Part shown: positions 1-45,476 of the stretch, piece by piece
Position numbering within the stretch: position 1 is the first letter of the stretch
Layout: each line of letters starts with the position of its first letter
From: Alphaproteobacteria bacterium
GTDB lineage: Bacteria > Pseudomonadota > Alphaproteobacteria > Elsterales > Elsteraceae
Assembly (NCBI GenBank): GCA_013298565.1
Contig: JAAFIC010000015.1
Location: 1 to 45,476, forward strand
Length of the DNA: 45,476 nucleotides
Direction: 5' to 3'
The notes under the pieces: model-generated
What the model saw: the letters and a program-made list of their open reading frames with translations, nothing else
Told to the model about the DNA's origin: nothing
Databases searched by the model: none
Program-made: the position numbers and the translations under genes

Positions 1-1
1 C

Positions 2-460
2 TATTGGCTCGGCGGCGCGCGGCGGGAAGAGCTTTCGCACCGGCGCGATGTTGAAACCATTATAGATTTTCTGGAAATCCAGCATGTTCGCCGGGCGATG
101 GCGGGAACCCTCTCTTACGGTCTTCGCAAGCGTGTCGAGCTTGCCCGCGCCATGGCGCTAACGCCCGATCTGATTTTGCTCGACGAGCCGATGGCCGGGA
201 TGAACCTTGAAGAGAAGGAGGATATGGCCCGCTTTGTCATAGATCTCAACGAAGAGTGGGGCATGACCATTGTGATGATCGAGCATGATATGGGCGTGGT
301 CATGGATATTTCGCACCGGGTAATGGTGCTGGATTTCGGTAAGAAAATCGCCGAAGGGCTGCCCGATGAAGTGATGGCGAACGAACACGTGCGGAGAGCC
401 TATTTGGGCGAAGTCGATGATGCCGCCCAGGGCGATACGCCCGCAGTACATGTTGCGTAG
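2..460 (+). CDS. livG: ABC transporter ATP-binding protein, LivG type (3' part only)
   Basis: The reading frame is open from the left edge, so the gene starts before the window and lacks its Walker A. Visible are a degenerate ABC signature (LSYGLRKRVELARAMA), Walker B with catalytic Glu (LILLDEPMAGMN) and the switch His (IEHDMGVV). These are the second half of a nucleotide-binding domain. The end of the domain, with a VRRAYLGE motif, is typical of LivG/BraF proteins, one of the two cytoplasmic ATPases of branched-chain amino-acid-type (HAAT) importers. It is followed after 12 bases by a CoA ligase gene and then by both permeases, the binding protein and the LivF-type ATPase, so it is the first visible gene of that operon. 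The LSYG in place of LSGG is a real deviation in the signature, but it is also found in HAAT clusters linked to CoA ligases. Confidence 0.93.
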   Translation, partial: YWLGGARREELSHRRDVETIIDFLEIQHVRRAMAGTLSYGLRKRVELARAMALTPDLILLDEPMAGMNLEEKEDMARFVIDLNEEWGMTIVMIEHDMGVVMDISHRVMVLDFGKKIAEGLPDEVMANEHVRRAYLGEVDDAAQGDTPAVHVA

Positions 461-472
461 GGGGCGGGCACC

Positions 473-2425
473 ATGAGCATCACTCTCGATCCTACCCTCG
501 ATACCTTTCCGAAACTCCTGGCTCACAACGGCAGAACCTACCCGGCTGAAATCGCGATGCGGGAAAAGCAGTTCGGTATTTGGGTGAGCTTTACTTGGGC
601 AGAGGTGCTGGCGCGCACGCAGGCGCTCACGCTGGGCCTTGCCACGCTCGGCGTCACGAAAGGCAGCGTTGTCGGCCTGATTGGCGACAATCGCCCGGAT
701 TGGGTGATGGGGGAGCTTGCCACGCACACGCTCGGCGGCCTCAGCCTTGGCATTTACCGCGATGCGATGGAGGATGAGGTTGCCTATCTCGTCACCTACG
801 CCGACATCGACGTGATGCTGTGCGAGGATGAAGAGCAGATAGACAAACTACTGTCGCTCGCTGACAGCATCCCCTCCGTCCGGCATATCGTCTATGCCGA
901 TCCGCGTGGGATGCGGAAGTACGAAGACTCGCGCCTGATTTCGCTGCAAGAGGTGCTGGCGCGGGGCGCGCAAGCGCTCGCCAGTGACCCTAAGCGCTTC
1001 GAGACGCTGGTTGCGGCAACAGAGACGGAGGCGGTGGCCGTGCTCTGCACGACTTCCGGCACCACGTCTCACCCCAAGCTCGCTATGCTCACGGGCGGGT
1101 CGATGGTGCGGCACGCGCGCTCTTACCTCTCGGTCGATCCGAAGGGGCCAGCCGATGATTACGTTTCCGTGCTGCCGCTGCCCTGGATCATGGAGCAGAT
1201 GTACGCGGTAGCGAAATGGCTGGTTTGCCGCATGGTCGTGAATTTCGTCGAAGAGCCGGAAACGATGATGGCCGATATGCGCGAAATTGGCCCGACCTTC
1301 GCCCTGCTCGCGCCGCGCGTGTGGGAGACGATTGCGGGCGACGTGCGCGCCAAGATTATGGACTCAAGCCGCCTGAAGCGGGTTCTGTATGATTTTGGCA
1401 TGACGCTGGGGCAAAAGGCGCTGGCCGATGGGCGGCGCTCGGTTTTGGCGGATTTCATCCTGTTCCGGGCCTTGCGGGACCGTCTGGGCTTCACGCGCCT
1501 GCGCTCGGCAGCAACCGGCGGCGCGGCCTTGGGGCCTGATACGTTCAAGTTCTTTCAGGCGATGGGCGTGCCCCTGCGCCAGCTTTACGGCCAAACCGAG
1601 ACGATGGGGGCCTATACCATCCACCGGGCGGGGGAGGTGGATTTCGATACGGTCGGCGTCGCCTTCGACGACAGCATCGACATTCGCATTGATACGCCAG
1701 ACCAAAACGGCATCGGCGAAATCGTAACCCGTCACCCGAACATGTTCACCGGCTATTTCCGCAACGAGGCCGCCTCGCAAGCTGATATTCGCGACGGCTG
1801 GATGCATACGGGCGATGCAGGGTACTTCGATAAGAAGGGCCATCTGACCGTGATCGACCGCATCAAGGACATTGCCACCACCAGCAGCGGCGCGCGCTTC
1901 TCCCCCGCCTATATCGAGAATAAGCTGAAGTTTAGCCCCTATGTGGCCGAAGCGGTTATCTTAGGTGATCACCGCGATTATTTGGCGGCGATGCTCTGCA
2001 TTCGCTATCCGGTGGTCTCCAAATGGGCCGAAAAGAATCGGCTCTCGTTCACGACGTATTCCGATCTATCGGCGAAGGACGAAACCTATGCGCTGCTGCA
2101 TCGGGAAGTGATGCAAATCAACGAGGGGTTGCCGGAGTTCCAGCGCATCCGCAAGTTTCTGCTGTTGTATAAGGAACTGGATGCCGATGATGGCGAACTT
2201 ACCCGCACGCGCAAAGTGCGGCGTGGCGTGGTGAACGAGAAATACACCGACATTATCCAGGCGGTTTACGGCGACGTGGCGATCGTTCCCATTGATACCA
2301 CCATCGTGTTCCAAGATGGCACCAAGCAACGGATTAAAACCAGCGTGCGCGTGATTGATTTGCGGGAAGCCTCTGGCATGGGTTCTGAAACTGGCAGCGG
2401 CGGCACCCGCCCGCACGCGGCTTAG
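473..2425 (+). CDS. AMP-forming acyl-CoA synthetase (long-chain fatty acid--CoA ligase family)
   Basis: A 650-aa ANL-superfamily adenylate-forming enzyme that would activate a carboxylate to its CoA thioester via an acyl-AMP. The P-loop-like A3 motif is visible as TTSGTTSHPKLAML. Further on are the A5 region (YGQTET), the A7 motif (DGWMHTGDAGYFD) and the A8 hinge (DRIKDI). The segment after the hinge (TSSGARFSPAYIENKL) is typical of long-chain acyl-CoA synthetases. Length fits the family. It lies between a livG-type ATPase and livH with short gaps (12 and 15 bases), so it is part of the transporter operon. The inference is that the imported substrate, or a product of it, is a carboxylate activated on entry (fatty or aromatic acid). 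The exact substrate cannot be read from the sequence. Confidence 0.9.
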   Translation: MSITLDPTLDTFPKLLAHNGRTYPAEIAMREKQFGIWVSFTWAEVLARTQALTLGLATLGVTKGSVVGLIGDNRPDWVMGELATHTLGGLSLGIYRDAMEDEVAYLVTYADIDVMLCEDEEQIDKLLSLADSIPSVRHIVYADPRGMRKYEDSRLISLQEVLARGAQALASDPKRFETLVAATETEAVAVLCTTSGTTSHPKLAMLTGGSMVRHARSYLSVDPKGPADDYVSVLPLPWIMEQMYAVAKWLVCRMVVNFVEEPETMMADMREIGPTFALLAPRVWETIAGDVRAKIMDSSRLKRVLYDFGMTLGQKALADGRRSVLADFILFRALRDRLGFTRLRSAATGGAALGPDTFKFFQAMGVPLRQLYGQTETMGAYTIHRAGEVDFDTVGVAFDDSIDIRIDTPDQNGIGEIVTRHPNMFTGYFRNEAASQADIRDGWMHTGDAGYFDKKGHLTVIDRIKDIATTSSGARFSPAYIENKLKFSPYVAEAVILGDHRDYLAAMLCIRYPVVSKWAEKNRLSFTTYSDLSAKDETYALLHREVMQINEGLPEFQRIRKFLLLYKELDADDGELTRTRKVRRGVVNEKYTDIIQAVYGDVAIVPIDTTIVFQDGTKQRIKTSVRVIDLREASGMGSETGSGGTRPHAA

Positions 2426-2440
2426 GGGAGGGGCGCGTTC

Positions 2441-3334
2441 ATGGATCTAACCCTGCTGGGGCAGTTGCTGCTCAATGGCTTGATCGTCGGTACGCTCTAC
2501 GGCGTCGTCGGCATGTGTTTCGTGCTGATTTATAAGGCCAGCCAAGTAGTGAACTTCGCGCAAGGCGAGTTTCTGCTGATTGGTGCCTGGGTTTGTTGGT
2601 TTTTTCTCACGAAATATCAGGTGCCGTTCTTCGTCGGCTTCTTCCTTACGCTCGCTTTTATGGCGGCTTTCGGCGTGCTGTTGCAGGTGGTCGTGCTGCG
2701 CCCTTTGATTGGCGAGCCGATTATCTCGGTAATTATGGTCACGATTGGCCTTTCCATCGTGTTCCAAGCCGCGATGAAATGGGCCTTTGGGGTGTACGCC
2801 CAAGCCTTCCCGCAGATTTTCGAGAAAGCCTCGTTCTCCCTCTTCGGGTTGCAGGTAAAAACCGCCTACGGGTTATCTTTGGCTGTTTCGGTCGTGATTA
2901 TGGCCGGGTTCGCCTACTTCTTTAAGTACACGCGCTACGGCCTTGCGATGCGCGCTACGGCCTATAACCAGCAGGCAGCGCAGAGCTTAGGCATTTCGAT
3001 CAAACACGTCTTTGCGTTGGCCTGGGCGATTTCGGCAATGGTTTCCACCGTTGCGGGCGTCGTCGTTGGGTTGGTAAACGGTGTGTCGTCGGCGCTGTCG
3101 GCCTTTGGGATCAAGGTTTTCCCGGCAGTGATCTTGGGCGGGCTTGATTCGGTGATTGGGGCGGTTGTCGGCGGGCTTATCGTTGGGTTGCTGGAGAATT
3201 TTGCCCATTACATCGACAGCCAGTTCCTCCACTGGGGAAACATGTACGAGGTCGCCCCTTTCTATGTGCTGATCTTGATTTTGATGATTAAGCCTTACGG
3301 CCTGTTCGGCACCAAAGACATCGAGCGCGTTTAA
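2441..3334 (+). CDS. livH: HAAT-type ABC transporter permease, LivH
   Basis: A 297-aa inner-membrane protein with about eight hydrophobic segments. It opens with LLNGLIVGTLYGVVGMCFVL, the standard start of LivH/BraD permeases, and contains the RATAYNQQAAQSLGI loop that corresponds to the coupling (EAA-like) region contacting the ATPases. It ends with MIKPYGLFGTKDIERV, also family-typical. It pairs with the LivM gene 19 bases downstream to form the membrane channel. Gap to the preceding ligase gene is 15 bases, with a GGGAGGGG ribosome-binding sequence before the ATG. Confidence 0.95.
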   Translation: MDLTLLGQLLLNGLIVGTLYGVVGMCFVLIYKASQVVNFAQGEFLLIGAWVCWFFLTKYQVPFFVGFFLTLAFMAAFGVLLQVVVLRPLIGEPIISVIMVTIGLSIVFQAAMKWAFGVYAQAFPQIFEKASFSLFGLQVKTAYGLSLAVSVVIMAGFAYFFKYTRYGLAMRATAYNQQAAQSLGISIKHVFALAWAISAMVSTVAGVVVGLVNGVSSALSAFGIKVFPAVILGGLDSVIGAVVGGLIVGLLENFAHYIDSQFLHWGNMYEVAPFYVLILILMIKPYGLFGTKDIERV

Positions 3335-3353
3335 CTTTTCAGGGGAAAAGATC

Positions 3354-4424
3354 ATGGCTGGTGTAAGCGTGCGCCCCTGCGGGGACTTCCGAACCACCTA
3401 CGGGGCGGATACGCATATTTTCGATACACGCAACTCGTTTATCTTTGCTGTGTTGGGGGTGGCGCTGCTGATGGTCGCGCCCTTCGTTCTGAGCAATTAC
3501 ATGCTCTCGCTGTTTATTCAGATCGGCTATTACGCGATTGCCGCGCTGGGGCTGAACATTGTCGTTGGGTTTACCGGGCAAATTTCGATTGGACACGCGG
3601 CCTTCTTCGGCTTCGGCGCCTTCGCCTCGGCCTGGATTAGCAATCACGGCATTCCGGTGTTCTTTGCCATTCCGTTAGCGGGCGTGATGACGACGGCGGT
3701 TGGGCTGTTGTTCGGTCTGCCAGCAGGGCGACTGAAGGGGTTGTACCTCGCTATCGCCACGTTGGCCGCGCAGATTATTCTGCAAGATTTTTTCGCGCGG
3801 GCCGAATGGTTTACCGGCGGCGTTGCGGGGGCACATGCGGAGCCGTTCTCGCTGTTCGGCTATCAATTCACCAACGATAAGAGCTACTTTTATGTTGTGC
3901 TATTTTATCTCGTTATCTCCTTCGTCGCCGTCGCCAACCTGATGCGAACCCGCGACGGGCGCGCTCTAATCGCGGTGCGCGACCATTATTTATCGGCGGA
4001 AATGATGGGGATTAACCTGATGAAATATCGGGTGCTTTCCTTTGGTCTCTCCGCCTTCTTCGCGGGGATCGGCGGGGCGCTGTCAGCCCATTACGCGCAG
4101 TTCGTTTCGGTCGAAGGCTTTACTATTCTGCTCTCGATCCAGTTTCTCGGCATGATTATCATTGGCGGTTTAGGCTCGGTGATGGGCACGCTGATGGGAA
4201 CCGCTTTTATGGTGCTGCTGCCCGAAGCGATGGACGCGGCAACGCGGCTGCTATCGGGTACTTTCATTGATACCGCCTTGGGCCTACGGGCTAATGTTTC
4301 GTATTTGCGCGAAATTGCCATCGGGGCCACAATTATCCTGTTTTTGATCTTCGAGCCAGATGGGCTTGCCCATCGGTGGCGGCAGATCAAGGCTTACTGG
4401 AAGCTCTATCCGTTCTCTTATTAA
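3354..4424 (+). CDS. livM: HAAT-type ABC transporter permease, LivM
   Basis: A 356-aa membrane protein with a roughly 25-residue soluble N-terminus, then multiple membrane segments. The stretch YYAIAALGLNIVVGFTGQIS followed by GHAAFFGFGA is the hallmark of LivM/BraE. The coupling loop IAVRDHYLSAEMMGIN and the C-terminal LIFEPDGLAHRWRQIKAYW confirm the family. The start is supported by AGGGGAAAA upstream of the ATG. It is the second permease of the transporter. The next gene, for the binding protein, is separated by 175 bases filled largely by hairpin-forming direct repeats. Confidence 0.95.
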   Translation: MAGVSVRPCGDFRTTYGADTHIFDTRNSFIFAVLGVALLMVAPFVLSNYMLSLFIQIGYYAIAALGLNIVVGFTGQISIGHAAFFGFGAFASAWISNHGIPVFFAIPLAGVMTTAVGLLFGLPAGRLKGLYLAIATLAAQIILQDFFARAEWFTGGVAGAHAEPFSLFGYQFTNDKSYFYVVLFYLVISFVAVANLMRTRDGRALIAVRDHYLSAEMMGINLMKYRVLSFGLSAFFAGIGGALSAHYAQFVSVEGFTILLSIQFLGMIIIGGLGSVMGTLMGTAFMVLLPEAMDAATRLLSGTFIDTALGLRANVSYLREIAIGATIILFLIFEPDGLAHRWRQIKAYWKLYPFSY

Positions 4425-4437
4425 AAAAGGCGCAAAA

Positions 4438-4543
4438 TCCTCAAGTAGGCCGAAGGCCGGTAGGATGAAGAACTCGTCCTCAAGTAGGCCGAAGGCCGGT
4501 AGGATGAAGAACTCGTCCTCAAGTAGGCCGAAAGCCGGTAGGA
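4438..4543 (+). repeat. Three tandem 39-bp hairpin-forming repeats between livM and the binding-protein gene
   Basis: Two perfect 39-base units (4438-4476 and 4477-4515) are followed by a third truncated copy (4516-4543) that matches the first 28 bases with one change. Each 28-base core begins TCCT and ends AGGA and has GGCC-GAA-GGCC in its middle, so each can fold into a small hairpin. The cores are separated by an 11-base linker. The block starts 13 bases after the livM stop and ends 56 bases before the binding-protein ATG. Placement at a permease/binding-protein boundary suggests an mRNA-processing or stabilising element, but this is inference. Confidence 0.9.
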
Positions 4544-4599
4544 CAAAAAGCCGAAAAGAGACGGGACATCAAACGATCACAATCCACTGGGAGGACATC

Positions 4600-5877
4600 A
4601 TGCGCGTTCAACAATTACTGACTGCAACTGGTCTTGTTCTGGCGCTTACCGTTCCGGGCGTCGCCGCCGCACAAATCAAGATTGGCCATCTCGCCGATTA
4701 CACCGGCGGCACGTCCGACATTGGTAAGCCGTTCGGGGAAGGCGTGGCAGAAGCCTTCGCCCATATCAACGCCACGGGCGGCGTGAACGGCAAGAAAGTC
4801 GAGATTGATACCGTCGATTACGGCTACCAAGTGCCGCGCGCGCTGGCGACCTATAAGAAATGGGCTGGCAGTAGTCCAAAAATCTCGGCCATCATGGGTT
4901 GGGGGACGGCGGATACCGAGGCGCTGGTAAATTTCGTGACGCAAGACGAAATTCCCTATCTCTCTGGGTCTTACGCTGGGCAGTTGGCTGACCCGCAGAA
5001 AAAAGGCCCGCGCACAGAAAAAGCTACGCCCTATAACTTCTTCTACGGACCAAGTTACTCCGATGCGGCGCGCGCTATGGTGCAGTGGGCCGCGACGGAC
5101 TGGAAGGCCAAGGGCAAGGCTGGCGCGCCGAAATATGTTCACATGGGCGCGAACCACCCCTACCCGAACGCCCCCAAAGCCGCAGGCGAGGAAGCGGCTA
5201 AGGCCGCAGGGTTCGACGTTCTGCCCGCCATTCAATTCCCGCTTGCCCCTGGTGATTTCACGGCACAATGCCTAACGCTGAAGCAGTCCGGCGCGCAGTA
5301 TGCCTATCTTGGCAATACGGCGGCCTCCAATGTCGCCGTTATGAAAGCCTGCCAGACCGCCGGAGTTGAGGTGCAGTTCCTCGGGAATGTTTGGGGTGTG
5401 GATGAAAACGCCCTGAAAGCTGCCGGGATCGCCGGGAATAATGTGGTTTATCCGATGCGGACGGATGTGCTGTGGGGCGCGGACGTGCCGGGCATGAAAA
5501 CGATACGCGATATTGCCAAGCGCACAGATGCCGCAGGCGGCTACCGTTCGCTGCATTATGTGGCCGGTATCTGCGCTTCTTACTACATGAAGGAAGCCCT
5601 GGAATGGGCCGATAAGAACGGCGGCGTGTCGGGTCCGAACGTGAAGAAAGCCTTCTATCAAAAGAAGGACTGGGTGCCGGCCGGGCTTGAAGGCGTCTGC
5701 CGTCCCGTTACTTGGACTGAAGACGATCACCGCCCAACGCTCGATGTAGCCCTGTTCAAGACAACCGTTTCCGGTAATACCGATGCACCGCTGCCGGACC
5801 TGATTGGCAAGGTGATTAAGCTCGATAAAGCGGCGGACGTGAAGCTGGAACGTAAGCTCGACCTGCTCGGCTGGTAA
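4600..5877 (+). CDS. Periplasmic substrate-binding protein of the HAAT-type ABC transporter
   Basis: A 425-aa protein of the type I periplasmic-binding (Peripla_BP_6/LivJ-like) family. The ATG at 4600 is chosen because a strong GGGAGGA lies 6-12 bases upstream and the protein then starts with a standard Sec signal peptide (hydrophobic core LLTATGLVLALTVPG, cleavage near AAA-QIKIG). The open frame continues upstream to 4360, but that part only translates the 39-bp repeats. The mature start QIKIGHLADYTGGTSDIGKP is typical of the family. It captures the substrate for LivH/LivM. It is longer than the amino-acid-binding LivJ/LivK (about 345 aa after cleavage), as seen in HAAT binding proteins that sit next to CoA ligases, so an aromatic or fatty carboxylate is a reasonable guess for the ligand. 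Confidence 0.92.
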   Translation: MRVQQLLTATGLVLALTVPGVAAAQIKIGHLADYTGGTSDIGKPFGEGVAEAFAHINATGGVNGKKVEIDTVDYGYQVPRALATYKKWAGSSPKISAIMGWGTADTEALVNFVTQDEIPYLSGSYAGQLADPQKKGPRTEKATPYNFFYGPSYSDAARAMVQWAATDWKAKGKAGAPKYVHMGANHPYPNAPKAAGEEAAKAAGFDVLPAIQFPLAPGDFTAQCLTLKQSGAQYAYLGNTAASNVAVMKACQTAGVEVQFLGNVWGVDENALKAAGIAGNNVVYPMRTDVLWGADVPGMKTIRDIAKRTDAAGGYRSLHYVAGICASYYMKEALEWADKNGGVSGPNVKKAFYQKKDWVPAGLEGVCRPVTWTEDDHRPTLDVALFKTTVSGNTDAPLPDLIGKVIKLDKAADVKLERKLDLLGW

Positions 5878-5889
5878 TCGCAGCCCAAC

Positions 5890-5918
5890 CCCCGGCCTTT
5901 CTGTTAGAGGGGCCGGGG
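5890..5918 (+). other. Strong intra-operon stem-loop after the binding-protein gene
   Basis: CCCCGGCC (5890-5897) pairs perfectly with GGCCGGGG (5911-5918). The intervening bases can extend the stem to about 13 pairs with two G-U pairs, leaving a GTT loop. There is no T-run after it. It starts 12 bases after the binding-protein stop and ends 22 bases before the livF GTG. It looks like a 3'-end stabiliser or partial terminator that raises binding-protein mRNA over the downstream genes. Confidence 0.7.
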
Positions 5919-5940
5919 ACTGTGGGGAAAGGGGAGAGAT

Positions 5941-6780
5941 GTGACCCAAGTTGCCCAAAAGCCAGACGCCCAAAAACCAGATGCTGCCCCGCCGCTGCTG
6001 TCGGTCAATAATATCGAGGTCGTTTATAATGATGTGATTCTGGTGCTGCGCGGCCTTAGCCTGGCGGTGCCGGAAGGCGAAATCGTGGCGTTGTTGGGCG
6101 CGAACGGCGCGGGCAAATCGACGACGCTCAAGGCGATTTCCGGTTTGCTGAAAGCCGAAGACGGCGCGATCACGCGCGGCTCGGTGCAGTTTCGCGGGGA
6201 GGTCGTGAGCGGGCTTGATCCTGGAAAAATCGTGCGGCGCGGCATTTTTCAGGTGATGGAAGGCCGCAGAATCGTGGCCGATATGACCTGCCGCGAGAAC
6301 CTGTTGCTGGGGGCTTTCACGCGCCGCGACCGGGAGATCAACAGCGACATCGACCGAGTTTATGAGTTTTTTCCGCGCCTCAAGGAACGCACGGGGCTTG
6401 CCGGGTATCTGTCGGGCGGCGAGCAGCAGATGCTGGCCATTGGCCGGGCGTTGATGGCGCGCCCTAAACTCATTCTGATGGATGAGCCTTCGATGGGTCT
6501 CTCGCCGCTGCTGGTAAAGGAAGTCTTCGGGATCATCCGCCAGATCAACCGCGACCTGGGCGTCACTATTCTGCTGGTAGAACAAAACGCTCGCATGGCG
6601 CTTTCGTGCGCCACATACGGTTATATTATGGAACAGGGTAAGATCGTGCTCGATGGGACTGCCGAAGAACTCGCCAATAATGAGGACGTGAAGGAATTTT
6701 ACCTCGGCGGCGGTGGCGGGGAGGAACGGCGCTCCTTTAAGAACCTAAAATCCTTCAAACGCCGTAAACGCTGGATTTAA
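5941..6780 (+). CDS. livF: ABC transporter ATP-binding protein, LivF type
   Basis: A 279-aa ATPase with all nucleotide-binding motifs: Walker A GANGAGKSTTLKAISG, the Q-loop region near GIFQVMEGRR, signature LSGGEQQMLAIGRALMARP, Walker B LILMDEPSMGLSP and the switch His position occupied by Gln (LLVEQN), which is normal for LivF. The start is GTG at 5941, preceded by GGGGAGAG. There is an N-terminal extension of about 20 residues (two similar QKPDA segments) before the domain. The protein ends in a basic tail (KSFKRRKRW) typical of LivF proteins in clusters with phenylacetate-CoA-ligase-like genes. Together with the LivG-type protein at the left edge it drives the importer. Confidence 0.94.
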   Translation: MTQVAQKPDAQKPDAAPPLLSVNNIEVVYNDVILVLRGLSLAVPEGEIVALLGANGAGKSTTLKAISGLLKAEDGAITRGSVQFRGEVVSGLDPGKIVRRGIFQVMEGRRIVADMTCRENLLLGAFTRRDREINSDIDRVYEFFPRLKERTGLAGYLSGGEQQMLAIGRALMARPKLILMDEPSMGLSPLLVKEVFGIIRQINRDLGVTILLVEQNARMALSCATYGYIMEQGKIVLDGTAEELANNEDVKEFYLGGGGGEERRSFKNLKSFKRRKRWI

Positions 6781-6784
6781 GATC

Positions 6785-8011
6785 GTGAGCCAATTCTTTG
6801 ACGCCCTTGAAATCGAGACCCCCGAGGCGCGCGCCGCCCGCTTATATGGCCAGCTTCCGGGGCTGATTGCGCTGGCGCACGCTAAAGCCCCCGGCCTTTC
6901 AGCCTCGCTCGCGGGCGTCGATCCGGCGACGATCACCGATGCTGCGGCTTTGGCGACGCTGCCGCTCATCCGCAAGTCAGACCTGATCGCGGCCCAAGCG
7001 GCGAGCCTGCCGTTCGCGGGGTTGGTGACGCGCCCACCAGGGCAGTTGACGCGGATTTTCGCCTCCCCCGGCCCGATCTACGATCCCGAAGGCGAACGGC
7101 CCGACTGGTGGCGCTTTGCCCGCGCGCTTTACGCAGCCGGGTTCCGCGCGGGCGAAATCGTGCATAATTGCTTCGCCTATCACTTCACCCCGGCGGGCGC
7201 GATGATCGAAACGGGCGCGCACGCTTTGGGTTGTGCGGTATTTCCCGGCGGTGTTGGCAATACCGAACAGCAGGTGCGCGCGATTGCCGACTTAAACCCG
7301 GCGGGCTATGGCGGCACCCCGTCTTTCTTGAAGATCATTCTGGAAAAAGCGCTGGAGCTTGGCACGCCGCTGCCCTCGCTGAAAAAAGCCCTCGTATCCG
7401 GCGAAGCTCTCCCCCTTAGCGTGCGCGACTGGTTGGCGGCGCGCGGGGTTTCGGTGCTGCAATGCTATGCCACTGCCGATTTGGGGCTAATCGCTTACGA
7501 AAGCGTCGCAGATGCCGGAATGATTGTCGATGAGCAGGTCTTGGTGGAAATTGTCCGCCCCGGCACGGGGGATCCTGTCGCGCTGGGCGACGTGGGGGAA
7601 GTCGTCGTGACCACCTTCAACCCCGACTACCCGTTGATCCGTTTTGCCACCGGCGATCTGTCGGCCTTCCTGCCCGGCCAAAGCGCCTGCGGGCGCACGG
7701 GAATGCGCCTGAAAGGCTGGCTTGGCCGCGCCGATCAAACCGCCAAGATCAAAGGCATGTTCGTTCACCCCGCCCAAGTGGCGGACGTATTGAAACGCCA
7801 CGGCCTTAGCAAAGGCCGTCTGGTGATCGAAAAAGACGGCGACCTTGATCTGGCGATTCTGTCGGTCGAAACCGCCGATGCTGATGTTGCCGGGTCGGTG
7901 GCAGATAGTTTCCAGGCGCTCTGTAAACTCCGCGCCACAGTGCTCACCGTCGCGCCGGGCAGCCTTGCCAATGACGGCAAGGTGATTGAGGATAAAAGGC
8001 CGGTGGGGTGA
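6785..8011 (+). CDS. Phenylacetate--CoA ligase-like AMP-dependent ligase
   Basis: A 408-aa adenylate-forming enzyme of the PaaK-like branch. Seen are the N-terminal LARLYGQLPGLIALA-like helix and the LPLIRKSDLI segment (the PaaK LPFTTKDDLR region). Also seen are a phosphate-loop equivalent (FASPGPIYDPEG), the adenine-binding region around CYATADLGLIAYE, and the A7-type FATGDLSAFLPG followed by LKGWLGRADQTAKIKGMFVHP. The A3 loop is degenerate (SPGPI rather than SSGTTG). The start is GTG, only 4 bases after the livF stop, so translation is coupled. It lies at the end of the transporter operon, the second CoA ligase in it. A ligand such as phenylacetate is possible, but activity and substrate are inference. 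Confidence 0.85.
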   Translation: MSQFFDALEIETPEARAARLYGQLPGLIALAHAKAPGLSASLAGVDPATITDAAALATLPLIRKSDLIAAQAASLPFAGLVTRPPGQLTRIFASPGPIYDPEGERPDWWRFARALYAAGFRAGEIVHNCFAYHFTPAGAMIETGAHALGCAVFPGGVGNTEQQVRAIADLNPAGYGGTPSFLKIILEKALELGTPLPSLKKALVSGEALPLSVRDWLAARGVSVLQCYATADLGLIAYESVADAGMIVDEQVLVEIVRPGTGDPVALGDVGEVVVTTFNPDYPLIRFATGDLSAFLPGQSACGRTGMRLKGWLGRADQTAKIKGMFVHPAQVADVLKRHGLSKGRLVIEKDGDLDLAILSVETADADVAGSVADSFQALCKLRATVLTVAPGSLANDGKVIEDKRPVG

Positions 8012-8022
8012 GGAGGCGTGGT

Positions 8023-8271
8023 ATGGGTATTTCGCCTAAAGGGCTTCGCTTCGATGCAGACACTCTGTGGGTGGAACTCACGGATGGCAGGACGGTTGGC
8101 GTCCCCCTGGCGTGGTTTCCGCGCTTGCTTCATGGCTCACCGGAGCAGCGCGAAAACTACGAGTTGAGCCGCCGGGGAATGCACTGGGTAGATTTGGACG
8201 AGGATATTTCTGTCGAGGGTATCCTCGCGGGCCGGGGAGATCAGGCGCGAACTCGCCACACGGCGGCGTAG
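8023..8271 (+). CDS. DUF2442 domain protein
   Basis: An 82-aa protein. The ATG at 8023 is chosen because AGGAGG lies 6 bases upstream; a GTG at 8008 would overlap the preceding ligase by four bases. The sequence has the DUF2442 pattern: strands with LWVELTDGRTVGVPLAWFP, then RLLHGSPEQRENYELS, and a closing acidic stretch WVDLDEDISVEGILAG. Members are small, of unknown role, and often found beside toxin-antitoxin-like DUF4160 genes. Here no partner is seen, and it appears to be a passenger at the end of the transporter operon. A convergent gene (hemF) ends 10 bases downstream. Confidence 0.82.
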   Translation: MGISPKGLRFDADTLWVELTDGRTVGVPLAWFPRLLHGSPEQRENYELSRRGMHWVDLDEDISVEGILAGRGDQARTRHTAA

Positions 8272-8281
8272 GCCGTTCTCG

Positions 8282-9133
8282 CTAAGGCCACGCCACCGCA
8301 GGCGGCAGCGACATGAGAATTGCTTCTACATTGCCGCCGGTTTTCAGGCCAAAACTGGTGCCGCGATCGTAGAGTAGGTTGAACTCCACGTAGCGCCCGC
8401 GCTTTACCAGTTGGGCGTGGCGTTGTTCGTCCGTCCAGCTCTCGTTCAGGCGGCGGCGGGCGAGGGCGGGGTAGGTGTTGAGAAAAGCGGTGCCGACATC
8501 GCGGGTGAAGGCGAAATCCGCTTCCCAATCGCCGCTATCGAGTTGATCGTAAAAAATCCCGCCAATGCCGCGCGGCTCATCGCGGTGCTTTAGAAAGAAG
8601 TAGCGGTCGCACCAGTCTTTGAACTTGGGGTAATAGGCCGGGTCGTGGGCGTCGCAGGCGGCACGCAGCCCCGTGTGGAACGCCTCGGTTTCGGAATCGT
8701 CGGGGATCATCGGTGTCAGGTCCGCGCCGCCGCCGAACCAGCCTTTCGTAGTCACGATCATGCGCGTGTTCATGTGAACGGCGGGCACGAGAGGGGAGTG
8801 CAGATGGGCGACCAGCGAAATGCCACTGGCCCAAAACTCCCCCGTTTCGCTGGTGCCGGGGATTTGCTGGCGAAACTCTTCGCTAAAGGTGCCGTGGACT
8901 GTGGAGATATTAACGCCGACCTTCTCGAACACTCGCCCGCGCATTAAGGACATGACCCCGCCACCACCGCCTTCGCGGCTCCAGGCTTTGCGCGCGAACC
9001 GGCCCGGCTCGGCCCCCGCCAACGGCCCGCCCGTCAGATCATCTTCTAGCCGCTCGAAGGCGGAACAAATCTGGTCCCGCAGGGTCTCGAACCAAGCGGC
9101 GGCCCTGGCTTTGCGCGTTTCAAGCTCGGTCAT
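8282..9133 (-). CDS. hemF: Oxygen-dependent coproporphyrinogen III oxidase
   Basis: A 283-aa enzyme that oxidatively decarboxylates coproporphyrinogen III to protoporphyrinogen IX in haem synthesis. Family motifs are clear: [20 protein letters not shown], the signature [32 protein letters not shown] with GIGGIFYD, and the C-terminal [20 protein letters not shown]. Length is right for a bacterial HemF. Two starts are possible: ATG at 9142 or ATG at 9133. The latter shares one base with the stop of the upstream trmL gene (TGATG) and has GGG at a sensible distance, so it is preferred. The pair is therefore translationally coupled. Confidence 0.95.
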
Positions 9134-9597
9134 CACGAACATCCCAACCGCTGAAATCCATTCGTTTGGCGTAAGGCCTCGCTGACAGCGATGGCCCCGG
9201 CGATGGCGACATTTAACGAGCGCGCGTTGGCACGCAAGGGAATACGCACGCGGAAGGCGGCGGCATCCGCCACCTCTTGCGGCACGCCCGCGCTCTCCCG
9301 GCCTAGCAGCAGTCGGTCTTCGGAATCGAAGCGCGCCTCGGTCAGCAGGGTCTCGCCTTTAGTGGAGAGCACGATCAAACGGCCTGCGTGGGGGAGGGCT
9401 TGATAAGCACTCCAAGACATGTGCCGCGCAAGATCGACCTGATCTAGGTAATCCATCCCTGCCCGGCGCATGGGCGGCCCGCCAAAAACGAAACCGCACG
9501 GCTCGATCACATCGACCGGCAGACCGAAGCAGGCGGCAAGGCGCAGCAGCGTGCCAGTGTTTTGGGGAATATCGGGTTGGAAGAGAATGAGGCGCAT
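9133..9597 (-). CDS. trmL: tRNA (cytidine(34)-2'-O)-methyltransferase
   Basis: A 154-aa SPOUT-fold methyltransferase that methylates the ribose of the wobble base in certain leucine tRNAs. It starts with [20 protein letters not shown], where the N of QNTG is the family catalytic-site motif. It contains [11 protein letters not shown] (the SAM-knot Gly-rich loop) and ends in [20 protein letters not shown], the third SPOUT motif. The length is the family norm. It is the first gene of a two-gene unit with hemF, with stop and start overlapping by one base. Its promoter must lie in the long divergent gap towards petA. Confidence 0.94.
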
Positions 9598-9715
9598 AAG
9601 CCAATGTTACCGGAACATGGAGGGGAATTAACGGGATATTCGTGGATGAAAAGCGCAGGTTTCCTCTTGTCCTGTTCCTAGACTATCCGTGATTCATGGG
9701 GGAGATGAGAAAGAC

Positions 9716-9865
9716 ATGGAACGCTTCGTCTTCGCCGCCACTCTTTTCGTTATCGCGCTCGCGGGAGTGTTGGCTGCGACCAGCCACGGCGGTGTGCTCG
9801 GTCTACCTGGTCTCACGCCCCCTCTCGCGTCCCGCGCCGAGGGGATTACAGCGTTCAGCCGGTAA
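9716..9865 (+). CDS. Possible 49-aa membrane or secreted peptide
   Basis: Reading from the ATG at 9716 gives MERFVFAATLFVIALAGVLA and then about 29 polar, Gly/Pro-rich residues before TAA. The hydrophobic segment with a single charged lead (ER) resembles a signal peptide or a single membrane anchor, and an AATSHGG junction would fit cleavage. A purine-rich stretch (GGGGGAGATGAGAAA) precedes the start. I do not recognise a family. It precedes the bc1 operon by about 260 bases and could be independent. It could also be chance, because the region is permissive in several frames. Confidence 0.4.
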   Translation: MERFVFAATLFVIALAGVLAATSHGGVLGLPGLTPPLASRAEGITAFSR

Positions 9866-9928
9866 ACCTACCAGTCCTGCTTCAACGCGACATCCCAGCG
9901 CTTTGCAAATCGGGGGAATTCCTTTATA

Positions 9929-9958
9929 CCCGGCATCATGCTCGGTCGATCTGCCGGG
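9929..9958. other. Hairpin in the trmL-petA gap
   Basis: CCCGGCA (9929-9935) pairs perfectly with TGCCGGG (9952-9958) around a 16-base loop. It lies 63 bases after the stop of the small candidate frame and has no T-run, so it is weak as a terminator. It may form part of a structured petA leader if transcription begins upstream. Confidence 0.4.
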
Positions 9959-10034
9959 AAAAGCGCATAGATGCTGCCTGAAGCCCTGTTACGAGGGTCG
10001 CCTGCGGCAGACTGTCACGCTTTCCTTCTCCTAG

Positions 10035-10049
10035 ATTACATTATGTAAT
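10035..10049. promoter_or_regulatory. AT-rich palindrome upstream of petA (possible operator)
   Basis: ATTACA (10035-10040) and TGTAAT (10044-10049) form a perfect inverted repeat with a TTA centre in otherwise GC-rich sequence, 75 bases before the petA ATG. The form suits a dimeric regulator binding near the bc1 promoter. It does not match the FNR half-site TTGAT, and the regulator is unknown. Confidence 0.5.
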
Positions 10050-10123
10050 TGGGAGCGGATCGGCTCCGATACAAGGCCTGAGTTTAGGGGGCCTGCTGCA
10101 AGGGACGCGCGAGGACGGATCAC

Positions 10124-10681
10124 ATGGCTCAGTCTGCCAACCAAGCCCAAAAACACGCTACGGCAACCGGCGAAACTCGCCGTGATTTTATTACCCTTAC
10201 GGCTGGGGCGATGGGGGGAATCGGGGCAATCGCCTTTATTCTTCCGTTCATCAACAGCATGAACCCGGCGGCTGATACGCTGGCGCTGGCTTCGACGGAA
10301 GTCGATATCGGCGCGATCAAAGTCGGCCAAAGCGTGACGGTTACATGGCGCGGTAAGCCCGTGTTCATCCGTCACCGCACGGAAGAAGAAATCAAAACCG
10401 CCGAAGCGGTTAGCCCGGCTGAAATGCCAGACCCGCAAACCGATAAAGACCGTGTGAAAAAGCCGGAATGGCTGGTTCTCATTGGCGTCTGCACTCATTT
10501 GGGGTGCGTGCCGAACGGTCAGAAGGTGGGCGAGACCAAGGGCGATTTCGGGGGCTGGTTCTGCCCGTGTCACGGGTCGCACTATGATATGTCTGGCCGC
10601 ATCCGCAAGGGTCCGGCACCACGCAATCTGGAAGTGCCGCAATATGCGTTCCTGACGGATACGACGCTACGCATCGGCTGA
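10124..10681 (+). CDS. petA: Ubiquinol-cytochrome c reductase iron-sulfur (Rieske) subunit
   Basis: A 185-aa membrane-anchored Rieske protein of the cytochrome bc1 complex. It carries a Tat-type motif ([11 protein letters not shown]) before a single membrane helix ([16 protein letters not shown]), as usual for uncleaved Rieske subunits. The 2Fe-2S ligands are in CTHLGC and CPCHGSHYD, each box giving one Cys and one His ligand, with the extra Cys pair forming the disulfide. It transfers electrons from ubiquinol to cytochrome c1. First gene of petABC; petB begins 22 bases downstream with an AGGGG ribosome-binding site. Confidence 0.97.
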
Positions 10682-10703
10682 TGGGTCGGGAGGGGTTCAA
10701 AAA

Positions 10704-11954
10704 ATGAGTACGACAGCCAAGCAAAATGGCTTAGTGAAGTGGATCGACAGCCGCCTGCCGATCTTCACTCTGCTGGATCATTCGGTGGGCAGCGGCTATC
10801 CGACGCCGCGCAACCTGAATTATTTTTGGAACTTCGGTTCCTTAGCCGGTGTAACTTTGATCGTCATGATCCTCTCGGGGATTTTTTTGGCGATGAATTA
10901 TACCGCCCATGTGGATCACGCCTTTAATAGCGTCGAGCGTATTATGCGCGACGTGAATGGGGGGTGGTTGATCCGCTACATCCACGTCAATGGCGCGTCG
11001 ATGTTCTTCATCGTCGTCTATATCCATATCTTCCGGGGGCTTTACTACGGGTCTTACAAGGCCCCGCGTGAATTGCTGTGGATTTTGGGTGTCGTGCTGC
11101 TGCTGTTGATGATGGCGACTGCGTTCATGGGCTATGTGCTGCCGTGGGGCCAGATGAGCTTCTGGGGCGCAACCGTGATCACCAACCTGTTCTCGGCCTT
11201 CCCGATCGTTGGCGAAGCGATCGTAACGCTGTTGTGGGGTGGCTTCTCCGTCGATAATCCGACGCTGAACCGCTTCTTTGCGCTGCATTACCTCATGCCG
11301 TTCGTTATCGTCGGTGTCGTCATTCTGCACATTGCGGCACTGCACCAGTTTGGTTCCAACAATCCGTTAGGGATTGATGCGAAAAGCGACAAGGACAAGA
11401 TTCCGTTCCATCCCTACTACACAGTGAAAGACCTGTTTGGGATTGGCGTATTCGCGATCATTTTCGCCTTCTTCGTCTTCTTTGCGCCCAACTTCTTCGG
11501 TGAGCCTGATAACTACATCCCGGCAAACCCGATGCAGACCCCGCCGCACATTGTGCCGGAATGGTACTTCCTGCCGTTCTACGCCATTCTGCGCTCGATC
11601 CCGGACAAGCTCGGCGGCGTGCTGGCGATGTTTGCCGCTATCGGCGTGCTGGCGGTGCTGCCGTGGCTGGATACGTCGAAGATCCGCTCGACCAAGTTCC
11701 GTCCGGTTTACTTCTGGTTCTTCTGGCTGCTGGTGCTGGATTGCTTCGTGCTCGGTTGGGCCGGTGGCAAGCCCGCAGAAGGCATCTATGTGATCGTTGG
11801 TCGCATCGCAACGGCCTATTACTTCCTGCATTTCCTCGTTGTGCTGCCGCTGCTGGGTAAGCTCGAAACACCGAAGCCGTTACCTTCATCGATTGCCGCA
11901 GCGGTTTTAGGTAGTGGAGCCGCTCCGGCGGGTGCCCGCATGGAGAAGCCGTAA
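10704..11954 (+). CDS. petB: Cytochrome b of the bc1 complex
   Basis: A 416-aa polytopic haem protein with about eight membrane helices. The N-terminus [15 protein letters not shown], the first haem helix region ([20 protein letters not shown]), [20 protein letters not shown] and the Qo-site PEWY motif ([19 protein letters not shown]) are all present. It binds the two b haems and carries the Qo and Qi quinone sites. Length fits alphaproteobacterial cytochrome b. Cytochrome c1 is encoded separately (not fused as in FbcH), and its start codon shares a base with the petB stop (TAATG). Confidence 0.97.
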
Positions 11955-12742
11955 TGTTGAAAAAACTGGTTCTGGCCGCCGGGCTTACGCTTGGTCTTGT
12001 CTCGGGTGGTCTTATTTCTGGCGGTCTCGTTTCAAGCGCCCGTGCCGCTGGCGATGCGGCCCCCCTGCCCAATCAAACGTGGGGCTTCCACGGTGTGTTC
12101 GGCACTTACGACCGGGCGGCAGCGCAACGCGGCTTCCAAGTGTATAAGGAAGTGTGCGCGGCCTGCCACTCGCTCTCGCTGGTGTCGTACCGCAATCTGC
12201 GCGACCTTGGGTTCTCGGAAGAGGAAGTAAAGGCGATTGCGGCGGCCTATAAGGTGACGGACGGCCCTAATGATGTGGGTGAAATGTTCGAGCGGCCCGC
12301 CCGCCCGTCCGATCGTATCGTGAAGCCGTACCCGAACGAAAAAGCCTCTCGCGCGGCGAATAATGGGGCCTATCCGCCCGATTTATCGTTGATGAACAAG
12401 GCGCGCGTTGGTGGGCCGGACTATACTTATGCGCTGCTGGTTGGCTATGAAAAACCCCCGGCGGATGTGCAGCTTCTGGACGGGCAATACTATAATAAGT
12501 ACTTCCCCGGCATGAAGATTGCCATGCCGCAACCCCTGAACGAAGGCCAAGTGACGTTTGCCGATGGTACGCCAGCAACCATCGCCAATATGTCGCGGGA
12601 TGTAACCGTGTTTATGAACTGGGCAGCAGAGCCTGAGTTGGAAAAGCGTCACCGTTTGGGCGTGCAGGTGATCCTGTTCCTCATCGTCGCCACCGGCTTC
12701 TTCTATGCCGCAAAGCGCCGCGTGTGGGCCGATATTCACTGA
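11954..12742 (+). CDS. petC: Cytochrome c1 of the bc1 complex
   Basis: A 262-aa membrane-anchored c-type cytochrome. It has an N-terminal signal peptide (LVLAAGLTLGLVSGGLISGG), the haem-attachment motif CAACH near residue 64, a Met-containing ligand region (KIAMPQPL), and a C-terminal anchor helix (VILFLIVATGFFYAAKRRVW). It accepts electrons from the Rieske centre and passes them to a soluble cytochrome c. It overlaps petB by one base and is followed by a rho-independent terminator at 12772. Confidence 0.96.
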   Translation: MLKKLVLAAGLTLGLVSGGLISGGLVSSARAAGDAAPLPNQTWGFHGVFGTYDRAAAQRGFQVYKEVCAACHSLSLVSYRNLRDLGFSEEEVKAIAAAYKVTDGPNDVGEMFERPARPSDRIVKPYPNEKASRAANNGAYPPDLSLMNKARVGGPDYTYALLVGYEKPPADVQLLDGQYYNKYFPGMKIAMPQPLNEGQVTFADGTPATIANMSRDVTVFMNWAAEPELEKRHRLGVQVILFLIVATGFFYAAKRRVWADIH

Positions 12743-12771
12743 GCGCTCTCTTATACCTGAACGATACGCGC

Positions 12772-12805
12772 AAGCCGGGCCTCATCGCCCGGCTTGCTGC
12801 TTTTT
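12772..12805 (+). terminator. Rho-independent terminator of petABC
   Basis: AAGCCGGGC (12772-12780) and GCCCGGCTT (12787-12795) form a perfect 9-pair GC-rich stem with a 6-base loop, followed by GCTGC and five T. It lies 29 bases after petC and ends just before mtnP, so mtnP should have its own start of transcription. Confidence 0.85.
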
Positions 12806-12813
12806 AGGGGTGG

Positions 12814-13701
12814 ATGATGGATCAGCATAATAAAACACCAATTCTTGGCGTTATCGGCGGCAGTGGCGTTTATAGCCTTGATGGGCTGAGGGCCGCCGCA
12901 TGGACCGAGGTAGATACCCCCTTCGGCGCACCGTCCGATGCGCTGTTGGTGGGGGAGCTAAACGGGGTGTCGATGGTATTCCTGCCGCGGCACGGGCGCG
13001 GGCATCGGCATACGCCCAGCACGGTCAATTACCGCGCTAATCTGTGGGCGATGAAGGCGCTCGGCGTGACCGATATTCTTTCGGTCTCGGCGGTAGGCTC
13101 GCTCAAGGAAGATTTGCCGCCGGGCACGTTTGTGCTGGTCGATCAGTTCATCGACCGGACTTTCGCGCGGGAGAAAAGTTTTTTCGGCACCGGGCTTGTG
13201 GGGCATGTGCCCTTCGCGCACCCGATTTGCTCGCGCCTTGGCGCTGCGATTGCGGCGGCGGCAGCGGAGATAGGCCAACCCATTCGGCGCGGCGGCACCT
13301 ACATGGTCATGGAAGGGCCGCAATTCTCCACTAAAGCTGAAAGCGAAGTCTATCGCGCCTGGGGATGCTCGGTTATCGGCATGACCAACATGCCGGAGGC
13401 AAAACTGGCCCGAGAAGCCGAGATTTGCTATGCCAGTATTGCCATGGTGACGGATTTCGATGGCTGGCACCCCGATCATGACGCGGTGACGGTCGAACAC
13501 GTGGTGCGGGTGGCGGGCGAAAATGCTGCAAAGGTGCGGCATCTGCTACACGCCACTGTACTGCATCTGGCAGCCCCGCGCGCCTTGTGCCGCGATGGCT
13601 GCGATACCGCGCTGGACCATGCGATCATGACCGCACCTACCCAGCGCGACCCGGCGATGCTGGAGACGCTTAAGCCTCTGCTCGCTCGGATTTTGACATA
13701 A
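12814..13701 (+). CDS. mtnP: S-methyl-5'-thioadenosine phosphorylase
   Basis: A 295-aa purine-nucleoside-phosphorylase-family enzyme that cleaves methylthioadenosine with phosphate to adenine and methylthioribose-1-phosphate in methionine salvage. It shows GVIGGSGVYSLDGL (phosphate-loop Gly-Gly-Ser-Gly), LPRHGRGHRHTPSTVNYRAN (phosphate-binding and ribose-binding region), GTYMVMEGPQFSTKAES and IGMTNMPEAKLAREAEICYA, followed by TDFDGWH, where the Asp pair selects the 6-amino group. ATG at 12814 or 12817 are equally possible; GGGGTGG precedes. It begins directly after the petABC terminator. Confidence 0.93.
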   Translation: MMDQHNKTPILGVIGGSGVYSLDGLRAAAWTEVDTPFGAPSDALLVGELNGVSMVFLPRHGRGHRHTPSTVNYRANLWAMKALGVTDILSVSAVGSLKEDLPPGTFVLVDQFIDRTFAREKSFFGTGLVGHVPFAHPICSRLGAAIAAAAAEIGQPIRRGGTYMVMEGPQFSTKAESEVYRAWGCSVIGMTNMPEAKLAREAEICYASIAMVTDFDGWHPDHDAVTVEHVVRVAGENAAKVRHLLHATVLHLAAPRALCRDGCDTALDHAIMTAPTQRDPAMLETLKPLLARILT

Positions 13702-13716
13702 GAAAGGAGACGCCCG

Positions 13717-14553
13717 ATGACGGGTCTCGATCATGTGATTTATGGTGTTGCCGATTTAGAGTTGGCGCGCGCGCAATTTCGTCGTTTGGGTTTTGTTATC
13801 ACCCCACGCGGACGGCACAAAGGCTGGGGGACAGCGAATTACTGCGTTATGTTTGCTCAAGGTTACATCGAACTTCTCGGAATTATTGATCCTAGCCAGT
13901 TTAGCAATCACCTTGATCGCTTCTTGCAAACACGCGGGCAAGGGTTGCTCGGGATCGTGTTGGGTGCCGAAGATACAACCGCACTGGCCGTCGCCCTCAC
14001 CGAACGGGGGCTGCACCCGGAAGGGCCGTTTACCTTGTCGCGCCTGCTGGAAACCGAGGGGGAGCCTGTGGAACCTGCCTTCTCGCTCTTACGTTTACCG
14101 CCCGAAGAATTGCCGGCCATCAATGGCTTCTTCTGTCAGCATTTAACGCCGCATCTGCTACGGCAGCCTGGTTGGGAGGTTCATCCCAATGCTGTTATTG
14201 GGGTTGCGAGCATAACCATTGCGGTCGATCAGCCTGCTGCTGTGGCGGGGGCCTATGAAACTTTGCTCGGGCGGTCGGCGGTGGTGCCGACCGATGATGC
14301 GTGGGCGGTTCACTTAGAGAACGGCAGTGTGCTGCTGTTTGTAACGCCCGAAGAAGCGGCCACGCTCTATCCGTCCCTCACGGTTTTGCCGGACAGTCCG
14401 GCAATCGTCGCAATGACCCTGCGAAGCGCCGATCTGGCCCAAACCCATGCTGCGCTCACGGCCAACGGCGTCAGCTTCGATATCTTACCAGGGGCTGTCT
14501 TGCGCGTTTGCCCCGATGCGGCCTGCGGCGCGGTGTTGGAGTTTGCTGGGTGA
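13717..14553 (+). CDS. VOC-superfamily (glyoxalase-like) protein
   Basis: A 278-aa protein with the vicinal-oxygen-chelate layout. The start MTGLDHVIYGVADLELARAQ and the segment FVITPRGRHKGWGTANYCVM followed by YIELLGI match the Glyoxalase_3-like group (GTANY... motif with His at the metal site, DHV). A second module starts near VIGVASITIAVDQP. Members are often annotated simply as VOC family proteins, and neither substrate nor metal can be told from sequence. It follows mtnP by 15 bases with an AAAGGAG ribosome-binding site, so the two are probably co-transcribed. Convergent with ychF. Confidence 0.85.
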   Translation: MTGLDHVIYGVADLELARAQFRRLGFVITPRGRHKGWGTANYCVMFAQGYIELLGIIDPSQFSNHLDRFLQTRGQGLLGIVLGAEDTTALAVALTERGLHPEGPFTLSRLLETEGEPVEPAFSLLRLPPEELPAINGFFCQHLTPHLLRQPGWEVHPNAVIGVASITIAVDQPAAVAGAYETLLGRSAVVPTDDAWAVHLENGSVLLFVTPEEAATLYPSLTVLPDSPAIVAMTLRSADLAQTHAALTANGVSFDILPGAVLRVCPDAACGAVLEFAG

Positions 14554-14573
14554 GAATAGGGTTCTGAGCGCCC

Positions 14574-14609
14574 AGGGCCTCTTGCTTCTCACCCGATGTG
14601 AGAGGCCCT
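14574..14609. terminator. Convergent-end hairpin between the VOC gene and ychF
   Basis: AGGGCCT (14574-14580) pairs with AGGCCCT (14603-14609), and CTCAC pairs with GTGAG inside it, giving a tall stem. It sits exactly between two convergent stops and overlaps the ychF stop by two bases. It lacks a clear T-run in either direction, so it may be a weak bidirectional terminator or a 3'-end stabiliser. Confidence 0.5.
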
Positions 14610-15714
14610 AAACATTAAAGCGGAAATGGAAAATATCGCCGTCTTGCACGGGATAGTCTTTGCCTTCCAGGCGCATCTTGCCGGTTTCTTTTGCGCCCGC
14701 TTCGCCATTGCAGGTAATGAAATCGTCGTAGGCGATAGTTTCAGCCCGAATAAAGCCCGTTTCGAAATCGGTATGAATAACTCCGGCAGCTTCTGGGGCT
14801 TTTGCGCCGTCGCGCACGGTCCAGGCGCGGGCTTCTTTCGGGCCAACGGTGAAGAAGGTGAGCAGCCCGAGCAGCCCATAGCCGACGCGAATAACGCGGG
14901 CAAGGCCGGTTTCCTCAAGCCCAAGGGCTTCCAAAAACTCGCGCTTTTCGTCGTCGGTCGCAAGCTGGGCTACTTCGGCTTCGATCGCGGCGGAGATAAC
15001 GACCTGGGCCGCGCCCTCGGCCTTAGCGTACTCAGCGACGGCGTTGGAGAGGGCGTTACCGGTCGCGGCCTCCTCCTCATTCACGTTGCAGACGTAAACG
15101 ACGGGCTTGGAGGTGAGCAATTGCAGCAGCTTCACGTTGCGCTTCGCCTCGGCATCCCAGTCGCGGATGATCCGGCGGGCAGGAATGCCGTCGCGCAGGC
15201 CCGCCAGCAGCGGCACCATCAGTGCCAAGAGCGCTACGGCTTCCTTATCGCCGCCGCGAACGCGCTTGTTCAGCGCCACGTCCCGCTTCTCTAGGCTTTC
15301 CATATCGGCCAGCATCAACTCGGTTTCAACCGTTTCAGCATCGCGGATCGGATCGACCGAGCCTTCAACGTGCGTGATGTCGCCATCTTCAAAGCAGCGC
15401 AGCACGTGAACAATGGCGTCGGTCTCGCGGATATTGGCGAGGAACTGATTGCCCAAGCCTTCGCCCTTGGAGGCACCGCGCACTAGCCCTGCAATATCAA
15501 CGAACTCTAGCTGCGTTGGGATGATTTTTGCGGATTTGCCGATAGCGGCGATTTTGTCCAGGCGCGAGTCGGGCACGGCGACAATGCCCGTGTTCGGCTC
15601 GATAGTGCAGAACGGATAGTTGGCGGCCTGAGCGGCCACGGTCGCGGTCAGCGCGTTAAACAGGGTCGATTTCCCCACATTGGGCAAGCCGACAATACCG
15701 CAGTTGAAACCCAT
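14608..15714 (-). CDS. ychF: Redox-regulated ribosome-associated ATPase YchF/OLA1
   Basis: A 368-aa Obg-family P-loop protein that prefers ATP. Visible are G1 GLPNVGKSTLFNALT, switch I NYPFCTIEPNTGIVAVPD, G3 DIAGLVRGASKGEGLGNQFL, and the altered G4 region (KPVVYVCNVNEEE) typical of the ATP-specific subgroup. A C-terminal TGS domain (FFTVGPKEARAWTVRDGAKA to the end) carries the usual GDIFHFRFNV terminus. Length fits YchF. It is a housekeeping gene; known family members bind ribosomes and take part in stress responses. It lies about 84 bases downstream of the SRPBCC-like gene on the same strand. Confidence 0.96.
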   Translation of the reverse strand: MGFNCGIVGLPNVGKSTLFNALTATVAAQAANYPFCTIEPNTGIVAVPDSRLDKIAAIGKSAKIIPTQLEFVDIAGLVRGASKGEGLGNQFLANIRETDAIVHVLRCFEDGDITHVEGSVDPIRDAETVETELMLADMESLEKRDVALNKRVRGGDKEAVALLALMVPLLAGLRDGIPARRIIRDWDAEAKRNVKLLQLLTSKPVVYVCNVNEEEAATGNALSNAVAEYAKAEGAAQVVISAAIEAEVAQLATDDEKREFLEALGLEETGLARVIRVGYGLLGLLTFFTVGPKEARAWTVRDGAKAPEAAGVIHTDFETGFIRAETIAYDDFITCNGEAGAKETGKMRLEGKDYPVQDGDIFHFRFNV

Positions 15715-15798
15715 TCTAAAACGTCCCCAGGCTATAAATCATCGTTGCGCCTGGGTTTACCGGGTTTTCCGGCGTTTGTCTCGCGTACTGATACAGTT

Positions 15799-16401
15799 TT
15801 AGGAGCGCGCTGCCGTGAGCAGATGCGTGACGATGCTATCAATCTGCTGCTGCCCGGCCCCTTCCAACACGGCCCGGACAGCGCCATAGCTGGGGCCGTG
15901 GAGATAGGCGACGAGGGAGACGCGGCGGCGGTTTTCGGGAAGCTCAGTCACCCGCCAGGCAAACAGCGTTGCCGCGCCCGGCTGCGCCCGTCCCCACAAA
16001 AGCTGCTGAACCCCAGGGGAGGCGGCAGGCAAAAGCGGGGCTTCATAGGTGAGCGGGAGGAGGCCATAGAGCATATTGATGCGAAAGCGTATCGTTCCGA
16101 CTTCAGAATTATCGTTCTTTTCGGCAAGACTGACAGCGCTCCGCGACCAGCTCGGCCAGCTCGAAACGGCATTGATTTTCGCCCACAGCGCGGTTGCGGG
16201 AAGGTCGGTCTCGCGGCTGGAGAGCAGGGCGACGGTCTGCCAATCGGCGGGTGTTCCCGCGAAAGCCTGGAGCGGTGCAACGTCGGGGTGAGCGAGCACG
16301 GCGGGGGCGCTGCGCCCGGCCAAGATTAGGCCCATCAAACTCGCCAGCAGTAGCAGAATAAAACTGCCGAGCACAGCGGACGGCAGCCGACGTGGCGTCA
16401 T
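15799..16401 (-). CDS. Membrane-anchored SRPBCC-like protein (uncertain)
   Basis: A 200-aa protein. ATG at 16401 follows the methyltransferase stop by one base (TGA-G-ATG); a GTG at 16410 would overlap it by 8. A hydrophobic helix (SFILLLLASLMGLILAG) near the N-terminus is followed by a cytoplasm- or periplasm-facing domain. Within it, DLPATALWAKINAVSSWPSW matches the start of START/Bet-v-1-like (SRPBCC, polyketide-cyclase) domains, where a helix follows the first strand. The end QQQIDSIVTHLLTAA resembles the long C-terminal helix of that fold. The fold call is moderately secure; the ligand is unknown. It is coupled to the upstream methyltransferase gene. Confidence 0.7.
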   Translation of the reverse strand: MTPRRLPSAVLGSFILLLLASLMGLILAGRSAPAVLAHPDVAPLQAFAGTPADWQTVALLSSRETDLPATALWAKINAVSSWPSWSRSAVSLAEKNDNSEVGTIRFRINMLYGLLPLTYEAPLLPAASPGVQQLLWGRAQPGAATLFAWRVTELPENRRRVSLVAYLHGPSYGAVRAVLEGAGQQQIDSIVTHLLTAARS

Positions 16402-16402
16402 C

Positions 16403-17656
16403 TCAGGCACTATCGAATTTCGGGTAATGGTACGGCACTGAGAACCCCATAACGGACGACAGACGCACTCGACGCGACGGCATATCCCGCCACACAGTTG
16501 GATCCTTCACCAGAACCGCCACAACTCCCTCATATCCATCACGTGGGTATTTTTCGATCATTGCTCGATCTTCCTGTAGAAAGTGAGCAGAAACATACCG
16601 GTTGAAGACTAGTTTTGCCAGAATAGGATGCTGGGCGAACCAAGCGAGCCGCCCCGGCGTAACCCTAGCAAGATGCTCAGGCGTTCCTTCCATTATCAGG
16701 CCCGCCACCTGGGTGCGCCGGGTTTTTGATAAGATTGGATAAGCCGTTACAGACACATTAGGGGAAGCGAGATAATCGAAGGACTGGCAGTCGAAAGCAT
16801 GGATATGACCGTGGATCTCCAGGTTGCGATGGGTTACGGCAACCTGAGACATCTCTTCGTGCGGAACGGTAATGATAACGGCCTTACGGGCCACCCGTAA
16901 CAGTTCGGTGACTACGGTGCGGTAATCGACGACATGCTCAATTGTCTCGCTGGCCAGCACTACGTCGAACTCGCCATCGCGGAAGGGCAGTTTATGCAGA
17001 TCGACGGGCTGGGTCGGAATGCCGTAAATCTGATGGGCGCGCTTACATGCTTCGCCCGAAAGATCGACCGACATAACCTTGGTCCCGGAGAAATATTCTT
17101 GCACGATTGCGGCCTTATAACCCTCGGCACCGCCAGCATCCAGAAACGTCTCGAACTTCAATCGGGCCAGCAATTCTAGGATATGCCAGGTAATGAGATA
17201 ACGGTGTGCCCAATTTTCCTCGGAATAACCCTTGCGGAAACCGTAGATGGGTTGATGCGCGGTATAGATACCGTCTCTCAAGCCTTCAATCCCGAAGCGA
17301 CGTTCCAGCCACTGACGAGTTTCCTCGTGCAAATCGTCGAGACTGCCTTGTATCAGTGGTTGAAGGTGGGCGGGCGATTGCTGAAGTTCCTCGCCGGTTT
17401 CCACAACCCGCGCTGTTAGCGTCACCGGGCGGTCGAGCGGCAGATTGAGCCGCAATTCAAACCCGCACATTCCCTCGTTAATGTGCAGAGCGTCAAGATC
17501 GCCGCGATAGAGCGTACAGGCGGCCAGACCGGCAAGCTCGCCGTTTACCATGACCTCGACCTGCGCTCCTCCTGGCGATAGGCGCGCGATATCTACCCAG
17601 CCCCAAACCCCCGCGTGACAGGCAATATCCAAATAACCTATCGGTGCAGTTCCCAT
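16403..17656 (-). CDS. Class I SAM-dependent methyltransferase with N-terminal beta-sandwich-like domain
   Basis: A 417-aa two-domain protein. The ATG at 17656 is chosen for the AAGGA upstream and a 16-base gap to pth; the frame extends to 17710 but that would overlap pth. Residues 5-100 (GYLDIACHAGVWGWVDIARL through a GMCGFELRLNLP segment) resemble the GWA-type beta-sandwich modules attached to glycan-acting transferases. Residues about 140-300 are a Rossmann methyltransferase: motif I LDAGGAEGYKA, acidic end of strand 2 (MSVDLS), FDVVLASETIEHVVDY (the SETIEHV motif of Methyltransf_11). The C-terminal 100 residues are of unknown fold. A role in surface-glycan or lipid modification is possible, but the substrate is not known. 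Confidence 0.75.
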   Translation of the reverse strand: MGTAPIGYLDIACHAGVWGWVDIARLSPGGAQVEVMVNGELAGLAACTLYRGDLDALHINEGMCGFELRLNLPLDRPVTLTARVVETGEELQQSPAHLQPLIQGSLDDLHEETRQWLERRFGIEGLRDGIYTAHQPIYGFRKGYSEENWAHRYLITWHILELLARLKFETFLDAGGAEGYKAAIVQEYFSGTKVMSVDLSGEACKRAHQIYGIPTQPVDLHKLPFRDGEFDVVLASETIEHVVDYRTVVTELLRVARKAVIITVPHEEMSQVAVTHRNLEIHGHIHAFDCQSFDYLASPNVSVTAYPILSKTRRTQVAGLIMEGTPEHLARVTPGRLAWFAQHPILAKLVFNRYVSAHFLQEDRAMIEKYPRDGYEGVVAVLVKDPTVWRDMPSRRVRLSSVMGFSVPYHYPKFDSA

Positions 17657-17672
17657 AAACGCCAATCCTTTT

Positions 17673-18335
17673 TCATTGAGGTGAGTTGACGCCGATGGGA
17701 GGCACCGCACCCGAATTCGATTGCGGCAGCACAGCGGCGGCCTTCGGGGGCTTCGGCGGGGTGAGTTTGCGCGAAACGCTTTCCGTAAACTCTCGTTCTG
17801 ACTTCGTAACGAAAAGCGGAATGGCGTCGGTCACGGCGTCCAGCAGCGGAAGCAGCCACGTTTCATCAGCTTTAGCGAAATCGCTTAAAACATGGGCCGT
17901 CACACGGGCTTTCTCGCCGGGGTGGCCAATGCCGAGGCGGATGCGCCAATAATCGGGCGTGCAATGGGCGTCGAGGGATTTGAGGCCATTGTGGCCGGCA
18001 TGACCGCCGCCGCGTTTAACCCGGAGCTTGCTGGCGGGCAGTTCCAACTCGTCGTGGAAAACGATCACCTGTTCGGGCGGCACTTTGAAAAAGCGCATAA
18101 TCGCGCCAACACAGTCGCCGGAGAGGTTCATGTACGTGGTGGGCTTCACAGCCAAGCATTTTATGCCCTCAAGGCTGCCTTCTGCCATGTCGCCTTGAAA
18201 TTTGGTCGGGCGGAAGGGCGTAAAACCATAGCGCCGGGCAATCTCATCGACCGCAAGAAAGCCGATATTATGGCGATTGCGGGCATAGTGGCCCCCTGGG
18301 TTGCCGAGACCAACAAGAATCCAAGGGGCCGCCAT
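17673..18335 (-). CDS. pth: Peptidyl-tRNA hydrolase
   Basis: A 220-aa enzyme that releases peptides from prematurely dropped peptidyl-tRNA. It contains GLGNPGGHYARNRHNIGF with the catalytic His, FHDELELP, GGGHAGHNGLKSLDAH and RIRLGIGHPG, all family signatures. The C-terminus is about 20 residues longer than in E. coli Pth and Pro/Ser-rich, common in alphaproteobacteria. It sits 22 bases downstream of rplY in the order prs-rplY-pth, a widely conserved order. Confidence 0.96.
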   Translation of the reverse strand: MAAPWILVGLGNPGGHYARNRHNIGFLAVDEIARRYGFTPFRPTKFQGDMAEGSLEGIKCLAVKPTTYMNLSGDCVGAIMRFFKVPPEQVIVFHDELELPASKLRVKRGGGHAGHNGLKSLDAHCTPDYWRIRLGIGHPGEKARVTAHVLSDFAKADETWLLPLLDAVTDAIPLFVTKSEREFTESVSRKLTPPKPPKAAAVLPQSNSGAVPPIGVNSPQ

Positions 18336-18357
18336 GAGTATCGCGTCGCCTTAGCTT

Positions 18358-18939
18358 TTAGGCGTCGCCGCCGCCAGTGGCGGGAACGATGGTCGCGATC
18401 GTGAAATCGCGCTCGCCGCCCACAACTTTGGCCCCTGCCGGGATCTGAAGCATCGAGATATGCACCGCGCCGTTAATATCGACATTGAGCAGATCGACGG
18501 TCAAATGCTCAGGAATATCGTTGGCGTTCACTTCCAGTTCGACCGTGTGCTGAACGATGTTCAGCAAGCCGCCCTTTTTGATCCCAATCGACTTTTCCTG
18601 ATTGACGAAATGCACGGGGACATTGACCGACAGGGTCGAATCCGCACTCACGCGCAAAAAGTCCACGTGTTCCGGGCGGTCAGTGACCGGGTGGAACTGC
18701 ACGTCGCGGGCAAGCACGCGGTGCTTTTCGTTGCCAATATCAATATCGAACAGGCGTGCAAAGAAGCCGCCCTTCCGCAGTTCGGTATTAAGTTCACGCG
18801 GATCGACCGCGATCATCACAGGGGCCTTTTTATCGCCATAGACGACGGCGGGTACTTGACCAGCACGACGAGTGGCACGGGCGGCCCCCTTTCCAGCCCG
18901 CTCACGCAAAGAAGCGCGAAACGTAAAAACTTGGGACAT
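18358..18939 (-). CDS. rplY: 50S ribosomal protein L25/general stress protein Ctc
   Basis: A 193-aa long-form L25 that binds 5S rRNA. The ATG at 18939 is chosen over 18957 because AAGGAG is at the right spacing and the protein then begins MSQVFTFRASLRERAGKGAA, the family start. The N-terminal 95 residues are the L25 domain (PAVVYGDKKAPVMIAVDPRE), and the rest the TL5/CTC beta-barrel (PVHFVNQEKSIGIKKGG), ending in a Gly-rich tail. It lies between prs and pth on the same strand, with a hairpin in its leader. Confidence 0.95.
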   Translation of the reverse strand: MSQVFTFRASLRERAGKGAARATRRAGQVPAVVYGDKKAPVMIAVDPRELNTELRKGGFFARLFDIDIGNEKHRVLARDVQFHPVTDRPEHVDFLRVSADSTLSVNVPVHFVNQEKSIGIKKGGLLNIVQHTVELEVNANDIPEHLTVDLLNVDINGAVHISMLQIPAGAKVVGGERDFTIATIVPATGGGDA

Positions 18940-18986
18940 GTCCCAAACTCCTTCCAATAACCGACGACAAGACCATCCTGCCGCCC

Positions 18987-19029
18987 TTCGGCTCCGACAG
19001 ACCTCCAGGGGTGTCTGACGAAGGCCGAA
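18987..19029. other. Hairpin in the prs-rplY gap
   Basis: TTCGGC (18987-18992) pairs with GCCGAA (19024-19029) and CAGAC (18998-19002) with GTCTG (19013-19017), forming a long interrupted stem. Read on the + strand it is followed by ACTTTTT and so resembles a terminator. Both flanking genes are on the - strand, where it forms part of the rplY leader. It may stop antisense transcription, or regulate rplY. Confidence 0.5.
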
Positions 19030-19052
19030 ACTTTTTGGGTTTCCCGCCGCGC

Positions 19053-19988
19053 TTAATAGAACAGGCTGGAGACCGATTTTTCTTCCGACACGCGCCGAAT
19101 GGCTTCGGCCATCAACGGGGCCATCGTGACTTGGCGAATGTTATGCGCGGCCTTCACGGCGTCGGTAGCGGCAATCGTATCGGTCGTTACCAACTGTTCC
19201 AGCGGCGAGTTGGTGACGCGCTGCACGGCTTGGCCCGAGAGCACGCCATGCGTAACATAGGCCGAAACAGAGGTCGCGCCTGCTTTCATCAAGGCTTCGG
19301 CGGCATTGCACAAGGTGCCAGCGCTATCGACGATATCATCAATCAACAGGCAGCGCTTGCCGCGCACATCGCCAATAATGTTCATCACTTCCGAAACGCC
19401 CGCGCGCTCGCGCCGTTTGTCGATAATCGCAAGGTCGCTATCTATCCGTTGGGCAATCGCCCGCGCCCGCACCACACCGCCTACATCGGGCGAGACGATG
19501 GTTATATCGCCAGTATTCTGGAACCGATCTTGAATATCCTTCACGAACACCGGGGCGGCGTAAAGATTATCGGTTGGAATATCGAAAAAGCCCTGAATCT
19601 GGCCTGCATGCAGATCAATAGTCATCACGCGGTGCGCCCCCGCCGTGGTCATTAGGTTCGCGACCAGTTTGGCGGAAATCGGCGTGCGCGGGCCGGACTT
19701 GCGATCTTGGCGCGCATAGCCAAAGTAGGGAACCACGGCGGTGATGCGGCGGGCGGAGCTGCGCTTCAGCGCATCCATCATCACCAGCAGTTCCATCAGG
19801 TGATCGTTGGCGGGGTAGGAGGTGGATTGAATAACGAAAACGTCTTCCCCGCGTATGTTTTCGTGGATTTCCACGAAAACCTCCATGTCGGAGAAACGCT
19901 TCACCGCAGCACGGGTTAGCGGCAGGTTGAGATAGGCACAAATCGCCTCAGTCAACGCGCGATTGCTGTTGCCGCTCAGAATCTTCAT
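19053..19988 (-). CDS. prs: Ribose-phosphate pyrophosphokinase
   Basis: A 311-aa enzyme making PRPP from ribose-5-phosphate and ATP, used for nucleotides, histidine, tryptophan and NAD. ATG at 19988 gives the canonical start [16 protein letters not shown]; a GTG at 20000 adds only four residues. It contains [20 protein letters not shown] (catalytic flexible-loop region), the ribose-5-phosphate loop and the PRPP motif [14 protein letters not shown], where Ser replaces the common Thr. Length is the class I norm. First gene of the prs-rplY-pth group. Confidence 0.97.
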
Positions 19989-20223
19989 CCCAGGCCCCAC
20001 CGTCCATAAACAGATCAGCGCAGGGCGCGGCGAACCCCGGCCCTGTCAAAGTTGGCGGACACTATCAGGCTGCCCCGCGTCTGTAAACGGAGCCGCGCGG
20101 ATTTCTGCCCAGCGCCTGAAGGGTGGCGGGAAATGCTCTCGTGCATCAGAGCAGCCCTCATTGGCTGCCTTTCCGCCGCAAAACTGGCTAAGGTGACTGC
20201 CCTGAAGCACGCTGGAGCCGATT

Positions 20224-21750
20224 GTGTTCATCTCGTTGCGGTCGAAGTTTGCATTGTTGTTTCTTGCCTTCATCGCCGTTCCGGCGTTGTTGGGGGTTAT
20301 TGGCATGGGCGCGCTCCGGGCGGTGAATGATCCGGCGCAAGAAGTGCGGGACGTGTGGCTGCCCAAGCTAAAGATCGTGGCGGCCCTCAACGATCACTTG
20401 AGCGATTTTCGCTTGGCGGAGGGGGATTATCTCGCTGCCACCGAGGAGGAGGAGCGGGCGGGCCATGCGGTCGTCATCGCGCGATTGGGCGGGGAGATTG
20501 CGACGACTATCGCCCAGTATCGCGCCGCGCAGCAGGCGGGAGCGGCCCCAACGGAAGCGCAAACCTTCAGCCAGTTCATCGCGGCCTGGGCCGACTACCG
20601 CGAAAGTGCGACGCGACTGATGGCGCAAGCGGCAACCTTGGATCGGCAGACCGTGCGGCAGGTGTATCGAGACGATACTCAACGGGCCTATGCCCGCGCC
20701 AACGATCTGCTGGACGCACTGACTGCCGCCGATATTGACGCGGCGGAGGCCAGCCGCGATCAGGCGAAGTCGGTGTATGATGATACGTCGGCGCGCTTTG
20801 TTGTTATCATCGTCGGGGTCGTCGGGCTTGCAGTGCTGGCGATGGCGATGGTTAATCGCACGATTTCCTCCCCCCTCATCCAACTCGTCGCCGTGCTCAC
20901 CCGTATTGCCCAGCGCGAGATTGATCTGCCCGTGCCCCATATCGCCCGGCGCGACGAGATTGGGGCGGTGGCCCGCGCGATCAATATTTTCCGCGAACAG
21001 GCGGCAGCCTTGGATAAAACCTTACAGCGCGAGCACGATTTGCTGAACCAGCAGCGCAACTTCATCACGATGGCCAGCCACGAAATCCGCACCCCCCTGA
21101 CCGGGATCGACGGACACGCGCGGCGGCTAGAGCGCCAGGCCGCTCAGATGACCCCCGCCGATATTACCGAGCGCGCCGGGCGGATTAGGGCCGCCGTTCG
21201 CAGGCTCACGGAAGTCGTGGAAAGCGTTACCCGCGCGGCCCAGTGGGAGCAGGAACGCACGAATGTGCGGCTAGAGCCGCACGCGCTTGCCGCCATGCTG
21301 CGCGATATTGTGGGCCGCCTGCGGGAGGAGCATCCGCATCGGGCGATTCTGCTGACCATGACCGCTTTTCCCCGCCCGGTACGGCTCGATCCGGCACTGT
21401 TCGATCAGGCGATCAGCAATCTGCTGGGGAATGCTTTGAAATACTCCGATCCTGCCAGCAGCGTTTCGGTTACGGCGTGCGTTGAGGGCGATTGGGCGCG
21501 GGTTACAGTGGAAGATCAGGGTATCGGCATTCCCGAAGCCGAGCGCAACCAGATCCGCACGCGCTTTTTCCGCGCTTCCAACGCGCGGGCTACGGTGGGC
21601 AGCGGGGTTGGTTTGTATATTGTGGATCACATCATGAGCATTCACAACGGTGAGATGATGATTGACAGTCGTTTGAATGAGGGTACGCGCGTTACGGTGC
21701 GCCTGCCACTCGCCCGCGCTTCGGCCGCTCAGGAAGGACTAAACGCATGA
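20224..21750 (+). CDS. Membrane sensor histidine kinase
   Basis: A 508-aa kinase. GTG start with GGAG eight bases upstream. The first membrane helix (ALLFLAFIAVPALLGVIGMG) is followed by a helical periplasmic domain of about 160 residues, a second helix (VVIIVGVVGLAVLAMAMVN), and a HAMP domain. The HisKA box is FITMASHEIRTPLTGIDGHA, with phospho-acceptor His286. A C-terminal ATPase domain shows the N box (NLLGNALKYSDP), G1 (EDQGIGIPEAER) and G2 (GSGVGLYIVDHIM). The periplasmic helical bundle resembles four-helix-bundle sensors of chemoreceptors. Its stop overlaps the start of the response regulator gene by four bases (ATGA), so the two form a cognate pair. The signal is not known. Confidence 0.93.
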   Translation: MFISLRSKFALLFLAFIAVPALLGVIGMGALRAVNDPAQEVRDVWLPKLKIVAALNDHLSDFRLAEGDYLAATEEEERAGHAVVIARLGGEIATTIAQYRAAQQAGAAPTEAQTFSQFIAAWADYRESATRLMAQAATLDRQTVRQVYRDDTQRAYARANDLLDALTAADIDAAEASRDQAKSVYDDTSARFVVIIVGVVGLAVLAMAMVNRTISSPLIQLVAVLTRIAQREIDLPVPHIARRDEIGAVARAINIFREQAAALDKTLQREHDLLNQQRNFITMASHEIRTPLTGIDGHARRLERQAAQMTPADITERAGRIRAAVRRLTEVVESVTRAAQWEQERTNVRLEPHALAAMLRDIVGRLREEHPHRAILLTMTAFPRPVRLDPALFDQAISNLLGNALKYSDPASSVSVTACVEGDWARVTVEDQGIGIPEAERNQIRTRFFRASNARATVGSGVGLYIVDHIMSIHNGEMMIDSRLNEGTRVTVRLPLARASAAQEGLNA

Positions 21751-22337
21751 CCTCTCGGTTGCTCTGCATTGAAGATGATCCCGATACCCGCGCGCTGCTG
21801 ATCGAAGAGTTGGAGGAGGGGGGCTATGACGTGCGGGCGGCGGTGGATGGGGCCGATGGGTTGACCGAGGCGTTGTCGTTTCGGCCCGATATTATCTTGT
21901 GCGATGTTATGTTGCCGCGCCTATCAGGCTTCGATCTCCTGGAAAAACTTGGAACACTGCTGCCCAGTGTGCCGCCGTTCATTTTTCTCACCGCTCTGAC
22001 CGACCGGGAAAATGTGCTACGTGGGCGGCGCTTAGGGGCCGATGATTACGTTATCAAACCCATTGATTTCGATATTCTGCTTGAAATCATCAAACGCCGC
22101 CTGGCGCGCGCGGTACCGGGGAACACCACCACGAGCCGTCATGAGCTAACGGAGCGTGAAATCGAAACCCTCACCTGGGTGGCACGCGGTAAATCCTCCT
22201 CCGAAATCGCCGATATGTTGGGCATTTCGGAGCGCACGGTCAATTTCCATGTGGAGAACGTGATGCGGAAGCTCGATGTGGTCAGCCGGGTGCAAGCGGC
22301 GGTGGTGGCGGTGCAGTCGGGCTGGATTCGGCCTTAA
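21747..22337 (+). CDS. Response regulator, REC domain plus LuxR-type HTH
   Basis: A 196-aa regulator. The receiver domain has the acidic pocket ([12 protein letters not shown]), phospho-acceptor Asp in [14 protein letters not shown], the switch Thr in FLTALTDR and Lys in YVIKPIDFD. The C-terminal 65 residues ([20 protein letters not shown], then [20 protein letters not shown]) form a GerE/LuxR helix-turn-helix. It is encoded together with the upstream kinase and should control unknown target genes on phosphorylation. The stop codon shares bases with the convergent chemoreceptor stop (a TTAA at 22334-22337 serves both). Confidence 0.93.
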
Positions 22338-23767
22338 GGCTTATAGCATATCCGCAAAACACCCCAGCGCCGCCCTTGGATGAAAACCGGCACGGAGACA
22401 TCTTTCAAAAGCTCAACCTTGCTGCCTAAACGGCGGCGGTAGGTTTGAACCAGGAAAGGCTTTTGAGATGCTAAACCGGCTTGGGCCGTGCGGTCGGTCA
22501 TCATGATGCGGTTCCGGGAGTTCTGGCCGTTCCACTCGCTATCATCCGTGCGTGGCGGTTGGGAGTAGCGCCGATTATGAACCGGCAGATAACCCTTGCG
22601 ATCGGTCGCAATGCAACAAACAGTTTTGGGTGTGAGTTGTGCCCCCGCCTCTTGAATATCGGCCAGCGCCGCTTCGTAGAAACCAATGGCCCGCGTTGTA
22701 TATTTGGCCGGAACGATGCCCGGCGTGTGCTGATAGGCTTCGTCCATGAGTGCATCGAGCGTAACCTTACCGGCAGCAATACCTGCCGTAAACTGCGCGG
22801 TAATCTCGGCGGCAATTTTCTGCGCTTCCCGAATATAGGGTGTATCTATGGTTTCAATGCCTGCTTCTGTTGTAAGTTCTATTAAATCTTCAGACAGCTT
22901 TAGAACGCTCTGAGTGCCGTTAGTGACTTCAATAATTCCCTTTCGCATAGTATCCCCGGCTTGCGACAGATCGGTTATACCCGTTACTAGTGCATCGCAG
23001 GCAGTTTGATTGTGGCGGGAATAGGTTGCTATTTTTCCCACCGTTACTTCAGTTTTCTCGATATTAGTGCAGGCTTCGCTGATATCACGGACGGCCCCGC
23101 CAATTTGACCGCTGCCCGTACGAGCAGCGGTGGCGCGCCCCGAGGCTTCGCCGCTTTCCGAAATCAGGCTGCGGATTTGCCCCGTGAGATCGCCGAGCGT
23201 TTTCTGAATTTCGATCACGGCCTCGGCGGTTTGGCGGGATAGGATTTTCACCTCCCCGGCCACAACCGCAAAGCCGCGCCCAGCGTCGCCCGCCCGTGCG
23301 GCCTCGATTGTGGCATTGAGCGCGAGTAGGTTCGTTTGCCGGGCAATCCGTTCGATATCGTTTGAAACCCGCGCCACTTTTTCAAGAGAAAGTTCTAGCC
23401 CCGGCAGGCGCTGTTCTATCCGGCTGATACCATCAGTAAGGTTAAGCACATCCTCTAGCGCGGCCTTAATGGCGCTTTGTGCTTGAACCATGCGTTGATG
23501 AGTTGTCTGGATTGCCGTTTCGGCGGTTCTTGCTTCGGTTAGAATTTGGCGGTTATTATCTGCCATACCGCTAACTTGGGTCTGCATCGTTCCCAACGAA
23601 TCCGCCTGCGTATGGATTTGCTCGGCAATATCCTCGCTGCGCCCCGCCATATCGGCAGCCTGAACGCCTAAAGTTCCGGCCCGCTCGGCCAGCGCTTTCA
23701 TATACGCAGGGATCGTAGCGGTCGTTTCGGGTAAAGAGTGCGATGCGGTCAGATTATTCTGCGTCAT
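22334..23767 (-). CDS. Soluble methyl-accepting chemotaxis protein
   Basis: A 477-aa chemoreceptor without any membrane segment. The helical signalling domain peaks at the hairpin tip [20 protein letters not shown] (residues 141-160), which with [10 protein letters not shown] makes the CheA/CheW contact region. N- and C-terminal heptad-rich helices flank it. The last 140 residues form a sensor-like domain containing [18 protein letters not shown], then [14 protein letters not shown] and [16 protein letters not shown], a pattern seen in C-terminal cache-like modules of cytoplasmic receptors. It would sense an intracellular or membrane-derived cue. It shares an upstream element with the repeat protein gene at 26857, and its 3' end overlaps the response regulator gene. 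Confidence 0.9.
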
Positions 23768-23828
23768 TGTGTCTCACCAAACTTAGGAAATTTTTTGTAT
23801 CATATAAAATCTACTATTTTAATCAGTT

Positions 23829-23849
23829 TTATCAAAATTGCTTCTGATG
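23829..23849 (-). promoter_or_regulatory. Upstream element shared with the repeat-protein gene (copy 1)
   Basis: On the minus strand this 21-base segment upstream of the chemoreceptor gene ends AATTTTGATAA. It matches the segment at 26909-26929 in 17 of 21 positions without gaps, including the 11 identical bases. It is about 60 bases before the chemoreceptor ATG. It may be a common regulator site or a -35 region (TTGATA). Confidence 0.45.
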
Positions 23850-23859
23850 TGTTTCGCCT

Positions 23860-23888
23860 TTGGCAAGTGCGCGCGCTGACTGTATAAA
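23860..23888 (+). promoter_or_regulatory. Sigma-70-type promoter of the fzlA-like gene, near-leaderless
   Basis: TTGGCA (23860-23865), a 17-base spacer and TATAAA (23883-23888) form a near-consensus promoter. The expected transcription start, about 7 bases after the -10 box, is at or next to the ATG at 23897. No ribosome-binding site precedes the ATG, so a leaderless mRNA is likely. Confidence 0.65.
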
Positions 23889-23896
23889 CTATCCCT

Positions 23897-24568
23897 ATGA
23901 TGATGCTGTTTCACCAATGGGTATCGCCCGGCTCGCGCAAGATCCGGTTGATGCTAAAAGAAAAGACTCTGGACGTTGATCTACAGATCGAAAAGACCTG
24001 GGAGCGCCGACCGGAGTTTATGGCCTTGAACCCGGCGGGTGAGGTGCCTGTTCTGGTGCTTGATCCCGGCGGCCCCGTGATTTGCGATGCAACCGCTATT
24101 GCTGAATATCTGGAAGAGAGTTTTGCCGATAGGCCGCTCCTGGGACAGACGGCGTTAGAGCGTGCCGAAATTCGGCGGTTGATTGGGTGGTTCGATGTAA
24201 AGTTTAACCGCGAAGTCACTCAAAATCTCGTTGATGAAAAAATTACCAAACGCCTTACTGGGTTGGGGCAGCCGAATAGTCAGGCAATCAAAGCTGGCTA
24301 CGCCAATATCCACTATCATCTCGATTACATTGCTTATCTGGCAGATCGGCGCAGCTATCTTGCTGGTGCCGATTTCAGCCTAGCCGATATTACCGCAGCG
24401 GCCCATCTGTCCTGCGTGGATTATATTGGGGATGTTCCGTGGGATGAGCACCCAGGGGCGAAAGAATGGTATGCGCGGGTTAAATCGCGCCCTAGTTTTC
24501 GGCCTCTGTTAGCCGATCATATTCCCGGAATGCCGCCGCCTCGGCATTATGCCGATCTCGACTTCTGA
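23897..24568 (+). CDS. fzlA: GST-fold protein, probably FzlA (FtsZ-binding division factor)
   Basis: A 223-aa glutathione-S-transferase-fold protein. The N-terminal thioredoxin-like part is SPGSRKIRLMLKEKTLDVDL, then LNPAGEVPVLV, and the C-terminal helical part has REVTQNLVDEKITKRLTGLG, FSLADITAAAHLSCVDYIGD and the end RPLLADHIPGMPPP, finishing in HYADLDF. This long C-terminal pattern is what I recall for the alphaproteobacterial GST-like protein that binds FtsZ filaments and influences constriction (FzlA of Caulobacter). The common catalytic Ser/Tyr of true GSTs is not evident. The assignment rests on remembered family pattern and was not checked by alignment. If it is not FzlA, it is an ordinary GST-family protein. 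Confidence 0.75.
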   Translation: MMMLFHQWVSPGSRKIRLMLKEKTLDVDLQIEKTWERRPEFMALNPAGEVPVLVLDPGGPVICDATAIAEYLEESFADRPLLGQTALERAEIRRLIGWFDVKFNREVTQNLVDEKITKRLTGLGQPNSQAIKAGYANIHYHLDYIAYLADRRSYLAGADFSLADITAAAHLSCVDYIGDVPWDEHPGAKEWYARVKSRPSFRPLLADHIPGMPPPRHYADLDF

Positions 24569-24586
24569 TCCGTCAGCGCATCCGAA

Positions 24587-26857
24587 TTAGGCCGAGGAGC
24601 CTTGCGCGAGTGAGTAGGGAATAGTAACCGGGCGGTACGCTGGGATTTGCGGCAATGCGGCAACGCCGAAATTCGGAAGCAAAGGACCGAGGCGGCTGAT
24701 CCCCGCCGTGGAGGGGGGCCCAAAACTCCCAGAGGTTTCACCGCGCAGTTGTTTGTTACGTTCTTGGCGGCGGGCTTCATCGAGTTTAGCGTCTTTACGC
24801 GACTGAAGGCCATTCGCCTCGGCCTTTGCGCTCAAGCGAACATCCTGAAGCGCCCCCGCAAGCTGACTTCCCGCTTGGGCTGCCGCTGTGAGCGAGGCCG
24901 AGCCGGTTCGCAGCAGGACAGCGGACTGCTGAGCGACGTTAAGCTCTTTTTCCAGGTTTGCAGCGGTTAGGCGTTTCTTACTGTTTTCGGCAATTGCGGC
25001 ATTGCCCGCGTAGAATCTATTGAAAATATCGGCGCGATCTGAGGACAGTAAGGCCGCTTGCTGGGCCGAGGCCGCGTCGGTCGCCGCTTGCCGCAGGGTT
25101 CGTGCGCTTTGCGCCAATCGCTCCGTCGTGATCCCCGGCACCAGCACCGCGAACCCTTGGGACACCAGCCCCGGCACTTCATACAACCCATCCGGCCCAT
25201 ACAGGAAGGTTCGTTGGATGCCCGATTTCAGTGCGGTCGCAACAACTTGGTCGCCGAAGACGGTTTGGTTGGTGAGCGGCAGATCCTGGGTTCCGGCAAT
25301 CGCGGTTGCGGTTGCGGTTGCGGTATCGACACGGTAGAGGCGGCTTCCGACAGACCCGGCTTCAGCGGCACGCAGGTAGATATACTTGCCCGCAGCGGTA
25401 AAATTGGACGCGAAGGTAAGGGCATCCCCATCGTCACTGAAAATTCGCTGAACATTCCCGGTAAGATCGGTCAGGTAAGGCGTATAGAAACCGTCAGCCG
25501 TGGTCGCGGCAACGGCAATTTTATCGCCCAGGGCGGCCACGCGGGTCGCGCCACCGAAAGGCGTATCCGTCGGGCCGGGAGTGAGGTCGGTCAAGCGGGT
25601 CGCGCTCGTGCCGTTACTATAATAGAGTTCCAGCCCGGCGCTGGGGTCTTGCGCCGTAAAGACAACGCCACCTTTGACCGCTTGAATAAACATGATTGGG
25701 CTAATCGGAAGACCATCTGCCGCGCCGGGGTTGATGTCGGCGACCAAGCGGACCCCCGTCTCATCCGCCGCATAAAGCTCGCGCCCGCCAGTATCGCCAA
25801 TCGCCGTAAAAAACACCTTGTTGCCCGATGCGGTGAGATATTCAGGGAAGGAAGACGCAGTCCCCGCTCGAACATTCGCGACGAGTTGCGTGCCGCCTAT
25901 AGAGCCATCGGTGCGGCGAATTTCAATCCCATCCGTCGCCGTCTGCGAGACAAAATAGAGATTGTCTTCCGCAACAGTAAAATACTTTGGCGCAGCACCT
26001 GTCGCGATTTGACCAAGATTCACAGTATTGGCGGCAAGGCCATCGCTTTTATAAAGATAATGATCGCTGCCATTGCTCATGGTAAAATAGAGAGAACCTT
26101 TGAACTCGGTCAAATTACTAATCGTGCTGCTCGCGGCCCCCGGCGTTAAATCTGAGAGCAGAAAAGTGCCATTTCTAGTTCCGTCTGAGCGCCAAAGCTC
26201 TGTGCCATTAGCCGCTGTGGTCGCACTATAATAGAGAAGGCCGTTTGCTGCCGCCCACTGCGGCTTCACGCCTGCCGTAAACTGCCCCGCCGGACCAACA
26301 TCGACATCACCAACGGCAACTTCGCTGCCTGGCGTTCCAAGTGTGCTCCACAATTCAAAACCGGTCGTGCCATTATTGGCGGCGAAGAAGACGCGGTCGA
26401 ACGGGCTAAGATTATCCGTAACATTCACCCCCGTTGGGGCTGTCAACGTATAATTTTGTTCGCGAAACGCGACTTGACCGCCTTGATAGAGTGAATTTCC
26501 GTAGAGCGGATCGACGGAATTATAGAGTTTCTGGGCTTCGACAACGGCCCCTTGGCGCTCGCGCACGCTCGAATCATCGCGAATGCTGCTTTGAATAAGG
26601 TTCGCGCCGGCCTGGTAGCGTAATCGCGCTTCACCAAAAGCATCCGCTTGAACGATGGCTTTTTCCCGCGCCTCTGCTGCCCCATTGGCGCGGGATTGAT
26701 GCGTTGCGATCTCGCGCGCCAGATCGGCTTTCGATTGCGTGAGCGCCCGGTTGACCGTGCTGCTGGTTTCAATCTGCCCCGTCCCAATCCGCGCTAAAGC
26801 CCGATCTAGCGTTTGCTGTGCCCGTTGTAAGGCTGTGACTGTCAGTGTCGAAACCAT
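24587..26857 (-). CDS. Repeat protein of about nine ELW/ELY-type units between two long helical arms
   Basis: A 756-aa protein of unknown function. ATG at 26857 (GGAGAGAGCA before it) is preferred over 26869. Residues 1-110 are helical and heptad-like, with a start (LTVTALQRAQQTLDRALARI then GTG) that loosely resembles flagellin's N-terminal helix. From about residue 150 to 560 there are nine units spaced 44-52 residues, marked by FELW, TELW, YLYK, IEIR, RELY, LELY, PYL, SRLY and FLY, the clearest carrying ELW..DGT..GT and LTPG. This is the pattern of ELWxxDGT repeats that build beta-propeller-like structures. Residues 570-705 are a second helical, Ala/Gln-rich arm, then a Pro-rich tail. No signal peptide or membrane helix is seen. 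Codon use and GC look like the neighbours. Confidence 0.85.
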   Translation of the reverse strand: MVSTLTVTALQRAQQTLDRALARIGTGQIETSSTVNRALTQSKADLAREIATHQSRANGAAEAREKAIVQADAFGEARLRYQAGANLIQSSIRDDSSVRERQGAVVEAQKLYNSVDPLYGNSLYQGGQVAFREQNYTLTAPTGVNVTDNLSPFDRVFFAANNGTTGFELWSTLGTPGSEVAVGDVDVGPAGQFTAGVKPQWAAANGLLYYSATTAANGTELWRSDGTRNGTFLLSDLTPGAASSTISNLTEFKGSLYFTMSNGSDHYLYKSDGLAANTVNLGQIATGAAPKYFTVAEDNLYFVSQTATDGIEIRRTDGSIGGTQLVANVRAGTASSFPEYLTASGNKVFFTAIGDTGGRELYAADETGVRLVADINPGAADGLPISPIMFIQAVKGGVVFTAQDPSAGLELYYSNGTSATRLTDLTPGPTDTPFGGATRVAALGDKIAVAATTADGFYTPYLTDLTGNVQRIFSDDGDALTFASNFTAAGKYIYLRAAEAGSVGSRLYRVDTATATATAIAGTQDLPLTNQTVFGDQVVATALKSGIQRTFLYGPDGLYEVPGLVSQGFAVLVPGITTERLAQSARTLRQAATDAASAQQAALLSSDRADIFNRFYAGNAAIAENSKKRLTAANLEKELNVAQQSAVLLRTGSASLTAAAQAGSQLAGALQDVRLSAKAEANGLQSRKDAKLDEARRQERNKQLRGETSGSFGPPSTAGISRLGPLLPNFGVAALPQIPAYRPVTIPYSLAQGSSA
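25302..25325. repeat. Hexanucleotide microsatellite inside the repeat protein gene
   Basis: GCGGTT is repeated three times and followed by GCGGTA. It encodes an alternating Thr-Ala run (TATATA) in the repeat protein. The 6-base unit keeps the reading frame, so copy-number changes would alter protein length without breaking the frame. Confidence 0.8.
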
Positions 26858-26885
26858 TGCTCTCTCCATCCCAGAAGAGAAACAT

Positions 26886-26915
26886 ATATTAAATTTTACG
26901 AGAATTCCTTATCAA
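26886..26915 (-). promoter_or_regulatory. Candidate promoter of the repeat protein gene
   Basis: On the minus strand TTGATA (26915-26910) and TAATAT (26891-26886) are separated by 18 bases. Transcription would start near 26879, giving a leader of about 22 bases that contains GGAGAG before the ATG at 26857. Spacing and position are good, and the surrounding AT-rich sequence stands out. Confidence 0.5.
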
Positions 26916-26929
26916 AATTAGCTCTTATG
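26909..26929 (-). promoter_or_regulatory. Upstream element shared with the chemoreceptor gene (copy 2)
   Basis: On the minus strand this segment reads with AATTTTGATAA at its end and matches 23829-23849 in 17 of 21 positions. It overlaps the TTGATA -35 box of the candidate promoter. The distance to the ATG (52 bases) is close to that of the other copy (62 bases). Confidence 0.45.
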
Positions 26930-26959
26930 ATATTGGATATTTTAGGCTCTTGCGTGTGC

Positions 26960-27412
26960 TTAGGATGAGCTTTCCTCATCCCCCGTCAGCCAGTCTGCCA
27001 GAGTTACGGCGGCGCGGGCCGGGTCTGCCGGGAGCGTTAGAAAATCCAGCGCGGCAGGGCGTTCGGCCAACAGCCCCTTACCAAGATCATCGGCTTGATC
27101 GGCTAAAGACAGGCTGCTGCGCGGCCCGCCGGTGAACACAATCGCGTCTATCTCCGTCCGCAGCGCCGCCATGGCCCGCCCGCCTGCGGCACCGCAATCG
27201 AGAATAAGATAGAGTGTTAGGGTTGGAAATTCGGCGCGAAGGTTTTTCCCCAGCATCGCCATCCAGCCAACGCCGATGCTATCGGCGGCATTCTCGGCAG
27301 AGAGCAGGGTGAGGCCATTGCCGCGTTTTTCCGCCAGCGTCGCCGCCTGCCGGGCTTGATCGAGATCATAGATCGTCACGATTGGCGGCCAAGTAAAACC
27401 GGGTGCGCTCAT
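26960..27412 (-). CDS. Hypothetical protein downstream of gap
   Basis: A 150-aa protein without a family I can name with certainty. The ATG at 27412 is chosen over 27433 for the GGAGG eight bases upstream. It is soluble, with alternating strands and helices: PIVTIYDLDQARQAATLAEK, GLTLLSAENAADSIGVGWMA, LTLYLILDCGAAGGRAMAAL, then DAIVFTGG. The order suggests a small Rossmann or TIM-barrel-like alpha/beta unit. It follows gap in the same direction after a terminator-like hairpin, so it may be part of the tkt-gap unit by read-through. Similar small proteins near gap and fba are something I recall from related bacteria, but no function is known to me. Confidence 0.7.
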   Translation of the reverse strand: MSAPGFTWPPIVTIYDLDQARQAATLAEKRGNGLTLLSAENAADSIGVGWMAMLGKNLRAEFPTLTLYLILDCGAAGGRAMAALRTEIDAIVFTGGPRSSLSLADQADDLGKGLLAERPAALDFLTLPADPARAAVTLADWLTGDEESSS

Positions 27413-27434
27413 TCTGCATCCCTCCAAAAGCAAT

Positions 27435-27464
27435 CCGCCCCTTCCGAAGGTCCGAAAGGGGCGG
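27435..27464 (-). terminator. Hairpin terminator after gap
   Basis: CCGCCCCTT (27435-27443) pairs perfectly with AAGGGGCGG (27456-27464). On the minus strand, the direction of gap, the stem is followed by ATTGCTTTT. It begins about 26 bases after the gap stop. The T-run is imperfect, so some read-through into the following gene is likely. Confidence 0.6.
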
Positions 27465-27490
27465 TCTTAGATCAATCGGATGAGCTGATG

Positions 27491-28498
27491 TTAAATCAGC
27501 TTGCCCATCGCCGCTGCCGTATCGAGCATTCGGTTGGAAAAACCCCATTCGTTATCGTACCAAGACAGCACGCGCACGAAAGTACCATCAATCACCTGAG
27601 TCTGGGTCAGATCGAAGGTAGAGCTGGCCGGATTATGGTTAAAGTCCGACGAGACCAGTTCTTCGGTCGTCGTGCCAAGGACGCCCTTCAGTTTGCCGCT
27701 GGACGCTGCGAGCATGGCGGCGTTGATTGCCTCGACACTCGTTGGCGTCTTGGCGACGATGGTGAGGTCGATCAGCGACACATTCGGCGTCGGCACGCGG
27801 ATGGAGGTGCCATCGAGCTTTCCCTTCAACTCCGGCAGCACGAGGCCGATCGCGCGGGCGGCACCCGTGGAGGTGGGAATCATCGACAAGGCGGCGGCGC
27901 GGGCGCGGCGCAAATCCTTGTGCAGCGTATCTACGGTGTTTTGGTCGCCCGTGTAAGCGTGAATCGTCGTCATAAAACCATGCTCAATGCCAATGGTCTC
28001 GTTCAGCACATAGGCCACGGGGGCAAGGCAGTTGGTGGTGCAAGACGCATTGGAAACGACGAGATGATCGCGGGTCAGCTTGTCGTGGTTCACGCCAAAG
28101 ACGACCGTAAGATCAACGCCATCAGCAGGCGCTGAAACCAGCACGCGCTTGGCCCCAGCCTCCAGATGCTTGGCAGCGGAGTCGCGCTTCGTGAAAATGC
28201 CTGTGCATTCAAAGGCGATATCGACGTTCAACTCGGCCCACGGCAGTTTTGCCGGGTCACGTTCGGCGGTAACTTTGATCTTACCCTTGCCGTAGTCCAT
28301 CCAATCGTCGCCCGTCGTCACGTCGAACGGGAAGGTGCCGTGAACGGAATCATACTTCAGCATGTGGGCATTCGCCTTCACATCGCCGAGATCGTTAATG
28401 CCAACGACAATCAAATCGTCCCGGCCTGATTCGGCCAAGGCCCGCAGCACTAACCGACCAATACGCCCGAAACCATTAATCGCAACGCGAATAGCCAT
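27491..28498 (-). CDS. gap: Glyceraldehyde-3-phosphate dehydrogenase
   Basis: A 335-aa tetrameric NAD(P)-dependent enzyme converting glyceraldehyde-3-phosphate to 1,3-bisphosphoglycerate. ATG at 28498 is chosen for GGAGGAG upstream and the canonical start [20 protein letters not shown] (NAD-binding). The active-site motif [12 protein letters not shown] with the catalytic Cys is present, followed by the phosphate-site [20 protein letters not shown] and the C-terminal [13 protein letters not shown]. Length is typical. It is downstream of tkt on the same strand, a common pairing for carbon metabolism. Confidence 0.97.
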
Positions 28499-28516
28499 GA
28501 GAGTCTCCTCCATCCC

Positions 28517-28536
28517 AACCGCCCACACGGGCGGTT
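28517..28536. other. GC-rich hairpin between tkt and gap
   Basis: AACCGCCC (28517-28524) and GGGCGGTT (28529-28536) form a perfect 8-pair stem with an ACAC loop. On the minus strand it lies between the tkt stop and the gap ribosome-binding site and is not followed by T. On the plus strand it is followed by TTCATTTTCTTT, as in a terminator. It may separate tkt and gap expression or block antisense transcription. Confidence 0.55.
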
Positions 28537-28557
28537 TTCATTTTCTTTGTAGCGAAA

Positions 28558-30552
28558 TTACACGCGCGCTTTAACGGCTGCAACCACGGCATCGGCGGTA
28601 ATGCCAAATTCGGCATAAAGCCGCTCTGCCGGGGCCGAGGCACCGAAGCCCTGCATTCCGATAAAGAGACCTGTCTCGCCCGTGAAACGGTCCCAGCCGA
28701 ACCCGCTGGCGGCTTCAACGGCGATACGCGGGGCGGTGCCGAGCACACTGGCGCGGTAGGCGGTGTCCTGCTGGGCGAAGAGTTCCCAGGATGGCATCGA
28801 AACAACCGCAACCGGGATTCCGGCAGCGGCCAGCGTTTCCTGGGCCTTAATCGCCAGCGAAACTTCCGTTCCGGTTGCCAGGATTGTTGCCTTGCGCGTC
28901 CCTGCCGCCTCGCTCAGCACATACGCGCCGCGTGCCGACAGGTTTTGCGCGTCCGCATCTTTCCGCAAGGCCGGAACGGCTTGACGGGAGAGCGCCAGAA
29001 CCGAGGGGCCGGGCAGGCTGACGGCGAGCGCCCAGGCTTCCAAAGTTTCCACCGCATCGGCAGGGCGGAAGACTTTTAGGTTCGGAATGCACCGCAGAGC
29101 CGCCATATGTTCGACGGGCTGATGCGTCGGCCCATCTTCACCCAAGCCGATAGAATCATGGGTCATCACGTAGATGACTTTCTGGTTCATCAGGGCCGAT
29201 AGGCGAATCGCCGGGCGACAATAGTCGGTGAAGACCAGGAAGGTGCCGCCGAACGGAATAATGCCGCCGTGCAGGGCCATACCGTTCATCGCCGCCGCCA
29301 TGCCGTGCTCGCGGATACCGTAGTAAATATACGAGCCGCCGTAGTTTTCGGCACTAACAGCGGTATCGGCTTTAATCTTGGTCAGATTCGATCCCGTGAG
29401 GTCGGCGGAGCCACCCAGGAAGGTGGGAACCACCGGGGTGAGCACTTCCAGCGCCTTCTGCGAGGCTTGACGGGTGGCAAGGCTTGGCGCGTCGGCCACC
29501 AACTGCGCTTTAGCGGCGGCGAAGGTTGCGGCGAAATTGGCCGGAAGCTCCCCACTGATTGCCTGCTCGAAAGCCGTCCGTTGCGGGGCATCGGCCTTAT
29601 TCAGCCGCGCGGTCCAGGCTGTGAAAGCCGCTTGGCCCCGGCTTCCGGCAGCGCGCCAGTCGCTTAGAATATCCTGTGGAATCTCGAACGGGGCGTGCGG
29701 CCAATCGAGGGCAGCCCGCGCCCCCGCAATTTCGTCCGCCCCCAGCGGTGAGCCGTGGGAGCCGGAGGTTCCGGCCTTCTTCGGTGCGCCATACCCAATC
29801 GTGGTGCGGCACGCGATGAGAACCGGGGTTTCGCTTTTCTTAGCAGCGGTTAGCGCGGCATCAACGGCGGCGGCATCATGCCCATCGCAGCTTAACACGT
29901 GCCAGCCTGCGGCTTGGAAGCGTAAGGCTTGGTCTTCCGAGGTCGAGAGGGAGGTTGGGCCGTCAATCGAAATTCGGTTGTCGTCCCACAGCACAATCAA
30001 GCGGTTCAGCTTCAGATGCCCGGCCAGCGAAATCGCTTCCTGGCTAATGCCTTCCATCAGGCAGCCGTCGCCCGCAATCACGTAGGTGTAGTGATCGACC
30101 AGATCGGTGCCGTATTTAGCGTTCAGCACGCGCTCCGCAAGCGCAAAGCCGACCGCATTGGCGACGCCTTGCCCCAAGGGGCCGGTGGTGGTTTCGATTC
30201 CTGCCGCGTGGCCATACTCGGGATGCCCGGCGGTGCGCGCGCCCCATTGGCGGAAATTCTGGATGTCTTCCAGCGTCATATCGGCATAGCCGGTGAGGTG
30301 CAGCAGGCTGTACATCAGCATCGAGCCGTGACCGGCAGACAAAATGAACCGGTCGCGATCCGGCCAAGCTGGCGTTGCCGCATCGAAGCTCAGGTGCCGG
30401 GTGAACAGAATTGTCGCCACATCGGCCATGCCCATCGGCATCCCTGGATGGCCCGATTTGGCCTTTTCCACCGCATCCATCGACAGCGCGCGAATGGCAT
30501 TCGCCATCTGCTTCTGGCGCGAAACGTCTAAGGGCGGTAAGCTATTGGTCAT
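28558..30552 (-). CDS. tkt: Transketolase
   Basis: A 664-aa thiamine-diphosphate enzyme transferring two-carbon units in the pentose phosphate (or Calvin) pathway. ATG at 30552 gives the standard start region (RALSMDAVEKAKSGHPGMPM). Motifs seen: GHPGMPMGMADVATIL, the ThDP motif beginning GDGCLMEGISQEA and continuing to DDNRISIDG, the substrate-site NYGGSYIYYGIREHGM region, and the pyrimidine-binding DSIGLGEDGPTHQPVEH. The length is that of the TktA family. Divergent from the DUF4164-zapA unit. Confidence 0.97.
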   Translation of the reverse strand: MTNSLPPLDVSRQKQMANAIRALSMDAVEKAKSGHPGMPMGMADVATILFTRHLSFDAATPAWPDRDRFILSAGHGSMLMYSLLHLTGYADMTLEDIQNFRQWGARTAGHPEYGHAAGIETTTGPLGQGVANAVGFALAERVLNAKYGTDLVDHYTYVIAGDGCLMEGISQEAISLAGHLKLNRLIVLWDDNRISIDGPTSLSTSEDQALRFQAAGWHVLSCDGHDAAAVDAALTAAKKSETPVLIACRTTIGYGAPKKAGTSGSHGSPLGADEIAGARAALDWPHAPFEIPQDILSDWRAAGSRGQAAFTAWTARLNKADAPQRTAFEQAISGELPANFAATFAAAKAQLVADAPSLATRQASQKALEVLTPVVPTFLGGSADLTGSNLTKIKADTAVSAENYGGSYIYYGIREHGMAAAMNGMALHGGIIPFGGTFLVFTDYCRPAIRLSALMNQKVIYVMTHDSIGLGEDGPTHQPVEHMAALRCIPNLKVFRPADAVETLEAWALAVSLPGPSVLALSRQAVPALRKDADAQNLSARGAYVLSEAAGTRKATILATGTEVSLAIKAQETLAAAGIPVAVVSMPSWELFAQQDTAYRASVLGTAPRIAVEAASGFGWDRFTGETGLFIGMQGFGASAPAERLYAEFGITADAVVAAVKARV

Positions 30553-30691
30553 GATCGTTTTTCCGTTCAAGGGAGGCGCGGGGCACGGGCGGACGCGGGG
30601 CTTTGAGCAAAACCGTAAATTGGCGGGACCATAGCAACCCACGAAAGCGCGTCAATATCCTTGTGGTCCCGCCTGTGACTCCGAATAGGCG

Positions 30692-30709
30692 CGGAACAAG
30701 CTTGTTCCG
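30692..30709. promoter_or_regulatory. 18-bp perfect palindrome between tkt and the DUF4164-zapA unit
   Basis: CGGAACAAG followed at once by CTTGTTCCG. It lies between divergent transcription units, about 140 bases before tkt's ATG and 30 bases before the DUF4164 ATG. Its form suits a dimeric regulator controlling one or both units. It is not the alphaproteobacterial LexA box (GTTC-N7-GTTC direct repeat), and I know no regulator for it. Confidence 0.6.
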
Positions 30710-30739
30710 TTAAGGCGAGTAGGTTAGGGAAGAGGGGCT

Positions 30740-30976
30740 ATGGTGATAACAGATAGTCGATACGCGCAGGCTGTAAACCGGGTGGAAGCCGCATTGGCCC
30801 GCCTGGAAGGGGCTATTCAAGCGCGCCCCCCGGTCGATCCTCTCGAAGTGTCGCGGGTTGCCTCGGCCCTGCGCGCGGCGGAAGAGCAGAATACAGCCCT
30901 GGTGCTGGCCAATCGCCAAGCCGCCGAGCGGTTGGAGCAGACCATCGGTCGGCTCCGTGGCCTGTTGGCAACCTGA
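30740..30976 (+). CDS. DUF4164-like coiled-coil protein
   Basis: A 78-aa, almost wholly helical protein (AVNRVEAALARLEGAIQARP, then LANRQAAERLEQTIGRLRGL). It matches the small DUF4164-like coiled-coil proteins that precede zapA in alphaproteobacteria. ATG with AAGAGGGG upstream. It ends one base before the zapA ATG at 30978, so the two are coupled. Such proteins are thought to act with ZapA at division, but this is inferred from gene order only. Confidence 0.75.
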   Translation: MVITDSRYAQAVNRVEAALARLEGAIQARPPVDPLEVSRVASALRAAEEQNTALVLANRQAAERLEQTIGRLRGLLAT

Positions 30977-30977
30977 T

Positions 30978-31319
30978 ATGACCGACGCACGCACCGACGG
31001 GGGAAATACTGGGATGCCCGATCTCGATATCGTCGTGAATGGCCGAACCTACCGCGTTGCCTGCGGGCCGGGGGAGGAAGAACGGTTGCGGGCGCTGGCC
31101 GGCGAGGTGGATAGCCGCATCGCGGGTTTGGTTCGTAGCTTCGGCCAAGTGGGGGAAGCGCAACTCCTTCTGGTTGCAGCCTTACTGCTGGCGGACGAGC
31201 TGGATGAAAACCGGGAATCGCAACAACGGTTACAAGGGCTGGACGAGCGGGCCGCCGATGCGCTGCACGCATTGGCCGACAGGATCGAGCAGCTTGCAGG
31301 CTCCCTAGAACACGCCTAG
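30978..31319 (+). CDS. zapA: Cell division protein ZapA
   Basis: A 113-aa protein that cross-links FtsZ filaments. The characteristic start is LDIVVNGRTYRVACGPGEEE, followed by RLRALAGEVDSRIAGLVR and a C-terminal coiled coil. Two starts are possible: ATG at 30978 (touching the upstream stop) and ATG at 31014, which has GGGGGAA at good spacing and would give 101 aa, nearer the family norm. The gene order DUF4164-zapA-6S RNA-fau is conserved widely and supports the call. Confidence 0.9.
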   Translation: MTDARTDGGNTGMPDLDIVVNGRTYRVACGPGEEERLRALAGEVDSRIAGLVRSFGQVGEAQLLLVAALLLADELDENRESQQRLQGLDERAADALHALADRIEQLAGSLEHA

Positions 31320-31328
31320 AGTCAATTC

Positions 31329-31515
31329 CGGTAGCTGCCTAGTGCGTCAGGCCAACATATCCCTGGGGCCAATAACCATCCTTCGGGAGCTGTCTCTGTC
31401 TGGATCCTGGTCCAGGTACATGGCGCCCACCTGCTTATGCAGGCCACAGAGGATTCTGTGTCAACGGCTAAGGTGGCTACCACATCCTTAATCTGATCAA
31501 CACCGCAGCTTTCCG
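31329..31515 (+). ncRNA. ssrS: 6S RNA (ssrS)
   Basis: The segment between zapA and fau, the classic location of the 6S RNA gene, has no reading frame and folds into the expected shape. The closing helix pairs CGGTAGCTGC (from 31329) with GCAGCTTTCCG (31505-31515), continuing through GTG/CAC and TCAG/CTGA (31347-31350 with 31493-31496). A GC-rich interior includes the hairpin CCTGC-TTAT-GCAGG (near 31430-31443). The region is about 190 bases, the usual 6S size. It would bind the sigma-70 holoenzyme by mimicking an open promoter and repress transcription in stationary phase. Ends are approximate; a hairpin at 31543-31564 may end the precursor. Confidence 0.8.
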
Positions 31516-31542
31516 TTAGGGGAGGCTGCTTGCGCTTTTCGC

Positions 31543-31564
31543 ACATGCGGCATCTGCCGCGTGT
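31543..31564 (+). terminator. Probable terminator after 6S RNA
   Basis: ACATGCGGC (31543-31551) pairs with GCCGCGTGT (31556-31564) with one wobble pair and an ATCT loop. It is followed by TTGCCTAAAATTCTTTTC, which is T-rich but not a pure run. It lies about 30 bases past the end of the 6S RNA. Confidence 0.55.
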
Positions 31565-31646
31565 TTGCCTAAAATTCTTTTCTTCTCGGCGTATTTATAT
31601 TAAATTCTGACTAAGAGTGTTGTTTTCGGGTGTCGGAGTTTGTGCC

Positions 31647-32321
31647 GTGGCCTTTTCCCCCTTACCAGTCCATGCCCGTGGTCTTGATCCGGCGACGCTG
31701 AACCCAGGGTCGGCGTCCTGGTTTGCGGCCCCGCTGGAAACGCGCAAAGCCTGGCATCGGCGGCAAGCGCGCGCGCGGCGCAAACTGGCTGCGCGGGCGG
31801 AACCCGGTTCGGCCTCAGCGCTTGCGTGCCACCTTGAGAATTTTCTAGCCAGCCATCCGCCGGGGTGCCTATCGGGCTATTGGCCGCAGGGGATGGAGTT
31901 GGACCCACGCCCGGCGATGGAGCGACTCTTGGCGCGCGGGTGGGGGTTGGCCTTGCCCGTTGTCGAGGATATGAACAAGCCGCTGCTGTTCCGGCGCTGG
32001 CATCCCAGTGATACCCTGGTCCATGCCGTGTTCAGCACTGAACCGCGCCCGGATGCGCCCCTGTGCGATCCAGATGTTATCCTGGTGCCGCTGTTGGCGT
32101 TCGACCGCGCCGGTCAGCGCTTGGGCCAGGGCGGCGGTTTTTATGATCGTACGCTGGCCAGGCGTCCCAATAGTTTGGCCATCGGCATTGCGTTTTCAGG
32201 GCAGGCGTGCCCGGTAGAGCCTGAAGACCCCCTTTCCCTTTTGCCGATTGGCCCCTATGACAAGCCTTTATCGGTTATCGTGACCGAGCAGGGTTGCCGG
32301 CATTTCCCGCAAGAGTCTTAA
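31647..32321 (+). CDS. fau: 5-formyltetrahydrofolate cyclo-ligase
   Basis: A 224-aa enzyme that converts 5-formyl-THF to 5,10-methenyl-THF using ATP. GTG at 31647 is chosen because GGAG lies eight bases upstream; an earlier GTG at 31617 is less well placed. Signatures are SGYWPQGMELDPRPAME, the basic substrate-phosphate region, DVILVPLLAFDRAGQRLGQG then GGFYDRTLARR. Also known as ygfA in E. coli, where it follows ssrS. It is 41 bases upstream of a ymdB-like gene. Confidence 0.93.
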   Translation: MAFSPLPVHARGLDPATLNPGSASWFAAPLETRKAWHRRQARARRKLAARAEPGSASALACHLENFLASHPPGCLSGYWPQGMELDPRPAMERLLARGWGLALPVVEDMNKPLLFRRWHPSDTLVHAVFSTEPRPDAPLCDPDVILVPLLAFDRAGQRLGQGGGFYDRTLARRPNSLAIGIAFSGQACPVEPEDPLSLLPIGPYDKPLSVIVTEQGCRHFPQES

Positions 32322-32362
32322 GAAAGCCTTGCGCGGGATATCGGCTTAGGAGGCTTAAGCCG

Positions 32363-33160
32363 ATGCGCGTGTTATTTTTTGGCGATATTGTGGGGCGGTC
32401 GGGCCGCGATGCGCTGCAAAAGCATCTGCCAGCGCTAAAAGCCGAGCTTGCACCCGATTTCATCGTCGTGAATGCCGAAAATGCCGCCGGTGGCTTCGGG
32501 CTGACGTTGGAAATTGCGAACGATCTGTTCGCAGCGGGTATCGACTGCCTTACCTTGGGCAATCATTCCTGGGATCAACGCACGCTGCTGACGCAAATTG
32601 ATGCCGAAGGCCGTATTGTCCGCCCCATCAACTATCCGCCGGGAACGCCGGGGCGCGGGGCGGGCCTCTACACAAAGGCGGGCAAAAAGCTGCTGGTGGT
32701 AAACGTGATGGGCCGCTTGTTCATGGACCCGCTCGACGATCCGTTTCGCACTCTCGATGCTGAACTGAGCAAATATCGGCTAGGTGCCAGCGTTGATGGC
32801 ATTCTGATCGACGTTCACGCCGAAGCGAGTTCCGAGAAAATGGCGTTGGGGCATTATCTCGATGGGCGCGTGTCCTTCGTCGTTGGCACGCACACGCATG
32901 TTCCTAGTGCCGATGGACGGTTGCTGCCAAAAGGCACGGCCTATCAGACCGACGCGGGCATGTGCGGTGATTACAACAGCGTTATCGGTATGAAAACCGA
33001 GCCTGCGGTAGCACGCTTCGTCCGCAAACTCCCCGGCGACCGCCTCACGCCAGCAGAAGGCGAGGGTACGATCTGCGGGGCGCTGGTGACGTTGGGGCCG
33101 AACGGTCTTGCCGAAGCCATCCGCCCGGTGCGGCGCGGGCCGGGGATGTTGGAGGCGTAG
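32363..33160 (+). CDS. YmdB-like metallophosphatase (TIGR00282 family)
   Basis: A 265-aa calcineurin-fold phosphoesterase. ATG at 32363 follows TAGGAGG. Metal-site residues are visible in MRVLFFGDIVGRSGRDAL (Asp8), VVNAENAAGGFG, LGNHSWDQ, DVHAEASSEKMA and THTHVPSADGR. In Bacillus the family hydrolyses 2',3'-cyclic nucleotides. Here it is next to fau in an apparent operon; the substrate in this organism is unknown. Confidence 0.9.
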   Translation: MRVLFFGDIVGRSGRDALQKHLPALKAELAPDFIVVNAENAAGGFGLTLEIANDLFAAGIDCLTLGNHSWDQRTLLTQIDAEGRIVRPINYPPGTPGRGAGLYTKAGKKLLVVNVMGRLFMDPLDDPFRTLDAELSKYRLGASVDGILIDVHAEASSEKMALGHYLDGRVSFVVGTHTHVPSADGRLLPKGTAYQTDAGMCGDYNSVIGMKTEPAVARFVRKLPGDRLTPAEGEGTICGALVTLGPNGLAEAIRPVRRGPGMLEA

Positions 33161-33213
33161 GGGCGGCGGGTTGAAAAGATTGCCTTGCTGTAGCCTATGG
33201 ATTACAGTTTTGT

Positions 33214-33522
33214 ATGCTTAAGGTTCTTGCCACTGAAGCCTTTGATGATTGGTTCGAGCGCTTGAGCGATCAACGAGCGAAGGCGCGCGTTTTGGCGCGA
33301 ACGCGCCGGTTAGCTCTGGGTAACCTTGGAGATTGGAAATCTGTCGGCGCGCGCGTCGGGGAACTACGGATCGATTACGGGCCGGGGTAGCGGCTCTATT
33401 TCACCCGGCGCGGAATGGACATCATCATTCTCTTAGCGGGGGGCGATAAATCCTCCCAGGCTAGAGATATTCAGATGGCAGTCGAGACGGCGCAGAACCT
33501 ACCTGCGGAGGATCTATCATGA
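33214..33522 (+). pseudogene. HigB-like toxin (HI1419/TIGR02683 family) interrupted by an amber stop
   Basis: Reading from ATG 33214 gives a RelE/ParE-type toxin of 102 codons, with LRIDYGPG then a TAG at 33388-33390, then [20 protein letters not shown] and [15 protein letters not shown]. The family normally has Tyr after GPG (GPGYR), so the TAG is explained by a single base change in a Tyr codon. No frameshift or other lesion is seen, and the stop still overlaps the antitoxin ATG by four bases. Without suppression the product is 58 aa and lacks the C-terminal strands, so it should be inactive. Alternatives are amber read-through or a sequencing error. Confidence 0.85.
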
Positions 33523-33821
33523 CGCTGAAATTAACGCCTTGGGATGTGACCCATCATCTCCACACGGACGAGGCCATGGCTCTTTATCTCGATGCGTGTC
33601 TGGAGGAAGACCCAGGCGATGGAAGCCTCGTGCGCGCTGCTTTGAACGATATTGCCCGCGCTAAAGGCATGACCCATATCGCCCGCGAAACCGGCATTAG
33701 CCGCGAGGGGCTGTATCGGGCGCTCTCTCCTGACGGGAATCCCGAGTTTACGACTGTGCTTAAAGTTATCCGGGTATTAGGGCTGAAACTACATGCGTCT
33801 GCAACACCACCGACGCTCTAA
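33519..33821 (+). CDS. HigA-like antitoxin (HI1420/TIGR02684 family)
   Basis: A 100-aa helix-turn-helix antitoxin. It starts with [20 protein letters not shown], then has the DNA-binding region [20 protein letters not shown], followed by [19 protein letters not shown]. Both N- and C-terminal patterns are those of the putative-addiction-module antitoxins that follow HI1419-type toxins. It is intact, overlaps the toxin stop by four bases (ATGA) and should neutralise the toxin and repress the operon. As the toxin is interrupted, it may be an orphan. Confidence 0.9.
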
Positions 33822-33826
33822 TCAGC

Positions 33827-35644
33827 CTACTCCCACACACTCCGGCGCGCGCGGGGGCGGGACTGGGCGGGGTCCCATTGGTCGGGGATCGGGGAGTAGG
33901 CCGGGCGCTTAAAAATCCGCCCGTTGGGTTTGTAGAACAGAAACCCCTGACCGTGGGTAACGCCGAGCGACGTGAGAATGGCGGCTTGCGCCTCTGTCTC
34001 GATCATTTCAGCGGTGGTTTCAATCCCAAGCTCTTTACACAGCGACAGAATAGCACGCACAAACATCCGGTCGCGGTCATTACTCTGAATGTTTTTCACA
34101 TAAACACCATCGAGCTTCACCACATCGACCTTAAAGGCGCGCAAATAATGCAAGGTGGCGGCCCCGGCCCCAAAATCATCAATGCACACGCGGTATTCCA
34201 GCGCCCGCAGTCGGTCGATAATTTTACTGACTCGCTCCAAATCATTAATCGCGGCAGATTCCGTGACTTCAATCAGTAGGCGGCGGCGCAGTTTAGGGTA
34301 GCGGCGCAGAAGCTCTTCAAAGTCATTCACAAACAGTTCGGATTCGAGCGAGCCGCCGGAAATATTCACCGCTACGTCATAGGCTTCTGGCTCTGCATCC
34401 AACTGCTTCAATACTTGGCGGCAGATGGATAGATCAAGCTCCGTCACCATACCGAGTTGTTCGGCAAAAGTGACCGTTTCAAACGGGGAGGAGCCGTCGG
34501 GCAAGCGCGATAGCGCTTCTTGGTGGTGAATGCGGCGGGTTTTGAGATCGACAATCGGGTGATATACAAGGCTAAACCCGTGCGAGGCTAAAATATCGCG
34601 GATAGAGGTCACGCGCGCCACAGTATCCTTCATCAAAGCACCCAGGCTTTCATTCAGGTTAGTAACGGTAAAATCGCCGATTTGATTTTGCGTAAATGTG
34701 GTAACGGCGTAAATCAGCGCCCGGCTGGCATCGACGACGTTAATGTTGGTAATATCTATTTTTAGTTCGCTGGCCGTAACTTCGACGCCTGCCCCATCGG
34801 GATCAAGCTGCTTTGCCAGCGCTTCCACCTGAGCCTTAATATCGCGCGGGTCCACGCTGGCTTCGTGCAGAACCCCGTATTTATCATCACTGAGGCGCAC
34901 TGCGCTGTCGCCGCCTTGGCTTTGGCTGGACAGTAATGCCCCCAATGCGCGCTGAAAGGCGGCCTGTTCGGTTGCGTCAAGCCGCGCGCCCAAGTCTGTA
35001 GCCCCCTGCAAATCCACCATCGTTAGGCGCAAGGGTTCTTGCTCAGGGTGTTCTTTGGCGTATTTCAGGCGACGGGTAGCGATTTCGGTGAAAGAATTTT
35101 GGGTTAGCAGCCCAGTCGAGCGGTCCCGCTGGTTTTGGCCTTCCTCCAGCCGCTCCAGCGCACGGGGTAGCCCCTCTTCGTCCACTTCGGTGCGGTTCGC
35201 GAAGGAGAGGTAGAAGCGATCTTGGCGTTCGGGAAGCGGAAAACCGGCCACGCTGCCCGCCGCTAGCCGATTTCCTTTTAATTTCAAGAACAAAGCCTGG
35301 GGCCGCAAGCGCAATCCGCTAGACAGCGCTATCTTAATGTCTTTGATAAGCGGATGGCTGGTTTCCGCCAGTAAATTTACGAGAGGAAGGCCGATAAGAT
35401 CGTCTGTCGCCATGCCCGTTAAAGAATAGCTTGCCCCAAAACAATATGTAATCTTAACATTGGCGTCAACTTCGAGAAGAAGTTCGGCGCGCGAGAAGGA
35501 AAATGCCAGCAATCGCGCGCGATCTTCGCGCAATCTATTCAGTTTACTATCGGGAATACTAAGCGGGGGCGAGGAAACAACCTCCACCAGGGCGGGTGTC
35601 GTTACTCTAGCGCTGGAGCGTGCAGGGGTACCGCCAGATTTCAC
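33827..35644 (-). CDS. EAL-domain protein with degenerate GGDEF domain
   Basis: A 605-aa soluble protein. Residues 45-150 resemble a PAS-like sensor, 175-320 a GGDEF domain whose motif has become SDDKY (252-256), so it should not make c-di-GMP. Residues 350-580 are an EAL domain with intact metal and catalytic residues: E376 in HQEALSRL, N427, E459 in LIEVTE, D489-D490 in IDDFGAGAA, K510 in VVKLDG, E546 in AEMIE, and Q566 in GQGFLFYKP. It is thus a plausible c-di-GMP phosphodiesterase, perhaps allosterically controlled by the dead GGDEF domain. The ATG at 35644 has only a modest ribosome-binding site. It ends 5 bases from the antitoxin stop on the opposite strand. Confidence 0.9.
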   Translation of the reverse strand: MKSGGTPARSSARVTTPALVEVVSSPPLSIPDSKLNRLREDRARLLAFSFSRAELLLEVDANVKITYCFGASYSLTGMATDDLIGLPLVNLLAETSHPLIKDIKIALSSGLRLRPQALFLKLKGNRLAAGSVAGFPLPERQDRFYLSFANRTEVDEEGLPRALERLEEGQNQRDRSTGLLTQNSFTEIATRRLKYAKEHPEQEPLRLTMVDLQGATDLGARLDATEQAAFQRALGALLSSQSQGGDSAVRLSDDKYGVLHEASVDPRDIKAQVEALAKQLDPDGAGVEVTASELKIDITNINVVDASRALIYAVTTFTQNQIGDFTVTNLNESLGALMKDTVARVTSIRDILASHGFSLVYHPIVDLKTRRIHHQEALSRLPDGSSPFETVTFAEQLGMVTELDLSICRQVLKQLDAEPEAYDVAVNISGGSLESELFVNDFEELLRRYPKLRRRLLIEVTESAAINDLERVSKIIDRLRALEYRVCIDDFGAGAATLHYLRAFKVDVVKLDGVYVKNIQSNDRDRMFVRAILSLCKELGIETTAEMIETEAQAAILTSLGVTHGQGFLFYKPNGRIFKRPAYSPIPDQWDPAQSRPRARRSVWE

Positions 35645-35810
35645 GAAGCCCCGTCCGTAAAGTAAGGTAAAATACTAAAACAGCGTAACCTGTCCGAAAC
35701 GGCACGGCAAGAGTTCAAAGCAATTTAAGCATAAATTTGATATTAAGATTCCATTAACAGTAAAGCAATCAAATTCCCTAAGAAAATGCTAAAGAGTAAT
35801 TAATCCTACG
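35645..35810. other. AT-rich intergenic region between the EAL gene and the ABC-F gene
   Basis: An AT-rich stretch of 166 bases. It serves as the 5' region of the EAL gene and the 3' region of the ABC-F gene. I see no clear operator, terminator or RNA in it. Confidence 0.5.
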
Positions 35811-37652
35811 CTAAACCCGCGTTTGCACTAGGGTTTCTGCCTTCATTTCTAACTCCAGCCAGCGATCTTCTAAACTGGCCAGGTCTGCGCGCAAGGTTTC
35901 TAGCTTTGCGGAGGCTTCGGCGAAACCTTTGGGGTCTTTTGCATAAAAAGACGCATCGGTTAGCTTTTGCTCCAACTTAGCAAGAGCTTGAGTGATTGTT
36001 TCAATTTGTGTCGGCAGTTGGTCGCGCTCACGCTGATCTTTGTAAGACAGTTTAGTGGCGGGAGTTTTTGGCCCAGTAGGGGCGGCTTTTGCGGCGGGTC
36101 TGGTTGCAGTTTTCTCCACAGGCGCGTCGGGGCGCTGGGCCAGCCAGTCCGTATAACCGCCCGCATAAGCGCGCACGTCGCCATCGCTATCGAAGGCGAT
36201 TGTAGCCGTGACCGTGCGATCAAGAAAATCGCGATCATGGCTCACCAACACCACAGTGCCGGGGTAATCGGCCAACACTTCTTCCAGCAGATCCAAAGTT
36301 TCGAGATCGAGATCGTTGGTCGGCTCGTCGAGCACGAGCAGATTGGCTGGGCGCAGGAAGAGTTTTGCCAACAGCAGCCGATTCTTTTCACCCCCCGAAA
36401 GGCTGCGGATAGGGCTATGGGCCTGTTCGGGGGCGAACAGAAAATCTTGCAAATAGCCCACCACATGCTTCGGGCGACCATTCAGGATCACCTGATCGCC
36501 GCCGCCTTCGCACAAGATTTTCCAGGGCGTATCGTCCGGGTCTAATTGCTCGCGCTTTTGATCGAAATAGACAGGCTCTATACCGAAGCCGATGCGGATT
36601 TTGCCGCTGGTAGGGCGCAGTTGCCCCAGCAGAATTTTCAGCAACGTCGTTTTGCCCGCACCGTTTGGGCCGATCAAACCGACGCGCGCGCCGCGCACGA
36701 GACGGAAGTTAAAATCAGGGATCAGCACGCGCGTCCGGTTACTGCCGTCGGCCTGGGGCAGGTGGATTTCGTAGCGCACGTGCTCGGCTTCCGCCACCAT
36801 CGTGCCGCCGCTGTCGGTGGCGGCAATATCGGCCTTAACTGTACCTGCAATCTTGAGCCGCTCGCTCATTTTCTCGCGAAGATCGTAGAGCGCGCGCACG
36901 CGGCCCATATTGCGGCGGCGGCGGGCGGAAATGCCTTCGCGCAGCCAGCGCATTTCTTCTTTCAGTTTAGCGGCGTCTTTGCGGGCTTGTTGCTCTTCGG
37001 TCGCAACCACCTGTTCCGACCACTCCTCGAACGCCTCATAGCCCTTATCAAGCCGCCGCACGAAGCCTCGGTCCAACCACAGGGTACGGCGGGCGACGGC
37101 TTTTAGAAAGGCGCGGTCATGGCTGATGACCAGCAACGCGCCGCGAAACGCCGCAAGCTCGGCTTCGAGCCACGCAATCGTGGGCAGATCGAGATGGTTC
37201 GTCGGCTCATCCAGCAATAGAATATCGGGGCGGGAGACCAGCGCCCGCGCCATATCCGCCCGGCGTGCCTCCCCGCCGGAAAGCTCTTCAACCCGCTTTG
37301 CCGCGTCGAGGGTGAGGGCGGCGAGCACAGCTTCCACCGTGGCCGGGCCTTCGGGGCCAGCATCGGGGGGCAGGCCGGCCAGCGCATAATCGCCCACGGT
37401 TTTGGCCGTGCCGAAATCCGGGTCTTGGCGCAGATAGGCAAGGCGGGTGCCGGGCTGCAAGAACCGCTCCCCCGCATCGAGATCAACTTCCCCGGCCAGC
37501 ACTTTGAGCAGCGTTGATTTGCCAGAGCCGTTTCGGCCCACTAAGCAGGCGCGTTCGCCCGGCGTGATCGCTAGATCAATTTCATTGAAAATCGGTTTTG
37601 CGCCGAAGGTCACGGTCGCGGCGCGTAAAGCCAGCAGAGGGGGAGAAGCCAT
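35811..37652 (-). CDS. uup: ABC-F family ATPase, Uup-like
   Basis: A 613-aa soluble protein with two tandem ABC ATPase domains. Domain 1 has Walker A GRNGSGKSTLLK, signature LSGGEARRADMARALVSRP and Walker B ILLLDEPTNHLD. Domain 2 has Walker A GPNGAGKTTLLK, LSGGEKNRLLLAKLFLRP and VLDEPTNDLD. A C-terminal coiled coil (from about residue 540) is the DNA-binding-type Uup extension. ABC-F proteins act on ribosomes; Uup also affects transposon excision. The choice of Uup over other subfamilies rests on the C-terminal coiled coil. Confidence 0.9.
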   Translation of the reverse strand: MASPPLLALRAATVTFGAKPIFNEIDLAITPGERACLVGRNGSGKSTLLKVLAGEVDLDAGERFLQPGTRLAYLRQDPDFGTAKTVGDYALAGLPPDAGPEGPATVEAVLAALTLDAAKRVEELSGGEARRADMARALVSRPDILLLDEPTNHLDLPTIAWLEAELAAFRGALLVISHDRAFLKAVARRTLWLDRGFVRRLDKGYEAFEEWSEQVVATEEQQARKDAAKLKEEMRWLREGISARRRRNMGRVRALYDLREKMSERLKIAGTVKADIAATDSGGTMVAEAEHVRYEIHLPQADGSNRTRVLIPDFNFRLVRGARVGLIGPNGAGKTTLLKILLGQLRPTSGKIRIGFGIEPVYFDQKREQLDPDDTPWKILCEGGGDQVILNGRPKHVVGYLQDFLFAPEQAHSPIRSLSGGEKNRLLLAKLFLRPANLLVLDEPTNDLDLETLDLLEEVLADYPGTVVLVSHDRDFLDRTVTATIAFDSDGDVRAYAGGYTDWLAQRPDAPVEKTATRPAAKAAPTGPKTPATKLSYKDQRERDQLPTQIETITQALAKLEQKLTDASFYAKDPKGFAEASAKLETLRADLASLEDRWLELEMKAETLVQTRV

Positions 37653-37660
37653 AGAGCGGG

Positions 37661-37688
37661 ATGTAACCGTGGCACGGCCTTAGGTCAA
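37661..37688 (-). promoter_or_regulatory. Candidate promoter of the ABC-F gene
   Basis: On the minus strand TTGACC (37688-37683) and TTACAT (37666-37661) are 16 bases apart. Transcription would start a few bases before the ATG at 37652, leaving almost no leader. The -10 box is a weak match. Confidence 0.35.
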
Positions 37689-37713
37689 GGTTGCAGCGCA
37701 CTCTTCACGCTTT

Positions 37714-37953
37714 CTAAACGCGATTGAGCAGCAAAAACACGCGAATGGCGGAGGAAAGATTGCCGGAGCGGCCCGCGTCGATTTCGGCAATCAGCGCGTT
37801 CATGCTGGACTGCCGAGCGCTTGCGACCCGGCGCAATTCGGCCCAGAAAGCATCCTCCAACGATACGCTGGTGCGATGCCCGGCGACGACGACCGAGCGT
37901 TTGACCAGCCGCGCCGGATCGGTCGCGGCCTGCGGTTGTTGCGCGACCGTCAT
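37714..37953 (-). CDS. Ribbon-helix-helix domain protein
   Basis: A 79-aa protein with a ribbon-helix-helix DNA-binding pattern (KRSVVVAGHRTSVSLEDAFW then ALIAEIDAGRSGNLSSAIRV), of the RHH_4 type common in alphaproteobacteria. Its ATG overlaps the stop of the periplasmic sensor gene by four bases (ATGA), so it is the last gene of the sigma-factor operon at 37714-39500. Its role, perhaps as a repressor or co-regulator, is inference. Confidence 0.88.
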   Translation of the reverse strand: MTVAQQPQAATDPARLVKRSVVVAGHRTSVSLEDAFWAELRRVASARQSSMNALIAEIDAGRSGNLSSAIRVFLLLNRV

Positions 37954-38486
37954 GGGCGCGGCGCGGGGGGGGGCGGCGCACCAGGCCGGCCTTGAGCATG
38001 GGGCGGGCGGGGCAGACCGCCGGGGCCTAACAGCAGCGTGCGGGTTAGGGGATCGCGGCGGCGAATGGCTTCCACGGCACGGGCGCGCTGATCGGGCGAC
38101 AAGCTGTCGAGGAATTGGCTTACGTCATCTATAACGCGGCCCTGGGCTATCAGGCGCGCGTTGGCAAGGTCGCGGAGGCTTTGATCAATCTTGGCGCGAT
38201 CCACGGGCGGCGCGCGCAAATCATCCCAAATTTCCCCGGCGCGGCGTCCGCCCTCTTTCCCCGTGGTCATCAACTCGCCGCGCACGCGCCCCCGCAGGGC
38301 CTTCAGCGCGTCGGTTTGTGCGGGCGTTAGCTTGGCCCCTTCGGCAATGGCGGGTTCGATATCGGAGGTAAACCGCTCGTGCCAGCGCTGACCAAGGAAG
38401 AAGGCGATGTTGAAGCCAACCGAAATGACCAGCAACACCCAGGGCAGGGCGTGTCGCCACGGCGGCAAGCGGCTAAAGATCGGCAT
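37950..38486 (-). CDS. Periplasmic CpxP/CnrX-like sensor protein
   Basis: A 178-aa protein. Of several starts, ATG at 38486 has GGGGG at the best spacing; ATG 38492 is the alternative. A membrane anchor (ALPWVLLVISVGFNIAFFLG) is followed by a helical periplasmic domain: EGAKLTPAQTDALKALRGRV, then a region with QFLDSLSPDQRARAVEAIRR. This is the pattern of periplasmic heavy-metal-sensor/CpxP-like proteins with helix pairs around a TP.Q motif. The tail is Pro-rich. The 5' end overlaps the anti-sigma gene. In the CnrYXH type of system such a protein senses a metal or stress and relieves an anti-sigma factor; here that is by analogy. Confidence 0.8.
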   Translation of the reverse strand: MPIFSRLPPWRHALPWVLLVISVGFNIAFFLGQRWHERFTSDIEPAIAEGAKLTPAQTDALKALRGRVRGELMTTGKEGGRRAGEIWDDLRAPPVDRAKIDQSLRDLANARLIAQGRVIDDVSQFLDSLSPDQRARAVEAIRRRDPLTRTLLLGPGGLPRPPHAQGRPGAPPPPAPRP

Positions 38487-38889
38487 TGTCATCCCCCGCC
38501 GTTGAATAAAGCGTATAGGCTTCGCTATCGCTGCTTGCAACCTGCTCGCCGGTCGCAAAGCCGACCCAAACCGCAAGGCAGAAGCCGCAGAGGGCAGCGG
38601 CCCAGCCCAAACGATCTATTATGCCAGGGCGCGTTTGGGTGGAGGGTTTTGCCCCGATAAAAGCGCCGCGCGCCGCAATCACATCGGCCAGAAGGTGCGG
38701 ATTGCGGGCAAGAGCGGCTTCCACCGTATCCTTCGCCGCGCCCCGTATCCGGCCCTCGGCATAAGCGGCCAGATCCAGCGCGCTCGGCGCGCCCACGATG
38801 GGAGTTGCGGCGCGGTAGCGGTGCCACAAGGTCCGTGCGTGGGTCCGGGCGTCTTCATATTGAGCGGCGAGGGGTGGGCGCGGGTTCAT
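38473..38889 (-). CDS. Anti-sigma-like single-pass membrane protein
   Basis: A 138-aa protein with a cytoplasmic N-terminus of about 90 residues, a membrane helix (LGWAAALCGFCLAVWVGFA) and a short periplasmic tail. The segment LDLAAYAEGRIRGAAKDTVE, then AALARNPHLLADVIAARG, is the anti-sigma-factor pattern (LAAYLDGRL...VEAHLA) found in proteins coded directly after ECF sigma genes. There is no zinc motif. It follows the sigma gene by 2 bases and overlaps the next gene. It is probably the anti-sigma factor of this operon. Confidence 0.7.
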   Translation of the reverse strand: MNPRPPLAAQYEDARTHARTLWHRYRAATPIVGAPSALDLAAYAEGRIRGAAKDTVEAALARNPHLLADVIAARGAFIGAKPSTQTRPGIIDRLGWAAALCGFCLAVWVGFATGEQVASSDSEAYTLYSTAGDDNADL

Positions 38890-38891
38890 GG

Positions 38892-39500
38892 TTAATCTCT
38901 CCTATCCCGTAATAGGGATGGGGCGGGGAGAGCATCCCCGCCGGGATGGGGTACAAAATGCGCGCGGAGCTTGAGCAGCGCTTTATGGTGCATCGAGCGC
39001 ACGGTTTGGGCTTCGATGTTCAGAAATGCCGCAGCGTCGGCCACATCCATATCTTGATCGTAGAGCAGGCTGAGGATGAGTTCCTGCCGAGGGGAGAGCA
39101 GCCCTGCGGGAATTTCGATTTTTTCCGCAGGCAGGATAGGATCGACGGCGAACGCCGCCTCTGGCACATCCTCAATCGGAACGCCAGGGCGCTGTTTTGC
39201 CCGCAGCCGGTCGCGCGCAATCGAGCGGGCGACGATCGTGAGCCACGTCGCGGGCGCGGCTCTTGCGGGATCATAGGCTTTCAGCAGGCGGCGCTCGTCG
39301 GCCAGTAGCTTCACAAATACGTCTTGAACCAGATCACCCGACTCGCCCCGCCCCGGTAAGCCCACGCCCGGCACCGTGCGGATGGCCGAGGCAACCACAC
39401 GAGTGAAGCGCGCAATAAAGCGGCCCCAGGCTTTTTCCTCCCCAGCCACTAGGGCGGCTTGGTCGAAATCGGCATCTGGCTCGGTCTTACGCAGGCTCAC
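38892..39500 (-). CDS. ECF-type RNA polymerase sigma factor
   Basis: A 202-aa sigma factor. Region 2 is seen in DLVQDVFVKLLADERRLLKA and WLTIVARSIARDRLRAK, region 4 in LSPRQELILSLLYDQDMDVA followed by AAAFLNIEAQTVRSMHHKAL. GTG start at 39500 with AAGGA upstream. The region-2 core DLVQDVF is the standard polymerase-binding signature. It is the first gene of a four-gene unit with an anti-sigma-like protein, a periplasmic sensor and an RHH protein, spaced by 2 bases or overlapping, so it is likely autoregulated. Confidence 0.92.
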   Translation of the reverse strand: MSLRKTEPDADFDQAALVAGEEKAWGRFIARFTRVVASAIRTVPGVGLPGRGESGDLVQDVFVKLLADERRLLKAYDPARAAPATWLTIVARSIARDRLRAKQRPGVPIEDVPEAAFAVDPILPAEKIEIPAGLLSPRQELILSLLYDQDMDVADAAAFLNIEAQTVRSMHHKALLKLRAHFVPHPGGDALPAPSLLRDRRD

Positions 39501-39501
39501 C

Positions 39502-39522
39502 CGGAAATCCTTTCTGATTTCC
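39502..39522 (-). promoter_or_regulatory. Inverted repeat over the ribosome-binding site of the sigma gene
   Basis: GGAAATC (39502-39508) pairs perfectly with GATTTCC (39516-39522), with the loop CTTTCT. On the mRNA (minus strand) the AAGGA ribosome-binding site is split between loop and stem, so folding could partly mask it. It may alternatively be a protein-binding operator. Confidence 0.4.
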
Positions 39523-39568
39523 TATAGGCAGGCAAGCCTACGCGGTATCCCCAGACCGGCAGAGAAAT

Positions 39569-40810
39569 CTAATACAAAAGCCGCGCCCGGATCGTCCCTT
39601 CAATCGCCTGAAGCTCGTTCAGTACGGCGGTTTCATCGACGTTGCCATCGACATCGACCACGACGAACCCCACGTCCGGGTCGGTTTGCAGATATTGGGC
39701 GGTGATGTTCAGGTGGCTTTGGGAGAAAATTTCGTTCACCCGCCGCATCACCCCCGGCACATTGGCGTGGATATGCAGAAAGCGCCGATTGCCGCCCGCC
39801 TTTACGGGCAAGGAGACTTCGACGAAGTTGACCGCGCCCACGGTTGAACCATTATCAGAATATTTAATCAGCTTCTCCGCCACTTCAACGCCAATATTGG
39901 CTTGGGCTTCCATCGTCGAGCCGCCGATATGCGGAGTGAGAATGACGTTCTCAAGACCGCGCAGGGGGCTTAGGAACTCTTCATCATTATGATTCCCCGC
40001 AGGCTCCTTCGGGAACACGTCGATGGCGGCCCCCAACAAATGCCCGCTTTTCAGCCCTTCCGCCAGCGCCTCAATATCAACCACGCTGCCGCGCGAGGCA
40101 TTGATGAGGTAGGAGCCGGGCTTCATCGCCCGCACTTGCGCCGCGCCGAACATATTCATGGTTTGCGGGGTGGAGGGGACGTGCAGGCTGATGACATCGG
40201 ACGCGCCCACCAGTTCTTCCAGCGAATTGCACGGGCTGGCATTGCCGAGGGCCAGTTTCTTTTCGACATCGAAAAAGCGCACGCGCATCCCAATCGCCTC
40301 GGCCAGAACCGAAAGCTGCGAGCCGATATGACCATAGCCGACGAGGCCCAAGGTTTTGCCGCGCAACTCGAAGGAGTTTTTCGCTGTTTTATCCCAAAGC
40401 CCCGCGTGGCACTCGCGCGTTTTGTCAGGGATGCGGCGCAACAGCATGATGATTTCACCAATCACCAGTTCCGCCACCGAGCGGGTGTTGGAATAGGGGG
40501 CATTGAACACCGGAATCCCCAACGTGCGCGCGGTATCGAGGGCAACCTGATTGGTGCCGATGCAAAAACAGCCGATGCCGACCAAGCGGTTCGCCGCCGC
40601 CAACACCTTGTGCGTGATGCGAGTGCGCGAGCGGATACCGAGCAGATGTACGCCCTGAATGCGCTCGATCAGCGCGTCTTCATCCAGTGCGGTTTTCATC
40701 TGTTCAATCTGGCTGTAGCCGTTGCGCTGAAACTCCTCCACCGCGCTGTCGTGAAGGTCTTCCAGCAGCAGAATGCGGATTTTGTCTTTGGCAAGGGAAT
40801 GTTGGGTCAT
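39569..40810 (-). CDS. serA: D-3-phosphoglycerate dehydrogenase
   Basis: A 413-aa E. coli-type enzyme catalysing the first step of serine synthesis. The NAD motif is LGLVGYGHIGSQLSVLAEA; INASRGSVVDIEALAEGLKS and the catalytic-His region LTPHIGGSTMEAQANIG follow. The C-terminal ACT domain (RFLHIHANVPGVMRRVNEIF) is the serine-binding site of feedback inhibition. ACT-containing short form, about 410 aa as in E. coli. It lies 2 bases downstream of serB, so the two serine genes are one unit. Confidence 0.96.
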   Translation of the reverse strand: MTQHSLAKDKIRILLLEDLHDSAVEEFQRNGYSQIEQMKTALDEDALIERIQGVHLLGIRSRTRITHKVLAAANRLVGIGCFCIGTNQVALDTARTLGIPVFNAPYSNTRSVAELVIGEIIMLLRRIPDKTRECHAGLWDKTAKNSFELRGKTLGLVGYGHIGSQLSVLAEAIGMRVRFFDVEKKLALGNASPCNSLEELVGASDVISLHVPSTPQTMNMFGAAQVRAMKPGSYLINASRGSVVDIEALAEGLKSGHLLGAAIDVFPKEPAGNHNDEEFLSPLRGLENVILTPHIGGSTMEAQANIGVEVAEKLIKYSDNGSTVGAVNFVEVSLPVKAGGNRRFLHIHANVPGVMRRVNEIFSQSHLNITAQYLQTDPDVGFVVVDVDGNVDETAVLNELQAIEGTIRARLLY

Positions 40811-40812
40811 GC

Positions 40813-41715
40813 TTAAAAACCTTCTGTAGAGTCGAGAATATCGTCCGCCGAATAGCCCTGCAAAAACAGCAACCCGGTCAGATCGGAATGCTGCAAGGAC
40901 AGATGCGCGGCGGCTGCGACGATGGGTTTTGCTCGGAACGCGACGCCGAAGCCTGCAACCGATAGCATATCGAGATCGTTCGCCCCATCCCCCACGGCGA
41001 GCGTGGCCGACAGGGGCAGGCCGCGCTGCATCGCAATCGCTTCGAGCGTGCGGCGCTTGGCGGCTCTATCGAAAATCGGCTCAATCAAGCGCCCCGTCAA
41101 TCGGCGCGGGTCGCTGCCGGTGAGGTCCAAATGATTGCAGTGAACGCCGTGGCAGCCTAAAGCCTTAGCGACCGGATCGGCGAAATACCCAAAGCCGCCC
41201 GTGGCGATAACGCACTGCGCGCCGTGCTTATTCATTGTCGCAATCAGGCTTTTCGCGCCGGGCATTAGCCGAATGCGGGCAGCGCAAGCATCCATGATCG
41301 AGAGTGGCAAATCGGCCAGCAGGGCCACGCGCTCCCGCAGGCTGGTGGCGAAATCCACTTCGCCGCGCATTGATTTTTCCGTAATCGCGGCGATTTGCGG
41401 GCCGATGCCAATATCGGCGGCCAAATCGTCCAGCATTTCGTTTTCGATCAGCGTCGATTCCATATCGGCGACCAGCAAAGACTTCCGTCGGCCCGCGCTT
41501 TCAACCAAATTGGCATCGACGGGCGTATGGGCGAGCGCCGCGCGCAGCCGGGCAAGGTCGATGGGGTGAGCGCTGGCGATCTCCGCCGCAACGCCCGGCA
41601 CCAGCCAGCGCACGGCAAAATCGTGCAAAGTGGCGACAGCAACAGCCTCCGCCACCAACGCTTCGGTAACGGCGGGGGTTGCGGGGGCGGAACTGAGGAC
41701 CAGAGTCAACGGCAT
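40813..41715 (-). CDS. serB: Phosphoserine phosphatase
   Basis: A 300-aa HAD-family enzyme of the last step of serine synthesis. Motif I is LLVADMESTLIENEMLDDLA, where the catalytic Asp-x-Asp is DMES, as in SerB. Motif II is CVIATGGFGYFADPVA and motif III VGDGANDLDML. The N-terminal 75 residues form an ACT-like extension, as in long SerB proteins. Its start is only 12 bases from the start of the divergent miaA gene. Confidence 0.95.
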   Translation of the reverse strand: MPLTLVLSSAPATPAVTEALVAEAVAVATLHDFAVRWLVPGVAAEIASAHPIDLARLRAALAHTPVDANLVESAGRRKSLLVADMESTLIENEMLDDLAADIGIGPQIAAITEKSMRGEVDFATSLRERVALLADLPLSIMDACAARIRLMPGAKSLIATMNKHGAQCVIATGGFGYFADPVAKALGCHGVHCNHLDLTGSDPRRLTGRLIEPIFDRAAKRRTLEAIAMQRGLPLSATLAVGDGANDLDMLSVAGFGVAFRAKPIVAAAAHLSLQHSDLTGLLFLQGYSADDILDSTEGF

Positions 41716-41727
41716 GGACTATCCAGT

Positions 41728-42675
41728 ATGAGCAAGAGCATACGACAACGGCTTATCTTGGCGGGGCCGACCGCGAGCGGCAAGTCCGCACTAGCCTTGG
41801 CGGTGGCCGGGCAGACGAGTGCTGTTATCATTAATGCCGATTCAATGCAGCTATATCGTGAACTCCGCCTGATAACGGCCCGCCCGAGCGTGACGGAGGA
41901 AACCCAGACCCCCCACGCCCTCTACGGCACGCTCTCGACCACCGAGGCTGCAACGGCAGAAAGCTGGCGGCACGCGGTGGTTACGCTGCTCGATAGCTTG
42001 GGCGATACGCCCGCGCTGCTGGTCGGCGGCACGGGGCTGTATATCAAGGCGCTCATGGAAGGCTTCGCCGATCTGCCCCAGGTGCCGCCGGAATTGCGCG
42101 AAAACGTGGGGGCGCTGCATCTGGCCGAGGGGGCCTTAGCGTTTCACGCGCGCCTTGCCGCCGTTGACCCCGCCAGTGCCGAGCGGTTGCGCCCGTCCGA
42201 CAGCCAGCGGGTGAAGCGGGCATATGAGGTGTGGGCCGCGACCGGGAAACCCTTCAGCCGTTTCCTCAATGCCCCGCGCTCCGGCCCGCCCGACGGTTAT
42301 CGCTTTATCCCCATCGTGCTCGCGCCAGATCGGGGGTGGCTCTATGCGCGCATCAATCAGCGCTTCAGCCAAATGATCGACGCGGGCGCGATGGCAGAAA
42401 TTGCCGCTTTTGCGGCGCTTCTCCCCCAACTTCCGAAGGATGCCCCCTTACGAAAAGCCGTGGGTGTGCCAGAACTCCTGTCTTATCACCAGGGCGAGAT
42501 TGGCTTGCCCGAGGCGATAACCTTGGCGCAAGCCAGCAGTCGGCAATACGCCAAACGGCAAACCACCTGGTTCAAACATCAGCTTTCTCAAGCTCTTACC
42601 GTAGACCCGCAAGATTACGACCAAGCTATGCAGGAAATCTTGTCGATCATGACGCAAACCAACTTGACCGCTTGA
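41728..42675 (+). CDS. miaA: tRNA dimethylallyltransferase
   Basis: A 315-aa enzyme that isopentenylates A37 of tRNAs reading U-starting codons. The P-loop is LILAGPTASGKSALALAVAG, followed by VIINADSMQLYRELRLITAR, LLVGGTGLYIKALMEGFADL and the C-terminal TLAQASSRQYAKRQTTWFKH. ATG at 41728 gives the family start (RLILAGPTASGK). The frame runs open upstream to 41395, but that is antisense to serB. There is no obvious ribosome-binding site, consistent with a short or absent leader. Confidence 0.95.
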   Translation: MSKSIRQRLILAGPTASGKSALALAVAGQTSAVIINADSMQLYRELRLITARPSVTEETQTPHALYGTLSTTEAATAESWRHAVVTLLDSLGDTPALLVGGTGLYIKALMEGFADLPQVPPELRENVGALHLAEGALAFHARLAAVDPASAERLRPSDSQRVKRAYEVWAATGKPFSRFLNAPRSGPPDGYRFIPIVLAPDRGWLYARINQRFSQMIDAGAMAEIAAFAALLPQLPKDAPLRKAVGVPELLSYHQGEIGLPEAITLAQASSRQYAKRQTTWFKHQLSQALTVDPQDYDQAMQEILSIMTQTNLTA

Positions 42676-42714
42676 CCCGCCCCCGCATAGCGTCTCTTTC
42701 CCTGAGATTTCAGG

Positions 42715-42739
42715 CCCCGCCCATCGGCGGGGGATGGGC
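42715..42739 (+). promoter_or_regulatory. Two mutually exclusive hairpins before ilvB
   Basis: CCCCGCC (42715-42721) pairs with GGCGGGG (42726-42732), and the overlapping GCCCATC (42719-42725) pairs with GATGGGC (42733-42739). The two stems share bases and cannot coexist. They lie between the miaA stop and the ilvB ATG, 20 bases before it. No leader peptide rich in Ile/Leu/Val was found. Confidence 0.55.
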
Positions 42740-42759
42740 TAACGACGTGAGAGAGTGTT

Positions 42760-44526
42760 ATGAGCGACACGCGGGAGATGCTGACCGGAGCGGAAATCGT
42801 TTTGAGGGCGCTGAAAGACCAGGGTGTCGAAGTTATCTTCGGTTATCCCGGCGGTGCGGTATTACCGATTTACGATGCTCTTTTCCAGCAGAACGCGATT
42901 CGCCACATTCTCGTTCGGCACGAACAAGCGGCGGTTCACGCGGCGGAAGGCTACGCGCGCTCCACTGGCAAAGTCGGCTGCGTGCTCGTCACCTCTGGCC
43001 CTGGCGCGACCAATGCCGTGACGGGCCTAACCGACGCGCTGATGGATTCGATCCCGCTGGTCTGCCTAACGGGTCAGGTGCCAACGCATCTGATTGGGAA
43101 CGATGCTTTCCAGGAATGCGATACCACCGGCATTACGCGCCCCTGCACTAAGCATAATTACTTGGTGAAGGACGTAAACAACCTCGCGCGCACAGTACAC
43201 GAAGCCTTCTATGTGGCGCGCACGGGCCGCCCCGGCCCTGTGGTGATTGATCTGCCCAAAGACGTGCAGTTCGCGACAGGCCCCTATATTCCGCCCGCAA
43301 CCGTGGCCCATAAAACCTACCGCCCGCGTACGGATGCCGACATGAGCGTGATCGACCGCGCGATTGACATGCTGCTCACAGCCGAACGCCCGGTAATCTA
43401 CGGCGGCGGCGGCATTATCAATTCCGGCGACGAAGCCTCGGTGCTGCTGACGGAATTTGCCCGCCTCACCAATATCCCCGTTACGCTAACGCTGATGGGG
43501 TTGGGGGCCTATCCGGCCTCCGACCGGCAGTTCCTTGGGATGCTGGGGATGCACGGCACTTACGAAGCCAACTTGGTGATGCACGGCTGCGACGTGATGT
43601 TCAATATCGGCGCACGCTTCGATGATCGGGTAACGGGCCGTCTGAGCGCCTTCTCGCCGACCTCTAAAAAAATCCATCTCGATATTGATCCCTCCTCGAT
43701 CAATAAAACCGTGATGGTCGATCTGCCGGTGATTGGCGACGTTAAAACAGTGCTGAAAGCCCTGATTGGCCGCTGGAAAGAGCGCGGCGCACAGCTAAAA
43801 GCCGAACCGTTAAAAGCCTGGTGGGGCCAGATCGAAGAGTGGCGCAAGCGCGACTCGCTCCGTTACGGCAGCAATGGGCTTATCATCAAGCCGCAACACG
43901 CGGTGCGTCGCCTGTGGGAACTTTCGCAAGGGCGGGAAACCTTCATCACCACCGAAGTCGGCCAGCATCAAATGTGGGCGGCCCAATATTTTGGCTTTGA
44001 AAAGCCGCGCCGTTGGATGACATCGGGCGGTTTGGGCACGATGGGCTACGGCCTGCCCTCGGCGATGGGCGTGCAAATCGCCCACCCGGATGCGCTGGTT
44101 GTCGATATTTCCGGCGAAGCCTCGGTCATGATGAACATTCAGGAAATGAGCACGCTGGTGCAGTATCGCCTGCCCGTCAAAGTGTTCATTCTGAATAATC
44201 AGTACATGGGCATGGTTCGCCAGTGGCAGGAGTTGCTGCACGGGGGCCGCTATTCGGAAAGCTACTCCGAATCTCTGCCCGATTTCGTGAAACTGGCGGA
44301 AGCCTTTGGCGCACGCGGCTTCCGGGCGCTGGATATGAACGATTTGGACGATGTGATCCGCGCTACCTTGGACCATCCTGGCCCGGTGATCGCCGATATT
44401 TGCGTCGATCAAAAGGAAAACTGCTTCCCCATGATCCCGTCGGGTGCAGCCCATAACGAAATGCTGCTGGGGCCAGAAGATAAGGCCGATCCGGTCTCGA
44501 CGGAAGAAGGGATGGTTCTCGTTTAA
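42760..44526 (+). CDS. ilvB: Acetolactate synthase large (catalytic) subunit
   Basis: A 588-aa ThDP enzyme for the first shared step of branched-chain amino-acid synthesis. It contains LKDQGVEVIFGYPGGAVLPI, the catalytic Glu in RHEQAAVHAAEGYARSTGKV, FMLGMHGTYEANLVM-like FAD-binding region and the ThDP motif DISGEASVMMNIQEMSTLVQ. The canonical ThDP motif is GDGSF; here GEASV replaces it, as in many large subunits of this group. Length matches IlvI/IlvB. Its small subunit follows 55 bases downstream. Confidence 0.96.
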   Translation: MSDTREMLTGAEIVLRALKDQGVEVIFGYPGGAVLPIYDALFQQNAIRHILVRHEQAAVHAAEGYARSTGKVGCVLVTSGPGATNAVTGLTDALMDSIPLVCLTGQVPTHLIGNDAFQECDTTGITRPCTKHNYLVKDVNNLARTVHEAFYVARTGRPGPVVIDLPKDVQFATGPYIPPATVAHKTYRPRTDADMSVIDRAIDMLLTAERPVIYGGGGIINSGDEASVLLTEFARLTNIPVTLTLMGLGAYPASDRQFLGMLGMHGTYEANLVMHGCDVMFNIGARFDDRVTGRLSAFSPTSKKIHLDIDPSSINKTVMVDLPVIGDVKTVLKALIGRWKERGAQLKAEPLKAWWGQIEEWRKRDSLRYGSNGLIIKPQHAVRRLWELSQGRETFITTEVGQHQMWAAQYFGFEKPRRWMTSGGLGTMGYGLPSAMGVQIAHPDALVVDISGEASVMMNIQEMSTLVQYRLPVKVFILNNQYMGMVRQWQELLHGGRYSESYSESLPDFVKLAEAFGARGFRALDMNDLDDVIRATLDHPGPVIADICVDQKENCFPMIPSGAAHNEMLLGPEDKADPVSTEEGMVLV

Positions 44527-44581
44527 CGACCCATTCCAAACCGCTGCAACCGTCGCTTTTCGCTTAGGACCATAGGGTATC

Positions 44582-45094
44582 ATGAAACAACCGCAGCCAA
44601 TCAATCGCCACACTATCGCCGTGCTGGTGGACAATGAGCCGGGTATTTTGGCGCGCGTCGTCGGGCTTTTTTCGGGCCGGGGCTATAATATCGAAAGCCT
44701 CACCGTGGCCGAAGTGGAGCAGGCGGAGCAACTGTCGCGCATCACGGTCGTAACGTCGGGCACCGAACAGGTTATCGAGCAGATTAAAGCCCATTTGGGC
44801 CGCCTCGTACCCGTGCACAAAGTCCATGATCTCACCGCCGAAGGCCCCCATGTGGAACGGGAACTGGCGCTGGTGAAAGTGGCTGGCACGGGCGACCGCC
44901 GCGTCGAATCGCTCCGCATCGCCGATATTTTCCGCGCGCGCGCGATCGACTCGACCACCGAGAGCTTTGTGTTCGAGATTACGGGCAGCCAGGAGAAGGT
45001 GAACGCCTTCGTGGCCCTCATGATCCCGCTTGGGCTAGTGGAAGTTAGCCGCACGGGCATTGTTGCTATCTCACGGGGGGCGTCGGGCTTCTAG
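44582..45094 (+). CDS. ilvH: Acetolactate synthase small (regulatory) subunit
   Basis: A 170-aa ACT-domain protein conferring valine feedback on the large subunit. The start is [20 protein letters not shown], followed by [18 protein letters not shown] and, after the ACT pair, [15 protein letters not shown] and [20 protein letters not shown]. The length is that of IlvH. Between ilvB and ilvC in the operon. Confidence 0.96.
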
Positions 45095-45143
45095 CCTGAA
45101 AAGCTCCTTTTCTTACCGCCTCTTACGCAAGGAAATGTCTCAG

Positions 45144-45476
45144 ATGCGCGTTTATTACGACCGCGACGCCGATGTGAATCTCATCAAATCGAAGAAGGTC
45201 GCCATCGTCGGCTACGGCAGCCAAGGCCACGCCCACGCGCTGAACCTGAAGGACAGCGGCGTTAAGGACGTTATCATTGCGCTGCGCCCCGGTTCGGCCA
45301 CGGCAGCGAAGGCGGAAGCAGCGGGTTTCCGCGTTCTGCCCCCCGATGAAGCCGCCCGCGAAGCCGATGTGGTGATGGTGCTGGCCCCTGACGAGCATCA
45401 CGGCGCGCTCTACACCACCTTCCTGCGCGATACCATGAAGCAGGGGGCAGCCCTTGCCGTCGCGCACGGTTTCTCG
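45144..45476 (+). CDS. ilvC: Ketol-acid reductoisomerase, 5' part
   Basis: The first 111 codons of IlvC; the gene continues past the window. [20 protein letters not shown], the NADPH-binding [17 protein letters not shown] and [15 protein letters not shown] are diagnostic. It converts acetolactate to dihydroxyisovalerate. ATG at 45144 has AAGGA upstream; an in-frame ATG at 45135 is the alternative. Confidence 0.97.

Follow-up and report, generated by a model that had tools for sequence, protein, structure and literature searches.

Organization of the locus

The window, a stretch of 45,476 nucleotides from an alphaproteobacterial assembly (GCA_013298565.1, contig JAAFIC010000015.1), carries on its minus strand an open reading frame of 756 residues, the parts of which are listed in Table 1. 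The frame and coordinates given in the initial annotation are correct, and the start, an ATG with GGAGAG on its 5' side, is backed by the orthologues. The source genome is a 3.0-Mb draft, and two congeners hold orthologues; the carriers of the gene are three species of a freshwater genus taken to be Elstera. The orthologue in one of them (G001) is 63% identical, and that in the other (G002) is 70-76% identical, the gene being broken there across two contigs with a 46-residue overlap. Among the sampled genomes, 385 from the class and 398 from the phylum, the whole protein is confined to Elstera, and within a set of nine genomes no other member of the order has an ELWxxDGT match. The C-terminal arm also gave matches in the phylum sample (E about 2e-4), several of which span aspartokinase genes and were set aside as chance. 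A contig search with the single protein as query gave no match, and the alignment as query recovered E. litoralis along with three ELWxxDGT proteins that are not related; two scans of viral contigs found no relatives.

Table 1. Coordinates of the propeller gene, its parts and related features (window positions unless a contig handle is given)
Feature	Position	Strand	Basis or remark
ORF, 756 aa: flagellin-like N arm, predicted nine-bladed ELWxxDGT propeller, flagellin-like C arm, 85-aa tail	24587..26857	-	orthologues in two other Elstera genomes
N-terminal arm, residues 1-135	26453..26857	-	residues 8-126 align with flagellin N-terminal domain (hhalign)
Predicted nine-bladed ELWxxDGT propeller, residues 154-575	25133..26398	-	TIGR04534, AF2 models, PDB matches to nine-bladed propellers, repeat table
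C-terminal helical arm, residues 578-704	24746..25126	-	AF2 secondary structure
Flagellin_C-like segment within C arm, residues 607-665	24863..25039	-	hhalign score 22.7, E 1.6e-3
C-terminal tail past flagellin end point, residues 672-756: charged helix, proline-containing linker, conserved AYRPV..P	24590..24844	-	alignments
TAAAATTT block, upstream, conserved in all three orthologues	26891..26898	-	one occurrence in window, the chance expectation
orf157, conserved 150-157 aa gene after gap	26960..27433	-	also in six relatives that lack the propeller gene
FG-GAP flagellins of genome G126	L077:974-6488; L078:2503-4257	minus; plus	three in tandem with overlapping ends

The gene order in Elstera is tkt, gap, orf157, propeller gene, a glutathione S-transferase (GST) gene and a chemoreceptor gene, with the placement of the last two kept in all three species. 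The tkt-gap-orf157 order is kept in relatives where contigs permit, and gap-orf157 is present in 6 of 6 relatives; orf157 itself has no Pfam match and is conserved directly after gap throughout the family. Where the relatives are readable beyond orf157, an aldolase and a thiamine-phosphate-synthase-like gene come next instead, which indicates that the propeller gene is an Elstera-specific insertion lying outside the flagellar clusters. Two relatives (G006 and G008) carry, two genes past gap-orf157 and near the corresponding spot, a long secreted-looking ORF (L176:6760-9192, plus; L180:1-1736, minus). Near the chemoreceptor gene, the window also encodes a histidine kinase whose sensor domain is of the four-helix MCP type, together with a response regulator (20224-22337, plus), in the same order in E. 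litoralis and not found adjoining the chemoreceptor in G001. The upstream block was considered as a promoter motif common with the flagellin gene fla1 and rejected, being short, at chance frequency and nearer to the start codon than a sigma-28 site could be.

Elsewhere, the source genome holds the flagellar export gene flhA, flgK, flgL and three flagellins, the third of which is diverged (L027:2286-3524, minus), with a Flagellin_N match, no Flagellin_C match and no counterpart seen in G001. E. litoralis shows part of the flagellar set, with three Flg_bbr_C proteins (FlgG/FlgF/FlgE-type), and neither flhA nor flagellin was found in its fragmented assembly of 1010 contigs; the idea of a non-flagellate species that keeps the gene was dropped on account of those three proteins and that fragmentation.

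The predicted ELWxxDGT propeller

The middle of the protein matches the NCBIfam ELWxxDGT repeat model TIGR04534 at 192.6 bits (E 6e-58; cut-off 65). About nine repeats with a period of 44-52 residues had been proposed, and nine units of 45-52 residues are indeed found, the last one being shorter (40). AlphaFold2 models from six sequences place four-stranded blades across the whole middle, and the propeller modelled alone reaches a pLDDT of 69.6 and a pTM of 0.73. The top whole-domain PDB matches in VIA-align 2 are the eIF2A structures 8dys (Z 18.7 over 372 residues) and 3wj9 (Z 18.6), and eIF3b 4nox, the title of which names a nine-bladed beta-propeller, also matches the whole domain (Z 17.3), with DPP4-type propellers scoring lower (Z 15-16.4). 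The middle is thus predicted to form a nine-bladed ring, and a closed propeller, which the initial annotation named as a thing to look for, is probable from these full-span matches, in a predicted model with first and last blades of low confidence. No flagellin appears among the Foldseek and VIA matches listed; the propeller fills those rows, and they have no bearing on the arms.

Flagellin-like character of the helical arms

Helical arms at both ends are borne out by the AlphaFold2 models, with helices at residues 4-25, 33-91 and 98-113 in the N arm and 578-615, 620-632, 635-651 and 656-704 in the C arm, at a pLDDT of about 40-55 from alignments of two to three sequences. The C-terminal helical arm of 135 residues described earlier did not stand as such, since about 127 helical residues are followed there by some 50 residues of proline-containing tail that have no structure. 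The helix order in the two arms (4-25/33-91/98-113 and 578-615/620-651/656-704) follows what we take to be the flagellin order.

The relationship to flagellin was assessed with profiles built from 25 flagellins (of the source genome, its relatives and the FG-GAP group) and 30 canonical proteobacterial ones, with the propeller-protein family left out. Against the N-terminal profile, residues 8-126 align over 112 columns with an hhalign score of 30.4 (E 2e-4, z about 7.6), while none of 300 decoys scored above 20.8, plain, heptad-preserving and block shuffles alike stayed below 21 and the reversed arm scored 15. The weak N-terminal likeness noted from the sequence is thereby strengthened to a profile-profile match along the whole N-terminal domain. 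The same annotation held that the C-terminus does not match; the C-terminal domain of flagellin does align with residues 607-665 (z about 5; Table 1), a match overlooked because 85 more residues come after it. Of 300 decoys from heptad-preserving or block shuffling, one, a heptad-preserving decoy, reached this score. Swapped profiles, with the N arm against the C-terminal profile and the C arm against the N-terminal one, gave decoy-level scores, as did two chemoreceptor (MCP) coiled-coil segments.

The match is a distant one. Pfam Flagellin_N and Flagellin_C (PF00669/PF00700) do not match the whole protein, nor, even at E 10, the separated arms of the three orthologues, and in a plain HMMER comparison one orthologue matches the flagellin profile weakly (E 0.018). 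With a profile of canonical flagellins only, the N arm remains at decoy level (16.1 vs 18.7), which indicates that the link runs via diverged alphaproteobacterial flagellins, the FG-GAP ones included. FlgL (HAP3) profiles made from the FlgL ends of the same bacterial family do no better than the decoys (scores of 8.6 and 11.8). FlgL-like proteins of about 1020 residues with an FlgE_D2-like domain in mid-protein were observed in two relatives (L032:2595-5672, minus; L033:88-3144, minus), the gene adjoining an FlgK-like gene in one of them. Outside the genus, the N arm has its nearest match within the sampled class in a true flagellin that bears a different propeller, of the FG-GAP type (47% over 32 residues), the aligned stretches being STIALRALQRSQNSMERALARLSSGQ against STLTVTALQRAQQTLDRALARIGTGQ.

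The composition was also examined. Cysteine is absent from all three orthologues, as it is from the three flagellins of the source genome, and the probability of a Cys-free sequence is 8e-4 per full-length copy at a background of 0.94%. The absence of a signal peptide and of a transmembrane segment was upheld, the top 19-residue hydropathy being 1.4 and the N-terminus hydrophilic. RTX-like repeats are not apparent in the protein, and type I secretion was set aside.

Departures from ordinary flagellins

The ends do not form a complete D0. The N-terminus is about 8 residues shorter ahead of the R..TG motif, so that the INTN-type first residues of flagellin are absent, and 85 extra residues follow the D0-like segment at the C-terminus. 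In known filaments, the C-terminal D0 helix lines the export channel, and a tail at this position is therefore hard to fit in the filament shaft.

Conservation is inverted relative to the filament proteins of the genus, with the arms below the propeller. Between the source genome and G001, identity in the N arm, propeller and C arm is 57%, 73% and 48%, and the corresponding N-terminal, middle and C-terminal values are 81%, 45% and 80% for fla1, 75%, 59% and 77% for FlgL, and 83%, 74% and 83% for FlgK. Rough dN/dS estimates, made with synonymous sites near saturation, are about 0.07-0.08 for the propeller, the strongest purifying selection, 0.14-0.18 for the arms where estimable, and 0.24-0.40 for the tail, the fastest-evolving part. 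The FG-GAP flagellin paralogues are 63-81% identical at their ends and 34-41% in the propeller, which indicates that a propeller insert alone is not enough to invert the pattern. A filament or cap component, as first suggested, finds no support in that form, given the inverted conservation, a D0 cut at the N-terminus and extended at the C-terminus, and FlgL-type profiles that do not match.

Proposed function and alternative explanations

The protein may be flagellin-derived, probably exported by the flagellum, with the propeller as its working part, a reading to which we give even chances. It is favored by arms that match their own profiles in register, the Cys-free composition, the presence of flagellar genes and the strongest purifying selection acting on the propeller; the lack of a Pfam flagellin match, the modest C-arm match, the low model confidence of both arms, a gene that does not adjoin flagellar genes and the partial flagellar set of E. 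litoralis count against descent from flagellin or export. Under such a mechanism, D0/D1-type ends would flank a propeller occupying the place of the variable outer domain of flagellins, and the flagellin-like N-terminus would lead the protein out via the flagellar export apparatus, the simplest export route, in our view, for a protein with such ends and no signal peptide. It would fold outside the cell, where the propeller may have as its ligand a polysaccharide or a protein from the freshwater biofilm or from its neighbours; route, location and ligand are what we infer for it. After a foreign propeller had been gained, selection would have moved from filament packing to the propeller, and the ends would have been remodelled by the N-terminal loss and C-terminal gain described above. 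With its ends so remodelled, the protein is probably not a bulk filament subunit; it would be rare, terminal or released, and selection would act on the propeller.

Three other explanations were weighed. A true minor flagellin, copolymerised in the filament and displaying propellers along it as an adhesive decoration in the manner of flagellins with inserted enzymatic domains, would explain why the ends are flagellin-like and why the insert sits at the boundary of D1 and the outer domain, and it has precedents in the canonical-ended FG-GAP propeller flagellins of another alphaproteobacterium and in the inserted domain types, Sialidase included, known in flagellins (PMC5595980). We regard it as rather unlikely, given arms less conserved than the insert, contrary to fla1, FlgL, FlgK and the FG-GAP flagellins, as well as the shortened N-terminus and a tail placed after a channel-lining helix. 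The arms could instead be unrelated to flagellin, namely coiled-coil oligomerisation arms that resemble it by convergence, in a propeller protein of another sort at the surface or in the cytoplasm. This would fit the lack of a Pfam match and the fact that Ala- and Gln-rich helices can score spuriously, 1 of 150 heptad-preserving decoys having reached the C-arm score; it is nonetheless improbable in view of the N-arm match, which spans 112 columns with a z of 7.6 when heptad-preserving decoys are the reference, of arms that each match their own and not the swapped profile, and of MCP coils that do not match.

A flagellin-derived protein kept in the cytoplasm, for example as a chaperone sink or a regulator tied to the neighbouring chemoreceptor, would be in keeping with the missing signal peptide and with the order of GST and chemoreceptor genes kept in all three Elstera species, but housekeeping genes (gap, tkt and PRPP synthetase) are also among the neighbours, and the zero Cys content and the ELWxxDGT repeat, both typical of exported proteins, make retention highly improbable.

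The preferred reading, a flagellum-exported protein of flagellin descent, can tentatively be taken further: with less than even odds, a flagellin gene may have turned into a dedicated propeller-delivery protein, in which the ends would serve as an export and mounting device freed from filament packing, the nine-bladed propeller would be the conserved core, and the long tail after D0 would anchor or cap instead of building a tube.

Significance and relation to known systems

Domain-inserted flagellins are already known, but they were detected via intact flagellin ends. The propeller protein would escape surveys keyed to such ends because its own are too diverged for Pfam and the insert is apparently where selection now acts. 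Should the protein be exported and not polymerise, it would illustrate a path from a filament subunit to a stand-alone secreted protein and provide a natural test of which features of flagellin ends serve export and which serve packing.

With an ordinary flagellin (PF00669 and PF00700), the protein shares helical N- and C-terminal ends around a variable middle, a profile match of both ends, and the lack of Cys and of a signal peptide; it differs in lying under Pfam detection, in its missing first residues, in the 85-aa tail after the D0-like helix and in ends that evolve faster than the middle. Other ELWxxDGT repeat proteins (TIGR04534) share its repeat family and probable propeller fold, and those examined in alphaproteobacteria are longer; several have repeats of RTX-like or adhesin-like type, and flagellin-like ends occur in none of them. 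The nine-bladed propellers of eIF2A and eIF3b are the best structural matches over the entire propeller (Z 17-19) and have no sequence relation to it (about 10% identity), and a shared function is not implied.

A parallel in architecture is offered by a 1.9-Mb alphaproteobacterial genome (G126) with at least four flagellins that have an FG-GAP propeller as outer domain. In these, too, flagellin ends enclose a beta-propeller, with an insert of similar size, and they provide the best N-arm match outside the genus in the sampled class; they differ in their repeat family (FG-GAP_3), their canonical, conserved ends, their variable propeller and their tandem copies. More broadly, 61 domain types, Sialidase among them, have been found inserted in flagellins, and proteolytic flagellins have been demonstrated (Eckhard et al., PMC5595980). 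Flagellinolysin and other members of that group likewise carry a foreign domain in the central region, flagellinolysin having a metallopeptidase insert, canonical flagellin ends and demonstrated assembly in filaments (PMC5595980). Its HExxH metallopeptidase middle has no counterpart here, the entire 756-residue protein containing two His and its middle being a predicted propeller. The propeller protein would be a variant of such domain-inserted flagellins (PMC5595980), and to judge from the FG-GAP propeller flagellins, the insertion of a propeller into a flagellin has probably happened more than once.
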